A stretch of 64,000 nt of DNA from Nitzschia sp. pyKryTriq1. Taxonomy: Eukaryota > Bacillariophyta > Bacillariophyceae > Bacillariales > Bacillariaceae. The position numbers and the translations under genes are program-made. The stretch is from positions 1,178,001-1,242,000 of the forward strand of contig OY101120.1 in the NCBI GenBank assembly GCA_956465555.1, given 5' to 3'. Position 1 is the first letter of the stretch. Each line of letters opens with the position of its first letter. Positions 1 through 64,000 of the stretch are shown here, piece by piece. A model generated the notes under the pieces. The model was not told where the DNA came from, searched no databases, and was given only the letters and a program-made list of their open reading frames with translations.

Positions 1-3000
1 ACCACGAACAACGTTAGTAGAGCTGTCCTCCTATCCGCACCCACGTCGTCTTCCCCGAATTTCGTCTCTGCAGAAAAGCTTCAGGAGCTGCAAGATTCCG
101 TCAATATTGTTTCGGTGATTGAGGCCTACGGATTACCGCAGTTTCAACGAAGTGGAGAATTTCGGGCTACCTGTTTGTGTCCTTTCCATGATGACCACAA
201 CCCATCCATGTCCATTGACAGCGCAAGAGGGATTTTCAAGTGTTTTTCCTGTGGAGCAGGTGGGAATGTTTTCAGTTTTGTCCGCGATTACGCAAAGCTG
301 CAGGGTGAAGAAGTATCCTTCTACCAAGCTGTGAAAGTGGTCAACGACAGGTTTGCTTCACCTGGAAACGATGCTTTCGCACTAAATCTACCTCCTGGGA
401 TGAAAGAAATCACGCTACGAGATGGCTCCGCAAGTACTGCTTTTATTAAGAAGAATATGACAAGAACCACGACCACGAAAATCTTTGATACCAACAAGAA
501 GCGCATCATTTTGGCCAACGCAGCTGCTGCCGCCTTTTTTGAAGACTGTTTGGTGACTCGAGCGTCGGCGGGGCTCGCCAGAACTCACCTCCGAACGCGA
601 GGCATGTCGCCGCGGACAGTAAGGGCGTTTGCCATTGGCTATGCTCCGGATGCGTATTTTTCGAATGCCAGGAAAAGCGGGCCGCAGAGTTGGGGCGAGG
701 GAGGCCTTGTTCAACATCTACAACAAAAGGGGTTTACAACCACCGAAATTGTCGATGCTGGGCTAGCTACTGTCGTCAAAAAGGAGTCTAGCAGACCCAA
801 GAAGCAACAAGAGGAAAAATCAGAGACGAAAGATGTCCCTTTCTCTTCCCTCATTGATCGCTTTCGAGGGAGACTTATTGTGCCAATATTCGATGAATCT
901 GGATTGCAAGTTCTTGGGTTTGGTGGGCGTATACTTGAGTCACCTTTGGACGATCCTTCTCCTGGCAATTATACCCAGCCAAAATATTTGAACAGCCCCG
1001 AATCTCCGGTCTTTCAAAAGAAGAATATCCTCTTTGGTCAACACATGGCCCAAAAGGCATTGCGTTTTTGGGACAAAGAAGAGGGCATACCCCGAGCTGT
1101 CGTCATCGTGGAAGGTTACATGGACGCTATTGCACTGTGGCAAGCAGGGGTACGAGAAGCTGTTGCAAGCATGGGGACCGGTTTAACCACGGAGCAAATC
1201 ACAGCTACCGCCATTCTGGCAGGCAGTAAGAATGGTAAGAGTTTCACGCTTATTGGTACCTCGAGATGATCACAATCTGTCGAGACTAACGCACTTGCAT
1301 CATTTCTTGTTGAAGGGCGAGTCATTTTTTGTCTTGACAATGATCATGCTGGTATTGCTGCCACAGAACGCCTGTGTCGATCAGGTATCCTGTCATCTGT
1401 TGGAGAGTCGTACCCTGTAGAATTCCGAGTTGCTCGCCTACCTGAAAATGTCAAGGATCCCGCCGACTTCGTGGAAATGAACAGAGACAGCACAAAACTC
1501 GATGACCTATTCCGTAAAGAAGTTCTAGGAGATAGTTCACTTGAATGGACAGATTGGTATCAGAAACATATTCTGGATCAATACAATCAGACAGCGGGCG
1601 CTGGCGAAAGTGGAAGCTTTGCCGACATCATGGAACGCTTGGGCGGTTTTCTGGCGATGGTGAGGGACGAGCCAGACAGAAACAGGAGATTTCGACATAT
1701 AACCGATGTTTTGGCTGAAATTATTGCCGCTGGGAGTAACGAGACAGAAATTTCAGAGACCATGCGGCTACAGCTCGAGGCAGAGCTGAAGAGGAAAACA
1801 TCAATGAGAGCAAGGTCTAATCAAGGAGCTTCATTTCTTGCTTCACCCAACTCAGCCACTCCTAGAGACGACATCAGCCGAACGCTCGCAAGAATGGCAC
1901 CAAGGAATGATCCGCAACCCGAATTTCAATACCCGAAAAAAAGAGGAGTGAAAAACAAAAAGATAGTCCCGCAGGCTTCACTTCTTCCTTTTGAAAATGG
2001 TTATTCTTCTTTCGAACAAGAACCTGCGACGCCATTGAAATCAAACCGTCGTTTTCGGGCCAAGAACCTAGCTAAAAAGAAACCAGCTTTAACCCCCCAT
2101 TTTTCGGGTTTCGAGTTCAGCAACGATAACGACAAGAGATGGATGGACGACTTGGAATTAATGGTAAGCCCAGTGATACGCAGGCAGAATAGTATACAGT
2201 CAAGAAAGACCGGTCGCCTCACCATTTATCAACGCAGGGGAAAGCTCGAGCTTCGAAATCTCGGGAAGACCGCGACAGTGGTAGTAGCGAGATTGTGTAC
2301 TTCAATTCCAACGAATACCACGGTGGAAACTTCATCACGGAAGAGGCTTTGAGTGCTGGTTATTCCAACGGATTTGTACCCCGGGATCCAGGGCTTCTCA
2401 CCAAGGGAATCAACTCCATGGTTGATCTGAAAGAAGATCAAGTACTGGAGGCAGCAGAAAATGATTTGCTCCGCTGTCTGCTACGATTCCCGTCAGCGAG
2501 AGAATCACTGCAACGAATAATTGATGTCAATCTTTCGTCTGGTTCCGAAGATGAGATCATGTGGACACATCCGGAAAAGCTGTGGCTCTTTCGACGTCTT
2601 ACGAGCCAGGACCACGATTTAAAAGCATTCGGTCGTGGGAATTTGATTGAGTTTCAATCGTATCTTTCCAGCCAACAGGACGCTCTCCCTGGAGCAATAT
2701 CCGAACCAAATGAGCCTGAAAAGTCGGGACTTACTCGACAAAATCGCGAGAACGAAATGTCTCCATCGCCTTCCTTTGCTCAGGGAGACACGTCGGGACA
2801 TGGCATCGGCGGGGACGGAAAGACTATCGAACCAGCATCTACCACTGATGTAGAATCACAGCAAGCGATTACTCCACAACACGGTCGCATAGGTAGTTCC
2901 GTGATTCAGCAAAAAGGGAGACTTGATCATCTTTTCTACGAATGGTCTTCCGCGGAGGATGGTTTTGTGCTCCCGGAGGACAAGGTAGCGCTACGAGCAC

Positions 3001-3713
3001 AAGAGGCGTACTATACGATATTGTGGTCATCTGCTGTTCAAAGATTATCGAGAAGAAAGCAAGAACTGATAGACACCATGGCGATTATGTCGCCTGACAC
3101 AAACCACACGACTGAAGGCGGCGAACAAACGGCAGAAACGGGGATGCAGCTCAACGTTACACTACTTCAAGCTACAATTGGGCAAGATGCATATGAATCA
3201 CTGCGGGCGGATATACAGGATGCGACAGAGCAAGTTCAGTTACTGTCTGGTGCTTTGCAAGGTTTGTCGAGCCGCTTGATTCAGAAAGCATTGCCTGCCG
3301 ACGGCTGGCATTCACGGAAAATAAACAAAGACTACCAAGAACTGTCCGCTCGTCTTTCCCAGCACATGAACGAGCTTGAGAAATGGTCAATTCCTGAAAG
3401 CGAAGAAACAATCGGCGAAGATGAAGCTTACGAAACCATGCTCGAGCAAAATCAGCTGGAATGGGGGGATTTGTACGATGACGATCGGATGTGGTCATCG
3501 GACGACTTAGTGCAGTCACGTCTACCACCAGCTACGACTAGTCTGGTGCAAGTCGGTGGAGACGACGAGTCTATCGATTCTTTCTCGGAAAGAATGGAAC
3601 AGGAATGGGGATGGCTGGATAAAGCAACACTGGATAATTCAGATCAATCTAAAAAATCGGGGCCATACGAATTCGACGAACATGGCTGGGAAGAATATCT
3701 TGCGGGTACCTGA
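1..3713 (+). CDS. DnaG-type (bacterial-type) DNA primase, probably organellar; 5' end outside the window
   Basis: Makes RNA primers for DNA replication; a bacterial-type primase in an alga is expected in the plastid or mitochondrion (inference). The frame is open from base 1, so the true start and any targeting peptide lie upstream. Three exons fit: 1-1234, 1316-2163 and 2238-3713, with introns of 81 nt (branch-like gactaac near 1284) and 74 nt; both restore frame and domain continuity. A CHC2 zinc finger (CPFH, 17 residues, then CFSC) lies at about 175-255. The DnaG core signature KYLNSPESPVF follows at about 980-1010. Toprim motifs are VVIVEGYMDA (about 1099) and, across intron 1, FCLDNDHAG (about 1327-1353). 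After the core come about 700 residues of Ser/Glu-rich sequence, far longer than bacterial DnaG (about 600 aa in all). A Leu-rich stretch near 2450-2530 may be a helicase-binding region. Family certain; compartment inferred. Confidence 0.88.
1235..1315 (+). other. Intron 1 of the primase gene
   Basis: GTAAGA donor, TGAAG acceptor and a gactaac branch-like site about 30 nt before the acceptor. Removal joins the two halves of the Toprim fold in phase (phase 1) to give NGRVIFCLDND. Without it the frame stops at 1269. Confidence 0.85.
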
Positions 3714-3899
3714 TATCCTTCTCGGTGAGGAAGGAAGAAACCACCCTCTTTTCGTGGGGAACTAGATTCGAACTTTTCTAAAAGCTACAGTAGAATAAAA
3801 AAAATACGATCCATTATTGCCCTTGCAAAAAGTATACGAGTACTGTACTCTCTCCAGAATCTATATTATTATGTCTCTCTGACGACTCCTCTATACGTA

Positions 3900-4245
3900 G
3901 TAGCTACAAGTACTACTTTACCGGTAGACTGGTAGTAGTACAGTACAGTATTTGTAGAGGGGGTAGAGGTAGGGCCCTACCGGTACTGTACCGGTACCGG
4001 TGTACTTGTACCGGTACCTCTCTGTCGGCCGACCGTACAGTACCAGGTCTACACCCCGACGTGTACAGACGCAGGGTACACAGTACTGGTACCGGTACTG
4101 TACCTAACCTGATAGATACATACTTGTACCGGTACCCGACCCCCGTGGTAGGGTCAGGGATCAATAATTTATTGATCCGTGGGTAGGTTAGACCCCCACA
4201 GACGCTACCCTGTACCTGGTAGGTACAAGTATCAAACTCATGCAA
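3900..4245. repeat. Cluster of overlapping GTACCGGTAC-type palindromes
   Basis: Many overlapping copies of GTAC, GGTACC and TACCGGTA with short A/T-rich spacers. The units are self-complementary, so the block is palindromic at several scales and could fold into many small hairpins. No fixed period is visible. Confidence 0.8.
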
Positions 4246-4589
4246 AACATCAAGAGCCTAGATTTTATGGAACGGCACTGCAGAATCTCGTTCTGACCGA
4301 TCGACAATCTTCTCACAATTTCGACAATTCGACGTATCGCTGGAATCTAGAAGAGTAGAGTAAAAAGCTTTCCCACCCGCCCACACCTTTAAGGGCAAGG
4401 CGAGCACTACTGTACCAAACCAAATTCAAGCAGAATTGGGCTCGGTCGGTCTTAGCACCCAGTTACCTGCCCGTATGTCTGACTTCACCTACCGGTACGG
4501 TGGTACCCCACCGACTGTATGCATGGCGGTGGGGCCCTCCTTTACGGTATGCGTACTGGCGCGTGCTTACTGGCCGAGGCGTAGCTTGG

Positions 4590-4765
4590 GAATCTTGGAT
4601 TCTGAGCGTACCGGTACCAGGTACACAAGGAGGGTACGCTGGCTGTACCTGTGCTTGTACGCCCGTACAGGTGGTACCGGTAGTACCGGTAGTACCGGTA
4701 CAGTACTCAGTACTGCACATTCCGGTAGACCAGGTACCTGGTACCAGGTACCAGGTACTGGCCGA
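4590..4765. repeat. GGTACC/TACCGGTA cluster with a short tandem core
   Basis: Contains a local tandem array of the 9-mer ggtagtacc (about 4672-4700), then ggtacctggtaccaggtacc near 4732-4755. Same motif family as the cluster at 3900-4245. Confidence 0.8.
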
Positions 4766-5796
4766 AGGATGTCGGATGACGGATGACGTGCACCTTGTGA
4801 TGACGCAGCCAGAAGATTGTTTTGCAATCGCATTCGGAAACCAAGAGGTCTCGTTTTTCTCTGCCAGCAGTGCAAGCAACGCATTTTTAAAGTTTCGAAA
4901 GAACATGAAAAGAATGATCCGATCGTTCTCTTGATAAGAGTCAATGACAAACTGATAATTATGCACATGTCCCTTCATTTAACGACTTTGGCAATCGAAT
5001 CGGTTTTTGGCGGCCAGCCGTGTGTCTTGGAATAGTTATTTAGCCACATCGAGACACCCCAAGACCAAAAAATTTACACTGCAACCATTGGTTCTCTCAT
5101 ACGGTACCGGTACAACTACCAGTACTGTAGACTACGGTACCGGTACTGTCGGGTTGCACCAACCGTAGATTTGGAATATTCGCGCGCGCCTGCCACTACT
5201 CACCAGGTCGTGCAAGCGTCTACGGCACTGCGGTATGGAATCATTGAATGACCAAGAATACAATCTGTTGAGACAAATGACAGACATGTGCTACATATAA
5301 TGACGTTCGGAGTATCCACGTCCCCCGCCGAAAATCACGAGCCAAATTGCCCAAAGTATCATAGTGACAACCAGACGAGTCGGTCAAAACGACTGGCTGA
5401 ATGATTATATTCGTGTATTAATATCAAATAAAACTCAAATTAATTGAAGCCAACGGTTAAGGGCACATATCGATTTAACGTAATGGTGGGCGAAAATGCT
5501 GGATGTCGATTTCAAAGCTCGTCGGAGTTGTTCCAAAAAAATTCCTTTGGCCAAGTCCACAAGAACTTTGCAAGTCTATTGGCTGTCCCCTATCCAGACA
5601 GACGGAGAGCCTCATCATCATCACAACACCGAACGAGCCATAACACCGAAGCAACGCATAGCCTCGAACCTCGCACCCCAGAATCAAAGACACAAGTCCC
5701 TCCCTTTGTATTCATACTTCAGGATTTGATTTGGATCCTCTAGACCTTACGTAGTAATCGTATATCATTCAACCGAAAAGGAGAAGAATCTGAAAA

Positions 5797-6781
5797 ATGA
5801 CGCTGAACCGTTCAACCAGTTTGACAACATTGCTACTGCTGTCGTTATCCTTCCTGGCGACTTTGGTTAACGCACAAAACGGACAAGTGTGTCCCCTGTG
5901 TGCTACAGCTGCCGATCTTCCACGCAGGTGGGACATCGCTGTCCCAGGAGATGGACGGACTTGCCGAGACATCTACCTGTACCTTGGAGACATGAGTCCT
6001 AATAATGCTCTATGGTGAGTGCATCGCAGTACTGTGCGAGGCCGTATTTTGAGACTTTTCTTTCGCCAGTTCGTCTGACTGATCCCCAACCCTTCTCCCA
6101 ATCGTTTTTTGTGTCGACAGCCAAGCAACTAAAGACAAGGCTCAAACCATATGCTGTGGTGCCGAGGATCCGAATATTGACTACCCTCCAACGAATCCTC
6201 CAGTCTACACCGGACCGGTTGGAAACGAACCTACTTGTCCCATTTGTGGAACAATGGAGTACCCTGGAATCCCTAATGCTTTCATCGTAGCTCGTTATGT
6301 TGGAGAATACACCTGTGATCAGCTGTATGGACGTGGTCTCAATGGGATGACACCTGACTTCATGTGTGGACCTCTACAAGACTTCGCCGCACCGGTTTGC
6401 GGATGTGGACAGTTTAATCCTAGATGCCGAGAGAACTCGAACAACTGCTGGGGAAACCCCGGCGCTCCCGTGGCATCACCTGTGAGCCGACCTGTTGCGG
6501 CGCCTACTCAAGTGACGTCGCCAACGGTACAGCAACCTGTTTCGTCTCCAGTCAACGTCCAACCAACAATTTTCAATAGGAAGACACCGCCACAGGGAGG
6601 CAAGTACTCAACGAAACTTTCTGATGGTCGTGGAGGTTCCGCTAGTGTTCTTCGTGGAGGAAGAAGAGGGGAAGAAAGTGAACTACCTGATGATTTCGAT
6701 GAAGATCTTCCAGAGACACCCGAGGGCTTGGAATTCGACTTTCGAGTGGTTGAGAAGGACGAACAGGATTCATCACATTAA
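5797..6781 (+). CDS. Secreted Cys-rich protein with two copies of a six-Cys domain
   Basis: Two exons, 5797-6014 and 6121-6781, separated by a 106-nt GT-AG intron (phase 2), give 292 aa. A signal peptide (hydrophobic core LLLLSLSFLATLV, likely cut after VNA) heads the protein. Two repeats follow, each with six Cys. Repeat 1 begins CPLCATAAD and ends ICCG; repeat 2 begins CPICGTMEY and ends VCGCG. Both have exactly 16 residues between Cys 3 and Cys 4 and 10 between Cys 4 and Cys 5. A Pro/Ser/Thr/Val linker (about residues 185-225, likely glycosylated) leads to an acidic C-terminus. The intron falls just before Cys 4 of repeat 1. The same domain recurs in the gene at 15473. I do not recognise a named family; an extracellular or wall-associated role is inferred. 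Confidence 0.8.
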
Positions 6782-8827
6782 ACGTGCGATGGGTTGACTC
6801 GCAACCATTTCCTTTTGCTATCTACTTCTTTCGATCCGCGAGGTTCCGTTCCTCGCTGTATTCCATGGCGTCACGGTGAAAAATAGGCCCCTGCTGGCCA
6901 CCCTTGTAAACTAGGTATCCACATATAAACTCCATTGTACTTTCTGGAACATTCAAGCAGAAATGGTTCATTCGTCCAGAGCAGAAGCTCGTTGAGGAGT
7001 ACCAGTACGGCGAGCGTCTCGGATACAGTAGGATTGAAGAAGCTCCTACAGCCATTTCTGGATACATGATTTGCTTTCCGCGAAAAGTTGGACTGCGGCG
7101 GCGTTCCCCTGAAATTATAGGTGTTCGATTTCCAACTATTTTCATACCAATTCCAAGCACTATGTACTCCTACTAGGGTGACTGGGTACCAAATACAGGA
7201 CGTGGACGTGGGGTCTGAGCTCTCTCAATAAGGTACACATCCACATTGAATGATCCTATCATGTTGTTACTTTGCTAGTACTAGTAGTTTTCGTTACAAC
7301 TACAGTAGAGTACAGGTACATACTTGTACTGCTGCTCTACTAGAGAGCTGATGCCCTATTTCAGAAGCATCGTCGTCCGGGACATGGTAGTACGATTAGT
7401 TCCTGATCGGTTCTTCGTATTCCTCTTCTCTATGAGTTTGTACGTATCATAAACTCCTATTTATTTTAGTCTACAAGCAAATACCATAGCACCTCATCAA
7501 CAAAAAAGCCAAAAGCAACCCGAAGCCGCCGGAAGAGATCTGTCTTGTTGTCCGAGGGCCTGGTCCGAGCTTTGCTTGGGCGCACCAGAGTTTGTGGACT
7601 GGACGGTGGAGGACGCGATCGATCGATCCGTTTTCCACCAACCACACACGCACGGCGCCAGCAGTGTACCTGGTACGTACAGTACGGTACAGTACAACAC
7701 AAGTACTGTACGGTACCGGTTCTGTACAGACCGGTACATTTATTAGAAGATGGTTCTCTGCACACGCCACCACACCCACGCACGGCGACGCCACGGCGAT
7801 GATGATGATTTCGAATTTCGAGCTCTCTCATCTCGCTCAGGGGTCCAAAGCGCACGAAGCTCGAAGCTTCATACCCCTTCTGAGTTCTGAGCTCTTCGCG
7901 CGCTATGGACCCCTGATCTCGCTCGGATCTACCGGTACGAGTACTACATACTGTGCCGGTAGTACCGGGGGTACCTGGTACGGTATCGGAGGGACCTTCT
8001 CCTTCAAAAAAAAAAAAAAACACGTCGACAGTCGACCAGCGGTTAGCAGTGAACGAAAGGGCGCCATTTTTACTGGTCATTTAACCGATAATTTCAACGG
8101 ATAGTTAGTGCGCATACGGTACCAGGAACAGAACGTACCTGGTTCAGTACATGCAGTACCTACCGGTAGAAACAAAAAATAATAATAATGATCCGGGATC
8201 TCGAGATTTTTAGCGCTGCGCGCGCTCACTTTGTAGCGTAGCCGCGTGTTTTGCATATCCAATGGATAGGCCAACATTGAGAATTCTACATATCCGAATA
8301 ATTTTTATGATGTATCCAATCGATAGTGTCTGTCGTGTCTGCGGCGTCTGTTTGTTCTTCTCCTCCCTTTTCGTCCTTTTTCCGTCTGTCATCCCTTTCG
8401 GTTCATTTGGTCGGCTCTCCTTCCCCCTTTTCATCGGTACTCGTAAAATCCGACTGATTACAAAATAACGTGATCGGATGCATACGAACATACATACGGT
8501 CATTATGAAGCTAACAGGGATCAATAAATACGAGGGATGTGCCAAGCGCATAGAAGGCGAAATTCCCTTCGTGGCAGAAAGCAAGCCATCTTCATCACGG
8601 CGCATCACGCACAATTGTTTTCCGTGTTGTTAAATCCCCGTAAAACGCCAAAAGGTGAGGCTGCTCGTCTCGCCCACGCGATAACACGTGTTGTAGTAAC
8701 TACCTTTCCGGCAATGGATCACTAGCACCAAATTAAACAACTGACATTACAAATTGTCTAAGTATGGTTAGGTGGAGTGTGCTGTGCAAAGGTATAAGAA
8801 CATTCAGATCTGTTTAAGATCGTTTCA

Positions 8828-8922
8828 GAGCTCGGCCAATTTTACATAGTGATATCGCGAGGGAGGCCAATTTTACATAGAAAAAATCTCCCACAATATT
8901 ACTATGTAAATTGGCCGAGCTC
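8828..8922. repeat. Imperfect inverted repeat (about 22-nt arms) with an internal direct copy
   Basis: The left arm at 8828-8850 reads gagctcggccaatttt then acatagt. The right arm at 8901-8922 is its reverse complement with one T missing. A third, direct copy of ggccaattttacatag lies at 8865-8880 in the loop. The arrangement suggests a small foldback element or a regulatory hairpin. Confidence 0.75.
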
Positions 8923-9012
8923 TCAATGATCGTAACCAGCTCTGAAGGTTATACTATTACACACGATTCCTCTTACCGTACTTTCACTGTACTAGTACGA
9001 GCCTTCGCCGGG

Positions 9013-9111
9013 CTTTATGGAGTAACTGTTGTATTTACTATCAACTCGTAGTCTACTAGCAGTCAATCTCTCTACTGTACGTTCTTATTCGTTAGAGGTT
9101 ACTCCATAAAG
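9013..9111. repeat. Perfect 14-nt inverted repeat
   Basis: ctttatggagtaac at 9013-9026 and its exact reverse complement gttactccataaag at 9098-9111 enclose 71 nt. It sits about 350 nt upstream of the GYF-domain gene. Confidence 0.75.
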
Positions 9112-9464
9112 TGAGCTTGCGATCCTTTGTACCGATCCGTCAAGCTGTTGTCTTTCCTGTCCGCAGTCATAATGTCTCGTCTCGATGACTCCAGCGGATC
9201 TTTGACTAAGTTGATTCGGCCACGAAGGGAATTTTTCTTTTCACGAGCCATCGCGCGGCTTGGCACATCCCTCGTATTTATTGATCCCTGGAAGCTAAGC
9301 GAAGCGTATCCAAAATTCAGAAACAACAAAAACATCGACAATGGCACAATTATCGTTCGCATCAACAAACCAATCAATAGCATACATATTTCAGGCAATA
9401 CAACCGTCTCTTCAAGCTGTAGATCGTTGTATCTCAAGAAGTCTTCGCTGTTCGCGCTCCAAGA

Positions 9465-10658
9465 ATGCCATCCGTCAAATTTGCTCCATCGGTGGACGAG
9501 GACCGGCCGTCTCAAAAGCGTCGAAGAGACGAGGAAAGCGAATCAGGGGCTGCAGGACGAGGCGATAGTATTTTGATGGATGATGATTCCCCTAAGAAGC
9601 AAAAGAAACTCAGACCAAATGAGGATGAATTGGACGATCTTGACGACTGGAAAGAAGAAGATGACGAGGACGACAAAAATGGCGTGCTGCCATCTGAGAA
9701 GGAGCTACTGGAGGCTAAACGGCAGAGACGTCAAAATCGCAATGCGTTGGATGCTGATGGAAAGACAAAAATTGACGACATGACGAGCCTGGCGGCTGAG
9801 GGTATACAGGTTGAACCCTTTCATATGAAGAATGAAGAGTCGGATGGTACAGGATTCTTTGATGGGGATACGTACGTTTTTCGCAAACACAACGTAGAGG
9901 AGGGAGAGGACGAAGAGCCGGATGCATGGCTTGACCGGCTCCGGGAAGATGAAGAGGAAGGGAAAAAATCACTGTACCAGGCTCCGGTTGCCAAGCCAAA
10001 AACCGCGGAGACGCCCAGCAAAGAGTCGATGGATGATCTGACGAAAGAACAGCTATACAGGAAGATTCTTCCCCTTCTAAGCGAAAAAGAGTCCGTGTCG
10101 CAAGCCTTGATTCGTTATGGCCGCCTGATCAAACCCGCTCGTGGCGCAAAGGGGGTCTCGGCAGATGCGTCCCAATTGGTTGCTCAAAGCTCGGCCAAGG
10201 GATACTTGAATGAACTTACAGGCGCCGCGAATGCATTGTTGCTCAGGGGGGAAGTCGAAATTTACCAAGCTACAAAACCTGATATCGAACGCTTTTTGCC
10301 GACGTCCCAATTCCAAACACCAGCCGGCACAAAACGCCTTATTGAGAAGCAGCCACCTGCGAAATGGGAATACCAAGGGAATCAGGATGGGGTCAACCAC
10401 GGACCCTACACAACGGAGCAAATGCTTGAATGGGTGAAAGCTGGATACTTTGTCGGGGCACAGCGAGTCAAAATACGCACAATACGCGAAGGACAAAAGG
10501 AAGTTTCCACTCAGGAGGACCTATTGGCGGATCTGCTAGATGACGACGATGAAGAAGACAATGGAGATGCTAAGAGCGAGAGAGTACTTGTAAAGGGCGA
10601 ATGGCAGTGGTCGAATGAGGTTGATTTCGGTGCTTATTTACCACTCCCAAACTGCTAA
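9465..10658 (+). CDS. Lin1/CD2BP2-like U5 snRNP protein with GYF domain
   Basis: Component associated with the U5 snRNP (CD2BP2, also U5-52K; yeast Lin1), which binds Pro-rich ligands through its GYF domain and leaves before the active spliceosome forms. Single exon, 397 aa. The N-terminus is charged and matches the family layout: KFAPSVDEDR at the start, KRRRDEESE, a strongly acidic stretch, then TGFFDGDTYVFRK with the acidic EEGEDEEPDAWLDRL block. The GYF domain lies at about residues 298-360, with the W-x-Y...DG...HGPYT...M..W...GYF pattern visible. The ATG at 9465 opens directly into the conserved N-terminal motif; an overlapping frame starting at 9127 is a shadow in the leader. Confidence 0.88.
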   Translation: MPSVKFAPSVDEDRPSQKRRRDEESESGAAGRGDSILMDDDSPKKQKKLRPNEDELDDLDDWKEEDDEDDKNGVLPSEKELLEAKRQRRQNRNALDADGKTKIDDMTSLAAEGIQVEPFHMKNEESDGTGFFDGDTYVFRKHNVEEGEDEEPDAWLDRLREDEEEGKKSLYQAPVAKPKTAETPSKESMDDLTKEQLYRKILPLLSEKESVSQALIRYGRLIKPARGAKGVSADASQLVAQSSAKGYLNELTGAANALLLRGEVEIYQATKPDIERFLPTSQFQTPAGTKRLIEKQPPAKWEYQGNQDGVNHGPYTTEQMLEWVKAGYFVGAQRVKIRTIREGQKEVSTQEDLLADLLDDDDEEDNGDAKSERVLVKGEWQWSNEVDFGAYLPLPNC

Positions 10659-10973
10659 ATCGAACCCATCACCGGAGTATATGGTAGGATTTTAGCTACG
10701 GGCACATGCCATAAAGGCAAGCAATATCATAGGGTTGCGAGAGGAGTGCTACAGGCTGGAAAATAAAAGGCAGCATACCTTCGAATGCCTCCAGAGACAG
10801 CACTACGGCAACGCCTGCGGAAGACATTCACGATCCAACAAGGTACAAACACCAGTTGCAGCAGCGCAACGGGGGTACCGCCTTTCGGATCTCTTGTGAT
10901 GGCGTACCGGTACCGGTAGCGAATAATAAGTTGGTGCGCGGATAAGAATAAATCTCACTGTTGCCGTTCCAAC
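10659..10973. other. Convergent 3' spacer without a gene
   Basis: About 315 bases between the GYF gene and the cyclin. It carries a short taccggtaccggtag motif near 10905-10919 and no coding signal. This is one of the few convergent spacers that contains the motif. Confidence 0.6.
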
Positions 10974-12385
10974 TCATGTGGATGTCACACAAACGGGGGA
11001 AAGATCCATCGGTGCAGAAATGTTGTTCTTTGCTTCATTCTTCTTCGGGGAGTCTGGAGCCTCGTGTAGAGAAGTGCCTTCATCTTCTTGACACTGTGCA
11101 CTCATGCTGTATACATACCACAATCGATGACGAACACCGTCAAGCTTCTTTTGGTCTAGATGCAGCTCAAAGGACTGCTGCAGAAGGTCAATGAAGGAAG
11201 ACTGTCTTGCCTCGATTGCGGTTGAGTCCTCTAAGCCCTCAATGGCGTTGAGTATAGCAGCAGCTGCAACTATAGGCTTTTCCGTCGAGACAAAGTTGTA
11301 GTCGTATAGTGCAAGTTCGGCGAAGAATGTCGCTCTTTGTTGAACACACGAGACGACGTGGGGATCCTCCGAGATGGTCAAAGCCGTGCAGAACGGCTCG
11401 ATGAAACACTGCACTGTGGGAGGGTTGACACGCCACGCCAATGCTTTCAGAATGAGCATTTCCATCTCTACAATATGTCGTTCCTCAAATTCGCCACGAC
11501 TTAGCTCAACAAGATTCAGAAGGGTGATCTTCCTCGTGTTGAATATCTTCGTAGCCATGTACAAGCTGGTCATGGCTGCTAGCTTGAATGCCGTTCTATC
11601 GCAGTTGCACCGGTCGACAAAACGGTCCAGATACGAAAAGGCAACCGCTACAACCTCTCTTCCAGTCTTGAAATGATCGCAAACGCGATACGTCCATTCA
11701 CCTGAGGAGTCGCAGAAGCAACAGGGGGGGGAAGTATGAGTGCAAAGTCCAATGAGAGATCTACCGTATAAGTCATGCAGGCAAGCATATACAGTTGAGA
11801 GAGTACACCAGGAAACACCAGGCAAAAGAAGAGTCTGGTTCGAGGTGGTCAGCAATGACAAGAGCAGGGGGCGAAATCGCTGGTGTGATCCCAATTCATG
11901 ATTGCTAGCTGGGGTGGTCGATTCTTTCTACCCATCAGTAGTCCTCGGTGGCGGAGAGCGTTTTCGTTCTTTCAGGGTGCCCTCGATCAGCTACTTTTTC
12001 TTTCCCTTTCCACGCTCGTTCATTCCACCACTCATCCCATATATTCGTTATTCCTCTATTGCTACTGTGGCCCCTACAACGATCAGAGTTCAAGGTCGAG
12101 GACCCCTGAGAAGTACTCACACATTTTCTCACGACACACCGCATCCACCGAATCCTCAGCCATCAACGTTGGGCAGTCGTCTTCATCATCGATTTGCTGG
12201 GGCTTTGCCGAACCATTTCTCGCTGAGCGGCGCGAAAGATAGTCGGTACATTTGTAGCAAGAGTCATCTTGCGACGCCATCACTTGAACCTTCTCAACCA
12301 GATCCATTGATGTGGTTGGAGATTCTACGGAACAATTGCCAAGATTCTTCATTTTCAAGCCTAAAACAGGAGGGCCAGAGATCAT
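10974..12385 (-). CDS. Cyclin (cyclin N-terminal box; diatom-expanded type)
   Basis: Regulatory subunit of a cyclin-dependent kinase. Two exons on the minus strand, 12385-12121 and 11701-10974, with a 419-nt intron; splicing gives CREKMCEWTYRVCDHF in frame (phase 1), matching the M-x-x-W-x-x-x-V/I-x-D/H core at the start of the cyclin box. About 330 aa. The first exon carries SCYKCTDYLSR upstream of the box, a layout I associate with diatom cyclins (from memory). The cyclin fold continues through AVAFSYLDRF, LAAMTSLYMATKIF and VEMEMLILKALAWRVNPPT. The contiguous minus-strand frame from 11894 reads into the intron and gives a false N-terminus. The start codon is uncertain: 12385, or a later Met such as that of MASQDDSCY. 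Confidence 0.82.
11702..12120 (-). other. Long intron of the cyclin gene
   Basis: Donor T|GTGAGT at 12120 and acceptor CCTCAG at 11702 on the minus strand. At 419 nt it is several times longer than the other introns here. A pyrimidine-rich tract with a G-run on the opposite strand lies near the acceptor. Confidence 0.75.
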
Positions 12386-13177
12386 GGTTGACGCAGCAGA
12401 AATAGAAACTACCAGCTACACAGTCCTTGGAAAGTAAAGTAAGTGCGAAGCTACCTCGAACTTTGTAGACAACCAAAACGATTATTTCCTTCCGAGTATT
12501 GAATGACAACAACATCGCCATTGGCAGTGCAAATATGGATGGCGCCTTCTTATCTTGCTACCGGTAGCAATCGTGCCCACATAGAGAATGGTCTCCTCTA
12601 TACCGACACGTATATGTTCATATTGACTCGCGATATTGGCATCGAATCAAAATACCAGCAGTGAAGTTCGATCGTGATCCTCAAATTCAAATAGATACGT
12701 AAATCAAACTTGAAATATATAATATCGCGATTGAAATGGGATCTCTGCCATTTTTATTTAGAGACAGGCGATAAGTTGCATCCGACTTTTCCGGGATTTA
12801 CTTTCCCGCCGTGTTGCCGAGAGCTGCACGAAGTACACTACCGGTACGATGGGGCGGGGAGGGTGAAAAGCTACCGGTACCAGGTACCGGTACGAGTACA
12901 GTACTACTCTCTAGCTAGTAGAGTAGAATGGAAAGAACAGACGCGAGACGCGAGACGCGAGACCCACCAGATTTTATCATAACCCTCCCCTTTTGTTTGT
13001 ATATCGGCATTCATCTGTCATCTGGAGTCGTCTGCAGTCGTCTGCAGTCTGCAGGTTGAAAAGATTCGACACTCGACATGTACCGTACAGATTGAGGAGT
13101 GAGGAAAGTGAAGTTTAATTTCTTCTTGTAGCTTGGGACTGGGATATTTCCACCCGGAATTTTGGAATTTGTGAAAA
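12386..13177. promoter_or_regulatory. Divergent promoter region, cyclin / Maf
   Basis: About 790 bases between two divergently transcribed genes. Contains a GTACCGGTAC-type cluster at 12835-12905, three tandem copies of acgcgag at 12941-12961, and gtcgtctgca repeats at 13027-13054. No gene seen. The promoter assignment is by position only. Confidence 0.5.
12835..12905. repeat. GTACCGGTAC-type palindrome cluster in a divergent promoter
   Basis: Includes ctaccggtaccaggtaccgg and neighbouring GTAC units. Same motif family as at 3900-4245. Confidence 0.75.
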
Positions 13178-14127
13178 GTGGGCTTGATGATTTATAGTCC
13201 AGCGAGATCCTTGAGAATCGTACTTGCACTAACTTCAATACGCGTCGGAGTCGACGGCTTTGTGTTGGGTAATACTGGGATCCGAAAGAATATCTCTGCA
13301 GGCCACAATCTTCAAGTAATGTCGGATGCCGCTGACGGCAGTGATCCCTTGCTGCTTGTTTCCCTACTGGAAAAGATCGGGTTGGATGATTCCGCCAAGG
13401 TTCGCTTAGTGTTGGCAAGTCAATCGCCACGGAGAAGAGAAATATTGGATATGATGATGCTCAAGGGAAAATACCTCGTTGAAACCCCTCCTTTGGATGA
13501 GTCAAAACTCCAGCGAGAACTGACAGACAAAGGCATCACTTCTGCTGAGTACACGTGCAAACTTGCCGAGGCTAAAGCATTGGCTCTTGCTCAGTTCCAT
13601 CTGGACGAGAAAAAGAAGGAAGGAAATATCATCCCGACCTTTTACTTGGGGAGCGACACAGTTGTCGAGCTTGATGAAGCCATTCTCGAAAAACCGAAAG
13701 ACCCATCTCATGCAAAGAAAATGCTCGCTTTGATGAGTGGTCGGCAGCACCATGTACACACGGGAGTTGCTGTATACAGGCTCCAAGGGAAGGACATTTC
13801 ACTAGTTTCGTCCTTCACCGACACGGCCACTGTCACTTTTTGCAACCTGAGCCCAGAGACTATAGATGCCTACGTTGCGACAGGAGAACCGCTAGACAAG
13901 GCCGGTACGTTTACAGCAAAGATTCCACCTCATACCGACGATCGTCGCCTTTTACTTTTGGAGCTCACACATTGAAATCCAATACATGAGTAGGATCCTA
14001 TGGCATACAGGGTGTAGGCGGACAACTTGTTACTAGTTTGACTGGAGACTTCTTCACTGTAATGGGACTACCGATGCACCGGACGAGCACTCTGCTCGCA
14101 AAGGCAATTTCCAAAGAACTAGGATAA
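13178..14127 (+). CDS. Maf-like nucleoside triphosphate pyrophosphatase
   Basis: House-cleaning enzyme of the Maf/HAM1-like fold that hydrolyses non-canonical or modified nucleoside triphosphates. Two exons, 13178-13904 and 13994-14127 (89-nt intron, phase 1), 286 aa. Family motifs are all visible: LASQSPRRREIL (phosphate-binding loop), LGSDTVVELDEAILEKP (the catalytic Asp), KMLALMSGRQHHVHTGV, and, across the intron, EPLDKAGSYGIQGVGG then FFTVMGLP. The uninterrupted frame to 13975 runs into the intron and loses the conserved GIQG motif. About 65 residues precede the catalytic domain, starting with a hydrophobic segment, so organelle or secretory routing is possible but unresolved. It is convergent with the thioredoxin-like gene, 105 bp apart. 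Confidence 0.92.
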
Positions 14128-14232
14128 TCGATTGAAAAAACACATGCGAGACATTTCCCTTGATGCGGTTTATAAATATAGCCCTTAGCACGTGACCCTC
14201 ATCACATAAGAGGTGGCTCTTTTTACTCTCCA

Positions 14233-14744
14233 CTAGGCTTTGCAGAATTGTCCGAATTTGGCTACAATCTCTAAATAATGTGTCTCTCCGAACAATCGAG
14301 CAACAGGGTTTCCGTCTTGGAAAAGAATCATGGAAGGAGACTAAGCAGAAAGAATCATAATCTGAGCAAATCTGACTCTGGTGTTTCCGTACGATTCCAT
14401 ATGGCACTTGGGCAGTGCAAATTTGGACTTACCTTGGTATCACAATCCCATTTCTTGGCAAGCTCGGGGTAGTCTTGTTGTTTGATGCTGACCAAAGTCG
14501 CCCTATCCTTTAGCAGTGCCTTTGCCCGAAAAATATCATCCTTGATGACAGCTTCCGTATTAGCGTCGTAGAAGTTGATGAGGACAGGTTTGTCGACAGG
14601 AAACTTGGCAAGGATCTCATCCATCGAGTTATATTTGGCGAGCAGATTGGTGGGTCCTCGGGTGCTTGCCGGGACGACGGTAGGCACAAAACCCTGAACC
14701 GAAGCGACTACGGCCAAAAGAGCTGAGACAAGAGAAAATTTCAT
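14233..14744 (-). CDS. Small plastid-routed thioredoxin-fold protein lacking the CxxC motif
   Basis: Two minus-strand exons, 14744-14433 and 14340-14233, with a 92-nt intron (phase 0), give 139 aa. The N-terminus has a signal peptide core and an SVQGFVP cleavage motif, as in plastid proteins of algae with complex plastids. The thioredoxin fold is supported by DKPVLINFYDA (beta strand before the active site), DCDTK|SPSMILFQDG (cis-Pro region across the intron) and a C-terminal helix. Aligning FYDANTEAV with the usual F-W-A-x-W-C-G-P-C puts Thr63 and Val66 in place of the two catalytic Cys, so disulfide exchange is unlikely. Isolated Cys remain (WDCD and near the C-terminus). Biological role unknown. 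Confidence 0.8.
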
Positions 14745-14942
14745 ATTGCTGGTAAAGGTGTGGGAAAATGGAACTTAAGTCAATAATGCGATCGTTGATG
14801 GATATTGGATATCCTTCGGCCCTCGCTCCTCGTCGCACCGCCTCCCATGCATGATCATGAAGCAATGAGCAAGCAAAGAGATCGGAAAAGAAATCTCGAG
14901 AAGCGAGAAGAGAAGATGCGCCACGTGGATCCCTACTAAGCC

Positions 14943-15436
14943 ATGAGCGCCAACAGTCAGTCAGCTGTCCCGTCGAATGCCAATAAGCTTGCCGGAGGAA
15001 GGACAGACTGGATGCCCATAAACGATTTACGACTGTTGAGGCGTGCTGCGGAAGGCAAAAATGTGTCGATGATTCGTTATGATCTTGCCAAAAATAGACT
15101 CTCTTACGGTCGTTGCTCCAAAATATTTAGGCTGGTTTGGACCCGGCCGGCGCTCGGATGCAGTTCAGGATGCACGATCCGCGTCTTCCGCCAAACTCGC
15201 TGAGCGCTAAAATCATCGATCATCTTCTCCCCTTGCTTTTTCGAATTTTCACTTGGATAGACGAAACAGCACACAGCTACATAGAGACGACGGAGTACCG
15301 TACGGATCTGAAAGCATCACAAATACTCTACCGGTATCAATTGTATCGTAGGAATATCCTTGCTCCGCAGGAGTACATTGAAAGGATAAACAAGCGACAA
15401 TCGATTATCCGCCCTGCACTGCGTACTCCGGACTAG
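14943..15436 (+). CDS. Unrecognised small gene, structure uncertain
   Basis: An ATG ORF (14943-15203) overlaps a second open frame (15131-15436). A 68-nt intron from 15063 to 15130 (weak donor GTGTCG, acceptor ATTTAG) would join them into about 141 aa running EGKN|AGLDPAGARMQ. The joined product is basic and hydrophilic with a helical-looking middle (HLLPLLFRIFTWIDE) and an Arg-rich end (LYRRNILAPQEYIERINKRQ). I recognise no family. The divergent spacing to the thioredoxin-like gene (about 200 bp) and the tight spacing to the next gene make a short real gene plausible. The donor is poor, so a chance pair of ORFs cannot be excluded. Confidence 0.35.
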
Positions 15437-15472
15437 TTTCTGCTACTAGCTAGCAACGAGATACGAAAAGCC

Positions 15473-17281
15473 ATGTTTAGGTTTCGAGATGGAAAGTGGG
15501 CAGCGAGCCTCCTTTTCTGGTCACTCCTCGCTCAGCACCGAGCCCTAGCGCAAGATGTCTTTCAGTGTCCTCTTTGCGGCGAAGACAAGGAGCTCACAAA
15601 CCCAGACGGCGTCGTTACAGTTCCTCAAAACGGAGACTTTCCCTGTGCTACGCTCGTGGGTTTGGCCGAACAGGGTAACATCGATGCGGCCACTTGCGCG
15701 TTTTTACAGCCCTTTGTGCTATCGCCGTGTGGGTGCAGGGACCCAGTGCCCGTCAACGGGACAGCGTCGCCCACCGAGTTTCCCACCATGGCCCCATCAT
15801 TTGGTCCGCCTCCGTCCTGCTATACCGACCTGAACAACATTCTTCAACGAGAATCGTCCTTCACGCAGCAAGAGATCCAGACCGGAAGGACCTACATTCT
15901 TTGCCCTGATACGGTGTACTTTATGGGAAGATTAACTCCTACCGGGGGATACGAAGATGGCTTCGATGGGATCATTCCAAGACCCAATGTCCACTATCAA
16001 TGCGGAGAAAGCGGGTCCTCGTCAAACAACTGCAGACTTCTCGACGGGACGTTTCCTATCTTCAGCTTTGGAGGGGATGCTGCACACACCAATGTGACAT
16101 TCCAAGGATTGACCATTGAATCGGCTGCTGGAGGCGGAGTGCTGGCGGCGATGCCGGGAGACTTGAACTTTGTAGACTGTATTTTCAAGGTGAGCACAAA
16201 AATTCATCGAACTGCGGCAACTTTCTGCTTGCGAAACTTTGTCTCAAACATAAGTTGCTGGATCCTATTTTGAAGAATCATGAAAACATTGGTCCGGTAC
16301 ATATTCTTTTCGATAGCCCTTCTGCTCGTAGATCATTGCGCAACAGTGGGGTGCAGAACGACGCTGATTTGCCTGGCTTTGTCAAGTCTTATACCGAGGG
16401 GGGGGTTCGCGGTTTGGCTGACAGGCTGGCCCAGGAGGAGGAGCAGGATTCGAATACACAAGAGGACGATCGTCAGCTTCAGGGATCTCCTGATCTTAAT
16501 TCATTGACACTCAGTTTCAGGCAGTGTATTTTTGAAGTAAGTTGAAATCGTAGCCTTCCCTCGTCAAACAAATTGGATGTGTGTGTGTGTGTATGTATCA
16601 TTCTCACTCTTCTTTTTTGACAGGGAAACAAGCTGGTGGGAGCCTTTGCGAACTCGGGCATGGTTACTAGCGTAACTCCCGAAACCAATCTCATTTTTGA
16701 GGACGTTGTCTTTCGCAACAACGACTATGGAGACGTCACACTGAAGGTAAGCTCAAGTCTGATATTATGGAAATATTCAATTCGCTATTACTGATGCTTA
16801 CTTCTTTCTTTTTTTCTTTCTTTCGCAGAATTACACATCCGCAATTCTTAGTAGAGGCCCGCTGACGTTGAGGAATACATGCTTCGTTGATAATACATTT
16901 ATTCGGGATGCTTCTGTAATCGCCTTCGGAGACTTGGATTCCAGCAACAATTATGTGAGTCCCTCAGACGATAAGCTTCTGTCTTGCCCCTTCGTTGCAA
17001 CTTTCGCGGCCGAAGCTGAGTTTGAGTTAGGGACAGGCTTTATTTGCAGTGACTCCGACTTGGAGTCGTGTCAAGCGGATATCCCATCTACTTCTCCTCC
17101 CCAACCGACACCAGGGGATCAGCCCACTCGAATCCCTGTTCCGCGAGCAACGTTAGCCCCGGTTGTGCCTCCGATGAACAGCCCGACCAAAGCTCCCGGT
17201 TCAGCAGGTTCCACTTCATTTTCTTTGTGTGCTACCTACGTGGCTGTCATTGCAGGACTTGGCTTTGTTCTCGTTCTGTGA
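15473..17281 (+). CDS. Secreted beta-helix protein with N-terminal six-Cys domain and hydrophobic tail
   Basis: Four exons, 15473-16189, 16276-16536, 16624-16746 and 16829-17281, all joined in phase 0, give 517 aa. After a signal peptide (ending near HRALAQ) comes one copy of the same six-Cys domain as in the gene at 5797: CPLCGEDKE to PCGC, again with 16 and 10 residues between Cys 3-4 and 4-5. A Pro-rich spacer leads to a region resembling right-handed beta-helix (pectin-lyase-like) proteins, with repeated strand-turn units such as NVTFQGLTIES, LNFVDCIFK, LSFRQCIFE and LIFEDVVFRNN. A Ser/Thr/Pro stalk and a C-terminal hydrophobic stretch (VAVIAGLGFVLVL) suggest GPI or membrane anchoring at the cell surface. 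The exact function is unknown; exon 2's acceptor (GAAG at 16275) is the least certain junction. Confidence 0.75.
16579..16592 (+). repeat. (GT)n microsatellite in an intron
   Basis: Seven GT units inside intron 2 of the beta-helix gene. Confidence 0.8.
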
Positions 17282-18418
17282 GTTTCCTGAGGGTCCTTCT
17301 AGCAAAAAATCCTGGTACTCTCCTCCTCCTCTCTAGAGAACATTAATCGTAAATTCTGGATTCCGGTATAGCAAATCATACCAAAAGACCCTCTCTACTA
17401 GAGGGCGCAGACTTAGACTCGAATGCTGTGGTAGAGCTCTCTGCTAGCTAGTAGCAGAGATAGAGAGTATGGATACTCTCGGAGCAGAGGAGTGAGTGAC
17501 GAGAGATTGCTCGAAAACTATCGGGTCAACAAATGTTTTGTTAGACTACATAGCTCGATGATGATTCTTCACTTGTTTGTCATCGGGGGGGGGAGCGCGC
17601 ACCGGCTCGCGCCTGCACACTGAACATGCAACAAGCTACCGGTACAGTACCAGTAGCCGAGTCGTCGTCTTAGGGAATACGTGGATTCCTACGTACAGAC
17701 TCGGCCTCCCTCTCACGCCTTGTTCTCCGCATCTCCACGTGGAAGCCTCTCCTTAGCTCTGAGCAATCTAAAAATGGTCTGTACCGGTACGAGTGTACCA
17801 CTTGGCAGGTAACGGGGTGCTACTGTAAGACCGAGGACCGAGCCCAATATTCTGATTGAATTTGGGTTGGTACAGTAGTGAGTAGTGCTCTCCTTGCCAG
17901 TGTGGGCGGGTGGGAAAGCTTTTTACTCTACTCTTCTAGATTCATTCCGGCGATACGAGGCTTGTCAATGCGTCGAATTGTCACTGTACAGTACCAGGTA
18001 CCGGTACAGTAGAAAGCACTTGGTGCGGTGTGCAAGAGGTAGTATGCCGTATTACCTCTTGCGGTGTGGCAGCCAGCCAAGCAAGCCAAAATAGGGGGGC
18101 GATAAATACCGGTACAGACGTGCACCCCGATTTCTGTTTTGCCCTCCGATCTTTTTGACCAAAATCTGACCCAACTTCCAACCGGCGGGGAACGTCATCC
18201 ATCGATGTATTTTGCTTCTCTCGCCCCTCGCTCCCATGAATGACAACAGACAACGAACAAACCCAATGAATCATCATCAGCTGTCTGTCAGTGTTCGCTA
18301 CTGAACGAGTAAGGTTTGATCACAACCTGCTGCTTGCTATAGAAAAGTATTTCGATTTTCAAGTACTTTACAATCATACGATAGTTCCGAATCATCGCGT
18401 CCCTACTAGTAGAGACAA
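17282..18418. promoter_or_regulatory. Intergenic region upstream of the lumenal protein gene
   Basis: About 1.1 kb with GTACCGGTAC-type motifs at 17635-17652, 17780-17800, 17985-18010 and 18107-18115, a short (GAGA/CTCT) palindromic stretch near 17430-17470, and a G-run at 17586-17593. No ORF with recognisable content. Confidence 0.5.
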
Positions 18419-19144
18419 ATGAAGAATCTCGCGTTGTTGTCGTTCTTCTTGACACTGAGTGAAACACTGGCGTTCGCACCATCCAGAGTCGAACTTCCAG
18501 CTCAGACGGCATTGTTCAGTCATCATGTCGATCGGCGACTTTTGCTCAAATCAACAATTCCTGCATGTTTAGGGGTCGCTGCCTTGTTTACAGGCGAACT
18601 GCCGGCGGTTGCTGCCGGCACACCGCCAAGTGCAGACGAGCTTGCCCGCGTCAAGAAAGGTTACGAACAGATCCAATACCTTCTCGCCAATTTTGAGCAG
18701 GAGACAACTGTTTGTAAAGAAAACGGAGGGGAGTGCAAACGAGATGCAGAACCTATACGCAGAGGTAAGTAATGATTGCCGGAGAGCCGTCATGGTTTGT
18801 CGAAGATTCGTGGCGACTAATATAGTGAATTTTGATGCCTCCGACCTTCAGTTCTAGGACTCCGAAGTACTACCGATCCATTGTTTCAGATCGATAAGGT
18901 TTTCGTAAAAGTCAAAAACATGGACTTAGATCCCGACAAGCTCGAGTCATTCTTTGAAGCGACGGAAGACTGGAATTCAGCCATGACTATGAGCAACTCC
19001 ATGGCATTTATTAGCCAGTTCGGTGAATATAATCCCGGAGGTGGCAAAGACGAGGTTCTCAAGTATTTGAATGAGAGTAAAAAGCAAGTTGAACTTGCTT
19101 CGAAGTCTTTGCGGACAATCATGGATTGTCTTGGTATGGAATAG
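18419..19144 (+). CDS. Predicted thylakoid-lumen protein with PsbQ-like helical domain
   Basis: Two exons, 18419-18764 and 18852-19144 (87-nt intron, phase 1), 212 aa. The N-terminus looks tripartite: a signal peptide ending in the plastid motif AFAP, a transit region, then a second hydrophobic segment with an Arg pair (DRRLLLKSTIPACLGVAAL) ending in AVAA, typical of lumen targeting. The mature part is all-helical: RVKKGYEQIQYLLANFEQE, two Cys, then LGLRSTTDPLFQIDK and helices ending TIMDCLGME. I recall similar proteins in many algae with complex plastids, with the pattern Y/LL..W/FE..T..C...STxDPLY, and a PsbQ-like four-helix bundle is likely. The specific role (photosystem II extrinsic factor or other) is not established from sequence. 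Confidence 0.72.
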
Positions 19145-20373
19145 ACCTTTTACCTAGATGGGGAGCTCCTCCCATTTACTGCACGCCCATTGGTTTAGAA
19201 ATCACAGTCAGTAGCCAGAGAATGATATGCCGTTGCGAAGAGGAGAAATCACCATGCCTGTGCCCAATCCCTTATTGTAGGCTACATTATTGCAGCATAG
19301 TACTGTAGATATTCCGCCGTCCCTGTTGGACAGGCACCATCATCAACTCATCCAACACAATCGGTTGGTGCTGACTTTGTTGTACCAGCGATAGCCCCTG
19401 AACTACATACGGTGGTAGCATGAGAGTTGAGACTCACATCGATCATACTACAAGTGGGAAGGGCACTTGTACAGAAGGATATCTACTATTTTCTGCTGCT
19501 CTCGTTGCGCTAAAGTATTAGGAGTAGTATCGAAGAAGAAGAATCATCATCATCATCTATATCTCGCGAGGTTGTAGTCCCGTCGAGCATTAAACATGGT
19601 CGATACACGAGTATCGAACTACCGTACGTAGTACGGACCTTGCACCAAATCCAGCAAAACATCGACATCCATCCAATATTCTTCGAAGTTTCACCAACTT
19701 GACCATGACACTCGGTACCGGGTACTTGTACCCTGAACAATGAATCCTACCGCCTACTACTGTAGCACAAATTATCAGGAGTAAAGGCAAGATCCATTAT
19801 GGTGACGTCTCGAACACAATGTTCGAGCACTACAGCTCACATAGCCGTAGTATCGACCTATTGAAACTTGCTACGCACCTGTCTTGAGAACACTCCAAGC
19901 ACAAGATCCCAACGGTATCTAGTTCATGGGCCGTTAGTGAATCTATGGTACGTTCAATGTTTTTCCTGGCGCCTACTAGATATGGATGACAGTTATAGCA
20001 ATAGCTTGGCCAGTGACGATTCGATTCGCCGTTATTTCCACTTTACCGTGAGCGATTTACGAATCAGACCACAATTATCTGAGGCCCAACTAAAGTTATG
20101 ATAGAACTGCAGCATGTCTAAAGTCGCCATACGAGTATGTCTCTGCTTTCCATTCCGATGATTCACTATAAAGTTTGAGATCACGACAAATGCGTGCATT
20201 TGAGAGAGTGACAATTTTAATTCTTGCTGAGGTTTTGTGATTGCAATCCAACTCATTTCTAGCTATGTTGTGATGTGTTCTTCTCGTCTTACCGTTAGTT
20301 TGTTTAATTTTCAATGTGCGTATAGGGATCCAGAAGCGTGTCAATTCAATGATTACGAATTTATGCAATTATG
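19145..20373. other. Intergenic region, no supported gene
   Basis: About 1.2 kb. A short ggtaccgggtacttgtacc motif lies at 19715-19732. The longest ORFs are short and featureless. It is bounded by the 3' end of the lumenal gene on the left and the 3' end of a cyclin on the right. Confidence 0.55.
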
Positions 20374-21309
20374 CTATGTATCTAGAGGCTCCAGGCCCGA
20401 AAAGAGCTGGGGGGATCTTGGAGACAGCTTGTTTCTTTGTTGATAGTTTGGCCATACAGAGGACTTGTCATTAGTGTGAAATCGAGGGTCCTGTTGAGCC
20501 GATACATCGCCAAGGATTTCACATATTCGGGTTGTCATGATTTCTTCTTCTGAGATCAGATTGCCAAGTTCCTTGATAGCTTGGAGAACATTGACATGAT
20601 TGCTTTTCAGCGCACAGTAGGTCGACATTCGAAGGAACCATATCTGGCGATTTCGGATCGAAAGTTCCGCATCAGTCCCCACAAACTCCGTTGCGAGCAA
20701 GAGCGAGGCGTATGCTACCTCCGATGGTAAAGACTGACTGCATATCATTGGTTGACAAGTAGCTACCTCGATCATCAGCTGGGAAATTTGCTGAACTTTA
20801 TCAAGGGTTTGGGGAGTAGTTTCATTTGGGAAAAGGCGTAGGAATTGGTGAACGAAACAGTTCGGCGTGGGAGGGTACAGGCGCCATTGCAGCTTAGTCA
20901 AGATTTGCAACTCCATCTGAACAATATCAGTGGCTGAGAACTGACTGGAGCACAGTTGAATGAGATCCTCCAGCGTTACCGACGTTGAAGAAGAATCCAT
21001 CACCTTGGTCGCAAGGAAAAGACATGTTACGGACACAACTTTAAACTCCAGTTGTGAACGAATCAAGCCTTGAGATATTGAAACATCCAAATAATAAGCA
21101 GTAATAGCGATTGTTTCTTTCGAAAGAACAGAGCATTTTGTGGTTAGGCCGTACATCCATTCCAAAATAGTCTTCCTCCACGAGGGCAGCACTACGAATT
21201 CGGTAGGATCATCTTGCTTTTTTGGCTGCTCGAGCGGTCTCTTGTACACGGTCCGTTCGCGAAGCTGCAGCTTGGAGACCACTTGATGCACTTGATCGCA
21301 AACACTCAT
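20374..21309 (-). CDS. Cyclin (diatom-expanded type), second copy in the window
   Basis: Single exon, 311 aa. Cyclin-box features in order: ILEWMYGLTTKC (first helix), ITAYYLDVSISQ, FKVVSVTCLFLATKV, then IVQMELQILTKLQWRLYPPTPNCFVHQFL and a C-terminal cyclin fold. The block from IVQMEL to NCFV parallels the cyclin at 10974 (IVEMEMLILKALAWRVNPPTVQCFI), so both belong to one subfamily although other helices have diverged strongly. Helix 1 is W-M rather than the usual M-R-x-x-L/I-x-x-W. The Ser/Pro-rich tail (NKLSPRSPQLF) carries possible CDK sites. Start taken as the first Met (MSVCDQVHQVV). Confidence 0.82.
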   Translation of the reverse strand: MSVCDQVHQVVSKLQLRERTVYKRPLEQPKKQDDPTEFVVLPSWRKTILEWMYGLTTKCSVLSKETIAITAYYLDVSISQGLIRSQLEFKVVSVTCLFLATKVMDSSSTSVTLEDLIQLCSSQFSATDIVQMELQILTKLQWRLYPPTPNCFVHQFLRLFPNETTPQTLDKVQQISQLMIEVATCQPMICSQSLPSEVAYASLLLATEFVGTDAELSIRNRQIWFLRMSTYCALKSNHVNVLQAIKELGNLISEEEIMTTRICEILGDVSAQQDPRFHTNDKSSVWPNYQQRNKLSPRSPQLFSGLEPLDT

Positions 21310-22081
21310 GGTTCCAGCGGTTTGACCCCTTCTTACACCAAGAGGTACAAGTAGAAAAAATATGGTGTCTTCGAGGGAAGCCCAAAAGCATCCGTTCTCG
21401 TTGCCGTTCGACCTCGAGGAGAATCTTCAGGGCCGGGACTTGGTTTCCCGTATTACGACAAAGGGCATGAGCTTCTCAAAATAGAGTTAGCCCAGAGACA
21501 ACATACTCGTGAAGTGTCTATGATGGTGGGTTTGATGATATATGTTGTTTGTATCTATCCATCCGAAGGGCATGCGAACAATTGAAGGGAGAACATCAAA
21601 ATTTCGTTCCTTGGTTCGTTGGGCTCTCTAAAAGATTTCACTCACCGACCTATTTCGCTCGCTAAATAGTAATAGTCCCGGTGAGCCGGCCGGCATGATT
21701 ATGCGACCCACATGAAATTTTCGCGGCGCGTCGTGACCAGCAAAGACCCAATCACTTTCGTCTGGCCTACCATCAGCGTTTGTTTGGGACGGCCGATTCG
21801 ATCGGGTCAATTTGGTTCGTGCTTCCAATCTTCGTCAGTCGTTGGCTTTTTGGACGACAAAACAACGCTGAGAACAACGCCGCTAAACCTGACCAAACGG
21901 CCGGAAAGCATGTACCGGTAGCGAGAAGAAGAAAAACAGAAAACCCGCGCAGCAGCGCCAGCCGCCATGCAGCTGTTGTTTCTACTGTAGTTTCTTCCCC
22001 TCCAACAAATTAATACTAGTGGACCAACAGCACGGTCTCTGTTGTTCCATTACAGTAACATATACTGATACAGTATTGAAA
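21310..22081. promoter_or_regulatory. Divergent promoter region, cyclin / Vps4
   Basis: About 770 bases. One taccggtag near 21911-21919; otherwise no motif cluster and no gene. Promoter assignment by position. Confidence 0.45.
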
Positions 22082-23537
22082 ATGGAGAACAGTTTTGTCC
22101 CGCAAGCCATTGAAATTGTTTCGAAAGCAATTGAAGCCGACAATGCTGGCGAATATGAAAAGGCACTTTCGCTCTACCGCGATGCCCTCGGCCGCTTCAC
22201 TATGGGACTCAAGTACGAGAAGAACGAAGCCAGAAAGAAGCTAGTGCTGGAGCGTGTGGAAGGTTATATGAAGCGAGCCGAGGAGCTCCGCGATTATGTT
22301 GCCAAGCAGAATGAATTGGAGAAATCTGGAGCAGGAGGTTCCGCCACGAAAAAGGCTGGCGACAAGGACGAGGACGGGGACGCTGAAAAGAAGAAACTGC
22401 GTGGAGCACTGGCGGGTGCCATTGTATCAGAAAAACCAAACATCAGGTGGGAGGATGTTGCTGGTCTGGAGAACGCCAAGGAGAGTTTGAAGGAGGTAGG
22501 TCTCTGTAGTAGTTTCCTCGTCGTGCACAAGTTTGAGTCCTGTCTCTACGGTCGGTCGTGTCTCACTGTTTCGTCGTTTCTTGTCATTATGTGAATGGAT
22601 GAATCAGACCGTGATCCTTCCAACCCGATTTCCCCAGCTATTTACTGGAAAGCGCAGACCTTTCAAAGGAATTCTGCTGTTTGGGCCTCCTGGAACGGGA
22701 AAATCATACTTGGCCAAGGCAGTTGCAACAGAGGCTGACTCGACATTTTTTTCTGTCAGCAGTGCCGACCTAATCTCCAAATGGCAGGGTGAATCCGAGA
22801 AGCTCGTTCGCAATTTATTTGAAATGGCTAGAGAGTCAGAGGGTGGCCGTGCTATCATCTTCATTGATGAAGTGGACTCATTGTGTGGAAGCCGTAGCGA
22901 GGGTGAAAGCGACTCCTTGCGCCGAGTGAAGACTGAGTTTTTGGTGCAAATGGACGGTGTGGGCAAGAGCGAAGCCCAGATTCTGGTACTTGGAGCGACA
23001 AATATTCCATGGGAATTAGATGCGGCGATTCGGCGTCGATTTGAAAAGCGTGTCTACATCCCTCTGCCTGAGCCAGAGGCTAGAGCATACATGGTCAAGC
23101 TAAACCTGGGTGACACACCAAATGACCTCGAGGAAGATGATTTTGAGAGACTCGGAGAAATCACAGAAGGTGCTAGTGGATCAGACATCAAAGTTCTCGT
23201 GAAAGAGGCTCTAATGGAACCACTGCGACGATGCCAGCAGGCAAAGCAATTTTGGGTAGACGACAAGGGACACTATCATCCTTGCGACAAATACCCAAAC
23301 TGTCCCGAATGTCCCCCCAAGCTTTCGTCGGATCCAAAGGACAAAGATTATACATGCAAGAAGTGTGGTGCTGTACGCATGCAGCTATGGGATGTTCCAT
23401 CAGATAAACTGCAAGCACCATTGGTCAGGCGTACTGACTTTGAGAAAGTCATGAAACATTCCTGCAGTACAGTATCCGAGGACGAGCTCAAGCGATTCCA
23501 GGAATGGACAAAACTATTTGGTCAAGACGGAGCGTAG
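22082..23537 (+). CDS. VPS4: Vps4, ESCRT-III disassembly AAA ATPase
   Basis: Hexameric ATPase that strips ESCRT-III from membranes in multivesicular-body sorting, abscission and membrane repair. Two exons, 22082-22495 and 22608-23537 (112-nt intron, phase 0), 447 aa. An N-terminal MIT three-helix domain (about residues 1-75, AIEIVSKAIEADNAGEYEKAL) binds ESCRT-III tails. Then come a charged linker, IRWEDVAGLENAKESLKE|TVILP across the intron, Walker A GPPGTGKS, Walker B IIFIDEVDS, and the arginine pair RRRFEKRVYIPLP. The usual beta-domain region carries a Cys-rich insertion (Cys364, 370, 373, 388, 391), then the Vps4 motif LWDVPSDKLQAP and the C-terminal helix. The ATG at 22082 opens straight into the MIT domain; an earlier in-frame GTG was not used. 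Confidence 0.95.
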
Positions 23538-23661
23538 CATTGCAAATAAATTTAGTATATAGCCCGAGGATACCATCATCACTGTAAAGAGATACACCAT
23601 GCTCATCTCACAAGCCGACTGAAGTAGATGATTGTCGAAATAGCAGAAGGTCGTAGCTTCG

Positions 23662-24411
23662 CTACCACCATTTGATGAAACAACCCTCTGGTAAGATCTG
23701 TCTTGTTGGTGCGATCATGGTCAAGCCATGAATGCCATTCGGAGATCCAAATATCTCCTGCAGCTTTGGGGCCTTTGTGAACCCGTGCTGCTCATACCAA
23801 TGTACTAATTTGCCTGATCCGTTGTCATCCGCTACAAGAACAGTAAAATCACATCCTTGTATTGCATGTATCAATGAAATGACGTCCAATGCCAGGGCTC
23901 CAACATCTTTCTTTCGATACGGCTCTTCCACAAACATATAAACGATCGCACCGACTCCTACCATTAGTTCCCGATTCACTCCGTAAACGTCGTGAACCGT
24001 CTCGCGAATCTGTGGAATGGGTGGTCCCCGTTCTGTGGTGATCCCAAACCTGGCGATTTTTTCGTATTTTGAAGAGAGATTCGGACGATAATGTGCCTCT
24101 AGTACCGCCTCTCCTCCTCTGGGACAAAGCACAAGAGGTGGTTCTTCTTTCTTGACCATGGAATCGAGACGGATTAGGTTGGCAGCAAGTCGAAGCCATA
24201 GTCGTCTGAGACGGGAAACTTGAGGCGGAGGTCTCACTTTCCACACAATATCAGCATGCCCCAGGTTCTCTTTTGTGCTCTGGGAAGCGGCGCCCTCCCC
24301 ACTAAACAGTCGAGACGGTTGATGATATCGGCGGCGCTCGGAAGGAAGAAAGGCATCAAGGTGCAAAATCGACACCAGTCCAACAAGAAAAAATAACAAT
24401 ACACCCTTCAT
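23662..24411 (-). CDS. Plastid-routed GNAT-family N-acetyltransferase
   Basis: About 249 aa, minus strand, no intron. Start chosen at 24411, whose product begins MKGVLLFFLVGLVS and continues to LDAFLPSERRRY, a signal peptide plus Phe cleavage motif typical of complex-plastid import; a Met 14 codons further upstream (24453) would bury that signal. The acetyltransferase fold is seen in VGVGAIVYMFVEEPYRKKDVGALALDVI (strand 4 and the acetyl-CoA pyrophosphate-binding helix, with R-K-x-D-V-G replacing the usual R/Q-x-x-G-x-G/A), FTVLVADDNGSGKLVHWYEQHGF, and strands to the C-terminus. Substrate unknown; plastid GNATs often acetylate protein N-termini or lysines. Convergent with Vps4, 124 bp apart. 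Confidence 0.75.
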   Translation of the reverse strand: MKGVLLFFLVGLVSILHLDAFLPSERRRYHQPSRLFSGEGAASQSTKENLGHADIVWKVRPPPQVSRLRRLWLRLAANLIRLDSMVKKEEPPLVLCPRGGEAVLEAHYRPNLSSKYEKIARFGITTERGPPIPQIRETVHDVYGVNRELMVGVGAIVYMFVEEPYRKKDVGALALDVISLIHAIQGCDFTVLVADDNGSGKLVHWYEQHGFTKAPKLQEIFGSPNGIHGLTMIAPTRQILPEGCFIKWW

Positions 24412-25170
24412 GATCGTTGTCGTATCCAGTCCAATCAGCGCACCAAGTACCATTTAATCTTAGGAGTGCGGCTTATTTTGAATGTACGTAGTCGATCGTC
24501 GCTAAGCTTGTCCATTGCCATGGATCATAGATGTGCTACGAATACATCATTTGAATGGATCTGGATCTTCAAGAAGTCGTCATCGATGTTTTGTTCGTGA
24601 AGAGTGCGCGAAGACGGTGGAGATGATAATTTTTCGACTCCATCGAATCCATCGAATGTGTGCATCTACTGTACCTGGTACCTGGTACCAGGTAGCTGGT
24701 ACTGTGCATCTATCCGGCAAGCAAGCACGCAAACACGTACCAGGTACTTGTACGTGTTAGCGGGACGCGTGCAAAGCGCAGCAGCGGTCGACGCACATCT
24801 CTCCACTCTGCAGTATGGTACGGTATGAGTACGATTTTAGAGTAGAGGAGGAGTCGTCGTCGTCTACAGTACCGGTACTGTACGAGTACTCTCTCTACCG
24901 GTAGTTAGTGTGCCGTGCATGCTCTACTAGATGCTTGTAGAGGCTGCAGTACCATTGTAGCTCTCTCTCTCCCACTGGAGTGTAGAGAGAGAGAGAGACC
25001 TCTACTCCTAGCTAGAGAGACTCCTCATTCATTGATCTACGATACCCAGTACTTAGATACCGAGTGATGAAGAATTAATCTACTTAAGCCCCTGTACTGC
25101 TACATGATCATTCCTTGATTGAAACATCGAAAACCCCTCTCCATCCAACGCCAGACACACAACATAACAG
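24412..25170. promoter_or_regulatory. Upstream region of the GNAT gene and 3' flank of the NASP gene
   Basis: About 760 bases. Contains ggtacctggtaccagg motifs at 24668-24702 and 24740-24755, taccggtactgtacgagtac near 24870-24888, and a CT/GA inverted repeat at 24958-25000. No gene seen. Confidence 0.5.
24958..25000. repeat. CT/GA inverted repeat able to form a hairpin
   Basis: A (CT)n run at about 24960-24970 is followed, after cccactggagtgt, by a (GA)n run at 24984-24998. A similar CT...GA arrangement occurs at 63742-63835. Confidence 0.65.
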
Positions 25171-26616
25171 TTACTCTGTCTTGGGTCTCTTGGCGTCGTA
25201 GTTTTCTTCGCTAGCAGCAGCAGCAGCATCAGCCTCAGCGGCATCACGTTTCTTCTTCTTCTTTACGACCATCATAGGTTGCGCTGCGGCCGCAACGGCA
25301 ACGGCAGCAACGTCCATGGTGGGTTGCCCAAAGCCAATTTGAGTAGTCGAACCATCTTCCGCCTCTGCTGCGTTCTGTGCACGGATCCTGAGCTGTGTTG
25401 CTTCACGGACTGCTTGTTGGGAGCGGTCTGCCTCATCGATCGTTTCTTGAATTTCATCGAGTAACTCTCGTAGATCCTCCAGGCGTGGATCATCTTCTTC
25501 CACCGGTGTGAGAGAAGCGATAGTCTTTCTCCAGGTGCTTAGTGATTGACTGGCGTTGCTCACTGCCACATCGGCTTCATCCATTCCAGTCGTCTTCAAT
25601 CCAGCCTTTGCTCCTGATGATGTATCGTTTTCAGACGACGACAAAATGACACTCGGATCGACAGCGCACAAGCTAGCAATTTGACCACAGAGCGTTTGAG
25701 CGCAATCCACGTAGAGCTGTACTCCTTTTTTACAGTGGTCTTGTCCCACCTTGAGCTTGACAGCATCGGGATTCTCGTCCTTTTGCAGTTCGGTCGAGTT
25801 GGAAAGGTACGAAAGTCCGAGATTGTACTGAGCATCCGCAATCTTGCGGTCAAAGGGAGGCAACAAGAGTTTTCGCAGGCCCAGGCAAGCCTCATAGTCC
25901 ATGATGGCTTCGCTGTACCGTCCGTTCATTCGCTGCAAATCTCCTTCGCGAAGAAGGATTTGCGCCAGATCCAACTGCAACTTGGACTCGAATTCAGTTG
26001 TGAGTTTCATGTCACTCGAGGCAAGCGTGGCTTCCAGAATGTTGCGGGCCGTGTCGAGGTTTTCCCAGGCAATTTCCATGTCTTCGACGTTTGCCTCGGC
26101 AGGAGGAGGAGCCTCGGCCGATGGCTCCTCCTCTGCAGAAGCGTCCGCGACAGGAGCAGCAGCAGCAGCTTCGGCTTCCGAGACGGTCATTTGAGTATCG
26201 TTGGATTCCTCAATCGAGTACAAAAGCGTCGTTCCATAAAGATAGTGAAAGGGGGCCATGCTCTCGTGAAGATCCGTGTCGGCCACTTCCATGGAAAGGA
26301 GAACTGCTCGGGTTTCTTGAATGGCTTCTTCGATCAGTTCGAGGGCTTGTTCAAAGTCGCCACTGGACAAGAGGGACTTGGCGAGGACGTATTTTTCGGA
26401 CGATTCCGACGACAAGTATGAAGGAACCGTCGTCGTCGTGGAAGCAGCATTGGTGGTAGGGGTCTCGGCCACGGCCTCGGTTGCCGCCGCCGCAACCTTG
26501 CTGGTCACAACAACAGTGGTTGCGGCACTTCCTTCAGCTCCTACTACGGATGGTTCCGAGCAGCTCTGTTGGACTTCCTTGTTGGAAGGGGAGGTTTTGG
26601 CGTCGGGGGCAGCCAT
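25171..26616 (-). CDS. NASP/Sim3/Hif1-like histone H3-H4 chaperone (SHNi-TPR)
   Basis: Binds and escorts soluble histone H3-H4 (NASP in animals, Sim3 and Hif1 in yeasts). Single exon, 481 aa. The layout fits the family: a low-complexity Ala/Thr N-terminus, TPR 1 (EKYVLAKSLLSSGDFEQALELIEEAI), a pair of TPR-like helices interrupted by a long acidic Ala/Glu insertion (about residues 140-180), then DLAQILLREGDLQRMNGRYSEAIMDYEACLGL and IADAQYNLGLSYL. A coiled coil (about residues 390-430) and two basic nuclear-localisation-like clusters (KKKKKRD and AKRPKTE) end the protein. The acidic interruption within a TPR is the hallmark of SHNi-TPR proteins. It is divergent from Pds5, another chromatin gene. 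Confidence 0.87.
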   Translation of the reverse strand: MAAPDAKTSPSNKEVQQSCSEPSVVGAEGSAATTVVVTSKVAAAATEAVAETPTTNAASTTTTVPSYLSSESSEKYVLAKSLLSSGDFEQALELIEEAIQETRAVLLSMEVADTDLHESMAPFHYLYGTTLLYSIEESNDTQMTVSEAEAAAAAPVADASAEEEPSAEAPPPAEANVEDMEIAWENLDTARNILEATLASSDMKLTTEFESKLQLDLAQILLREGDLQRMNGRYSEAIMDYEACLGLRKLLLPPFDRKIADAQYNLGLSYLSNSTELQKDENPDAVKLKVGQDHCKKGVQLYVDCAQTLCGQIASLCAVDPSVILSSSENDTSSGAKAGLKTTGMDEADVAVSNASQSLSTWRKTIASLTPVEEDDPRLEDLRELLDEIQETIDEADRSQQAVREATQLRIRAQNAAEAEDGSTTQIGFGQPTMDVAAVAVAAAAQPMMVVKKKKKRDAAEADAAAAASEENYDAKRPKTE

Positions 26617-27285
26617 CTTGCGTTCTGAGTTTATTACAGTAGTCTAGACTAGATGGAAAATCTGCAACAGTAAGGTGTGTCGAGATGTGAGAGAAACAAG
26701 ACACGGGAAATTGCAATGATCGCCATGATCAGCGCCGTAGCGGCCCTCCCTCCAAAACGTTCCCCGCCACGACGACGCGCCAGGATTCTTCTCTACGTAG
26801 AATCCAGTTGGAACTCTACTAGAAGCGGAGAACCACCATCACCGTCGGACTCGTTCGACCTCATGTCTGCGCCAAAAAATTCAGAGAGCAACCTCCTCGT
26901 TTCGAATGCGCCCATAGCATTGCTACGGACGGTCTACGGCGCGCAATGCGGCGCCTCTGTCGTTCATTGCGAAAACAAAAAATAAAGAGAGGGTGGCCGG
27001 TCGAGGGTCGAAGCGTCTTGTCTCGCTGTCTTTTGTCTCTTGACTCTTGACTCTTGACTCTTTACTTACAGAAGGACGCTGCCGCACCGTACTTGTACCG
27101 CATCGAAGCTCGGTTACTTACCAGTACAAGGTACCGCTCTACAAGTAAAGTTGACCTTCTCACTCCCTTTGAAGTCGGGTCAACAACAACCTTTTAGAAT
27201 CGACGACTGGACTCCTCCATCGATCGATAAATCCATTCATTCGTTTGGTACTGCTGCAACCGGTTCAGTTCAACTATCCAGCATC
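26617..27285. promoter_or_regulatory. Divergent promoter region, NASP-like / Pds5
   Basis: About 670 bases. GTAC-rich stretch at 27088-27140, and three tandem copies of cttgact-type units near 27038-27060. A 102-codon ORF (26677-26985) was judged a shadow. Confidence 0.5.
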
Positions 27286-30200
27286 ATGGCTGCTGCTTCG
27301 AACGCTTCGGCTGCCAGTCCGCGGTCGGAGGCAAGTCGTGGTAGCGGCGGGGAAGGCAGTGCTACTAGTGCTGCTGACCATCACGACAATGACAATGGCC
27401 GCATCTTGTCGGCGCAATATCTGGAGCGAAACAAAGGAAAGGTGCGCATGTTTTGCTTTGTTTTGCTTTGCTTTGTTATTACTGTACGGCACTGTACTGT
27501 ACTGTTCTATTTATTTGGTTCTCCTGTTGTTGTTGTTGTTGTTGTTTTGCTATTACGAGTATTACTAATAATCAGTCCCCGTGAGCTGCGTGACTCACAC
27601 AGTTAATTCTTGCTGTTTCTTTTCTCCTGTTGTCATCGCTCCCCAATTTTATACAGAAGGATTTGATTCAACGATTGCGCAAGGTCGTCGAGGTCCTCCG
27701 AGACGACGAAAGCATCGAACCCGACTCGGCAGAATTTCCTGGCTTGGCGGCTCTGTGTCAAGAACTAGTCAAGCATATGGAACACCGGGACAAGCAAGTG
27801 CGCTTGTATACAGTCAGTGCGTGCATGGAACTGTTCACAGTCTATGCCCCCGACGCGCCGTGGAGCACCGAAGAAACCTTGGAGATCTTTCGACAAACGA
27901 TCCGACAGCTCGCCAACTTGGCCCACACGACATCGCCCACGCATCCACACTATGCTGACTACGCCCGCATTCTGGATCTCCTGGCAGAAGTCAAGATTGG
28001 TGTCATTCTGGTAGAAATGACCAAGGACGAAGAATGCAGAGAGGAGGCTCTTCCAGTCCTCGCCGAGTTGTTTCGGACTTTGCTGCAATCGGTCAGGACC
28101 GAACATCCATCCGAAATTGCCGAAATGACACAGGCAACCATCTGCGGATGTTTCGAGGAATTCCATGATGGAATCATGCTTCCCATTCCACTTTTGGATG
28201 AGATTTTGTTGTGCGTGGGACAAGGTCCACGCGTCTTGGTGGTCAACCCTCAAAAGGCAGCGGCTCAGCAGCAGCAGCAGTCGTCCTCTCGCAACAAGGC
28301 CCACAAGAAACAGCTGCCGGCGCACCTAGTGGAACAGGCGAATCCAAGCTACATGGTCGCCAGCTCGGTCATTCGAAGTACTGTCGACCGACTCAGTACT
28401 CCCATTGCTTCCCTCTTGAATGGACTTCTCAACAATGATCCGCGTCTGGTCTCCGAGTCTTCGATATCCACACAGCTCGTCAAGGAACTCTCCAAGCCTC
28501 AAACACAGGACCAGAATGCGCACGCTGATGTCTACAATATCATCTACGAGCTTCATCGAGTCGCTCCCTCGATTTTGACCACGGTGGTGGGTACATTGAC
28601 CAATTTCTTGGCAGTCCCAGAAGTGGATCAACGAAAGTTGGTTGTCCAGCTATTGGGAAAACTCTTTGTCAAGGCGCCTTCGAGATTCGCCAATGATTTC
28701 CGAATTTGCTACCGGGAGTGGTTGGAGCGCGCATTGGACAAGGACATGTCCATTCGACTGAGTATGGTCGAGGATCTCTTGCTCTTGATTCTCCCAGCCG
28801 CAACGAGCACTGTGACGGAAGATGCCTTGGATCATGTGTCTCAAGGAGCTCAGTCCATGCTCAAGCAATGTTTGGATGATCCTGCCTCGGATGTACGTCT
28901 TCGGACCATTCATGGTCTTTGTGATACAGCGTATCGGCATCTAACTGCCGTGTCCTTGGACACCTGGCTGGCCGTGGGTGCCAAAGTTACCAGCAAACAA
29001 AAGGTGGAACGAAAGCACGCCTTGACAGGCCTGGTACAAACCTACTTTCATCATTACATGGCAAAGCGCTTGAAGGACGTCAATGCAGGGGGTGACGACG
29101 TGCCTTTGGAAATCGTACAAGAAACGTTGGAGGCGGCGGAAAGTTTCGGTGACAAGGAAGATAATGACCGCGTTCGTTTCGAGTGGATTCCAAGTCGGGT
29201 CTTTGAATGCGCGAGTTGGAAGGATGACACTGACCTTCAATCCAGAGTCTGGCAGGCCATGGATGATATGCTGCTAGGATCGGAACTCTCGTCCTCCTCC
29301 AAGAAACTCTCTTCCACGGCACGTGCCGTAGGCTTGGCCTTGCTCGTGGACAGTTTGGAAGACAATGCCTTGTCCTGGCTTGGGGGTCTGTTGCGAGAGC
29401 GATCCAAGTTACAGCGAAAATTGGGCGAATATATGAATGCGCGCACCTTGATTCGGGAGTATCCAGTTGGTATGTACCGTACTGTATAGCAACTCGAAAG
29501 TGAATGAATATTATCTGTGCAAAAAAAGAAGAAAAAATGCTCATCCTTTCTTTTGCTCTATCCATTCAGGCTCGGAGGAATATTTGACAGCCAATGCCCA
29601 TGCTCTGGATCTACTTGAGGCAGTTGCATCGTTCACAGACTTGTCGGCGGGTACTATTGGAGAGCGCAACCCAATTTTAGAGCGATTCCACAGCGCCAAG
29701 GACAAACATATCTTTCGAATATTGTCTACGATTGCAACTCCTGTTCATTCCACCAATGCCCGCATTCGAGCACTGGACGAACTACCAAAACGAGTCAAGA
29801 CTCAGGGAGACAGTGCTGTCAGGTTTGTCAAGGGAATTATTCGAAAATGTTCCATGGGGGACTTTTTGAATCAAGAGATTGTGCATCACTGCATTCTTTT
29901 GGCCCAGGAGTGTGGGGTACAGGGTGATTGGGAATCTTGTCGAAAGTTTCTCAAGTGCATTGAGCTGGCGGCAGAGTACTTCCCTGAACTCTGCGGGAAC
30001 CCACAATGCTTTCAGAACCTTGCGGAACTCTTTAGCGACTGTCGGTCTTCCAAGCAAAGGGGTATTGAGGATGTTGTGACAAGCCTGAGCGCGGTTCTAG
30101 CAAAGGCCGCGTCAAGGCAGCAATCGGAGAAGGTGGATTCCAATCTTCGGAACGAACTATTGAGGCTCTGTAGGGACGGAACTCCGGAGCAAGCTCGTCA

Positions 30201-32622
30201 TTCAGTGAAAACCCTTACGGCGATTATTGTTTTCGAAGAACCCGAAGATTCGGAAAAAGCTCTCACTTCTTTGCTGACTTCTCTTGCCAGTCCTTCATCT
30301 CTCTCAGTGTCTCCTGAAAACAAACGGCTTGTCAGCATTTTGGCCGCACTATCCGAGTTTGCAGATGCAGCGCCACAGGCCATGTCTTCTGAGAGAGGGC
30401 AGAAGGCGGTTCGGTTTGCGTTAGAGTCCGTCCTGCTCGGCCGAGGACGGTCCTCTGGTGATAAGGATACGCTAGGCGGAGAGAGCGACGACAACGATGA
30501 TGACAACGACGACAAGAAGCAGCGAAGTCACACAGCGTCTACGCCTTCGCGGAGACGAAGTGGAAAGAGAAAGCATTTGAGTCCAGGGGTATCTTCGGAT
30601 ATTCTCGAAGACCCCGGTCTTTCCTATACGTGTCGCAAACTTTGTGCTGGGATCGAGTTTTTGGTTTCCTACACACGGAGCACGATCTTCGCCTCTGTAC
30701 GGCAGCAATCGCAGTCTCCTTCTGGCCAAGGCACCAGATCTACACCATCCATGGATATGATTGACAAGCTATTTGATACATTGTGTGCTATTTTGAGAGA
30801 CCAAGGCATGCCTCCTTCGAACCAAGACCACAAAGATTGCAATCTACGACAAGATCGCGCCGCTCTTCGACAATGTGCTGCCATACATCTTTTGAGGCTA
30901 TGCGATGCCCGGTTGTCGCTTGACCAGCGATTTCTGACAACCTCTCGGTGGCACATACTATCTGGAGCATTTTTGGACGACGAACGTATTGTCCGTGATA
31001 GAATTATGGAAGAATTGGGACTGATGCTGACTGGTCATGGGAAGTACGGACACCATCCTCATGCAGGCCAAGCCATGATTCCCAGATTCAATTTCCTGGC
31101 ACTGGTCGTACTGTGCACGGATGGTGACCACTCGGGTGCCAACGGAAACGCCGCTAATGTCGGTAAACGTTCCACTACCACGAAGATGAATGCTACGCAG
31201 TGTGTGACTGCATTGAGAAAGCGGTACGAGGTCGAATCTGAGCAAGCTCGGGCCAATGGGCCGGACGCGGAACTGCAATTCGAGATGGGCATGAAACTCA
31301 GGCTCATGCCTGAGTACGTGGTGCCGTACGCGTTCCATCTCCTTTCGTTTCGGAGGGAAACTCCTTTGGGAAGTGGCCATGTGGCAGAGAGGGTTCGAGA
31401 GGAGAGTGATGATGATTCATCACATGAAGATGTCGACTATGTTGAGACTCGTGACTACCAGGGACGGATGTTGCGCAAGAGGCTCAAGTGGCTTTTTGAT
31501 CCTTTGGTTCATTCCTTAGGGGACACTGCAGATAATATTTCTTTTCTCATGAGAATGTCTGATAAGCTTGGGCGCTTTGTGCCTTTTGGTCTCCCTTCTT
31601 CTTCGGCCGATAATCAAATGGCTAAGTTGAAAGCTGTCTGTGAGGCCTCGCGGGAAGTGCTGATGTCTTATGTCAAGAAGGATGTCAATCTGGCAACGTT
31701 CCCGGGGCAGATCCTTGTCCCGGGAAATCTCTTCCGGAAGGCACCAGCAGCTGGGCACAATGTTTCCAAGCCGGTTTCAACTGCAAACGCGCGCCGCCGA
31801 ACTAGCCAGGAACAGCCTTCTGACCCTGATACAAGCAAATCTGATAGAGAGCCAGCGACTCAATCTTTTGGTTCCCCTGAAAGCGCAAACATCAGTGGGC
31901 CTTCCGAAGAGCTCGAGAAGAGCGATTCCGTTGTAGTTGCAGTGAACAAGGAACGCCCAAGAAGAGGCTCTCGTCGGTCTCCTCGTCATTCGAATACATC
32001 CGACAACCGCGTTCATTTCTCTCCTGAAGTTGAGACCCGCGAAATTCCGGGAACTGCTGTAGACTTCGGAGCATTGTCTCCAATCGAGCGAAAACTCTCC
32101 ATCGGTGGTGCGGATGGTGGTGTCTTATTAGATAGTGGAGAAAAAACCAGGGGGACTACGCCGCCCTCGGTGGTGCGAGATATGGATCCTTTCACAGCTT
32201 CTGCTTCCGTCCGTTTGAGCGCGACTGTGACTGAAGAATCTCCGTCTTCTAGAAATTCTGGGGGGAGAAGCTTACGTTCCAAAAAATCGGCTTCGTTGCA
32301 ATCACATTCTCAGGAGAGTGCCGAACCTCCTATTGAGACGAATAGAAAGAGGGAATTGGCGCTGGAGACTCAGGAAACAAGCAAGAAAACCCGCAAAGCT
32401 TCGGTTCCCGCTCAGATCAAGATCGTGCGACACCGACCCTTGAAGGAAGCTGAGGCTCCAAAACGGGTGACGCGGAAGAGGACGAAGCCTGACAATGGCG
32501 GAGATTTTGATTTTGACGAGGATGATGCCAAAGCCCAGTCTAATCAATCGCGCTCAAGTACAAACAAGGAAAATAGTGTTCAGCCAAGAATCCGCTCCTC
32601 GAAACGCCGTGCCAAGATTTGA
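27286..32622 (+). CDS. PDS5: Pds5, cohesin-associated HEAT-repeat protein
   Basis: Regulates cohesin maintenance and release on chromosomes. Three exons, 27286-27441, 27657-29469 and 29570-32622, give 1673 aa. Intron 1 is 215 nt and contains (GTT)n; intron 2 is 100 nt and its removal joins REYPV|GSEEYL (phase 1). The N-terminal half matches the Pds5 signature: HRDKQVRLYTVSACMELF, VYAPDAPWSTEETLEIFRQ (APEAP motif), ARILDLLAEVKIGVILVEM and ELFRTLLQSV. HEAT-like repeats fill the middle. A charged, Ser/Pro/Arg-rich tail (after about residue 1350) with several KR clusters (KKSASLQ, RRAKI at the end) is likely disordered, nuclear and DNA-binding. Poly-Gln (QQQQQ) lies near residue 260. The start at 27286 is the first ATG in frame; 5' UTR codons before it are open but have no Met. 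Confidence 0.88.
27526..27547 (+). repeat. (GTT)n repeat in Pds5 intron 1
   Basis: Seven near-perfect GTT units between the donor (27442) and the acceptor (27656). Confidence 0.8.
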
Positions 32623-32832
32623 GTTTAGCCAGTTCCAGTGCGCTTTTCAGATTTGCACCTTGTCTGACTGAAGATTCAACTTTTATGTACTGGGGAATAC
32701 ATCAATTATTTCTTGTTGCGACGACTCGATCGGGAGTGATTGGAAGTAATGTTGTAGTTTAGGCGAGTAATGGTATTTGAAGATTCCAAGCGTTTTGAGA
32801 CTATGTAGTAGACCGTGGTTTTGTCTTGCTGC

Positions 32833-34963
32833 TCAACGATGGAGCTTGCTTATTCGGTTGCGAAGGTTTCGAGCCACTGAAGATAGTCCTTCGGATTGCT
32901 CTTGCAGACTTGCTATTCGTTCTTGTTCGCTCTCCACAAAACGTGTGTAGGGACCGACGCCATCCAAGATGTGACGACTTACTCGTTCCACCTCCTTGTC
33001 ACAAATCGAGGCCAAGGCTTCTTCAAGTCTTTTGGACCGATCCAACCACTTCCCGTCGTAAGATTGGGCCACTCGAGATGTCCCTAAAGTATAGCAAGCT
33101 CCACCACTAAGAACGAGTGAGGAGGCAATCATCAATCCAGGAATTGGGTCAATCAGCTCAAGCAGAACGCCCAGTGCTGTGCCCAAGGCAAAAGTTTCCA
33201 GGCCAGTCGCTATTGCGGCGGTCGTCCAAAGGGACTTGAAAACTTCCTCCTTTTCCTTCTCTTCCTGGTCGGGTCGAAGTGTATTGTTGACGGCGCTAGA
33301 AAGTTGTTCGCTGAGGTTTCTACGTGTGTCTTCAAAACGGGAAGCTGCAGTAACGTATCCCACGAGGCTTTGATTCTTCATAGCAGGCCGCTTTCCAAGG
33401 TATTCAATGACAGCCTGCCCCTGCGCTCTGCCACGAGTAGCGACAGAGTCGCTGGTATGTCGAACGTCGAATGGCCAATGGCCAATGATAAGAACAAAAT
33501 GCTCGAGTCAGAACAATCGCAGAAATAAGTCTCTCAAAACTTCAGGTGGCAACTTACGCAACTTGTTCCACTTGAGAAAGAATATCGCTCTTCAAACCTT
33601 TCGGGTTACGGATGGAAGTTGTGGGTCTGGTCTCGTCCCATTCCTCGTCGAACTTGGCACGATCCATCAAAACATTATAGTGAAAACTAAAGATATTCAT
33701 TCGGTTGAGGAGGATGTTCCAGCGTTCTCCTTGGCTCCGAACCCCTTTTGTGATCCCTTGCTGGAAGTCTCGCAAGTCCGATGTCAACTCCTTTTTCCAT
33801 CCTCCAAACTGCGCCTGTAACACGTTTAGCGTAGCAATGTCGGACTGCAAGTCTTGAGACTGTTCGTCCAGGACTTTCGAACATTCTCTGAGAACTCCTT
33901 CCACCACACCAATAGGATTGACCAATTTTGATTTCAGCTTGGCTTGGGTAGTGAGAGAATCTTTCAGAAAGCTTTCCAGGACTTCAAATTGACTTCGAAG
34001 CCAGACGTTGGATCGTTGCGCGTCGTTTTTCTTCTCCATCAACTTGGCCGAGATGGCGTCTCTTGCGCTCAGAGGAATGACGATAGGTCGAGCTCCCAGC
34101 AGCTCACTTGACCGTTCAATGACAAAATCCACTACTGCTTGTTTGGCTTCTTTGCCGTGATCTCCTCCATCGAACTCCAAAATGTCCATCTTGTTAACTA
34201 CCACAACAATACTTTTCCGATAGGCTTGGATTCCTTTGAGTAAATTCCTTTCGCTCTCACTAAAAGGTCGATCAGCTGACGTGACAAAGAGGATCAAATC
34301 TGCAGCTGGTAATAAGCGCATAGTTTGTTCCGTATGGTCCAACCACGTGGAATTCGTTCCCGGCGTATCCACAATCGTCAAATCGGTCAGCACGGGAACA
34401 TCAGAGACCGTGTGCCAAATGACTCCCAATGGTAGCGCTGTCTTGTGGTCCGAAGAGGCGACGATAGTGATAGAATCCGTTGTAGGCAAGGCTCCAGATT
34501 CCAGTAGTTTCTGACCCAACAACGCATTGATCAAAGTTGACTTTCCTGCATTGAATTCCCCTGCAATGACCACCGAAAAGGAGGCTTCTACATTGAGAAA
34601 ATTGGGTTCAAGCTGGGAAAAGATCGTTTTGTTTTCATCTGTCATTCCTCCAAGAACTTGAGCTGCCAGCTTTTTACAAGTGTCTGTCAATTGTCGTTGT
34701 TCCGATAATAAGTCGCGTTCTTGGGCTGTCAAGAGGCGGTACAGACCCATATTATTCTCGGTCGTCGATTTAGTAGCAGTAGCAGTAGCAGTAGCAGTCG
34801 TGGATTGATCATTGTTGGCGGAAACGGCAGACAAGAGAGCAGCAGTTGATCTGTTTCGTGCGTTGCGGCATGACAAGAATGCTCCTGGCGGATACGAGTA
34901 GGGTTGAACGAGGGCAAAAGACGGGAAGATTTTCCTGATTGTGTTGGGGCGAAATAGCAGCAT
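32833..34963 (-). CDS. Dynamin-like GTPase of the FZL (FZO-like) family, organellar
   Basis: Membrane-remodelling GTPase; FZL proteins act on plastid/thylakoid membranes in plants, while mitofusins act on mitochondria. Two minus-strand exons, 34963-33558 and 33451-32833 (106-nt intron, phase 2), 674 aa. The start at 34963 gives a basic, Ser-rich presequence (MLLFRPNTIRKIF...); the longer frame from 35236 lacks support. GTPase motifs are VVIAGEFNAGKSTLINALLG (G1), PTTDSIT (G2), VDTPGTNST (G3) and VVVNKMD (G4). A helical region follows, then paired hydrophobic segments (ATGLETFALGTALGVLLELI, GLMIASSLVLSGGACYTLG) and a C-terminal coiled coil, the classical bacterial-type dynamin layout. Intron removal supplies VEQVADSVATRGRAQG before the membrane region. 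Plastid versus mitochondrion is not decided. A codon repeat (Ala-Thr)n lies at 34771-34800. Confidence 0.85.
34771..34800 (-). repeat. Coding hexanucleotide repeat (Ala-Thr)n
   Basis: Tandem agcagt units on the plus strand encode alternating Thr-Ala on the minus strand within the presequence linker of the FZL-like GTPase. Likely length-variable. Confidence 0.8.
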
Positions 34964-35668
34964 TGCATGTATTGTTCGTACAAGATACAGTACGGTACGT
35001 GTACTGGGTACTTTCTTTGGGATCTTGATCTTCCACTTTTGAGTACAACGCGCTCTTGTCTCTGGATTGTCGTACTTGTACGTCTCGGTCTTGAAAACGC
35101 AGGATTTCAATGGGAGCAGAGCAGCACAAATAATTACAGTACAACAAAGGCGATGGCACTGGTACATAGTAATCGTTTCTCGGATCTTCTTACTACTGGG
35201 CTGCCCTCTACTCTCTCTACTTGCACCTTCGACCAACCACCGATACCGGTATGCTCGAACTTTGGATCCGTTCGCCCGTCGCCGGTAGTTTGACTAACTC
35301 GAACGTTCAAACGAGACCGCTCTTTCCTCACACCGATTACTTTTTCGCGACAAGATCTTTTCTCTACGAGTAAATTACACCACGGTACCGGTACCTGGTA
35401 CTGTACTGTAAAGTAAAAGTCTACCGGTACGAGGTACTCGTACATGTGTTTTATTGTGCCGACCCAACATTGGCTTTCGCCTTCTCGTACAATAATGCAA
35501 ACCCTTTCCCTCCCATTGTTCTCATTCATCCTCTTTGCTCCATTTTCAGAGGATCTGCAGTAGAACTACAAGACCCAAGATAGAAAAGACATAGCATAAT
35601 CAGTGCCGCTACACATACTGGTACTGGTACTGGTACATACTTGTCCCGACGCCAGCGCTATAGCCATC
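34964..35668. promoter_or_regulatory. Divergent promoter region, FZL-like / Mios
   Basis: About 700 bases with GTACCGGTAC-type clusters at 34978-35010, 35383-35450 and 35619-35640. No gene seen; ORFs here are leader-sequence shadows. Confidence 0.5.
35383..35450. repeat. GTACCGGTAC-type cluster in a divergent promoter
   Basis: Includes ggtaccggtacctggtac and further taccggtac and gaggtactcgtac units within 70 bases. Confidence 0.75.
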
Positions 35669-38600
35669 ATGCCGGAACAGCCATCAGTGCCATCGGCACC
35701 TTATCCACCGATGCATTCCGTGTCTCCGGCAAGGTCTTCTCTCTCTGGTAGTCCCCATTATCGAACGACGTCTCGAGGGACCGAGGAATCTTCTCCCGGT
35801 ACCAGTAGTACCAACACTAGCAACCTCAATAATTCGTCTCCAGTGACGGCAGCTACAACGATTCGCGAAACGTTTTCCGACGCCGAAAGCGAGAGCCTCG
35901 CCGCCGCCAGGCCGCAGTTTTTAGATGCAGTAGCAGGCCAGCAGGTGAATAAATCTGCTCGGCCGTCGCTTGCTTCTGTCTCGAAAATCAAGTTCTATCC
36001 ATCAAGGTGTGGAACTCTTGCGTGCATCAACACTGCCAGTACGACAAAGCCTCATTCTTCCGCATTAGTAGTGGAGGCGGTCGATCATCATGGCGACGAA
36101 ACGCAACGACATCGAAAACTCGGACCTGTGCTTCTAGAACTTCGGCAATTAGAACTAGCCGAAGACGAAAATTCCAGAGAAGAGGCTCTTTTCGAAACCA
36201 GAACCATTGCTCTTTCAAGGGGTAATCCTCAGCTCGGGGTCAGCGTTAGTTCTACGTGTCTCGACCTACCAGTCGTGCAAACCTACTATTCGGGGCAGAC
36301 AAATACACTCAACCCTCGGTTTGCTGCAGCCACAGGACTGACGACGGGAATGCTTGCCATTCACACCTTTTCGGAGGTTTCCGGTTCAGAGGACTATCCG
36401 TACTCTTCTGGGATAGAGTATTATCATGTTTCACGCCACCATCGGCAATCTTCGGCTGTCGCATGGAGACCGAGTCAGACAAATCACGTAGCGATCGGTC
36501 TCCTGGGCAGTGGGACCCCGGGACCTCAGCAGGGGGCGCCTTTGCCTCGCCGGGGCGGCTCTACCATTCGTGGAAGTGGAGGAGGAGACAGGGAATTTTG
36601 CTGCTTTATATGGGATATCGAGGCCCAACAATCGGCGGCCAAACGAAACGCAGCGCCAATCGCCAAATTGTCGCACAACACACCAGTGGCATCGTTAGCC
36701 TGGGTCATGGATGGTCAAACCTTGGCCGTGGGTACCCAGTCGCGGAATGTGCAGCTCTATGATATGCGAGTCTCTGGAACCAATGCACCTCCTTTGTCCG
36801 CTCTGGCGCATAACTTTGGCGTTCACGGCATTGAAGTCGATCCTCACAAACCGGTACGTCGTCATCCTCGCTTTCCCCGCTTACAGCATATCCTGGACCA
36901 TCCTTCTTCTTCTTCTTCTTCTCACATCATATCATCAGAACATTATGGCAACTTTCTGTCGATCCATCGGAGAGCCGGTCAAGTTGTGGGATGTTCGGCG
37001 CATGGACTCGGTCGTCAGCGAGATCAAGATATCTAACTCAGCAGCAGGAAGAACATCCCAAACATCCTCCTCCTCACAATATTCCAACCAAATCAAAGTT
37101 GAAACAGTCCAGTTTTCAGTGGCCGAACCAGGCGTACTCAGTGTTGCCATTGGTGAGTGTGTTCAAGATTATGATACATCGTCGGGCTCCCGCCCTGTGT
37201 TGGTGCAGGTCAACTACGCAAGAAAAGGAAGAAGCATTCTAGATATCGCTTTGTGTAGAGGGCCCACCATCGCAACATCAACAATAACAAAAGCTCCGAA
37301 TACTACCCAGCCAGACAAAAATGAAAAAAGTATTTCTGGTCGACTTCTGAATGATTTATACTCCGGAAGGAGGTTGGTTGTCATGTTGGAGGATCGGACG
37401 TTGTGTGACTTGGCAAAGCACGGAGGCGCCGCACCAGTCGCAATATCACGCCGCGATGGTCGAGTCGTACATAGTTTAGGCTCGACAGTATGGGTGGGTT
37501 CTACCGTGTCTGGGCCAACGGCAATGGAAAGCTCCAATGTAGGTCACGACGAAGACATTTCTGCAACTATGATGCGGCGAGCTCGTTGCTTTCGACTCTC
37601 TCGCTACTCTATGAACACTTCTCAGAATATAAAGGTACGAATAGATTAGAATAGGTTCCCGCGGGGTGTTGCAGTGCTTGTTCTCAGTTGGTGCACTTAT
37701 TATTCATTTATGACAGATGCTTTCGGAGGACATACCATCAGGGGCAGATGCAAACAAAGAAATTTTGCTCTCTAAGCTTTCTTTGTTCCGGTTGTGGGTC
37801 TGGATTGAACGAGCAGAGGCACTTTCCTCAGAATCGGAGGAAACAGAAGACGAATCATCTTCATGGCCGGCTAGGAGTCTTGTCGACTCTGGCATTGTCC
37901 AACTTATCGACCGGGATGGGGCTTCGGTACGAGACGAGGTATCTTTTTCGGAAGCACTATCTTGTAGTGTCTACAGTAGCCCTGCAAGACACGTGGCACT
38001 TACTTCTTGTGGCTGGGCGGGTAAATTCAGCTTGGACATTGTTCTAGCGGAGTGCGAGGCGCTGGGAGAATATGAGCGCTCCGCTGCTCTCGCCGTTTGG
38101 CATGGCGACATAGGGGCAGCGGTTGAGGCGTTGCAGCGAGCTTCGGCAGCGGTAAGAGACCACCTTGCAGGCAAAAGATATTCTGATTTTGCTACTACCG
38201 AGTACGCAGACACTTTGGACTTGATTGCCATGTGTATTGCAGGGTATGGGGGAACGGCTGCGGCTCAGAAGTCCGTGTGGCAGAACGCTTGCTCCAAATT
38301 GCTCCAGCGGAACGATCTTTCCAGCCCTGAGGCAAAAACAAGTCGAACGGCGTATCTGCGGGCTCTTTGTAAATTCTTATTGAATGTCGGGATGGAGAAG
38401 GGCTTTGACTACATTCTTGAAAATGAGTATTTGGCGTACGGGGACAGAATTGCCTTTGCCTGCCGGTTTCTGGACCAAGATCGCTTGCAGGCACATCTGT
38501 TCAAGTGTCTGGAGAGATGCCAGCAAGTTGGAAATGTAGAAGGCTTGGTCATTTCGGGTTTGTCGAAGGAAGGGATCAAGATCCTTCAGGCCTTTGTCGA

Positions 38601-39351
38601 CCGCACTTCGGATGTCCAAACAGCTGCCCTCGTCGTCAGTAGGGTCCTTCTGCCCCAAGACTGGGCTTTGGAGCGGAAGGTGTGCATGGAGTGGGTTGAG
38701 TCGTATAGAAGCCTTCTGAATACTTGGCAGATGTGGCAAAGTAGGGCCATGTTTGACGTTGACCGCGCCGAAGCTTTGCGGCGGGTGAAGGCTAAGGGTG
38801 GGGACTTAGGTGGTGGTGTTGCTAGACGCATGCAGAATCGGCGACAAGGCTCTCGTATTGCTGATCAAGATGTGCTCTCTTCCATCCCAGCGGCACTTGA
38901 TGCGCGATGCAACTATTGCTCCTCGTCGTTGGCATTGAAACGACACGAGGGTAACGCCAATCAATGGTTATCTAAGATGAAACCGGTACTGTCTTGTTGC
39001 CCCCAGTGTCGGAAGCCTCTCCCCAGGTGTGCAATTTGTCTGTTGAGCCTTGGAGCGCTCAACCCATACATGCAGCTCACAAGGGAAAGGTCCCGTCCCA
39101 CTCCACGCGGTGGAAACTCAACGAATACGCAGGACAATCTTGGAGCACTTCCGTTGGCAGAGTGGTTCACCTGGTGTATGAATTGCAAACACGGAGGCCA
39201 TGCGCACCATCTTGTTGGCTGGTTCGCGGATCATGAAACATGTCCAGTGAGTGGTTGCGAATGCCACTGCCAATTCGACGCGTTGCAGAAACTGAGTCGA
39301 CCTGCTCTAACAAAGAAGCTTGAAGGCTCAGAGCTGATAGACGATTCTTGA
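35669..39351 (+). CDS. Mios/Sea4-type WD40 protein, GATOR2 (SEACAT) subunit
   Basis: Scaffold of the GATOR2 complex that signals amino-acid sufficiency to TORC1 on the vacuole/lysosome. Three exons, 35669-36853, 36939-37634 and 37717-39351, all phase 0, 1171 aa. The N-terminal half is a WD40 propeller with a long Ser/Thr-rich, divergent start; clear blades include FCCFIWDIE, VASLAWVMDGQTLAVGTQSRNVQLYDMRV and GEPVKLWDVRRMDSVV (across intron 1). An alpha-solenoid follows (ALGEYERSAALAVWHGDIGAAVEAL). The C-terminal zinc-binding module is diagnostic: CPQCRKPLPRCAICLLSLG and WFTWCMNCKHGGHAHHLVGWF, then CPVSGCECHC. Mios orthologues are about 875 aa; the extra length is mainly N-terminal. Convergent with the NSF-like gene, 105 bp apart. 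Confidence 0.87.
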
Positions 39352-39456
39352 AACGAATATCGAACTATGACAACAATCAAATGGTTTGAAGTGAAAATAG
39401 TTTGAAGTAAATTTCAAGACGATACAAATCACTTTCCTCTTAGCACTTGTTGTACT

Positions 39457-42197
39457 CTAGAATACTCTGCAGGCTGCATCAACCAAAGCGTTATCGCCTG
39501 CGAGGTCGTCTAGGATAGTTTGTAGCGCTTCGGCCTGGTCTTGTTCTGTTGTGCTTGCTGCTGCTGCAACTGAACGATCCAGAAGTCGCAACACTGTTTT
39601 GCAGCCCAAATTGCCATATCGCTCACTGACTAGATCCGCCATGGCGTTGGCGTTTGCCACAGGGAGTCCTGTGGTCTTGACACTGTCGTTGACTAGCTTC
39701 CGAACAGATTCCTTGTCCGAGGGTCGAGGTACAATGAGAGTTTCGTCGAAGATTTTGTGGAGGACGACACACGCAGCATCATTTCGTGATGTTGCTGCCA
39801 AGACTTTCAGGGTCCTTGTTTGCCCTCGAGTCTTGGCAGAGTTGCTACTACTAGTTGGTGGCGAGCGAAGAAGCGCTCTCAAAGTAGCAAGCATGACACT
39901 GCTGTACCCATGGGGGCCGCTCCCAGAAATAAGGTGGTCCACGTCGTCAAGGATCAAGATTGAATGCGGCATTTGTTGGGCTTCTGAAAACTTTTCAGCC
40001 AGGGCCGCAGCTCTCGAAGCTTCATCCCCACCTCCCAATGTCAGAAGATCCAAACTAGTCACAAAGCGGACGTAATTTGCCTCGCCACGACTCGAAGCCT
40101 GTACTGCTGCCCAACAGGCCAGGGCTGTAGCCCCTGCACCGCCATTATCGGCAGACCCAACCAACATCAGGGATTCAATCTTTGGCGCCGCTTTACCTTC
40201 CCCATGTTCCAGTTCGGGAGTAGAAACAAATCGACTCAAATCTCTCAGCACGCGTTCCATCGATGGTGAAAAAGCACTGATCCCATAGGGGTATCGCATT
40301 TCCAGAACGTCATCTTGTTTCCCAAGAGCGGGGCGTACCTCCTTCAGCGCTTTTTCCAAGTCTTGAACAGTCACAACCCCGGCATTTTCGTCGAAATCAT
40401 CATTTTCCACTACTCTTGCAAGAGCAAAACTCGCCGCACTTCGGACAAGACCTGCAAGCTCAGCTCCGGTGAAGTACTCAGTCTTTGCCGGGAAACCATC
40501 ATCGCCCAAGTCTTCAAGTTGTAACTGAGCTTCTGCGCTCACCCCACCAGCCTCCTTCATTTTTCGAGTATGAATACGTAATACGTCTCTGCGACCCTTA
40601 AGATCCGGCAATTCGACTCGCAACTGTACTTCCAGTCGACCGGGCCGAAGAAGGGCGGGGTCCAGAAGCTCGGGGCGGTTGGTCAATCCAATCACAAGAA
40701 CGTTGTTCGCCTCCTTGACACCGTCCATTTTGGCAAGTAACTGATTCACAACCGAGTCTCGAACACCTGTAGAATCACCCGTAACGGTGCCTCTTTTCCT
40801 TGCAATGGCATCCATCTCGTCCAAAATGATGACGTGCAATGCACTTTTATCACCAACCTGTGCGTATTCGATCTCTGCTGGAGTAAAAAGTGCACGAATG
40901 TTCTTTTCCGCTTCTCCGACGAATTTATCAAGAATCTCAGGCCCATTCACTACTTGGGCAGGGCGAGCCCCAAGCATCTGAGCCAGACTTCTGGCCAGCA
41001 AAGTTTTTCCACAGCCCGGGGGGCCCGACAAAAGGATACCACGCACATGGTTGACTCCAAGTCTCCTCGCTGCCTCTGGGTTTGCCCTTACATTTTAAAA
41101 CAAGTAAGAATATGTTTAGGAGGCATATTCATTTTGTATCAAGATACACGGTACCTGAAATCTTACCGAGATGCAAGAACTCGCCGAACGATGGCATTCA
41201 GTTGATCATCCAACCCCCCAACCTTTTCGAAAGTCATTCCCAGCTTCGTACCCAAATGTTTCGGTTGCCCAAAATCATCAGTATCGATATTTTTCTGTGG
41301 TGCACCACTTTCTTTCTCGTTATCACCTGACTCTTCGACGGCAATCTGTTTCACTACTTCAAGGAAGGCATCTGGGGCAGTCAGTGTTTCAATGTCCGAA
41401 GAAAACTTCCCATCCCCGTCCAACTGTTCCTTTCCCACCGGTGGCCTCACAGCAACTTCTAAAAGACTCGTCTTCCCGCTTTTGCCCGAATAACTTCGCA
41501 AAGCACCACCAACGTATTTCACACAATCCTCTCCCGCTCCTGCACTTCCTCCTGCCAAGGTGCCATCTCCGCCTCCTCGCAGGGATTTCTTGGTAGCCTT
41601 TGTGTAAAAGCCGTCACGATTCGGACCACGAAGCATAGCAACTTCTGCCACACCCGTCAACGCCCTCACAACTGCCCATGCCCCAGTGGGCCATCTGCCG
41701 CTCCATTCTGACCCCGGTGGCAGGACATGTAATATACAATCCCAATAATCACCTCCAGCAATTCGATACCGCCGAGCCAAAGGTGCAGACGACTCTTCCA
41801 GTGACCCTGTGGGAGGATCGGGGATCAAAGTATCGTATACTCCCTCCGCCAGTTGAATTTCGTTCATTCGTTCCATGAGTTCTTCCATAGCTTCGTCGTC
41901 GACCCATCGTCCCCATTCATAACGAAAAGCATCATGGGCGCCTTCGGCTGTTTCGGCCCCTCTCGGAATCGATGCTCTCTCTGACGCTCTCAGCAGACCA
42001 TCTAACCCCCCCTCCGATTCCCATGGCGTATCCATAATGGGACCATCGTTCCCACTGGTTTTATCCACCGTAGAGGATTGGAAAATTTCGGACAGCGGAC
42101 TTGCTCTAAATTGCTGCGAAGGAACAAAGGAACATGACACGTTCACCAGCGCCAGCAAAATCCAAAGCATTTGTACATTACACTTTTTTATTCTCAT
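39457..42197 (-). CDS. NSF-like AAA ATPase with plastid-type presequence
   Basis: NSF disassembles SNARE complexes; this homologue appears routed elsewhere. Two minus-strand exons, 42197-41167 and 41086-39457 (80-nt intron, phase 2), 886 aa. Splicing joins LNAIVRRVLASR|ANPEAARRLGVNHVRG, a hallmark of NSF. The N-terminus is a signal peptide (MLWILLALVNVSCSFVP) with an SFVP cleavage motif, then about 300 residues without a recognisable NSF N domain. D1 is canonical: GPPGCGKT (about residue 365), VNGPEILDKFVGEAEKNIRALF, VIILDEMDAIARKRG, and LLRPGRLE with the Arg finger. D2 keeps the NSF-like VRFVTSLDLL and ILILDDVDHLI, but its P-loop reads GSADNGGAGATAL, without the Gly-Lys-Thr/Ser. A later Met (42170) is an equally good start. 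Confidence 0.83.
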
Positions 42198-43027
42198 TCC
42201 AATTTTAACGAAAAACTGACCAGAGCGGGAATATCGTAGTACAGATGACTTTTGTGCTATTGGCCGTTGGTGCTCGACACTTCCTTTGACTTAGATGGCA
42301 GGATGAGGAATGAAAGGACAAGGGCAAAACGCAAAACGCAGGGCGAAATCATGGTCAAAAAATGCATCTGTCATCGTTCGTCGGCGAATGAATTCTACTG
42401 TTACGACGTGCGTCCTACTACCGGTAGAATTGGGCGAACGCGCAGCAGCATTCCACGTGCCACAGGAAAAGGGGGGAGAACTCATTGGCGAGTGCGAACA
42501 CTCTATGAGTTCCCAAATCAGCGAAAGACCTACTAATGGTGTACCCAGGCTTTGTTGCTTTTATTTTACTGATCAAAAATCAAAAGGGACAAACCACGTC
42601 CGTACGTCTGTCCACTCTAAGTGCAATGGCTGACGTCACACACGTCACAACTGTGACCGACTAGTCGAATGGATCGTAGAGTTAAATACCGCCCGCCGGT
42701 ACATCATCTACCGTACATACGGTACCAGGTACCGGTACAGAGTACGAGTACAGTTTGTGAGTGGTGGAGTGAGCTGAGCGTGGTCTTGCTGTCGTCCGAT
42801 TGATAGGCATTCTAGGCCACCAACCCAAACCGAAAACCAAAAAAAAGAAAAGGACCATGAGAGGTGATCGCAACTTCGTGCCGGCAATCCACGGCACAAC
42901 GGAAAAACTGGAACTTTTCATACATTCAAGTAGTACCGGTACCAGTAGTCTACTCGAAGTGTACTCGATCAAGTTCCAGGGTATAGTTTCAAACAGTACC
43001 AAGTAGATTGGCCCTACATCATTCAAG
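42198..43027. promoter_or_regulatory. Divergent promoter region, NSF-like / Bms1
   Basis: About 830 bases with a GTACCGGTAC-type cluster at 42698-42752 and a further element at 42932-42950. A tgacgtcacacacgtcacaac stretch near 42630 holds CRE-like TGACGTCA and CACGTCA motifs. No gene seen. Confidence 0.5.
42630..42651. promoter_or_regulatory. Palindromic TGACGTCA (CRE-like) site
   Basis: tgacgtcacacacgtcacaa contains a full CRE/bZIP palindrome and an adjacent half site, about 385 nt upstream of the Bms1 ATG. bZIP binding at such sites is established in diatoms and other eukaryotes; function here is inferred. Confidence 0.4.
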
Positions 43028-46000
43028 ATGGAAGGCGGCGATGTGATCGACAACCACAAGCACAAGCAGGGCAAAGAAGGCCGTGGTGCCAAGGAGAAGA
43101 AAAAAGATCTGAAATCGAAAAAAGATGGAACGCGCAAAGAGAGGCACAATCACAGGGCCTTTTCAGTGGCTAATATTGTTCGGACTCAGCGAAAGATTCA
43201 GCGAAACGCGGATCGTTCGCAGAAGAAGGAATATGTTCCCCTGAGCGACCGGCGAGCTACTGATCCCAACGAATCTCCGCCGGCCTTGGTAGTTGTCATG
43301 GGACCCCAGGGAGTTGGCAAGAGTTCGCTGATCCGCTCCTTGGTCAAGTTTTACACAAATCATAATCTGACAACAATCACTGGCCCAGTCACTGTTGTGA
43401 CCGGGAAGAACAAAAGGATCACACTCATGGAATGTCCCAACGATACATCCAGCATGTTGGATTGTGCAAAGATTGCAGACTTAGTTCTTTTATGCGTGGA
43501 TGCCAAGTTTGGATTCGAAATGGAGACCTTTGAGTTCCTGAATATTCTCCAGACCACTGGCTTTCCCAAGGTTATGGGTGTTTTCACTCACCTTGACGAG
43601 TTTCACACAACAAAGAACTTGCGAAAGACGAAGAAACTCCTCAAGCATCGATTTTGGACAGAAATTTACGAGGGGGCCAAAATGTTCTACTTTTCGGGGA
43701 TTGTAAACGGTAAATATTTGAAACATGAAGTGAAGCAGCTGACGCTCTTCGTATCTCGGGTCAAGGTATGTAGGTGTTATTCAATAAATTGCTCCATGTG
43801 GCTGATCGACATTGTGAAGAAGAAACTTTTGGTGACTTCTGTCCGAAAATCATTGCGGACAAAACGAAATCGAAATTGAAAATTTCCTTCTGAATGACTC
43901 GACCAATTGTGGGAGATTGTTTCGTGTAGCTTTGATTTTGACAGCGAGGCTTACTGTGTTTCCTTTCGTGTTGTCCTACAGTTTCGACCTTTGGTGTGGA
44001 GGAATACGCATCCCTACGTTTTGGTTGATAGGCACGAAGACATTACCCACCCAAACCTCACAGACAAGGATCCAAATTGTGACCGAAGCGTCATTTTTTA
44101 TGGGTATGTTCGAGGTAGTCATCTGAAATCTGGGCAAAAGGTTCACCTGATCGGAGTAGGAGACTTCAACATGTCGGAGATTGAGACCCTCCCAGACCCT
44201 TGTCCTATCCCTGACAAAGAACAAAAGGTACGTGGGGCGATCGTCAATCCCCACTCGTAGGTTGTATTGTATCACAGGCCTCTCACCGTCATTGTTTCTC
44301 CAAAATAGACTCTCAAGAAGAAAGACGCCTTGTTGTTTGCACCCCACTCCAATGTAGGAGCTGTTTCGTTTGACAAGGACGCGATCTACATCGATATCGG
44401 CCGTGCCAACTATACCAAGAAAGATGACCTCCAGGGCGACAATGCTGATGCCACAGAGCCTACGTTTGATCCGAAGGAACCCGCGGGAATGCTGAAAGGG
44501 CTTCAAGACGTTGATGCCGGGGTAGACGAAAGGATGCACCGTTCTACTCTAAGACTTTTCAAAGGAAGCAATGCGGTTGAGGCTGGATCCGATGAAGAAA
44601 GCGATAGCGATAGCGACGACGAAATCGAGGAGAAGGAAAATGGAGAAGATTCAGATGACAGTTCATCTGACGCGGGCGACAAAGAGCGTGAAGTTGAAAG
44701 TGCAGCTAAATTCACTCGAAACGAGGCAGATTCAGAAAGTGACAGCGAATCCGATTCAGATGACAGCGACTCTGACGATAATAGCGACCAGGGTAGCGAC
44801 AACGATAGTGATGATGGTAGCAAAGACGACTATTATTCAGAAGGAGAGGATGAGAAGCTTGCAAGAGACTCGAAACAGCTTCCGAAGATGTCTTGGAAAG
44901 ATAGCATTGGCGAACGTGCGAAGAGGTCATTTTTAGACAGGCAATCGTCAATGGCGAACCTTCAGGAGATGATCTATGGCACAAAAATGAATGTGGTATC
45001 CACCGATGAGCTTCCCGAAGACGAAGAATCCTCTGATGACGACGATGAGTTTTTCACCTTGAAAAAGGGAAAGAGGGAATCGGTTAAACGTGAGGAACGG
45101 GCACTCCCTTCGAGCTCGTTAGGAGAGGATGACTCGTCCAGGCTGGCTCTCCTGCAAGAGGAGACCGCGAGCATGGAGGCATGGCTCCAAGAGGGTGACG
45201 AAAGTCTGATCGAATCGCTCCGAGATAAATTTGTCACTGGTAAATGGGATGATCAAGGAGCCGGCGCCAAGGACGACGACTCCGAATTAGGTGATTTCGA
45301 GGATCTCGAAACCGGTGAACAATATGGTCCTGATGGAGCCGTTTTGTCAGATGACGATCGCAGTGCAAACTCCGACGAGGAAGATGATATGCCAACCGAG
45401 GGAATGACAGACGCCGAGATTCGTGAGTACAATGCGAGAAAGAAAGCGGGGCAAAAGAAGAGCTTCGACGATGGCTATGATGAAGAAAAGAAAGCCGAGG
45501 GAGGAAACTTGAAGGATGACGAGGTAGAAAATGAATATCTCGAGACACTTAAGCGACAGAAAGAAGAGAGACTCCGCAGAAATGAAGAGGAGTTCGGTGA
45601 AGAGGGCGAACGCTCTCGTCTGAGGCATGAAGGCTTTCGGCAGGGGTTATACTGTAGAATCCGCATCGACGGCGTTGCTGCCTCATTTTTGTCCAACTTC
45701 GATCCCGTACATCCACTGGTTATTGGGGGCCTCACACCCCAGGAAACTAATCTTGGCTTTGTTCGGTGTCGTCTCAAGAAGCATAGGTGGCATAGGAAAA
45801 TATTGAAATGCAACGATCCGTTGGTTTTCAGCATTGGCTGGAGGCGATTTCAAAGCATTCCAACCTTTTCCACGGAAGACGACAACGGACGGCACCGTTA
45901 TTTGAAATATTCACCGGAGCACATGCATTGCTTTGCAACGTTTTATGGACCGCAGGCCCCGCCGAACACGGGCATCATAGCAATTCAAAAAATGACAGGA

Positions 46001-46837
46001 AATATCGCTGGATTCCGGATTGCCGCAACGGGCGTCGTCCTGGAGCTCAATGCCAACTTCCCAGTGGTGAAAAAATTGAAATTGGTAGGGACTCCCACCA
46101 AAATCTACCGTAACACTGCATTTATTTCTGGCATGTTCAACACTGATCTCGAGGTGAGCCGATTTGAAGGAGCAAGCATCAAGACTGTTAGTGGTATTCG
46201 AGGTCAGGTAAAGAAGGGGCTACGTGAAGGTCAGCCCGGTTCATTCCGCGCCACGTTTGAAGATAAGATTCTCTTGTCAGACATCGTTTTCTGTCGCACG
46301 TGGATGCCGGTTCAAATGAAGGAATATTACAACCCCGTCACGAATCACTTGTCGCAAAACGGTACAGACGGGTGGTTTGGAATGAAGCCAAAAGCACAGC
46401 TTCAGCTCGAAACGAACACTCCGATTGAGGTGAATCCTGATTCAATTTACAAGCCAATCGAACGGCCTGTTCGCAAATTCAACGTGCTAAGGATCCCCAA
46501 GAAGCTAGAAGAAGCGCTACCATTCGCCAGCAAACCAAAGAATGAAACAAAGCGAACTCGTAAGGGGTATGTTGCGAGCCGAGCGGTGGTGATGGATTCA
46601 GCCGAGAAGAAGAAATATACTTTCCTCCAAGCTTTAAACACTATTCGGAACGAAAAGGTAAAGATAAGAAAGCAAAAGAAAGAAGAACGGAAGTCTGAAG
46701 TGGCGAAGAAGACCGCCAAAAAGGACGAAGCAATTGCTGCTGCCCGCAAAATAAACAAAAAGAGGCAATATCGTGCGGAAGGAAAGCGCGACAAGCAAAG
46801 AGAATCGAAGCGTTCGAAACAGGCGGCTGATAACTAG
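43028..46837 (+). CDS. BMS1: Bms1, 40S ribosome-assembly GTPase
   Basis: Nucleolar GTPase of the SSU processome that binds Rcl1 and drives 18S rRNA maturation. Three exons, 43028-43765, 43982-44227 and 44309-46837, all phase 0, 1170 aa (usual length about 1180). The Lys-rich N-terminus with [16 protein letters not shown] leads to the P-loop [15 protein letters not shown]2-like [23 protein letters not shown] (G3 lacks the usual DxxG Gly as in this family) and THLDEF (G4-like). The middle is a very acidic Ser/Asp/Glu block (about residues 410-520, likely CK2-phosphorylated). The C-terminal half has the AARP2CN/DUF663 region: [11 protein letters not shown]...[27 protein letters not shown] and [18 protein letters not shown] basic tail ends the protein. 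Confidence 0.95.
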
Positions 46838-46892
46838 TTTCGACATATTACTATAGAAGACGCGACGATGACTTAGTTCATATAGCTTACTG

Positions 46893-48948
46893 CTAAGGCA
46901 GGCCGGGCATTAGCGCACACAGTTCCCCATCCTTGGCTCTTAGTTCGGAACAAGTTCCCTGTTCGGCAATTCGACCCTCCTTCAAGACAACCACCCGATC
47001 AGCCAAGCTCACAGTTTTGGAACTGTGAGTGATCACCAGCAGTGACCGGTCCGATTCTCTACAGGCCTTTATTGCATCTACGACCGCACTCTCACCCTCC
47101 GCGTCAAGCGAGGAAGCTGGCTCGTCAAGGACTAAAAATGTAGGACTGGCCAAAAGTGCTCGAGCAAGACCGAGGCGTTGCCTCTGGCCTCCAGACAGAC
47201 GCACCCCATTCCGACCAACTTGGTAATCCATTTCGCCTTCGAGCTTGGACACAAAAGTTTCTGCATTCGCAGCTTGTAGTGCTACTGACACCTCGTCGCG
47301 TGTTGCCGCTGGATAGCTGTACTTCACGTTGTCCAGGATGGATGCATTAAAAATCGCAGGGTGCTGGGGTACAACCTGAACCAGCTTTGCCTGCGCTTCT
47401 CGTGTTAGATCTTTGGCGTAGTCTATCTGCGACGTGCCATTTGTTGAGGATGCATCAAATTCAACGAGGATTTTTCCGGAAAGTGGCTTATACAAACCAG
47501 CAAGGATCATGGCAATAGTACTCTTTCCTGCTCCATTCTTCCCCACGACAGCAACGATTTCGCCCCTGGAGAGGGTCAGGGAAACATCTCGGAGGACTGG
47601 TGTAGACGATTCACCTTTGTATGCAAAACTTAGGTCTTCAATCCTCAAATCACGGATATTTGAAAAATCGATGGAATCACCCGAAGATGTGCAAATTTTA
47701 TTGGTTTCGTTCACAGAGGATTCGTGCGCTGGAGATATCAGTGCGAATAGTCGGGTCGCCGCCTGCACACCCTGAGAATATTCACCCAATGCTTTCACCA
47801 CTCCAGCACTCCCGAGAGCCAACAAGAAAGAATAAGACCCAAAGCTAACCAACTGTCCGTGACCCATTCTTTTGGCTTCTACTGCTTTTCCTCCTGTCAA
47901 CATGATTCCGCACAAGGCGCTGGTAGAAAGGAAAAACATGGTTCCCATACTCAAACCATTGGCAAAGGCCGATTTCCAACCGAGCCCAACCAACTGATCC
48001 TGGATCTGACCGTAAGTCTCAACTTCATCCATTTCTCTGTTTGACATTTTAACCATGGCAATGTGGTTAATTTTCTCTTCGACAAAGGAGGCTGCATTTA
48101 TAGACGCCTCTTGCTGCACTGCAACAATTTTCTTAATGTACTTTCGAGTGAGCAATCTTTTTTTAAGGACAGCCGTCGTTAGCCAGAGCAAAGCGTTATT
48201 TCAAGTTGCTTCAAATAATATGCACACTTACGCCAGGCTTCCCACGAGTGGTGCAACTGCCAACGACAGACCAAACAAGCTCGGATTCAACAAAATCATG
48301 TTGAACGAGCTAAAAACACACGAACTGGAACTTCGAAGTAAATTGGCGACTGTCGTCGTCATTGTGCTTGCGACGGAATCTACATCATCCTTTAGAATAA
48401 CTGCGATGGCCCCAGGTGTCATACCGAGCGAAACTGTAGATGTCGTTGACACAACCGATTCTTTCAAATTCGTTTTTCCCCCGGCATCCAAAGGCTCTGT
48501 CATTTCGTTTTCTCCACTTCCTTCCATGAGAAACCACTCTAGGTCGTGGTGTATCAAAAGACTTTTGAAGGCCATTTTACGAAGTCGAGCTGCAATATTT
48601 TCCTGTGCCTGATTCAACATGAGTGTACGGAGAAAACTAGCAGCGCCTCCCACGACACCAACCCAAACGACGCTCGTCACGAAGGATCCACCATGGTTGC
48701 TGGCGCGGTTGGACGCGGGGTCCAACAATTTTCCCACCAGAGAAGGTACCGCTTGGTTATAATATGAAGACAACATCAGCGCCCCGCCTCCAATTGTCAA
48801 GGGATATAATTCATAAAAGGCTGCAAGCGAGGGAAATGTCAGGACCAATCCAAGAAACAAAAAAAAGATTTGGAAGATCGCACTCACCCTGCGACCACAT
48901 GAATCGCTTGACATCCTTTCGCGCTTTTGCATCTTCGCCCTTCTTCAT
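46893..48948 (-). CDS. Half-size ABC transporter, ABCB/TAP type
   Basis: ATP-driven exporter that must dimerise. Three minus-strand exons are proposed: 48948-48888, 48820-48232 and 48156-46893, with introns of 67 nt (GTGAGT...TTGCAG, phase 1) and 75 nt (GTAAGT...AAAAG, phase 2; branch-like gctaacg). The product is 637 aa. The contiguous frame from 48932 runs through intron 1 and makes a false hydrophobic N-terminus; the spliced form gives RFMWSQ|AFYELYPLTIGGGAL, leading straight into the first membrane helix. The nucleotide-binding domain is complete: GKNGAGKST (Walker A), VVPQHPAIFNASILDNV (Q-loop), LSGGQRQRLGLARALL (signature), FLVLDEPASSLD (Walker B), ITHSS (H-loop). Substrate and membrane unknown; further upstream exons are possible. 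Convergent with Bms1, 55 bp apart. Confidence 0.83.
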
Positions 48949-49406
48949 CTTCGTCGAAGACTTACTGGGAAGACTATTTGAAACAAGATTGGTAGATGTC
49001 TTATGTCATTGCACAGGCCGTTTTCAGTCAAGTGTCCGATGTGAGAGGTGTGAAAAAGTTCTGAGTTGTTTGGTGAGAGAACGTCGAAGAAAAGCCACTC
49101 AAAATAATGGATAAAAAAGCGCGCGACGGAAGGACGATAGAAGCACAACAACCGCACAAAAGATGTTTTGCACGGACTGATGGACAGACATACATACGAG
49201 GTACATGCCAGTACCGGTACCGGTACAGTACCTCTAGCTCTCCCTCCCTCCAAGCTCTCTCTACAGTAGAGCAGAGGGGGCTCTCCTCTACCCGAGGGTA
49301 ACGGTATCTACTAGGTAGTTCACGCCAGCTGGATCCGAGATAGACCGAAAAAGGACGACTATTTTTGGGAAACAATGTCAAATTACTTTTTCTTTACTAT
49401 AAACTT
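48949..49406. other. Spacer between the ABC transporter and the CCR4-type gene
   Basis: About 460 bases. Contains the taccggtaccggtacagtacc cluster at 49209-49230 flanked by CT- and GA-rich tracts (49231-49280). No gene seen; upstream side of the ABC gene. Confidence 0.5.
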
Positions 49407-51401
49407 CTAAGGCGGCCTCGACCCTCCACTCAAAATCTGTATATCCGAAATCAACATGATGTGGTCCGAACTGAATTCCGTCGATGGCAATGCTTCGCCA
49501 TGCCTTGTCAAGACTTTCTCGTCTGGAATTGGAGCCGCCGATAGAGGTCTCAGGTTCTGGACCGAGTACCAAATGTAGTCCAAGACACCCTTGAACTGCG
49601 CCGTGTAATTCGTTTGGATCGGCTCATCACCAAGGACAGTTTGATAGGCACTCCCAAGTTGAAACGAATGAGTAATATTCATCGCATCAGGTAGGACATT
49701 GGGAATGTCATCATTTGTCGCAATATTCACATCGGGGTGACCAGGATGAACGGTTTGTCGGGACAACAAATCGTAGACAGCGGTGTCCGGGGTGGAGTTA
49801 AAGTCCCCACAAATGATGAGAGGAAGATTAGTTCCGCGACTCAACACAAAGTTCTCCAGTTCTTGTAGCAATTGCCACGTCTGCCACAGCTTGACATCAG
49901 GAAAGTCCTTGTTGCTGTAGAGATGCGTGTTGGCAATGCACACTTGATTGATTGGATCACGGTTCGTTCTTGTGGCAAGCGTTGGTTGGGCCAGTTCCAA
50001 GACGACTAATTGTGCAACATTGTCCTTGCTGAGCCGGTTCAGAAAAGACATCCCCTCATCGCTACGAGGGTTGAGCCCCAAGACCTGAGTTGCCTGACGC
50101 TGCGCCAGCTCATTGAACTCAATACTGTACGACTCGACAAGATGGAACTTTGATCTTCTCCAAAACAACGCACAGCCGTCCACCTTTCCTGCAAGTCCCA
50201 TGGAATCCCTAGTTTTCTGTTTATAAACTCCTTCATATCCCTGATCACTCATGGCTGTGTAAACGTGATTCTCGTAGTGGTCAGCTTGGACCTCTTGCAA
50301 ACAGACAACATCTGGCGAGGCATCGATAATCTCTCTCAAAATGTTTTGGAATCTAGAAATGGAGCAATAGGTGAGATGCATTAGTTGCAGGGTCGAAAGA
50401 ACAGATTGAATATGTTTGTATCAAATAACGAACCTGAATTCCCAGGAAAGAGCCCAAAGATCGCAATAGGGATACTGTTGGGACGTCGCGTAGATTTCAG
50501 CCAAGACATTATAGGTGACAATCCGGAAACGAGCGCCACCTCCGGTGGGACCAGTCTTCGATGTCACTATGGGCCTCTTGACAGGATCTGGAGCCCTTGC
50601 CAGAACAAGATCCGTCTTGACAACTCGGTGCATAAGTAGTTCGCCAGTCTCGGTTGAGTACGCCGCGGCCTCCAACTTGAGCTTGCGACCCACATCTTCT
50701 GGGCCTGGAATGTAGAGCTGTTCTCGGGTAATTTCTATCCATTCCTCGCTTGGTGGCATCTCACCCCCATTGTATCCCCCATAATTGTTGCTGTAACTGC
50801 CAACAAATCCTCGAGGGGTACCCGTATTCGACGATGACGAGAAATTGCTGCCCTCTGAATATCCAGCAGGAGACTTTGAACCATTCATCCTGCCCATACT
50901 ACCAGCGGACCCAACAGACCTGACATCATCGTCCAAACTGCTATCTACCGAGCTCGAACGTTGTCGCTGCGGCGTGTTACTCCGGCTTTGTCTTATTTCC
51001 TTCGGTACCGTGTATTGGGTCTTCCAAGCGTTAACGAAACAAGTGGAGTTGCAAAAGGTGCATTTGTAGAGGCTAGATTGGGTCGAAACGCACTGCAACC
51101 CACACCCGGACCCTCCAAGAGCATGCATGGACCAGTCATGTGGACTGAAAGATGTTCGCCTGGGACATCCCTCGTAGGCGCAGGGCTCATTGCTTGGGCC
51201 TCGAAACCATCGATAGCTAAATTCATGGTTTGGGGGCGGCTCCCTCATCTTTTTCGAGTGCGGCGGCAGCGGCTTGTCCACATCCCTGTCATCCAACTTC
51301 TTCCCGTACATGTACGAATGAGGCCGCAGATTGCAACCCTCTACAGGTCGATCCACGCGCAATGACAGATGCCACGTGTACTGAAAGTCCTTGGTGTTCA
51401 T
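49407..51401 (-). CDS. CCR4-type poly(A) deadenylase (endonuclease/exonuclease/phosphatase fold)
   Basis: Catalytic subunit type of the CCR4-NOT complex, shortening mRNA poly(A) tails. Two minus-strand exons, 51401-50434 and 50352-49407 (81-nt intron, phase 2), 637 aa. Splicing joins LWALSWEFR|FQNILREI, the conserved CCR4 motif. The catalytic domain shows VTYNVLAE, DVVCLQEVQ (catalytic Glu), VDGCALFWRRSKF, VCIANTHLYSNKDFPDVKLWQ, LPLIICGDFNSTPDTAVY, LDYIWYS and SSDHIML (catalytic His). Instead of the leucine-rich repeats of yeast and animals, the N-terminus has a Cys-rich motif (CAYEGCPRR...CTFCNSTCFVNAW), as I recall for plant CCR4 proteins. Start at 51401 (MNTKDFQYTW); a GTG/TTG-initiated extension upstream is not supported. 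Confidence 0.9.
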
Positions 51402-52258
51402 CTTGTACAACAACTACAGTACCAGTATCGCAACCTTATGTCACCCCCAAAGAGAACCTTGCAGCAGCTCCACAACTCAATCAATTCCGACCTCAGAATG
51501 AACGAAATCTCCACCACCACACGTTACAAGGCCTCCCCTCTTCACTTCCCAACCGCAGCAGCAGCACGCCAAGGCCAACGGGTCACGCTGTCTTAGGCCC
51601 CACAAGCCCGAAACCAGAGACAGGACCGCGAAGCGAGAGACCTTTCGAACAGCACAAGCCAAGCCAAGCCGTCGAGCTCTTGAACAAGTTACAAAGATAC
51701 ACAGCCACGAAGATGAAAGTGTCGTCTTCGTTCTTGGTAGACTGCTTGTTCTGGACCGGAACGAACGTGATAACGCCAAAGATAGAGGCATCGAGGCTCC
51801 TGTTACCACTACCGCACTCGTACTCGTATGTACCTTTTACCACCACGGGGCACGGGGAGCTTGCTTGCGGTGACCATGGTCCTCCTCCTGCCGCGCTCCT
51901 GCGGTCTCGATGCCGCTACCACAACTTCTGGTTCACGTACAAACTCTACGAAGTTGTACGACTGCGCGCTTTTTACTAGACTTTCGTAAGCGACAGTTCA
52001 GCGGACGGCGGACGCACCCGCAGAGCTCGCCGGTGCATGATGGGCGTGTCCCGAAAGAGGTGTACGTACGAAGTCCAGACGCAAAATTTGATGGACCTAA
52101 TGATTCATTCGACTGCAAAACTAGTAGATCAACCCATCAAATCCACCCGTTTTTAGGTTTGGCTTTTGGCTTTTGGCTTTTGGCTTGTGGCTTTTTGGCT
52201 TTTTGGCTTCTTGCCATCTTACCGTTGCTATTTGCCATCATCATCCTTCTTTGTTCAT
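51402..52258. other. Upstream region of the CCR4-type gene, then low-complexity DNA
   Basis: About 850 bases. 51402-52130 is probably promoter and 5' UTR; ORFs on both strands look like shadows. 52157-52210 is a minisatellite of ttttggc units. It borders the retroelement remnant. Confidence 0.5.
52157..52210 (+). repeat. TTTTGGC minisatellite
   Basis: About seven to eight imperfect tandem units of tttggct/tttttggct. Confidence 0.85.
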
Positions 52259-52957
52259 TCATTCATCATCGATTGTGTCAATACGTTGAACGTATTTTCC
52301 GGCCGTGAAGTCTTCCAAAGTGTCGGGGAATTCGCTTTCCTGTTTGAACCCGTATACGTCAATTGCCTTCGAGGTCAAACCATAATAGATTTGGGCACCT
52401 GAGTAATTATCGTGGAGACTGGGGCAATTGGCAAACATGGGATCGGTTGAGACCACTTCATCCAGGCGTGTACCATCCATCCATGGAGTGCGTGGCAGGA
52501 GGTGGCGGCGCATCGGGTAATTAATGACCATTCGGGCTAATTGGGTTGTCACGTCTAACGTCTTCTTAATGACCCGTGTCGGTCGCCAACCAAAGAACGG
52601 TTGAAGTTTCCCTGGATCGAGTTCTTCTGGGTGTGTCCTATGCCACGAACGAGTTGCGAAGGCGTAAGAAGGAGGCACATCTCCATCTCGAGTGAAGGTG
52701 AGAAAGGCGAGTTCTTGGTCGGTACACTTTACTAGGGGATCGAATTGGACGTTTAAATCCACAAAGTCGTCGTTATATGTTGGGTTGAACCTTTCCTTGC
52801 CTACTAGTTCTTCCCATGTGTTACAGTCAAGTAGCTTATCGACCATGGACTTTGGGTTTTCCGTGTCCTCCCCCTCTTGGCTAGCGACATCTACCCTTGC
52901 ATGAGGTAATCGTGTAGGTAAGGTACGGTCATAGCATTGGCGGGCGGGAAACTCGCA
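52259..52957 (-). pseudogene. Ty1/copia-type pol fragment (region at and before integrase)
   Basis: A minus-strand frame open from 52957 to a stop at 52259. It contains SWHRTHPEELDPGKLQPFFGW, then TTQLARMVINYPMRRHL, EVVSTDPMFANCPS, AQIYYGLTSKAIDVYG and EFPDTLEDF. I recognise this order from diatom copia-like polyproteins (the segment leading into the integrase DDE region). The fragment ends before the rest of the integrase, and no reverse transcriptase or RNase H follows. Two in-frame stops lie just upstream (52958-52966). It is a truncated, non-functional remnant; strand matches the adjacent gag-like ORF and LTR-like block. Confidence 0.75.
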
Positions 52958-53058
52958 TCAGTATCATTCGTAGTAGAGACGGACGGACCAGAAGGGGGTA
53001 CGTTAGGGGACGGCGAGATCATTGGGGACGTTCCCTGGGAGGTAATCGAATTGCTCAT
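52891..53058 (-). pseudogene. Short gag-like leader ORF of the copia remnant
   Basis: A 55-codon ORF (MSNSITSQGTSPMISP... ending HDYLMQG) overlapping the pol fragment in another frame. It starts about 80 nt downstream (minus strand) of the LTR-like block, where gag would begin. A large internal deletion joining gag start to mid-pol would explain the arrangement. Gag identity rests on position, not motifs. Confidence 0.4.
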
Positions 53059-53135
53059 TTATATCGCGGCGGATAGTAGGAGTAGGAGTAGGAGTGATAG
53101 TAGTAGGATGGATACACGTAGTTTTACGTAGGACA

Positions 53136-53968
53136 CACTCTGTTGCGGACAAGCGCTAAGTAGCGGTTATCGGACGCGAACAAAGGGAAGAAAGAACAGC
53201 GAATCGGCAGCGGCCAGTAAAAGCTGAAGCACGCTGGATTCCTCGAGACCCCGGTTCCACTAAGTGTGCGGTAGCGAATCCACACTCAGTAGCTGTGTAT
53301 TAGTTAATGTCTGGTATCAGCTAACCTTGACTGCCTGGTTCTAACAGGACTTGTGTGTGCTATCGCTGGTCCTTCCACCAAAAGTTGGGGATCACTCGCA
53401 CTCTCCTACCACTGTTTGTCACTGTGTGGATCAGTCTCGCGTCCAGGCGACCTTACAAGTTCTCACAAACGAACTGCGCAGAAGCCTGATCTTTTAAGGA
53501 GTCCGAATCTCCCACCGTGTCCAAATGCAGGATCGAAGAACTCGATATCCCGCCGGCCGCACGACGATAGCCTTTTGCCGTTACCGGGCGTGGGGGCTTA
53601 AATCCACGTGGGTACTTGTTGAATCGCGTCCTACTTCGCGATACTTTGATGTAGGAGGTGGTTCTCCTTCGTTTATTCTACTCAACGACAGTTAAGCGCA
53701 GTTTTCGACTCTGCTTGAGGTGGGAAAAGGTTGAAGTTGAAGTTGTGATAAGGGTCGAAGTTGAAGTGGCGTATGCACCGTTTGGGGTTCCTCGGAGTTC
53801 GGTAAGGGTCCGGATTGGGGGGTTATGCGCCTTGCGTGGACGACTCTCAAGACTTAACGAAGTCTCTTTCCGGACAAAACCAAAAGAACGCGAAAACCGT
53901 GACGCTCAGTAATAAATAAAACGACCAATCACAATACACGACAAACAACCACGTGTTGTAACACACTC
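53136..53968 (-). mobile_element. LTR-like block with TG...CA ends and 5-bp direct repeats (CACTC)
   Basis: A segment from 53141 (tgttgcgg) to 53963 (gtaaca) starts with TGTT and ends with AACA, and is flanked by identical pentamers cactc at 53136-53140 and 53964-53968. This fits a solo LTR of 823 bp with a target-site duplication. Alternatively it is the 5' LTR of the adjacent minus-strand copia remnant, which begins about 80 bp away; then the right-hand pentamer match would be chance. A tggtatcag string (53314-53322), like a Met-tRNA primer-binding site, lies inside on the plus strand and does not fit either model well. The 3' LTR was not found. Confidence 0.55.
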
Positions 53969-54618
53969 CACGCCACGAACGCAAACAAGTGGGTTCAGGC
54001 TGTTCGACTGGTTCCGATCAGACAAATGGTCTGACGAATCAAAACAACAATGAACAGGTAAAACAGGATGAAATACTTTCCTAGCAGGAGCTGGTAAAGC
54101 TTTTGGGTCAATGATAAACTATTGTAACAGAATTGAAACAGATTTGGTTTTCTGATAATTGTGAGCCTATTTTTGTTGTCTATTTTGCTACTCTTGATTT
54201 TCCAGAAAAACTTCCAGTAGTAATTGCAATTGCATTTCCCAGTAGTAAATCCACAGGATTCTACTGTTTTTCATCTTGCCACATCGTTGGCACTGACTCA
54301 GGATGTGCATCTCTTTATTCCTACTGGGAACTTGAAGGATGTAGGTCCTAGTACTTGATCTAGTGTCTGATCTAGCCACCTCAGTAAGTGGGAAGCTAGA
54401 TCGTGTAATTTCGCTCGGGCACTCGTGGTTGATTGCTCGAAACGTTCGCGTGGCTCTGCGCGTGATTTCCTCGATCAGGACAGAAGGACATACTGATGAC
54501 GTCATACGCCAGTCGTCATCAAACCTTGTCGAACATACACGGACGTACACAACATCGTACGTCATTACTATTATACAACATGTAACGGTTGAACAGTACG
54601 TACTTCTACTATTCTGTT
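53969..54618. other. Intergenic, no supported gene
   Basis: About 650 bases with no recognisable coding sequence. A small hairpin cagacaaatggtctg occurs at 54018-54032. Probably old repeat DNA. Confidence 0.45.
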
Positions 54619-55167
54619 CTAATAAAAAGAACTATGAGAGTGAGAGATTATCTGAGTCCAGGCAGTCAAATACCTTCCGTTGAAAGAGTCATAATTCAAC
54701 GGATGAAATGACCCATGGGCGAGATACAAATCCTCGAGACAAAAGTGCCTCGATCTTGAAAAATTCAAGAAAGGTAAGGCCGGAAAAGACAAAGGCAAGC
54801 CGGAAAAAGGAAAGGGCGACAAGAAGAAGGGCAAGCCAAACTGAAACTTGAGAGTCAAGTCGTCATCGTCATCATCGCTGTCATCCTCATTCAACAGTGC
54901 TATCCCACCAGTAGCATCACCCAAAGATTGCTCAGCAAGCTTTTGGAGCCCATTCTCAACCGTTTTCTTGGCACCACCTGACTTCTTGGACTTCTTTGCC
55001 CTCTGGCGTTGCGTGCGATGCGATGTTGATGGTGGTTGAGTGCTCATTTTGGTGGTTTCATCAAGCTTCTTCTTCTGCTGCTCAAGTCTCTCCTGAGACT
55101 TTTTCAGAGCATCCAAAGTCTTCTTGGACCTTGCAGCATTAGCGTATGGGTTACTGGCACTACTCAT
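54619..55167 (-). CDS. Unrecognised small charged ORF, doubtful
   Basis: 182 codons on the minus strand. The first 105 residues look protein-like: MSSASNPYANAARSKK, a Lys/Glu/Gln-rich helix (LDALKKSQERLEQQKKKLDE), a basic patch (RQRAKKSKKSGGAKK) and an acidic run (EDDSDDDDDDL). The remainder is Phe/Leu/Ser-rich and is the reverse strand of a Gly/Lys-rich repeat, so the true end or an intron probably lies near 54840. It includes one copy of a 36-bp direct repeat. No family recognised; it could be a small gene or part of a mobile element. Confidence 0.35.
   Translation of the reverse strand: MSSASNPYANAARSKKTLDALKKSQERLEQQKKKLDETTKMSTQPPSTSHRTQRQRAKKSKKSGGAKKTVENGLQKLAEQSLGDATGGIALLNEDDSDDDDDDLTLKFQFGLPFFLSPFPFSGLPLSFPALPFLNFSRSRHFCLEDLYLAHGSFHPLNYDSFNGRYLTAWTQIISHSHSSFY
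54715..54750. repeat. 36-bp exact direct repeat, copy 1
   Basis: Starts atgggcgagatacaaatcc and ends aaaagtgcct; identical to 55544-55579. Confidence 0.9.
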
Positions 55168-55735
55168 CTTGCAATATAATTGTGGCGATGATGGAGAGTT
55201 GTACTTGTGGGCGATGCTGATGAATTATTGATTGTCTCGTCGTCGGAAGCAGTTGTTGTCATTGTTCCTGTCGGTCACACGGAAGAAGAATTCGCGCCAT
55301 TTTATCGAGAGAGACCTCAGAGTCGACGACTCGTTTGATCGACAGCTCCTCCCAACAATAGCCCCGACGAAGGGTCCATTTGTGGGACATGTCTTAGCCA
55401 ATGATTTGTGTGTCCGAGTGCCCCCTTCCCTATGTCCGAGTGCACCACGAACTCGGACAAGTTCGCTTGGAATTCGACTTTATTTAATGGTTTTGATGAG
55501 ATGCCCTTATGTCCAACCCCCCTGCAGCGAGACAGACTGCCCGATGGGCGAGATACAAATCCTCGAGACAAAAGTGCCTTCAAACAGCGAGCGAAAGCTC
55601 ACTTATCTTTATCACTGTGATCTCTCTTGATCATTATAACTATAATCAATCGACATCTGCTGCCCCCATATCGAATAGGCCTTCCCTTCTAGTATTACTA
55701 TTAGTTGTCAGGGAGAATCCATTCGGTATTTTCTC
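55168..55735. other. Region with short ORFs and repeat copies, no supported gene
   Basis: About 570 bases. Contains tgtccgagtgc direct repeats (near 55410-55445) and the second 36-bp repeat copy. Plus- and minus-strand ORFs of 70-88 codons overlap each other and show no family signal. The end is the leader of the S1-domain gene. Confidence 0.45.
55544..55579. repeat. 36-bp exact direct repeat, copy 2
   Basis: Identical to 54715-54750, same orientation, 829 bp apart; the flanks are not alike. Confidence 0.9.
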
Positions 55736-56663
55736 ATGAGAGGCCCAAACCCCGCCGCATGGACCACTTTGCTGTTTTCCTGCTTTCGGAGTGCTCACCC
55801 TTGGATGTCAAACATCCCCTCGAAATACTCGTACACTCGAAGTGCGTTTCAGCGCTCTATTTTTCCATCCTTACTGAATTCGCTTCTTCCGAGTCAATCC
55901 CACCATACTTTACTTTCACACACTTCAAGACAAAAATTCTCAATTAACCGGCATGCTACTCCGACGATCAGGTATCTGTCGATGTCTTCTGCTCCGGATA
56001 ATGGAAATGGTGGTGCCTCCACATCCTTCCAAGTGGGCGATAAGATTCAGGTAGAAGTTATCTCATTTGGACCCTTGGGGGCAAGCGTTTCGGTCGTCGG
56101 AATGGGACATGGCGACGATGTGAATCTGCTGCCTGTTGACGCAGAACCGTATGGCACTGGACTTATTGTGCAACAAGAGATTTCCTACTTTCGGCAAGCT
56201 CGTGGCAACGTCGATGTGGTCCGAGGAGAAGTGCTCCCAGGATTCGTTCAAAAAGTCAGGTGTGTGTGATTGATTGATCGATGGATCGGTTGGTTTGCTG
56301 TTGGCTTTTCATTTACCATATTTTGCTAGAAAGATATATAGCGATTGGAAACGGTGTTCTCATCCATTGTTTCATTCCATCATTTTTTATTTCAAACACA
56401 GAGAAGAAGATGGGAAAATTGACATTGGTTTACGAGCTTTCGGAGGAAAAGCAAAAGCAGAAGAGGTCAGCACGCTGATATTGGAACGCCTGCAGTCGGC
56501 CTCTGGTAGCACACTACCAGTCGGTGACAAGTCCTCGCCATCAGAGATCAATGCGGAGTTTCCAGGTGTTAGCAAGGCTGTCTTCAAGAAGGCGGTAGGG
56601 GCATTATACAAAAAAGGTTTGGTATCCCCATCCCCAAACTCCATAACCCTTACAAAGAAATAA
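55736..56663 (+). CDS. CvfB/YitL-like RNA-binding protein (S1-like and winged-helix domains)
   Basis: Bacterial-type RNA-binding protein. Two exons, 55736-56259 and 56402-56663 (142-nt intron, phase 2), 261 aa. The first ~80 residues are Ser/Arg/Thr-rich with few acids, like an organelle presequence; SMSSAPDN at about residue 82 could be near the cleavage site or an alternative start. The S1-like part reads VGDKIQVEVISFGPLGASVSVV to GFVQKVR|EEDGKIDIGLRAFG across the intron. The C-terminal winged helix is the strongest match: VGDKSSPSEINAEFPGVSKAVFKKAVGALYKKGLV, the signature of CvfB proteins. Only one of the usual several S1 domains is clear. Likely of endosymbiont or bacterial origin (inference). 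Convergent with the ChaN-like gene, 63 bp apart. Confidence 0.82.
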
Positions 56664-56726
56664 AAAGTGTAGATACTCTAGCAGGAATGGAAAGTCGTTT
56701 TGCTTTATGTTACGGTACGTACTTTC

Positions 56727-58121
56727 TCAACCATTCATCAGACGAGGGAGCATATTCACCTTGGGCATGAACGAAAACCACAAGTAGTCAGCAACCTTGC
56801 TTTGGTATGCCAGCGTCTCTGGCCCTGTTCCAACTTCCAATCTCAAATAATTTGTCTTGGACAGAGTTTCTTTCGCGGACGGATTCAGCAGTATCGTCGT
56901 GACTGCACTCTCGGTAACTTTGTTGTTTTCGGGATCGAGAAAGGCACAAAGACGCGGAATTCTACCATTGATTCCCTGCAGATATCTTAAATCAGGGGTA
57001 GGTGCAACAACCAAGACGATAGAATCCGGGCGTTGTACAGCATACTTAGCCACCACTCCGGCTGCTGTCTCGTGCACGAGAATTCGTTCGGCGAAAAAGA
57101 GCCCAGCAGTGTCGTCATTAGTTGACGGCTGGTAGTCTTTGAGAAGCGATCGATCCGCGTAGACACGAAATCGGGGATCTTGGGACAAAGCGATAAAGCC
57201 GTCTGGGTCTGCGACGTATGCAGTTCTCCTGGCAGGGTCCACATATTGAAGCCCTTTCGCCCGAGCAGTATTGATATCCTCCTTCTCCGGTGATAGCGCT
57301 AGAAGCTTGACCGATTTGGCCTTGGCCAGTTCCAACAGGGGAACATACAAATTCACTGTAGATGCTGGTACTCCTTTCTCCACCAGCGACGCTACGAGTG
57401 TTTGTAGGTCCGCGGTCCCGGTCGAGATGTATGCGTCGAGAGATTCCTGTGCGCTGAGCGGACAGAACGCAAGACCCAAAGCTGTTTCATCGCCCACTGG
57501 CCGGGCTTGTAGTATCGATGCCATCAAGCTCTTGGCCAGTTCCACATCTGCAGATCCCACCGCTGACGGGAGCCCAAAGCAGACAAATGAAGCAAATCCA
57601 GGGCCACTCGACGATTCATCCTTTTCCCCTTGTGCCAACGAAGTCACTGCGCCAATGGTTCCAAAGACAGCCTTGTTGAGTATGTTGTTTAGATTGACAC
57701 CGTCATCAACGATTGCCTTTTTATCGGTCCCAAAGCCCTTTCCGAGGTCTTTGAGAACTTTCGTCTCCTTTTGAGCACTATCGACTGGAATCAGCGTTGG
57801 CGGTTGTGTCGAATCGACTCGATACGCGAACGGGCGCTTTGCCGGTCGATAGCCGTCCTCGGCGCCAACGACGGCGCTACTGAGCATTCCACCGGCGGAA
57901 ATAGCCCCACCGATAGCAACTCTACAAACATCTCGCCTTGACAGACCTTTTCCAGAAGATAGCCCGTCGTCTTGTTGGGGGAGGGAATTTAGTACCGATG
58001 ATGATTGGGAAAACGGCCTTTTCGCCGTCTCGACTGAAAAGGAATACGACTCCCATGACAAAACGAGGAGAGCCACAGCAAACGTGTTGAGCATTCGAAA
58101 AGTCATTCCGCGTAGCGACAT
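56727..58121 (-). CDS. ChaN-like (haem-binding uptake/Tiki superfamily) protein, predicted thylakoid lumen
   Basis: Single exon, 464 aa. The N-terminus has a hydrophobic signal (MLNTFAVALLVLSWESYSF), a transit region, then a Tat-type second signal: GLSRRDVCRVAIGGAISAGG followed by SAVVGAED, where the twin Arg and the small-residue cleavage site point to the thylakoid lumen. The mature protein contains FGLPSAVGSADVELAKSLM, VPASTVNLYVPLLELAKA, VKLLALSPEKEDINTARAKGLQYVDPARR and AAGVVAKYAVQRPDSIVLVVA, which resemble the DUF399/ChaN (erythromycin-esterase/Tiki-related) fold. The usual metal/haem ligands were not checked. Possible role in haem or iron handling near photosynthetic membranes; this is inferred from the family. 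Start uncertain among Met 1, 6 and 10. Confidence 0.68.
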   Translation of the reverse strand: MSLRGMTFRMLNTFAVALLVLSWESYSFSVETAKRPFSQSSSVLNSLPQQDDGLSSGKGLSRRDVCRVAIGGAISAGGMLSSAVVGAEDGYRPAKRPFAYRVDSTQPPTLIPVDSAQKETKVLKDLGKGFGTDKKAIVDDGVNLNNILNKAVFGTIGAVTSLAQGEKDESSSGPGFASFVCFGLPSAVGSADVELAKSLMASILQARPVGDETALGLAFCPLSAQESLDAYISTGTADLQTLVASLVEKGVPASTVNLYVPLLELAKAKSVKLLALSPEKEDINTARAKGLQYVDPARRTAYVADPDGFIALSQDPRFRVYADRSLLKDYQPSTNDDTAGLFFAERILVHETAAGVVAKYAVQRPDSIVLVVAPTPDLRYLQGINGRIPRLCAFLDPENNKVTESAVTTILLNPSAKETLSKTNYLRLEVGTGPETLAYQSKVADYLWFSFMPKVNMLPRLMNG

Positions 58122-59157
58122 TATGCCTTTCTTCCTTGTGAGAATACAGGGGGTTTGGTCCTGTAATATTGGGCAAACGGTAGGTACTTTTCAAAAATAA
58201 AAGATCCCGATGTTGAGCCGATGTCGTCGTCATCACATCATCGTATCCAAAAGACGTAATGACGTAATAAAGGGTGTGTTTGGTGTTTGGTTTGTGGTGG
58301 TCCGTTTCGAAGTCTTGCAGCCACGGATAATTACACGCACAATCGTGACACGTGGAACTCCGAGATTGAATATAATGGTGTATAAACGGTAACTCAGAGC
58401 GTAGAGTCTTCGTAGCTCGTACTCTGATGAATCCGATAACGTACAGACGAGGTGTCCAGTCTCGTTGCACTTCGGTCAGATCCAGTAGAGATTAACTACT
58501 AGATAGCGATGAGCGATGACAAATTCCAGTAATGAAAATTATAATCTGAGCTACTGGGACCAGCAATAAAAAATACGATCGAAGATCTAACTGAGCAGGA
58601 AGCAGATGATTGGACCGGATTCTCGAAGGAACATCTGCAATTACTGCTTTTGCACTGGAGAGTGCCCCCCTGCAGTTCCGCAATCCACAAAATAGGACAG
58701 TGTTCACTGGTGAAGAGTGCTTTCTTTACTTTTTGACATTTCTCATGGCCTTGCTCAGCTTTCTGACTTACCCAACAGATGTAGGGACCTATTGTACTGT
58801 ACAGTACTCATAGGAAGCCAAAACCCCCAAGACCATATTATGAGAAGAAGGGGTTCCCCATAACTTAGAACGCACCCAAAATCCCCCATAATTTTGTGTG
58901 TTCGCGCCCAAAATTGTTGAGCGCGCAGATTCCTTGCGTTATGCTCCGTGTCCTCCCTCCAGCTAAAAAAATCTGCAGGGGGCGCACAGTGACCAGTGAC
59001 CAATGCTGTTTGCCGTGGGTCAGTGGGTGCGTGATGACGATGACTTCGTGAAGATGATGATGAAACGCTGCCAACTGCCAAGTACCGTAGAAGAAGGACA
59101 AAATAATGAATACACACTAAAGCACAATTTGATAGTTTCACCGCACTTCTGATCACG
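58122..59157. promoter_or_regulatory. Divergent promoter region, ChaN-like / Mcm4
   Basis: About 1 kb, A/T-rich in the middle. Only a weak GTAC motif (58793-58808) is present, unlike most divergent spacers here. No gene seen. Confidence 0.45.
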
Positions 59158-62055
59158 ATGGACATTGATTCATCTCCAGACAGTGCTGCTGGAAGGGCAT
59201 CACCCAGTTCTCCAAGCGCGTCCCCACCTACTCCACGCCGGGTGCTGCTTGATGACGGCGACGAGGCCCCCGCCAACGAAGAAACCGTCCCCGCGACGCC
59301 CGTCAATCCAACCCAGGAATTCAATGAAAGCCCCGGGACGCCTTTGTCTCCGCTAATCGGCCTAGAAGACGTTGAGGACGACGACGACGACGATGATGGG
59401 CAAGGTGACGATGAATCGGCGCCGCCTCAAAACATGCAAGAGGATGCTGACGACGACGACAACGATGATCTAGACCAAGATGGCCCCGACGTGCTCGTCA
59501 CTGCGAGGGGAACCGACGTGAACGTTCGCGTCGCTGGTACAACCTTCCGGGACTTTCTGAGGAGCTTCAAGTCCGTTCGAGCCTCACGAGTGAACTGGGC
59601 TCGCGACGAACTGGAAGAGGACTCCGACGACGACTCGCTATCTGACGAAGAAGAGAGCGACCGTCCTCTGTACTTGTCCAAATTGGAAGACATCCTGCAG
59701 CAAACCGCCCCTTCTAGTCTCGATATCGACGCGATGCACCTTTTTCACCACAACGAAGCGTCGCAGCGACTCTATTATCAACTGGTACACTATCCAATGG
59801 AACTCATCCCTCTCATGGATCTGGTGGTACAGCGAGAAGCTCGCCGCTTGGCGCAAGCGGACGAGGACGACGTTGCGGCACACGTGCCCCTCATTCAAGT
59901 TCGCCCTTACAACTTGAAAGACGTGTCAAATCTCAGGTGTCTGGATCCTATCGCTATGGACTCGCTCGTGTGCATCAAAGGGATGATTGTGCGAACGTCA
60001 CCGATCATTCCGGATCTCAAGGTCGCACACTTTTCGTGTGTCATTTGTGGAAATGAACACCAAGTTTCCATCGAGCGGGGTCGGATTGAGGAACCTCAGC
60101 GATGTGCTTCTTGCAATGCTAAGAACACATTTCAGCTGGTCCATAATCGATCTCTCTTTGCCGACAAGCAACTTGTCAGATTGCAAGAGACGCCAGACCA
60201 AGTTCCACCTGGACAGACACCTGCCTCGGTGGTCACCTTTTGCTACGATAACCTCGTCGACACGTGTCAGCCTGGTGACAAAGTCGAAGTCACTGGGGTA
60301 CTGCGAGCGCAACCAGTTCGCGTCAATCCAAAGATTTCGAAACTAAAGTCCATCTACAAGACGTATGTCGATGTCATCCATTTCAGAGCCATCACAGGAA
60401 TGGACCGCAATAAGCAGGGAGGGGCTGGGAGTGCAAAACTTAGTCCGGAACGTATTCAAGAATTGAAAGAACTAGCAGTAAAGCCAGACATTTACGAAAT
60501 TTTGACCAAATCCTTGGCTCCTTCCATCTGGGAATTGGACAATGTCAAAAAGGGAGTTCTTTGTATGCTCTTTGGGGGGAACCACAAGCGCGTCAAAGAA
60601 ACCAAGGATCGCAACGAAGAGGAGAACGAGGAGGATGGTGATTCAGACAACGAGGACCAGGACGATGATCGATCGAGGTCGGGAGAGGACACCAAATTGA
60701 ACAAGCGTGGCGACATTAACATTCTTTTGTGTGGCGATCCGGGTACTTCCAAATCACAGCTTTTGAGCTATGTCCACAAGCTTAGCTCTCGTGGTATCTA
60801 CACGTCAGGGAAGGGTAGCAGTGCTGTTGGTCTGACTGCGTCCGTTGTGCGAGATCCTGAAACTCGGGATCTTGTTCTGGAGAGGTATGTCTATTGGCTT
60901 TTGTGTGGACTTTATTCTCTTCCTTTTCCCAACATCTAACCTCTTGTTTTCAATCAGTGGAGCACTAGTCCTGTCCGACAGGGGAATCTGCTGTATTGAC
61001 GAGTTTGACAAAATGTCGGACGCGGTAAGATCCACTGGTCTATTCAAATGAAGAAGTACTGTTTCTGTTCTCACGTTTTCCATCGTATATTTTCTTAGAC
61101 GAGATCCATTCTCCACGAGGCAATGGAACAGCAGACGGTTAGCATTGCCAAGGCCGGGATCATTGCTTCTTTGAATGCTAGGACTTCGATTTTGGCATCT
61201 GCCAATCCCTTGGAATCTCGGTACAACCCGAATCTAAGTGTCGTTGAGAACATCAAATTACCTCCCACTCTCCTCAGTCGTTTCGATCTCATCTATCTCA
61301 TTTTGGACTCTCCCAATGCCGATCAAGATCGAAAGCTAGCACAACATTTGGTCGGTTTATATTATGATACCCCTGATGTGGTTAAGCCTCCCATGAACAC
61401 CGACTTGCTTCGAGAATACATCGATTATGCACGAGAGAATATCCATCCTATTCTTAGCGATGAGGCCACTGAGCAACTGCTTGAGAGTTATCTAGAATTG
61501 CGAAATCCTCCCGGTGGCAATGTTGGGAACAACGGTACGCGTACTATATCTGCAACTCCACGTCAATTAGAGTCACTCGTACGCACGAGTGAGGCTTTGG
61601 CAAAGATGCGCTATTCGTCGGTCGTCACACGGGCTGATGCTTGGGAAGCTGTCCGTCTCCTCAAAGTCGCCACCCAAGCTGCCGCCACTGATCCTCGCAC
61701 GGGACGCATCGACATGGATATGATCAACACTGGGAGATCAGCAGTGGATCGTGAACAGGGAGAGGCCTTATACAACGCTTTGAAAGATTTCCTCGCCGAG
61801 GTAGGTATTCACTGCAGCGAATGGATCGTTGTATTTTTTCGCTGTTCATGCTGACAGTTGTTTGTTTTCTGCTTGAAGCGACGAGGAAACCGCATGGGGG
61901 TGAACGACGTTTCCAGACAGCTTGGTGAGGTTTCCGATCAGGCAATTTCTCACGATGATTTGGTCAGCGCGCTTAAGAGATTAGATTCTGATGGCATAGT
62001 TCAGTTCAGCGAGAGGAACCAGACTGTGCTCGTTCGAACCGGAATTGTGTCCTAG
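59158..62055 (+). CDS. MCM4: Mcm4, replicative helicase subunit
   Basis: Subunit of the Mcm2-7 helicase at replication origins. Four exons, 59158-60884, 60958-61024, 61099-61800 and 61879-62055, give 890 aa; exon 2 is only 67 nt and encodes [22 protein letters not shown]. The Ser/Pro- and Asp-rich N-terminus (about residues 1-130) is the usual Mcm4 regulatory tail (CDK/DDK sites such as TPRR and SPGTP). Then [31 protein letters not shown], a zinc motif CVIC...[19 protein letters not shown], and the AAA core: [11 protein letters not shown] (Walker A), CIDEFDKM (Walker B), [11 protein letters not shown] (sensor 1), [10 protein letters not shown] (Arg finger region). A winged helix ends the protein (exon 4). 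An acidic insertion follows [10 protein letters not shown]. Confidence 0.97.
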
Positions 62056-62258
62056 TCTAGAGTCGTCGCAAGTATGTTTTTGTCTCACTTCTTTGGGCAC
62101 CTTGCGCCGTATGCAATACGAGTATATTCCAAATTAAATATAATGGGAAAACTTGACGAACGACACATCAGTAGATATCCCGGTACTAGGCACTACTAGA
62201 GTGCAGCAGCAACACCCATGGGTTCAAGAATTTAATTTTATCTGTCACCATGCTTTGA
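62056..62258. other. Convergent 3' spacer, Mcm4 / GET2-like gene
   Basis: About 200 bases with A/T-rich 3' UTR sequence, including aataaaa-like attaaatataatgggaaaa near 62133. No gene. Confidence 0.5.
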
Positions 62259-63584
62259 CTACAATTCATCATTCACATCCATTCCCACCTCAATTTCGGG
62301 CTCTGAAGCAGAAGACGCGACTAGATGCACATAGACCAAACCAGAGAAGACGCCACAAAGCAGAACATACATGTCAGAACGCAAATGAGTGAAGGCATCG
62401 TAGAGGCCAACTGCTGTCGGGAAGTTGTTGTTGAGAAAGGTGGTGACAAAGTTCTTGGCCATCGCCAAAACATCAATCGAACCGCTTTTCTCGACACCAG
62501 CAGAAGAATCGGCAATACTAGCCCCTAAAATTGCCTTTCCAACAAGATGGCGTAGGGCCAATGCTATGAGGCACAACGCGGGCGGCGACCTCAGCAAAGC
62601 TTGGGGAATGCTGATCAGCGACTGGATAATGCTCAAGGGCAGAAAGTAGACCAAATATAAGACGGATCGGTGTGCGGCAACTGCGCCACGGGCTAGCTGA
62701 TTCACCACACCTGGCCCCTTTGTCAACTCGTCAAGATCCACACCAAATAGAGGATCAATGTTTGGAATCTTGTCTTCAGCCTCGTCCTCCTGGAACTCGT
62801 CCATCATTGGAGTTTCATCGGCTCTCAAGCTCTCGAGATTTTGAATCAAAGTGGCTTTCGTCGTCTCAATAGATGGGGGTGATCGAAGCGCTCGGTGCAA
62901 CAGCGGGATTCCATGCTGGGAAACAGCAAAGTTTGAATGCACCTCCATTTGGTGGTGGTATTCCTGAACCGAAACATCCATTCCAGCAAAAAAGAGTAGC
63001 AAAATCGTTAGAATGTGCATGTAGACCGGGACCTTTGGAATCTTTAGAGCTTCCAACGCCACCAGCTTTGGGTCAACGCTTATCTCAGTGGCAGTAGGAG
63101 AGCTATCCTCGGGTCCTGACGAATCTTCCTGTTTCTTCTTGTTCTTGATCATATTTCTCCGCATTCGAGCTACACCAACATACTTCTTTTTGGGCTCATC
63201 GCTGGAGGGAGCGCCTGGATCGGCTGTTGTTTCCATTGCCTCGGGTTCATCTGGCTGTTCCTCTTCTTCCTTCTCTGGACCTTTATCATCGACCTTTTGA
63301 GGAGGCTCCTTGCTGGGTTCAGACTGAGGCTCGTCGCTACCGGTAGGTTCTTCTTCCTTCGAAGCCCCATCAGCTGGGTCCACAGACTTTTTCCCATAAC
63401 GACGTTGACGAGCCGCACGGATACGAGCGGCCTTAGATTCCGAAGCCTTCTTGTCCTCCTCGGCTAGTACTTGTTCACCGCTGACCACTCCCATCCGTGT
63501 GTTTGCCTTTTCCAGGATGCGCTTCCTGCGAGCTTCCGCCTGAGCCCTGGCAGCTTCGGCAGCAGCGGCGTCGTGGTCTTCCAT
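62259..63584 (-). CDS. Candidate GET2/CAML-like receptor for tail-anchored protein insertion
   Basis: Single exon, 441 aa. Two features fit GET2 (yeast) and CAML (animals), the ER receptor partners that catch the Get3 ATPase carrying tail-anchored proteins. First, a cytosolic N-terminus opening with a basic cluster and the segment ARRKRILEKANTRMGVVSGE, matching the Get3-binding pattern of Arg-rich residues followed by R-x...-I/V-x-G; a second cluster (AARIRAARQRRYGKK) follows. Second, a long acidic linker leading to C-terminal membrane helices: VYMHILTILLLFFAGMDV, SVLYLVYFLPLSIIQSLI, LCLIALALRHLVGKAIL and MYVLLCGVFSGLVYVHLV. GET2/CAML usually have three C-terminal helices; four are possible here. 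The family is poorly conserved at sequence level, so this is an inference from layout and one short motif. Confidence 0.55.
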   Translation of the reverse strand: MEDHDAAAAEAARAQAEARRKRILEKANTRMGVVSGEQVLAEEDKKASESKAARIRAARQRRYGKKSVDPADGASKEEEPTGSDEPQSEPSKEPPQKVDDKGPEKEEEEQPDEPEAMETTADPGAPSSDEPKKKYVGVARMRRNMIKNKKKQEDSSGPEDSSPTATEISVDPKLVALEALKIPKVPVYMHILTILLLFFAGMDVSVQEYHHQMEVHSNFAVSQHGIPLLHRALRSPPSIETTKATLIQNLESLRADETPMMDEFQEDEAEDKIPNIDPLFGVDLDELTKGPGVVNQLARGAVAAHRSVLYLVYFLPLSIIQSLISIPQALLRSPPALCLIALALRHLVGKAILGASIADSSAGVEKSGSIDVLAMAKNFVTTFLNNNFPTAVGLYDAFTHLRSDMYVLLCGVFSGLVYVHLVASSASEPEIEVGMDVNDEL

Positions 63585-64000
63585 GTTTTGTTTGTTTCTT
63601 GTGTTTCTTGTCTCAACTGACGTGGATGGATCTCTATGAATGAGAAACTGTGTTGTGTTCGTTTCACTGATTTATGCTTCTTGTTGCTTTGAGCTTTGAT
63701 GGTTTTGGGGATTTACGAGACGACACTCCTCTCTCGAGCTACCTCTACTCTCTTTCTCTCTACTAGTAGCCGGTAACGGTAGCGTACCTGGTACTGGTAC
63801 ACGTGTACGAGTACTAAGTAGAGAGAGAGAGAGAGTTGACAGTCAGTGTTCGCAGTGTTTGTTGCTTTAGTCTTGTCACAACTAAAATCTTCGACACTCG
63901 ACACACAGTGCCGCGTGTGCATCAAGCATTTTGGGGGCTCGGAGCGCGTCACATAAGAAAGTGAAATACAAAATCAGCGTTACCCCTGCCTGCTACCCCT
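63585..64000. promoter_or_regulatory. Upstream region of the GET2-like gene
   Basis: Contains a CT...GA inverted arrangement at 63742-63835 with ggtaacggtagcgtacctgg, ggtactggtac and cgtgtacgagtac units in its centre (63772-63816). No gene seen up to the window end. Confidence 0.5.
63742..63835. repeat. CT/GA inverted repeat enclosing GTAC palindromes
   Basis: ctctactctctttctctctactagtag on the left and ctaagtagagagagagagagag on the right can pair over about 20 bases, with GTAC-type units in the loop. Confidence 0.65.

Follow-up and report, generated by a model that had tools for sequence, protein, structure and literature searches.

A six-cysteine domain repeated in putative cell-surface proteins of the diatom Nitzschia sp. 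pyKryTriq1

The window, that is the whole stretch of 64,000 nucleotides from Nitzschia sp. pyKryTriq1 that was analysed, contains two genes, A and B, which together encode three copies of a small cysteine-rich domain (Table 1). An initial annotation had reported these copies in genes starting at 5797 and 15473, and all three were recovered at the positions and with the spacings it gave. Copies 2 and 3 each lie uninterrupted in a single open frame. The 16- and 10-residue gaps of copy 1 were likewise borne out, but only once the intron of gene A had been taken out, the spliced copy reading C-x2-C-x20-C-x16-C-x10-CC. A related gene on contig C8 shares 67% identity over a region running from the last part of copy 1 through the linker and copy 2, and, as read by eye, carries an intron at the same Cys codon (TG/T); joining the gene at this intron again yields spacings of 16 and 10. 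By hydropathy, the acidic C-terminus of gene A is without a hydrophobic tail. In gene B, where the end of exon 1 is the splice donor as read in the sequence, the tentative exons 2-4 would encode the remainder of the beta-helix-like region, a Pro-rich stretch and a C-terminal hydrophobic tail that is GPI-like as judged by hydropathy alone. The match of gene B to Pfam Beta_helix was below the cut-off (E 0.11), and the second exon junction of the queried protein is doubtful.

Table 1. Positions of genes and domain copies in the window.
Feature	Position	Strand	Content
Gene A exon 1	5797..6014	+	hydrophobic signal-like N-terminus (hydropathy) and first part of copy 1
Gene A GT-AG intron	6015..6120	+	splits the fourth-cysteine codon of copy 1, TG/C
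Gene A exon 2	6121..6781	+	remainder of copy 1 (ending at 6157) and all of copy 2, followed by a Pro/Ser/Thr-rich stretch and an acidic C-terminus
Domain copy 1	5890-6014 joined to 6121-6157	+	gene A; intron removed
Domain copy 2	6236-6406	+	gene A; C-x2-C-x22-C-x16-C-x10-CGC
Gene B exon 1	15473..16189	+	signal-like N-terminus and copy 3, then a Pro/Ser/Thr linker leading into the first part of the beta-helix-like region
Domain copy 3	15566-15736	+	gene B; C-x2-C-x22-C-x16-C-x10-CGC
Gene B tentative exons 2-4	about 16357-16536, 16624-16746, 16829-17281	+	assigned by eye, from sequence only

Three copies alone are a small sample, and the shared spacing could in principle have arisen by chance among unrelated cysteine-rich proteins. 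When copy 3 was used as query, 22 matches were obtained in the genome, itself included, 10 of which had E values above 0.001 (up to 0.174), a spread that leaves some room for chance similarity; a different copy as query gave 21 matches, again counting itself. Conversely, one shuffle of copy 3 in which the cysteines were held fixed returned 0 genome matches at E <= 10; another shuffle, in which the cysteine positions were not kept, likewise gave none. Since the cysteine-fixed shuffle found nothing where copy 3 found 22 matches, more than the cysteines must be conserved, and the earlier statement that little else is conserved is contradicted both by this result and by several conserved non-Cys columns (e.g. 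P 35/49, T 34/49, G 31/49, A 30/49, G 30/49 and I 29/49 in the complete copies of the genome). Furthermore, the spacing pattern, which was defined after the copies were known, occurred in 0/300 first-order Markov simulations of the window, whereas the real sequence contains 2 unspliced matches. Together with the intron shared with the contig C8 relative, the simulations and the shuffle led us to reject chance spacing as very unlikely, and the genome matches, simulation and shuffle confirm the observed module as a real domain.

Summed over several searches, at least 51 domain copies were found in 19 loci of this diatom genome, with 1 to 8 copies per gene. Six cysteines were present in all 49 complete copies (48 distinct sequences), 44 of which had been collected with an expression barring extra Cys in three gaps. 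The initial annotation gave the last two gaps as exactly 16 and exactly 10 residues; this holds for the three window copies but fails genome-wide, where the third gap is 16 in 35/49 complete copies (17, 14 or 11 in the rest) and the fourth is 10 in 47/49. A spacing of 16 residues is thus usual, not fixed. Calculated from the gaps, the length of a complete copy lies between 48 and 65 residues, the domain spanning about 57. The initial CxxC is often CxICG, and the end is CC, not CxC, in 29/49 copies. The mean net charge is -5.3, with 45/49 copies negative and 1 positive. Tandem repeats are evident in a domain tree, which was built from short sequences and read for this feature alone.

A known family was accepted if the profile score lay above the curated cut-off (24736 Pfam-A models; NCBIfam) or, for PDB sequences, at E <= 0.001. 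Of the 51 copies, 22 were scanned singly against Pfam-A, with a best E of 0.023 and no family matched by more than one member; the same 22 copies gave a best E of 0.063 in NCBIfam, and the two window genes, gene B being represented by its first exon only, a best E of 0.056 in Pfam. Against PDB sequences, a 22-copy profile reached E 0.25 at best (5 matches listed), and a 5-copy profile had no match at E <= 10. A solved structure of the PSCD domain of pleuralins is said to exist, and it was absent from the matches listed for either profile (5 and 0, respectively). Foldseek with one poor model (pLDDT 68.4) gave a best E of 2.3, and PHROGs yielded weak single-member matches only (best E 0.0046). 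No relatives were found by tblastn in phages, nor in viral contigs and a bacterial/archaeal genome collection searched with short peptide patterns, by which close relatives only are detectable; these collections cover viruses and prokaryotes, and the result extends no further. The domain, which the initial annotation had been unable to name, is hence without a credible match in Pfam, NCBIfam or PDB sequences. A description of it was likewise not found in the part of the literature covered by the search; subscription papers lay mostly outside it, and the case for novelty drawn from it is accordingly weak. Protists commonly secrete proteins with small disulfide-rich modules whose function is unknown. 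The present family is well supported yet uncharacterised, and although it has no name, the type of domain is a familiar one.

The sub-threshold matches bear on one possible function, in which the starting CxxC and the terminal CxC or CC would form one metal site, with a structural disulfide between C3 and C4, and the host proteins would serve in surface capture of iron, zinc or copper. The CxxCG motif resembles metal knuckles such as those of rubredoxin and the zinc knuckle, which counts in favour of such a site, as do weak matches to Zn_ribbon_IS1595 (E 0.056, gene A) and, in one copy each, to Zn_ribbon_Brz (E 0.023) and FeS (E 0.066). However, all of these fall below threshold, and unrelated models score just as strongly, for example RASSF8-10_RA (E 0.028). 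The prevalence of CC over CxC endings also speaks against a metal site, as does the finding that no His, Asp or Glu column rises above 45% among the 49 copies. In addition, secreted zinc-ribbon-like sites are unusual. In favour of a metal site, CXC and CXXC motifs also occur in further proteins of diatoms, which are discussed as iron-linked (PMC7972479); on the whole, we consider metal capture unlikely.

Most host proteins look secreted or membrane-anchored. Signal, anchor and GPI calls were made by hydropathy, with start codons chosen by the analyst, and on this basis a hydrophobic stretch was seen at 11/11 starts taken as N-terminal (13-residue mean 1.27 to 2.55), while in three further hosts a strong hydrophobic stretch (2.97 to 3.58) is preceded by a hydrophilic N-terminal segment. 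Among 14 true frame ends seen, 8 are hydrophobic and GPI-like, one further end (C3/C1 pair) is anchor-like, and 5 are without a GPI-like or anchor-like tail, some of these frames possibly continuing into a further exon. The gene at C6:2722950 carries two fasciclin stretches (FAS1, PF02469; E 4.3e-65) beside one domain copy; fasciclin is an adhesion-type surface module and, in the same chain, a partner of the domain and not a relative. A CBM96-like match at C8:1989 was below its cut-off (E 0.003), and several hosts pair the domain with Pro/Ser/Thr-rich, mucin-like stretches. With fasciclin domains, mucin-like stretches, GPI-like tails and membrane anchors alongside the copies, the proposed use of the module in different architectures is upheld, and its description as secreted agrees with the signal-like starts and membrane anchors.

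The juxtaposition with Pro/Ser/Thr-rich stretches would also suit a cross-linking role, in which interchain Cys pairs as in gel-forming mucins would link the hosts into a polymeric coat or mucilage. In CaFAP1, Cys-rich regions reportedly alternate with Pro-Thr/Ser-rich regions; the likeness to the present hosts lies in this layout and in being a surface protein, as compared by description, and CaFAP1 may or may not contain the domain. It is a known mucin-like diatom surface protein, from Craspedostauros australis (PMC11420354), and as such favours cross-linking. However, the even number of cysteines, six each time (44/49 copies being preselected against extra Cys), favours pairing within the domain, and many hosts look membrane-anchored or GPI-like by hydropathy, not like free polymers. 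Cross-linking strikes us as quite unlikely.

Similarities to other diatom systems are partial. The ACR motif of frustulins is reportedly CxGDCD, which was found in 0/49 copies, the two families being set apart by this reported motif and not by alignment, so that a distant kinship between them is conceivable. As described in PMC4557024, frustulins are cell-wall glycoproteins whose ACR domains bind Ca2+ and, like the present copies, are of about 50 residues, acidic, cysteine-rich and repeated. The same source describes the pleuralin PSCD domain, which shares with the present family a repeated Cys- and Asp-containing module and a Pro-rich region, and occurs in diatom wall proteins (PMC4557024); at about 90 residues, however, it is longer than the copies here. 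The SiMat7-like family of diatoms (PMC5501833) is likewise defined by its conserved cysteines and has a signal peptide and a membrane anchor, but its conserved cysteines number eight instead of six, a comparison made by description only.

Structure models of two copies were of low confidence (mean pLDDT 68.4 and 58.9; the remaining four models per run 38.0 to 48.4, and both models resting on the same two sequences). Both show one beta hairpin and a pair of helices, arranged in the same order, with an extra strand at 12-15 in the pLDDT 68.4 model only. With moderate confidence, we favour an acidic, disulfide-stabilised extracellular domain that is reused in cell-surface proteins and would bind wall or matrix material. 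Three disulfides may hold a small alpha/beta fold such as the modelled one, and since the C3-C4 gap varies whereas the C4-C5 gap hardly does, a C3-C4 bond probably joins the two helices at their starts. An acidic face might then bind Ca2+, polysaccharide or silica proteins that carry polyamines; binding could gain avidity from tandem copies, and the complex would be kept in place, at the membrane or within the secreted matrix, by the anchor or partner domain. Acidity is common among secreted diatom proteins, which counts against this acidic binding. The domain probably represents a so far unnamed building block of the cell surface in diatoms. It is conceivable, if rather doubtful, that it represents a family with a fold of its own, confined to diatoms or close stramenopiles and serving as a general module that docks diverse surface proteins (fasciclin adhesins, carbohydrate-binding-like proteins, mucin-like coats) onto the silica wall or organic coat. 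Should the domain bind wall or matrix, its profile would pick out candidate surface proteins, here in 19 loci including one with fasciclin, and the domain could act as a tag for directing proteins to the cell surface. Separately, 8 silicon-transporter matches recorded in the genome mark it as that of a diatom.

The domain in genes A and B, a six-cysteine module of about 57 residues, is a real family with at least 51 copies at 19 loci (summed by hand) in the 40.65 Mb, 20-contig genome holding the window. This genome is a diatom's, since the silicon-transporter family PF03842 matched it in eight places, all eight above the curated cut-off. A query with copy 3, from gene B, returned at least 22 genome matches at E ≤ 10 including itself, 12 of them with E < 0.001, and queries with other copies enlarged the set; all such match counts are lower bounds. 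The total combines 44 single-frame copies from a pattern search confined to selected loci, four from a profile built from those copies, copy 1 of gene A, copy 1 of its relative on contig C8, and one copy on C13.

A plain pattern search recovered copies 2 and 3, both of them proposed in the initial annotation, each within a single open frame. Copy 1 is interrupted by an intron within the codon of the fourth cysteine; upon its removal the protein is uninterrupted, with spacing 2, 20, 16, 10, 0. The C8 relative carries a GT-AG intron in the same codon (TG|T, by eye from sequence) and, once spliced, again has gaps of 16 and 10, which lends independent support to the count originally given for copy 1. 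The spacing pattern was absent from 300 simulations that kept the nearest-neighbour composition of the window, versus two unspliced matches in the real window.

Spacing was counted in 49 copies (48 distinct), the two of the 51 interrupted by introns being excluded, and all 49 have six cysteines. The exact 16/10 spacing claimed earlier holds as the prevailing form, the third gap being 16 in 35 copies and the fourth 10 in 47, but not as a fixed rule: the third gap is also 17 (11 copies), 14 (one) or 11 (two), and the fourth 9 or 11 (one each). The second gap ranges from 18 to 30, and the domain ends in CC (29/49) or CxC (20/49). This tightness is partly made by selection, because the pattern behind the 44 copies allowed gaps of 12–36, 12–18 and 8–12 and forbade extra cysteines in three gaps; the profile search of the same loci, free of these limits, brought in both copies with a third gap of 11.

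The suggestion that little besides cysteine is conserved did not survive. When the cysteines of copy 3 were fixed and its other residues shuffled (one shuffle), no genome match was obtained at E ≤ 10, against at least 22 for copy 3 itself. The commonest residues of non-cysteine columns include P (35 of 49 copies), T (34), G (31), A (30), G (30), L (29) and I (29), and a typical copy reads roughly, by eye, CxICGxGxxVTNPDxVVxIPGQxxRTCxELxxxAxxGxIxxxQCxLLQxxxxxxCGC. The net charge averages −5.3 and is negative in 45/49 copies.

Searches of Pfam, NCBIfam and PDB sequences with up to 22 copies gave no credible match, in line with the original failure to name the domain, and no description was found in the literature searched. 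The domain is uncatalogued in these libraries; its general kind, a small disulfide-rich extracellular module, is familiar. Similar sequences presumably exist in other diatoms as hypothetical proteins, a lead rather than a test. Two AlphaFold runs, each with an alignment of window copies 2 and 3 alone, gave weak models (pLDDT 68.4 and 58.9). Both predict strands at 21–24 and 28–31 and helices at 32–40 and 46 to 60 or 61, with the third cysteine placed at the opening of the 32–40 helix and the fourth close to where the other helix starts; the first model alone (pLDDT 68.4) predicts a further strand at 12–15. Foldseek found no PDB match to that model (best E 2.3), which shows little at such quality.

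Features of the window and layouts of domain hosts, the latter read off open frames (19 loci; C, contig, with abbreviated position)
Feature	Window position	Layout or remark
Gene A	5797-6781	group layout: signal-like start, 1-2 copies, Pro/Ser/Thr-rich stretch, +/- GPI-like tail
Intron, copy 1 (gene A)	6015-6120	interrupts codon of fourth Cys
Gene B	15473 to about 17281	1 copy, then beta-helix-like region
GGTACCGGTAC	3988-5146, 10904, 12883, 17997, 35384, 42728, 42933, 49211	both strands
C8:2221, C6:2649, C12:1565		as gene A
C4:745		4 copies, then beta-helix-like region
C5:2576		another cysteine-rich region, 1 copy, beta-helix-like region
C6:2722		1 copy, then two fasciclin stretches (E 4.3e-65)
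C8:1989, C8:1926, C14:190		hydrophilic start, membrane anchor, then 3, 2 and 8 copies
C2:3476, C1:2334, C1:2342, C1:2843, C1:2849		cysteine-rich region, 2 to 7 copies, GPI-like tail; frames of C1:2334 and C1:2342 as read begin after the gene's very start
C3:3611, C1:4741		1 copy, C-terminal anchor
C13 locus		1 copy

By hydropathy only, a hydrophobic stretch lies at all 11 chosen starts and an anchor-like stretch in the three remaining hosts, while 8 of the 14 true frame ends show a GPI-like tail. The beta-helix region of gene B, at E 0.11 against Pfam, is likely one judging by its repeat pattern. Because the cysteines number six, an even count, and the hosts look routed through the secretory path, three disulfides are the probable arrangement. 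Alternatively, the CxxC could form a metal site together with the CxC or CC at the end of the domain, or the cysteines could cross-link chains. Besides disulfide pairing, the tandem use of the domain and its fasciclin partner fit a surface binding or adhesion module, as read from sequence, for which Ca2+, silica-associated polyamine proteins and polysaccharides would be candidate ligands.

Close to the N-terminus, five hosts (L071, L075, L078, L005 and L021) have in common another type of cysteine-rich region, whose motif resembles ADVGILSCGxGxxC...GGxC; it is apparently a second unnamed module, and a Pfam search with the region of one host gave nothing credible. Two pairs of neighbouring paralogues, one tandem and one inverted, lie at C1:2333904-2343108 and C1:2843447-2850029, with 3 to 7 domain copies per gene. 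Loci C3:3611878 and C1:4741207 are identical across the 85 residues searched. The stretches there, L065 (C3 near 3611935) and L066 (C1 near 4741264), are near-identical and encode a protein that has a single domain copy and is anchored C-terminally; as the sequence retrieved came out short, they are perhaps at contig ends, and the pair is possibly a recent subtelomeric duplication. Within the window, the 11-mer GGTACCGGTAC occurs 16 times, some pairs overlapping as a palindrome, versus none in 100 shuffles, and seems to be a dispersed short repeat.
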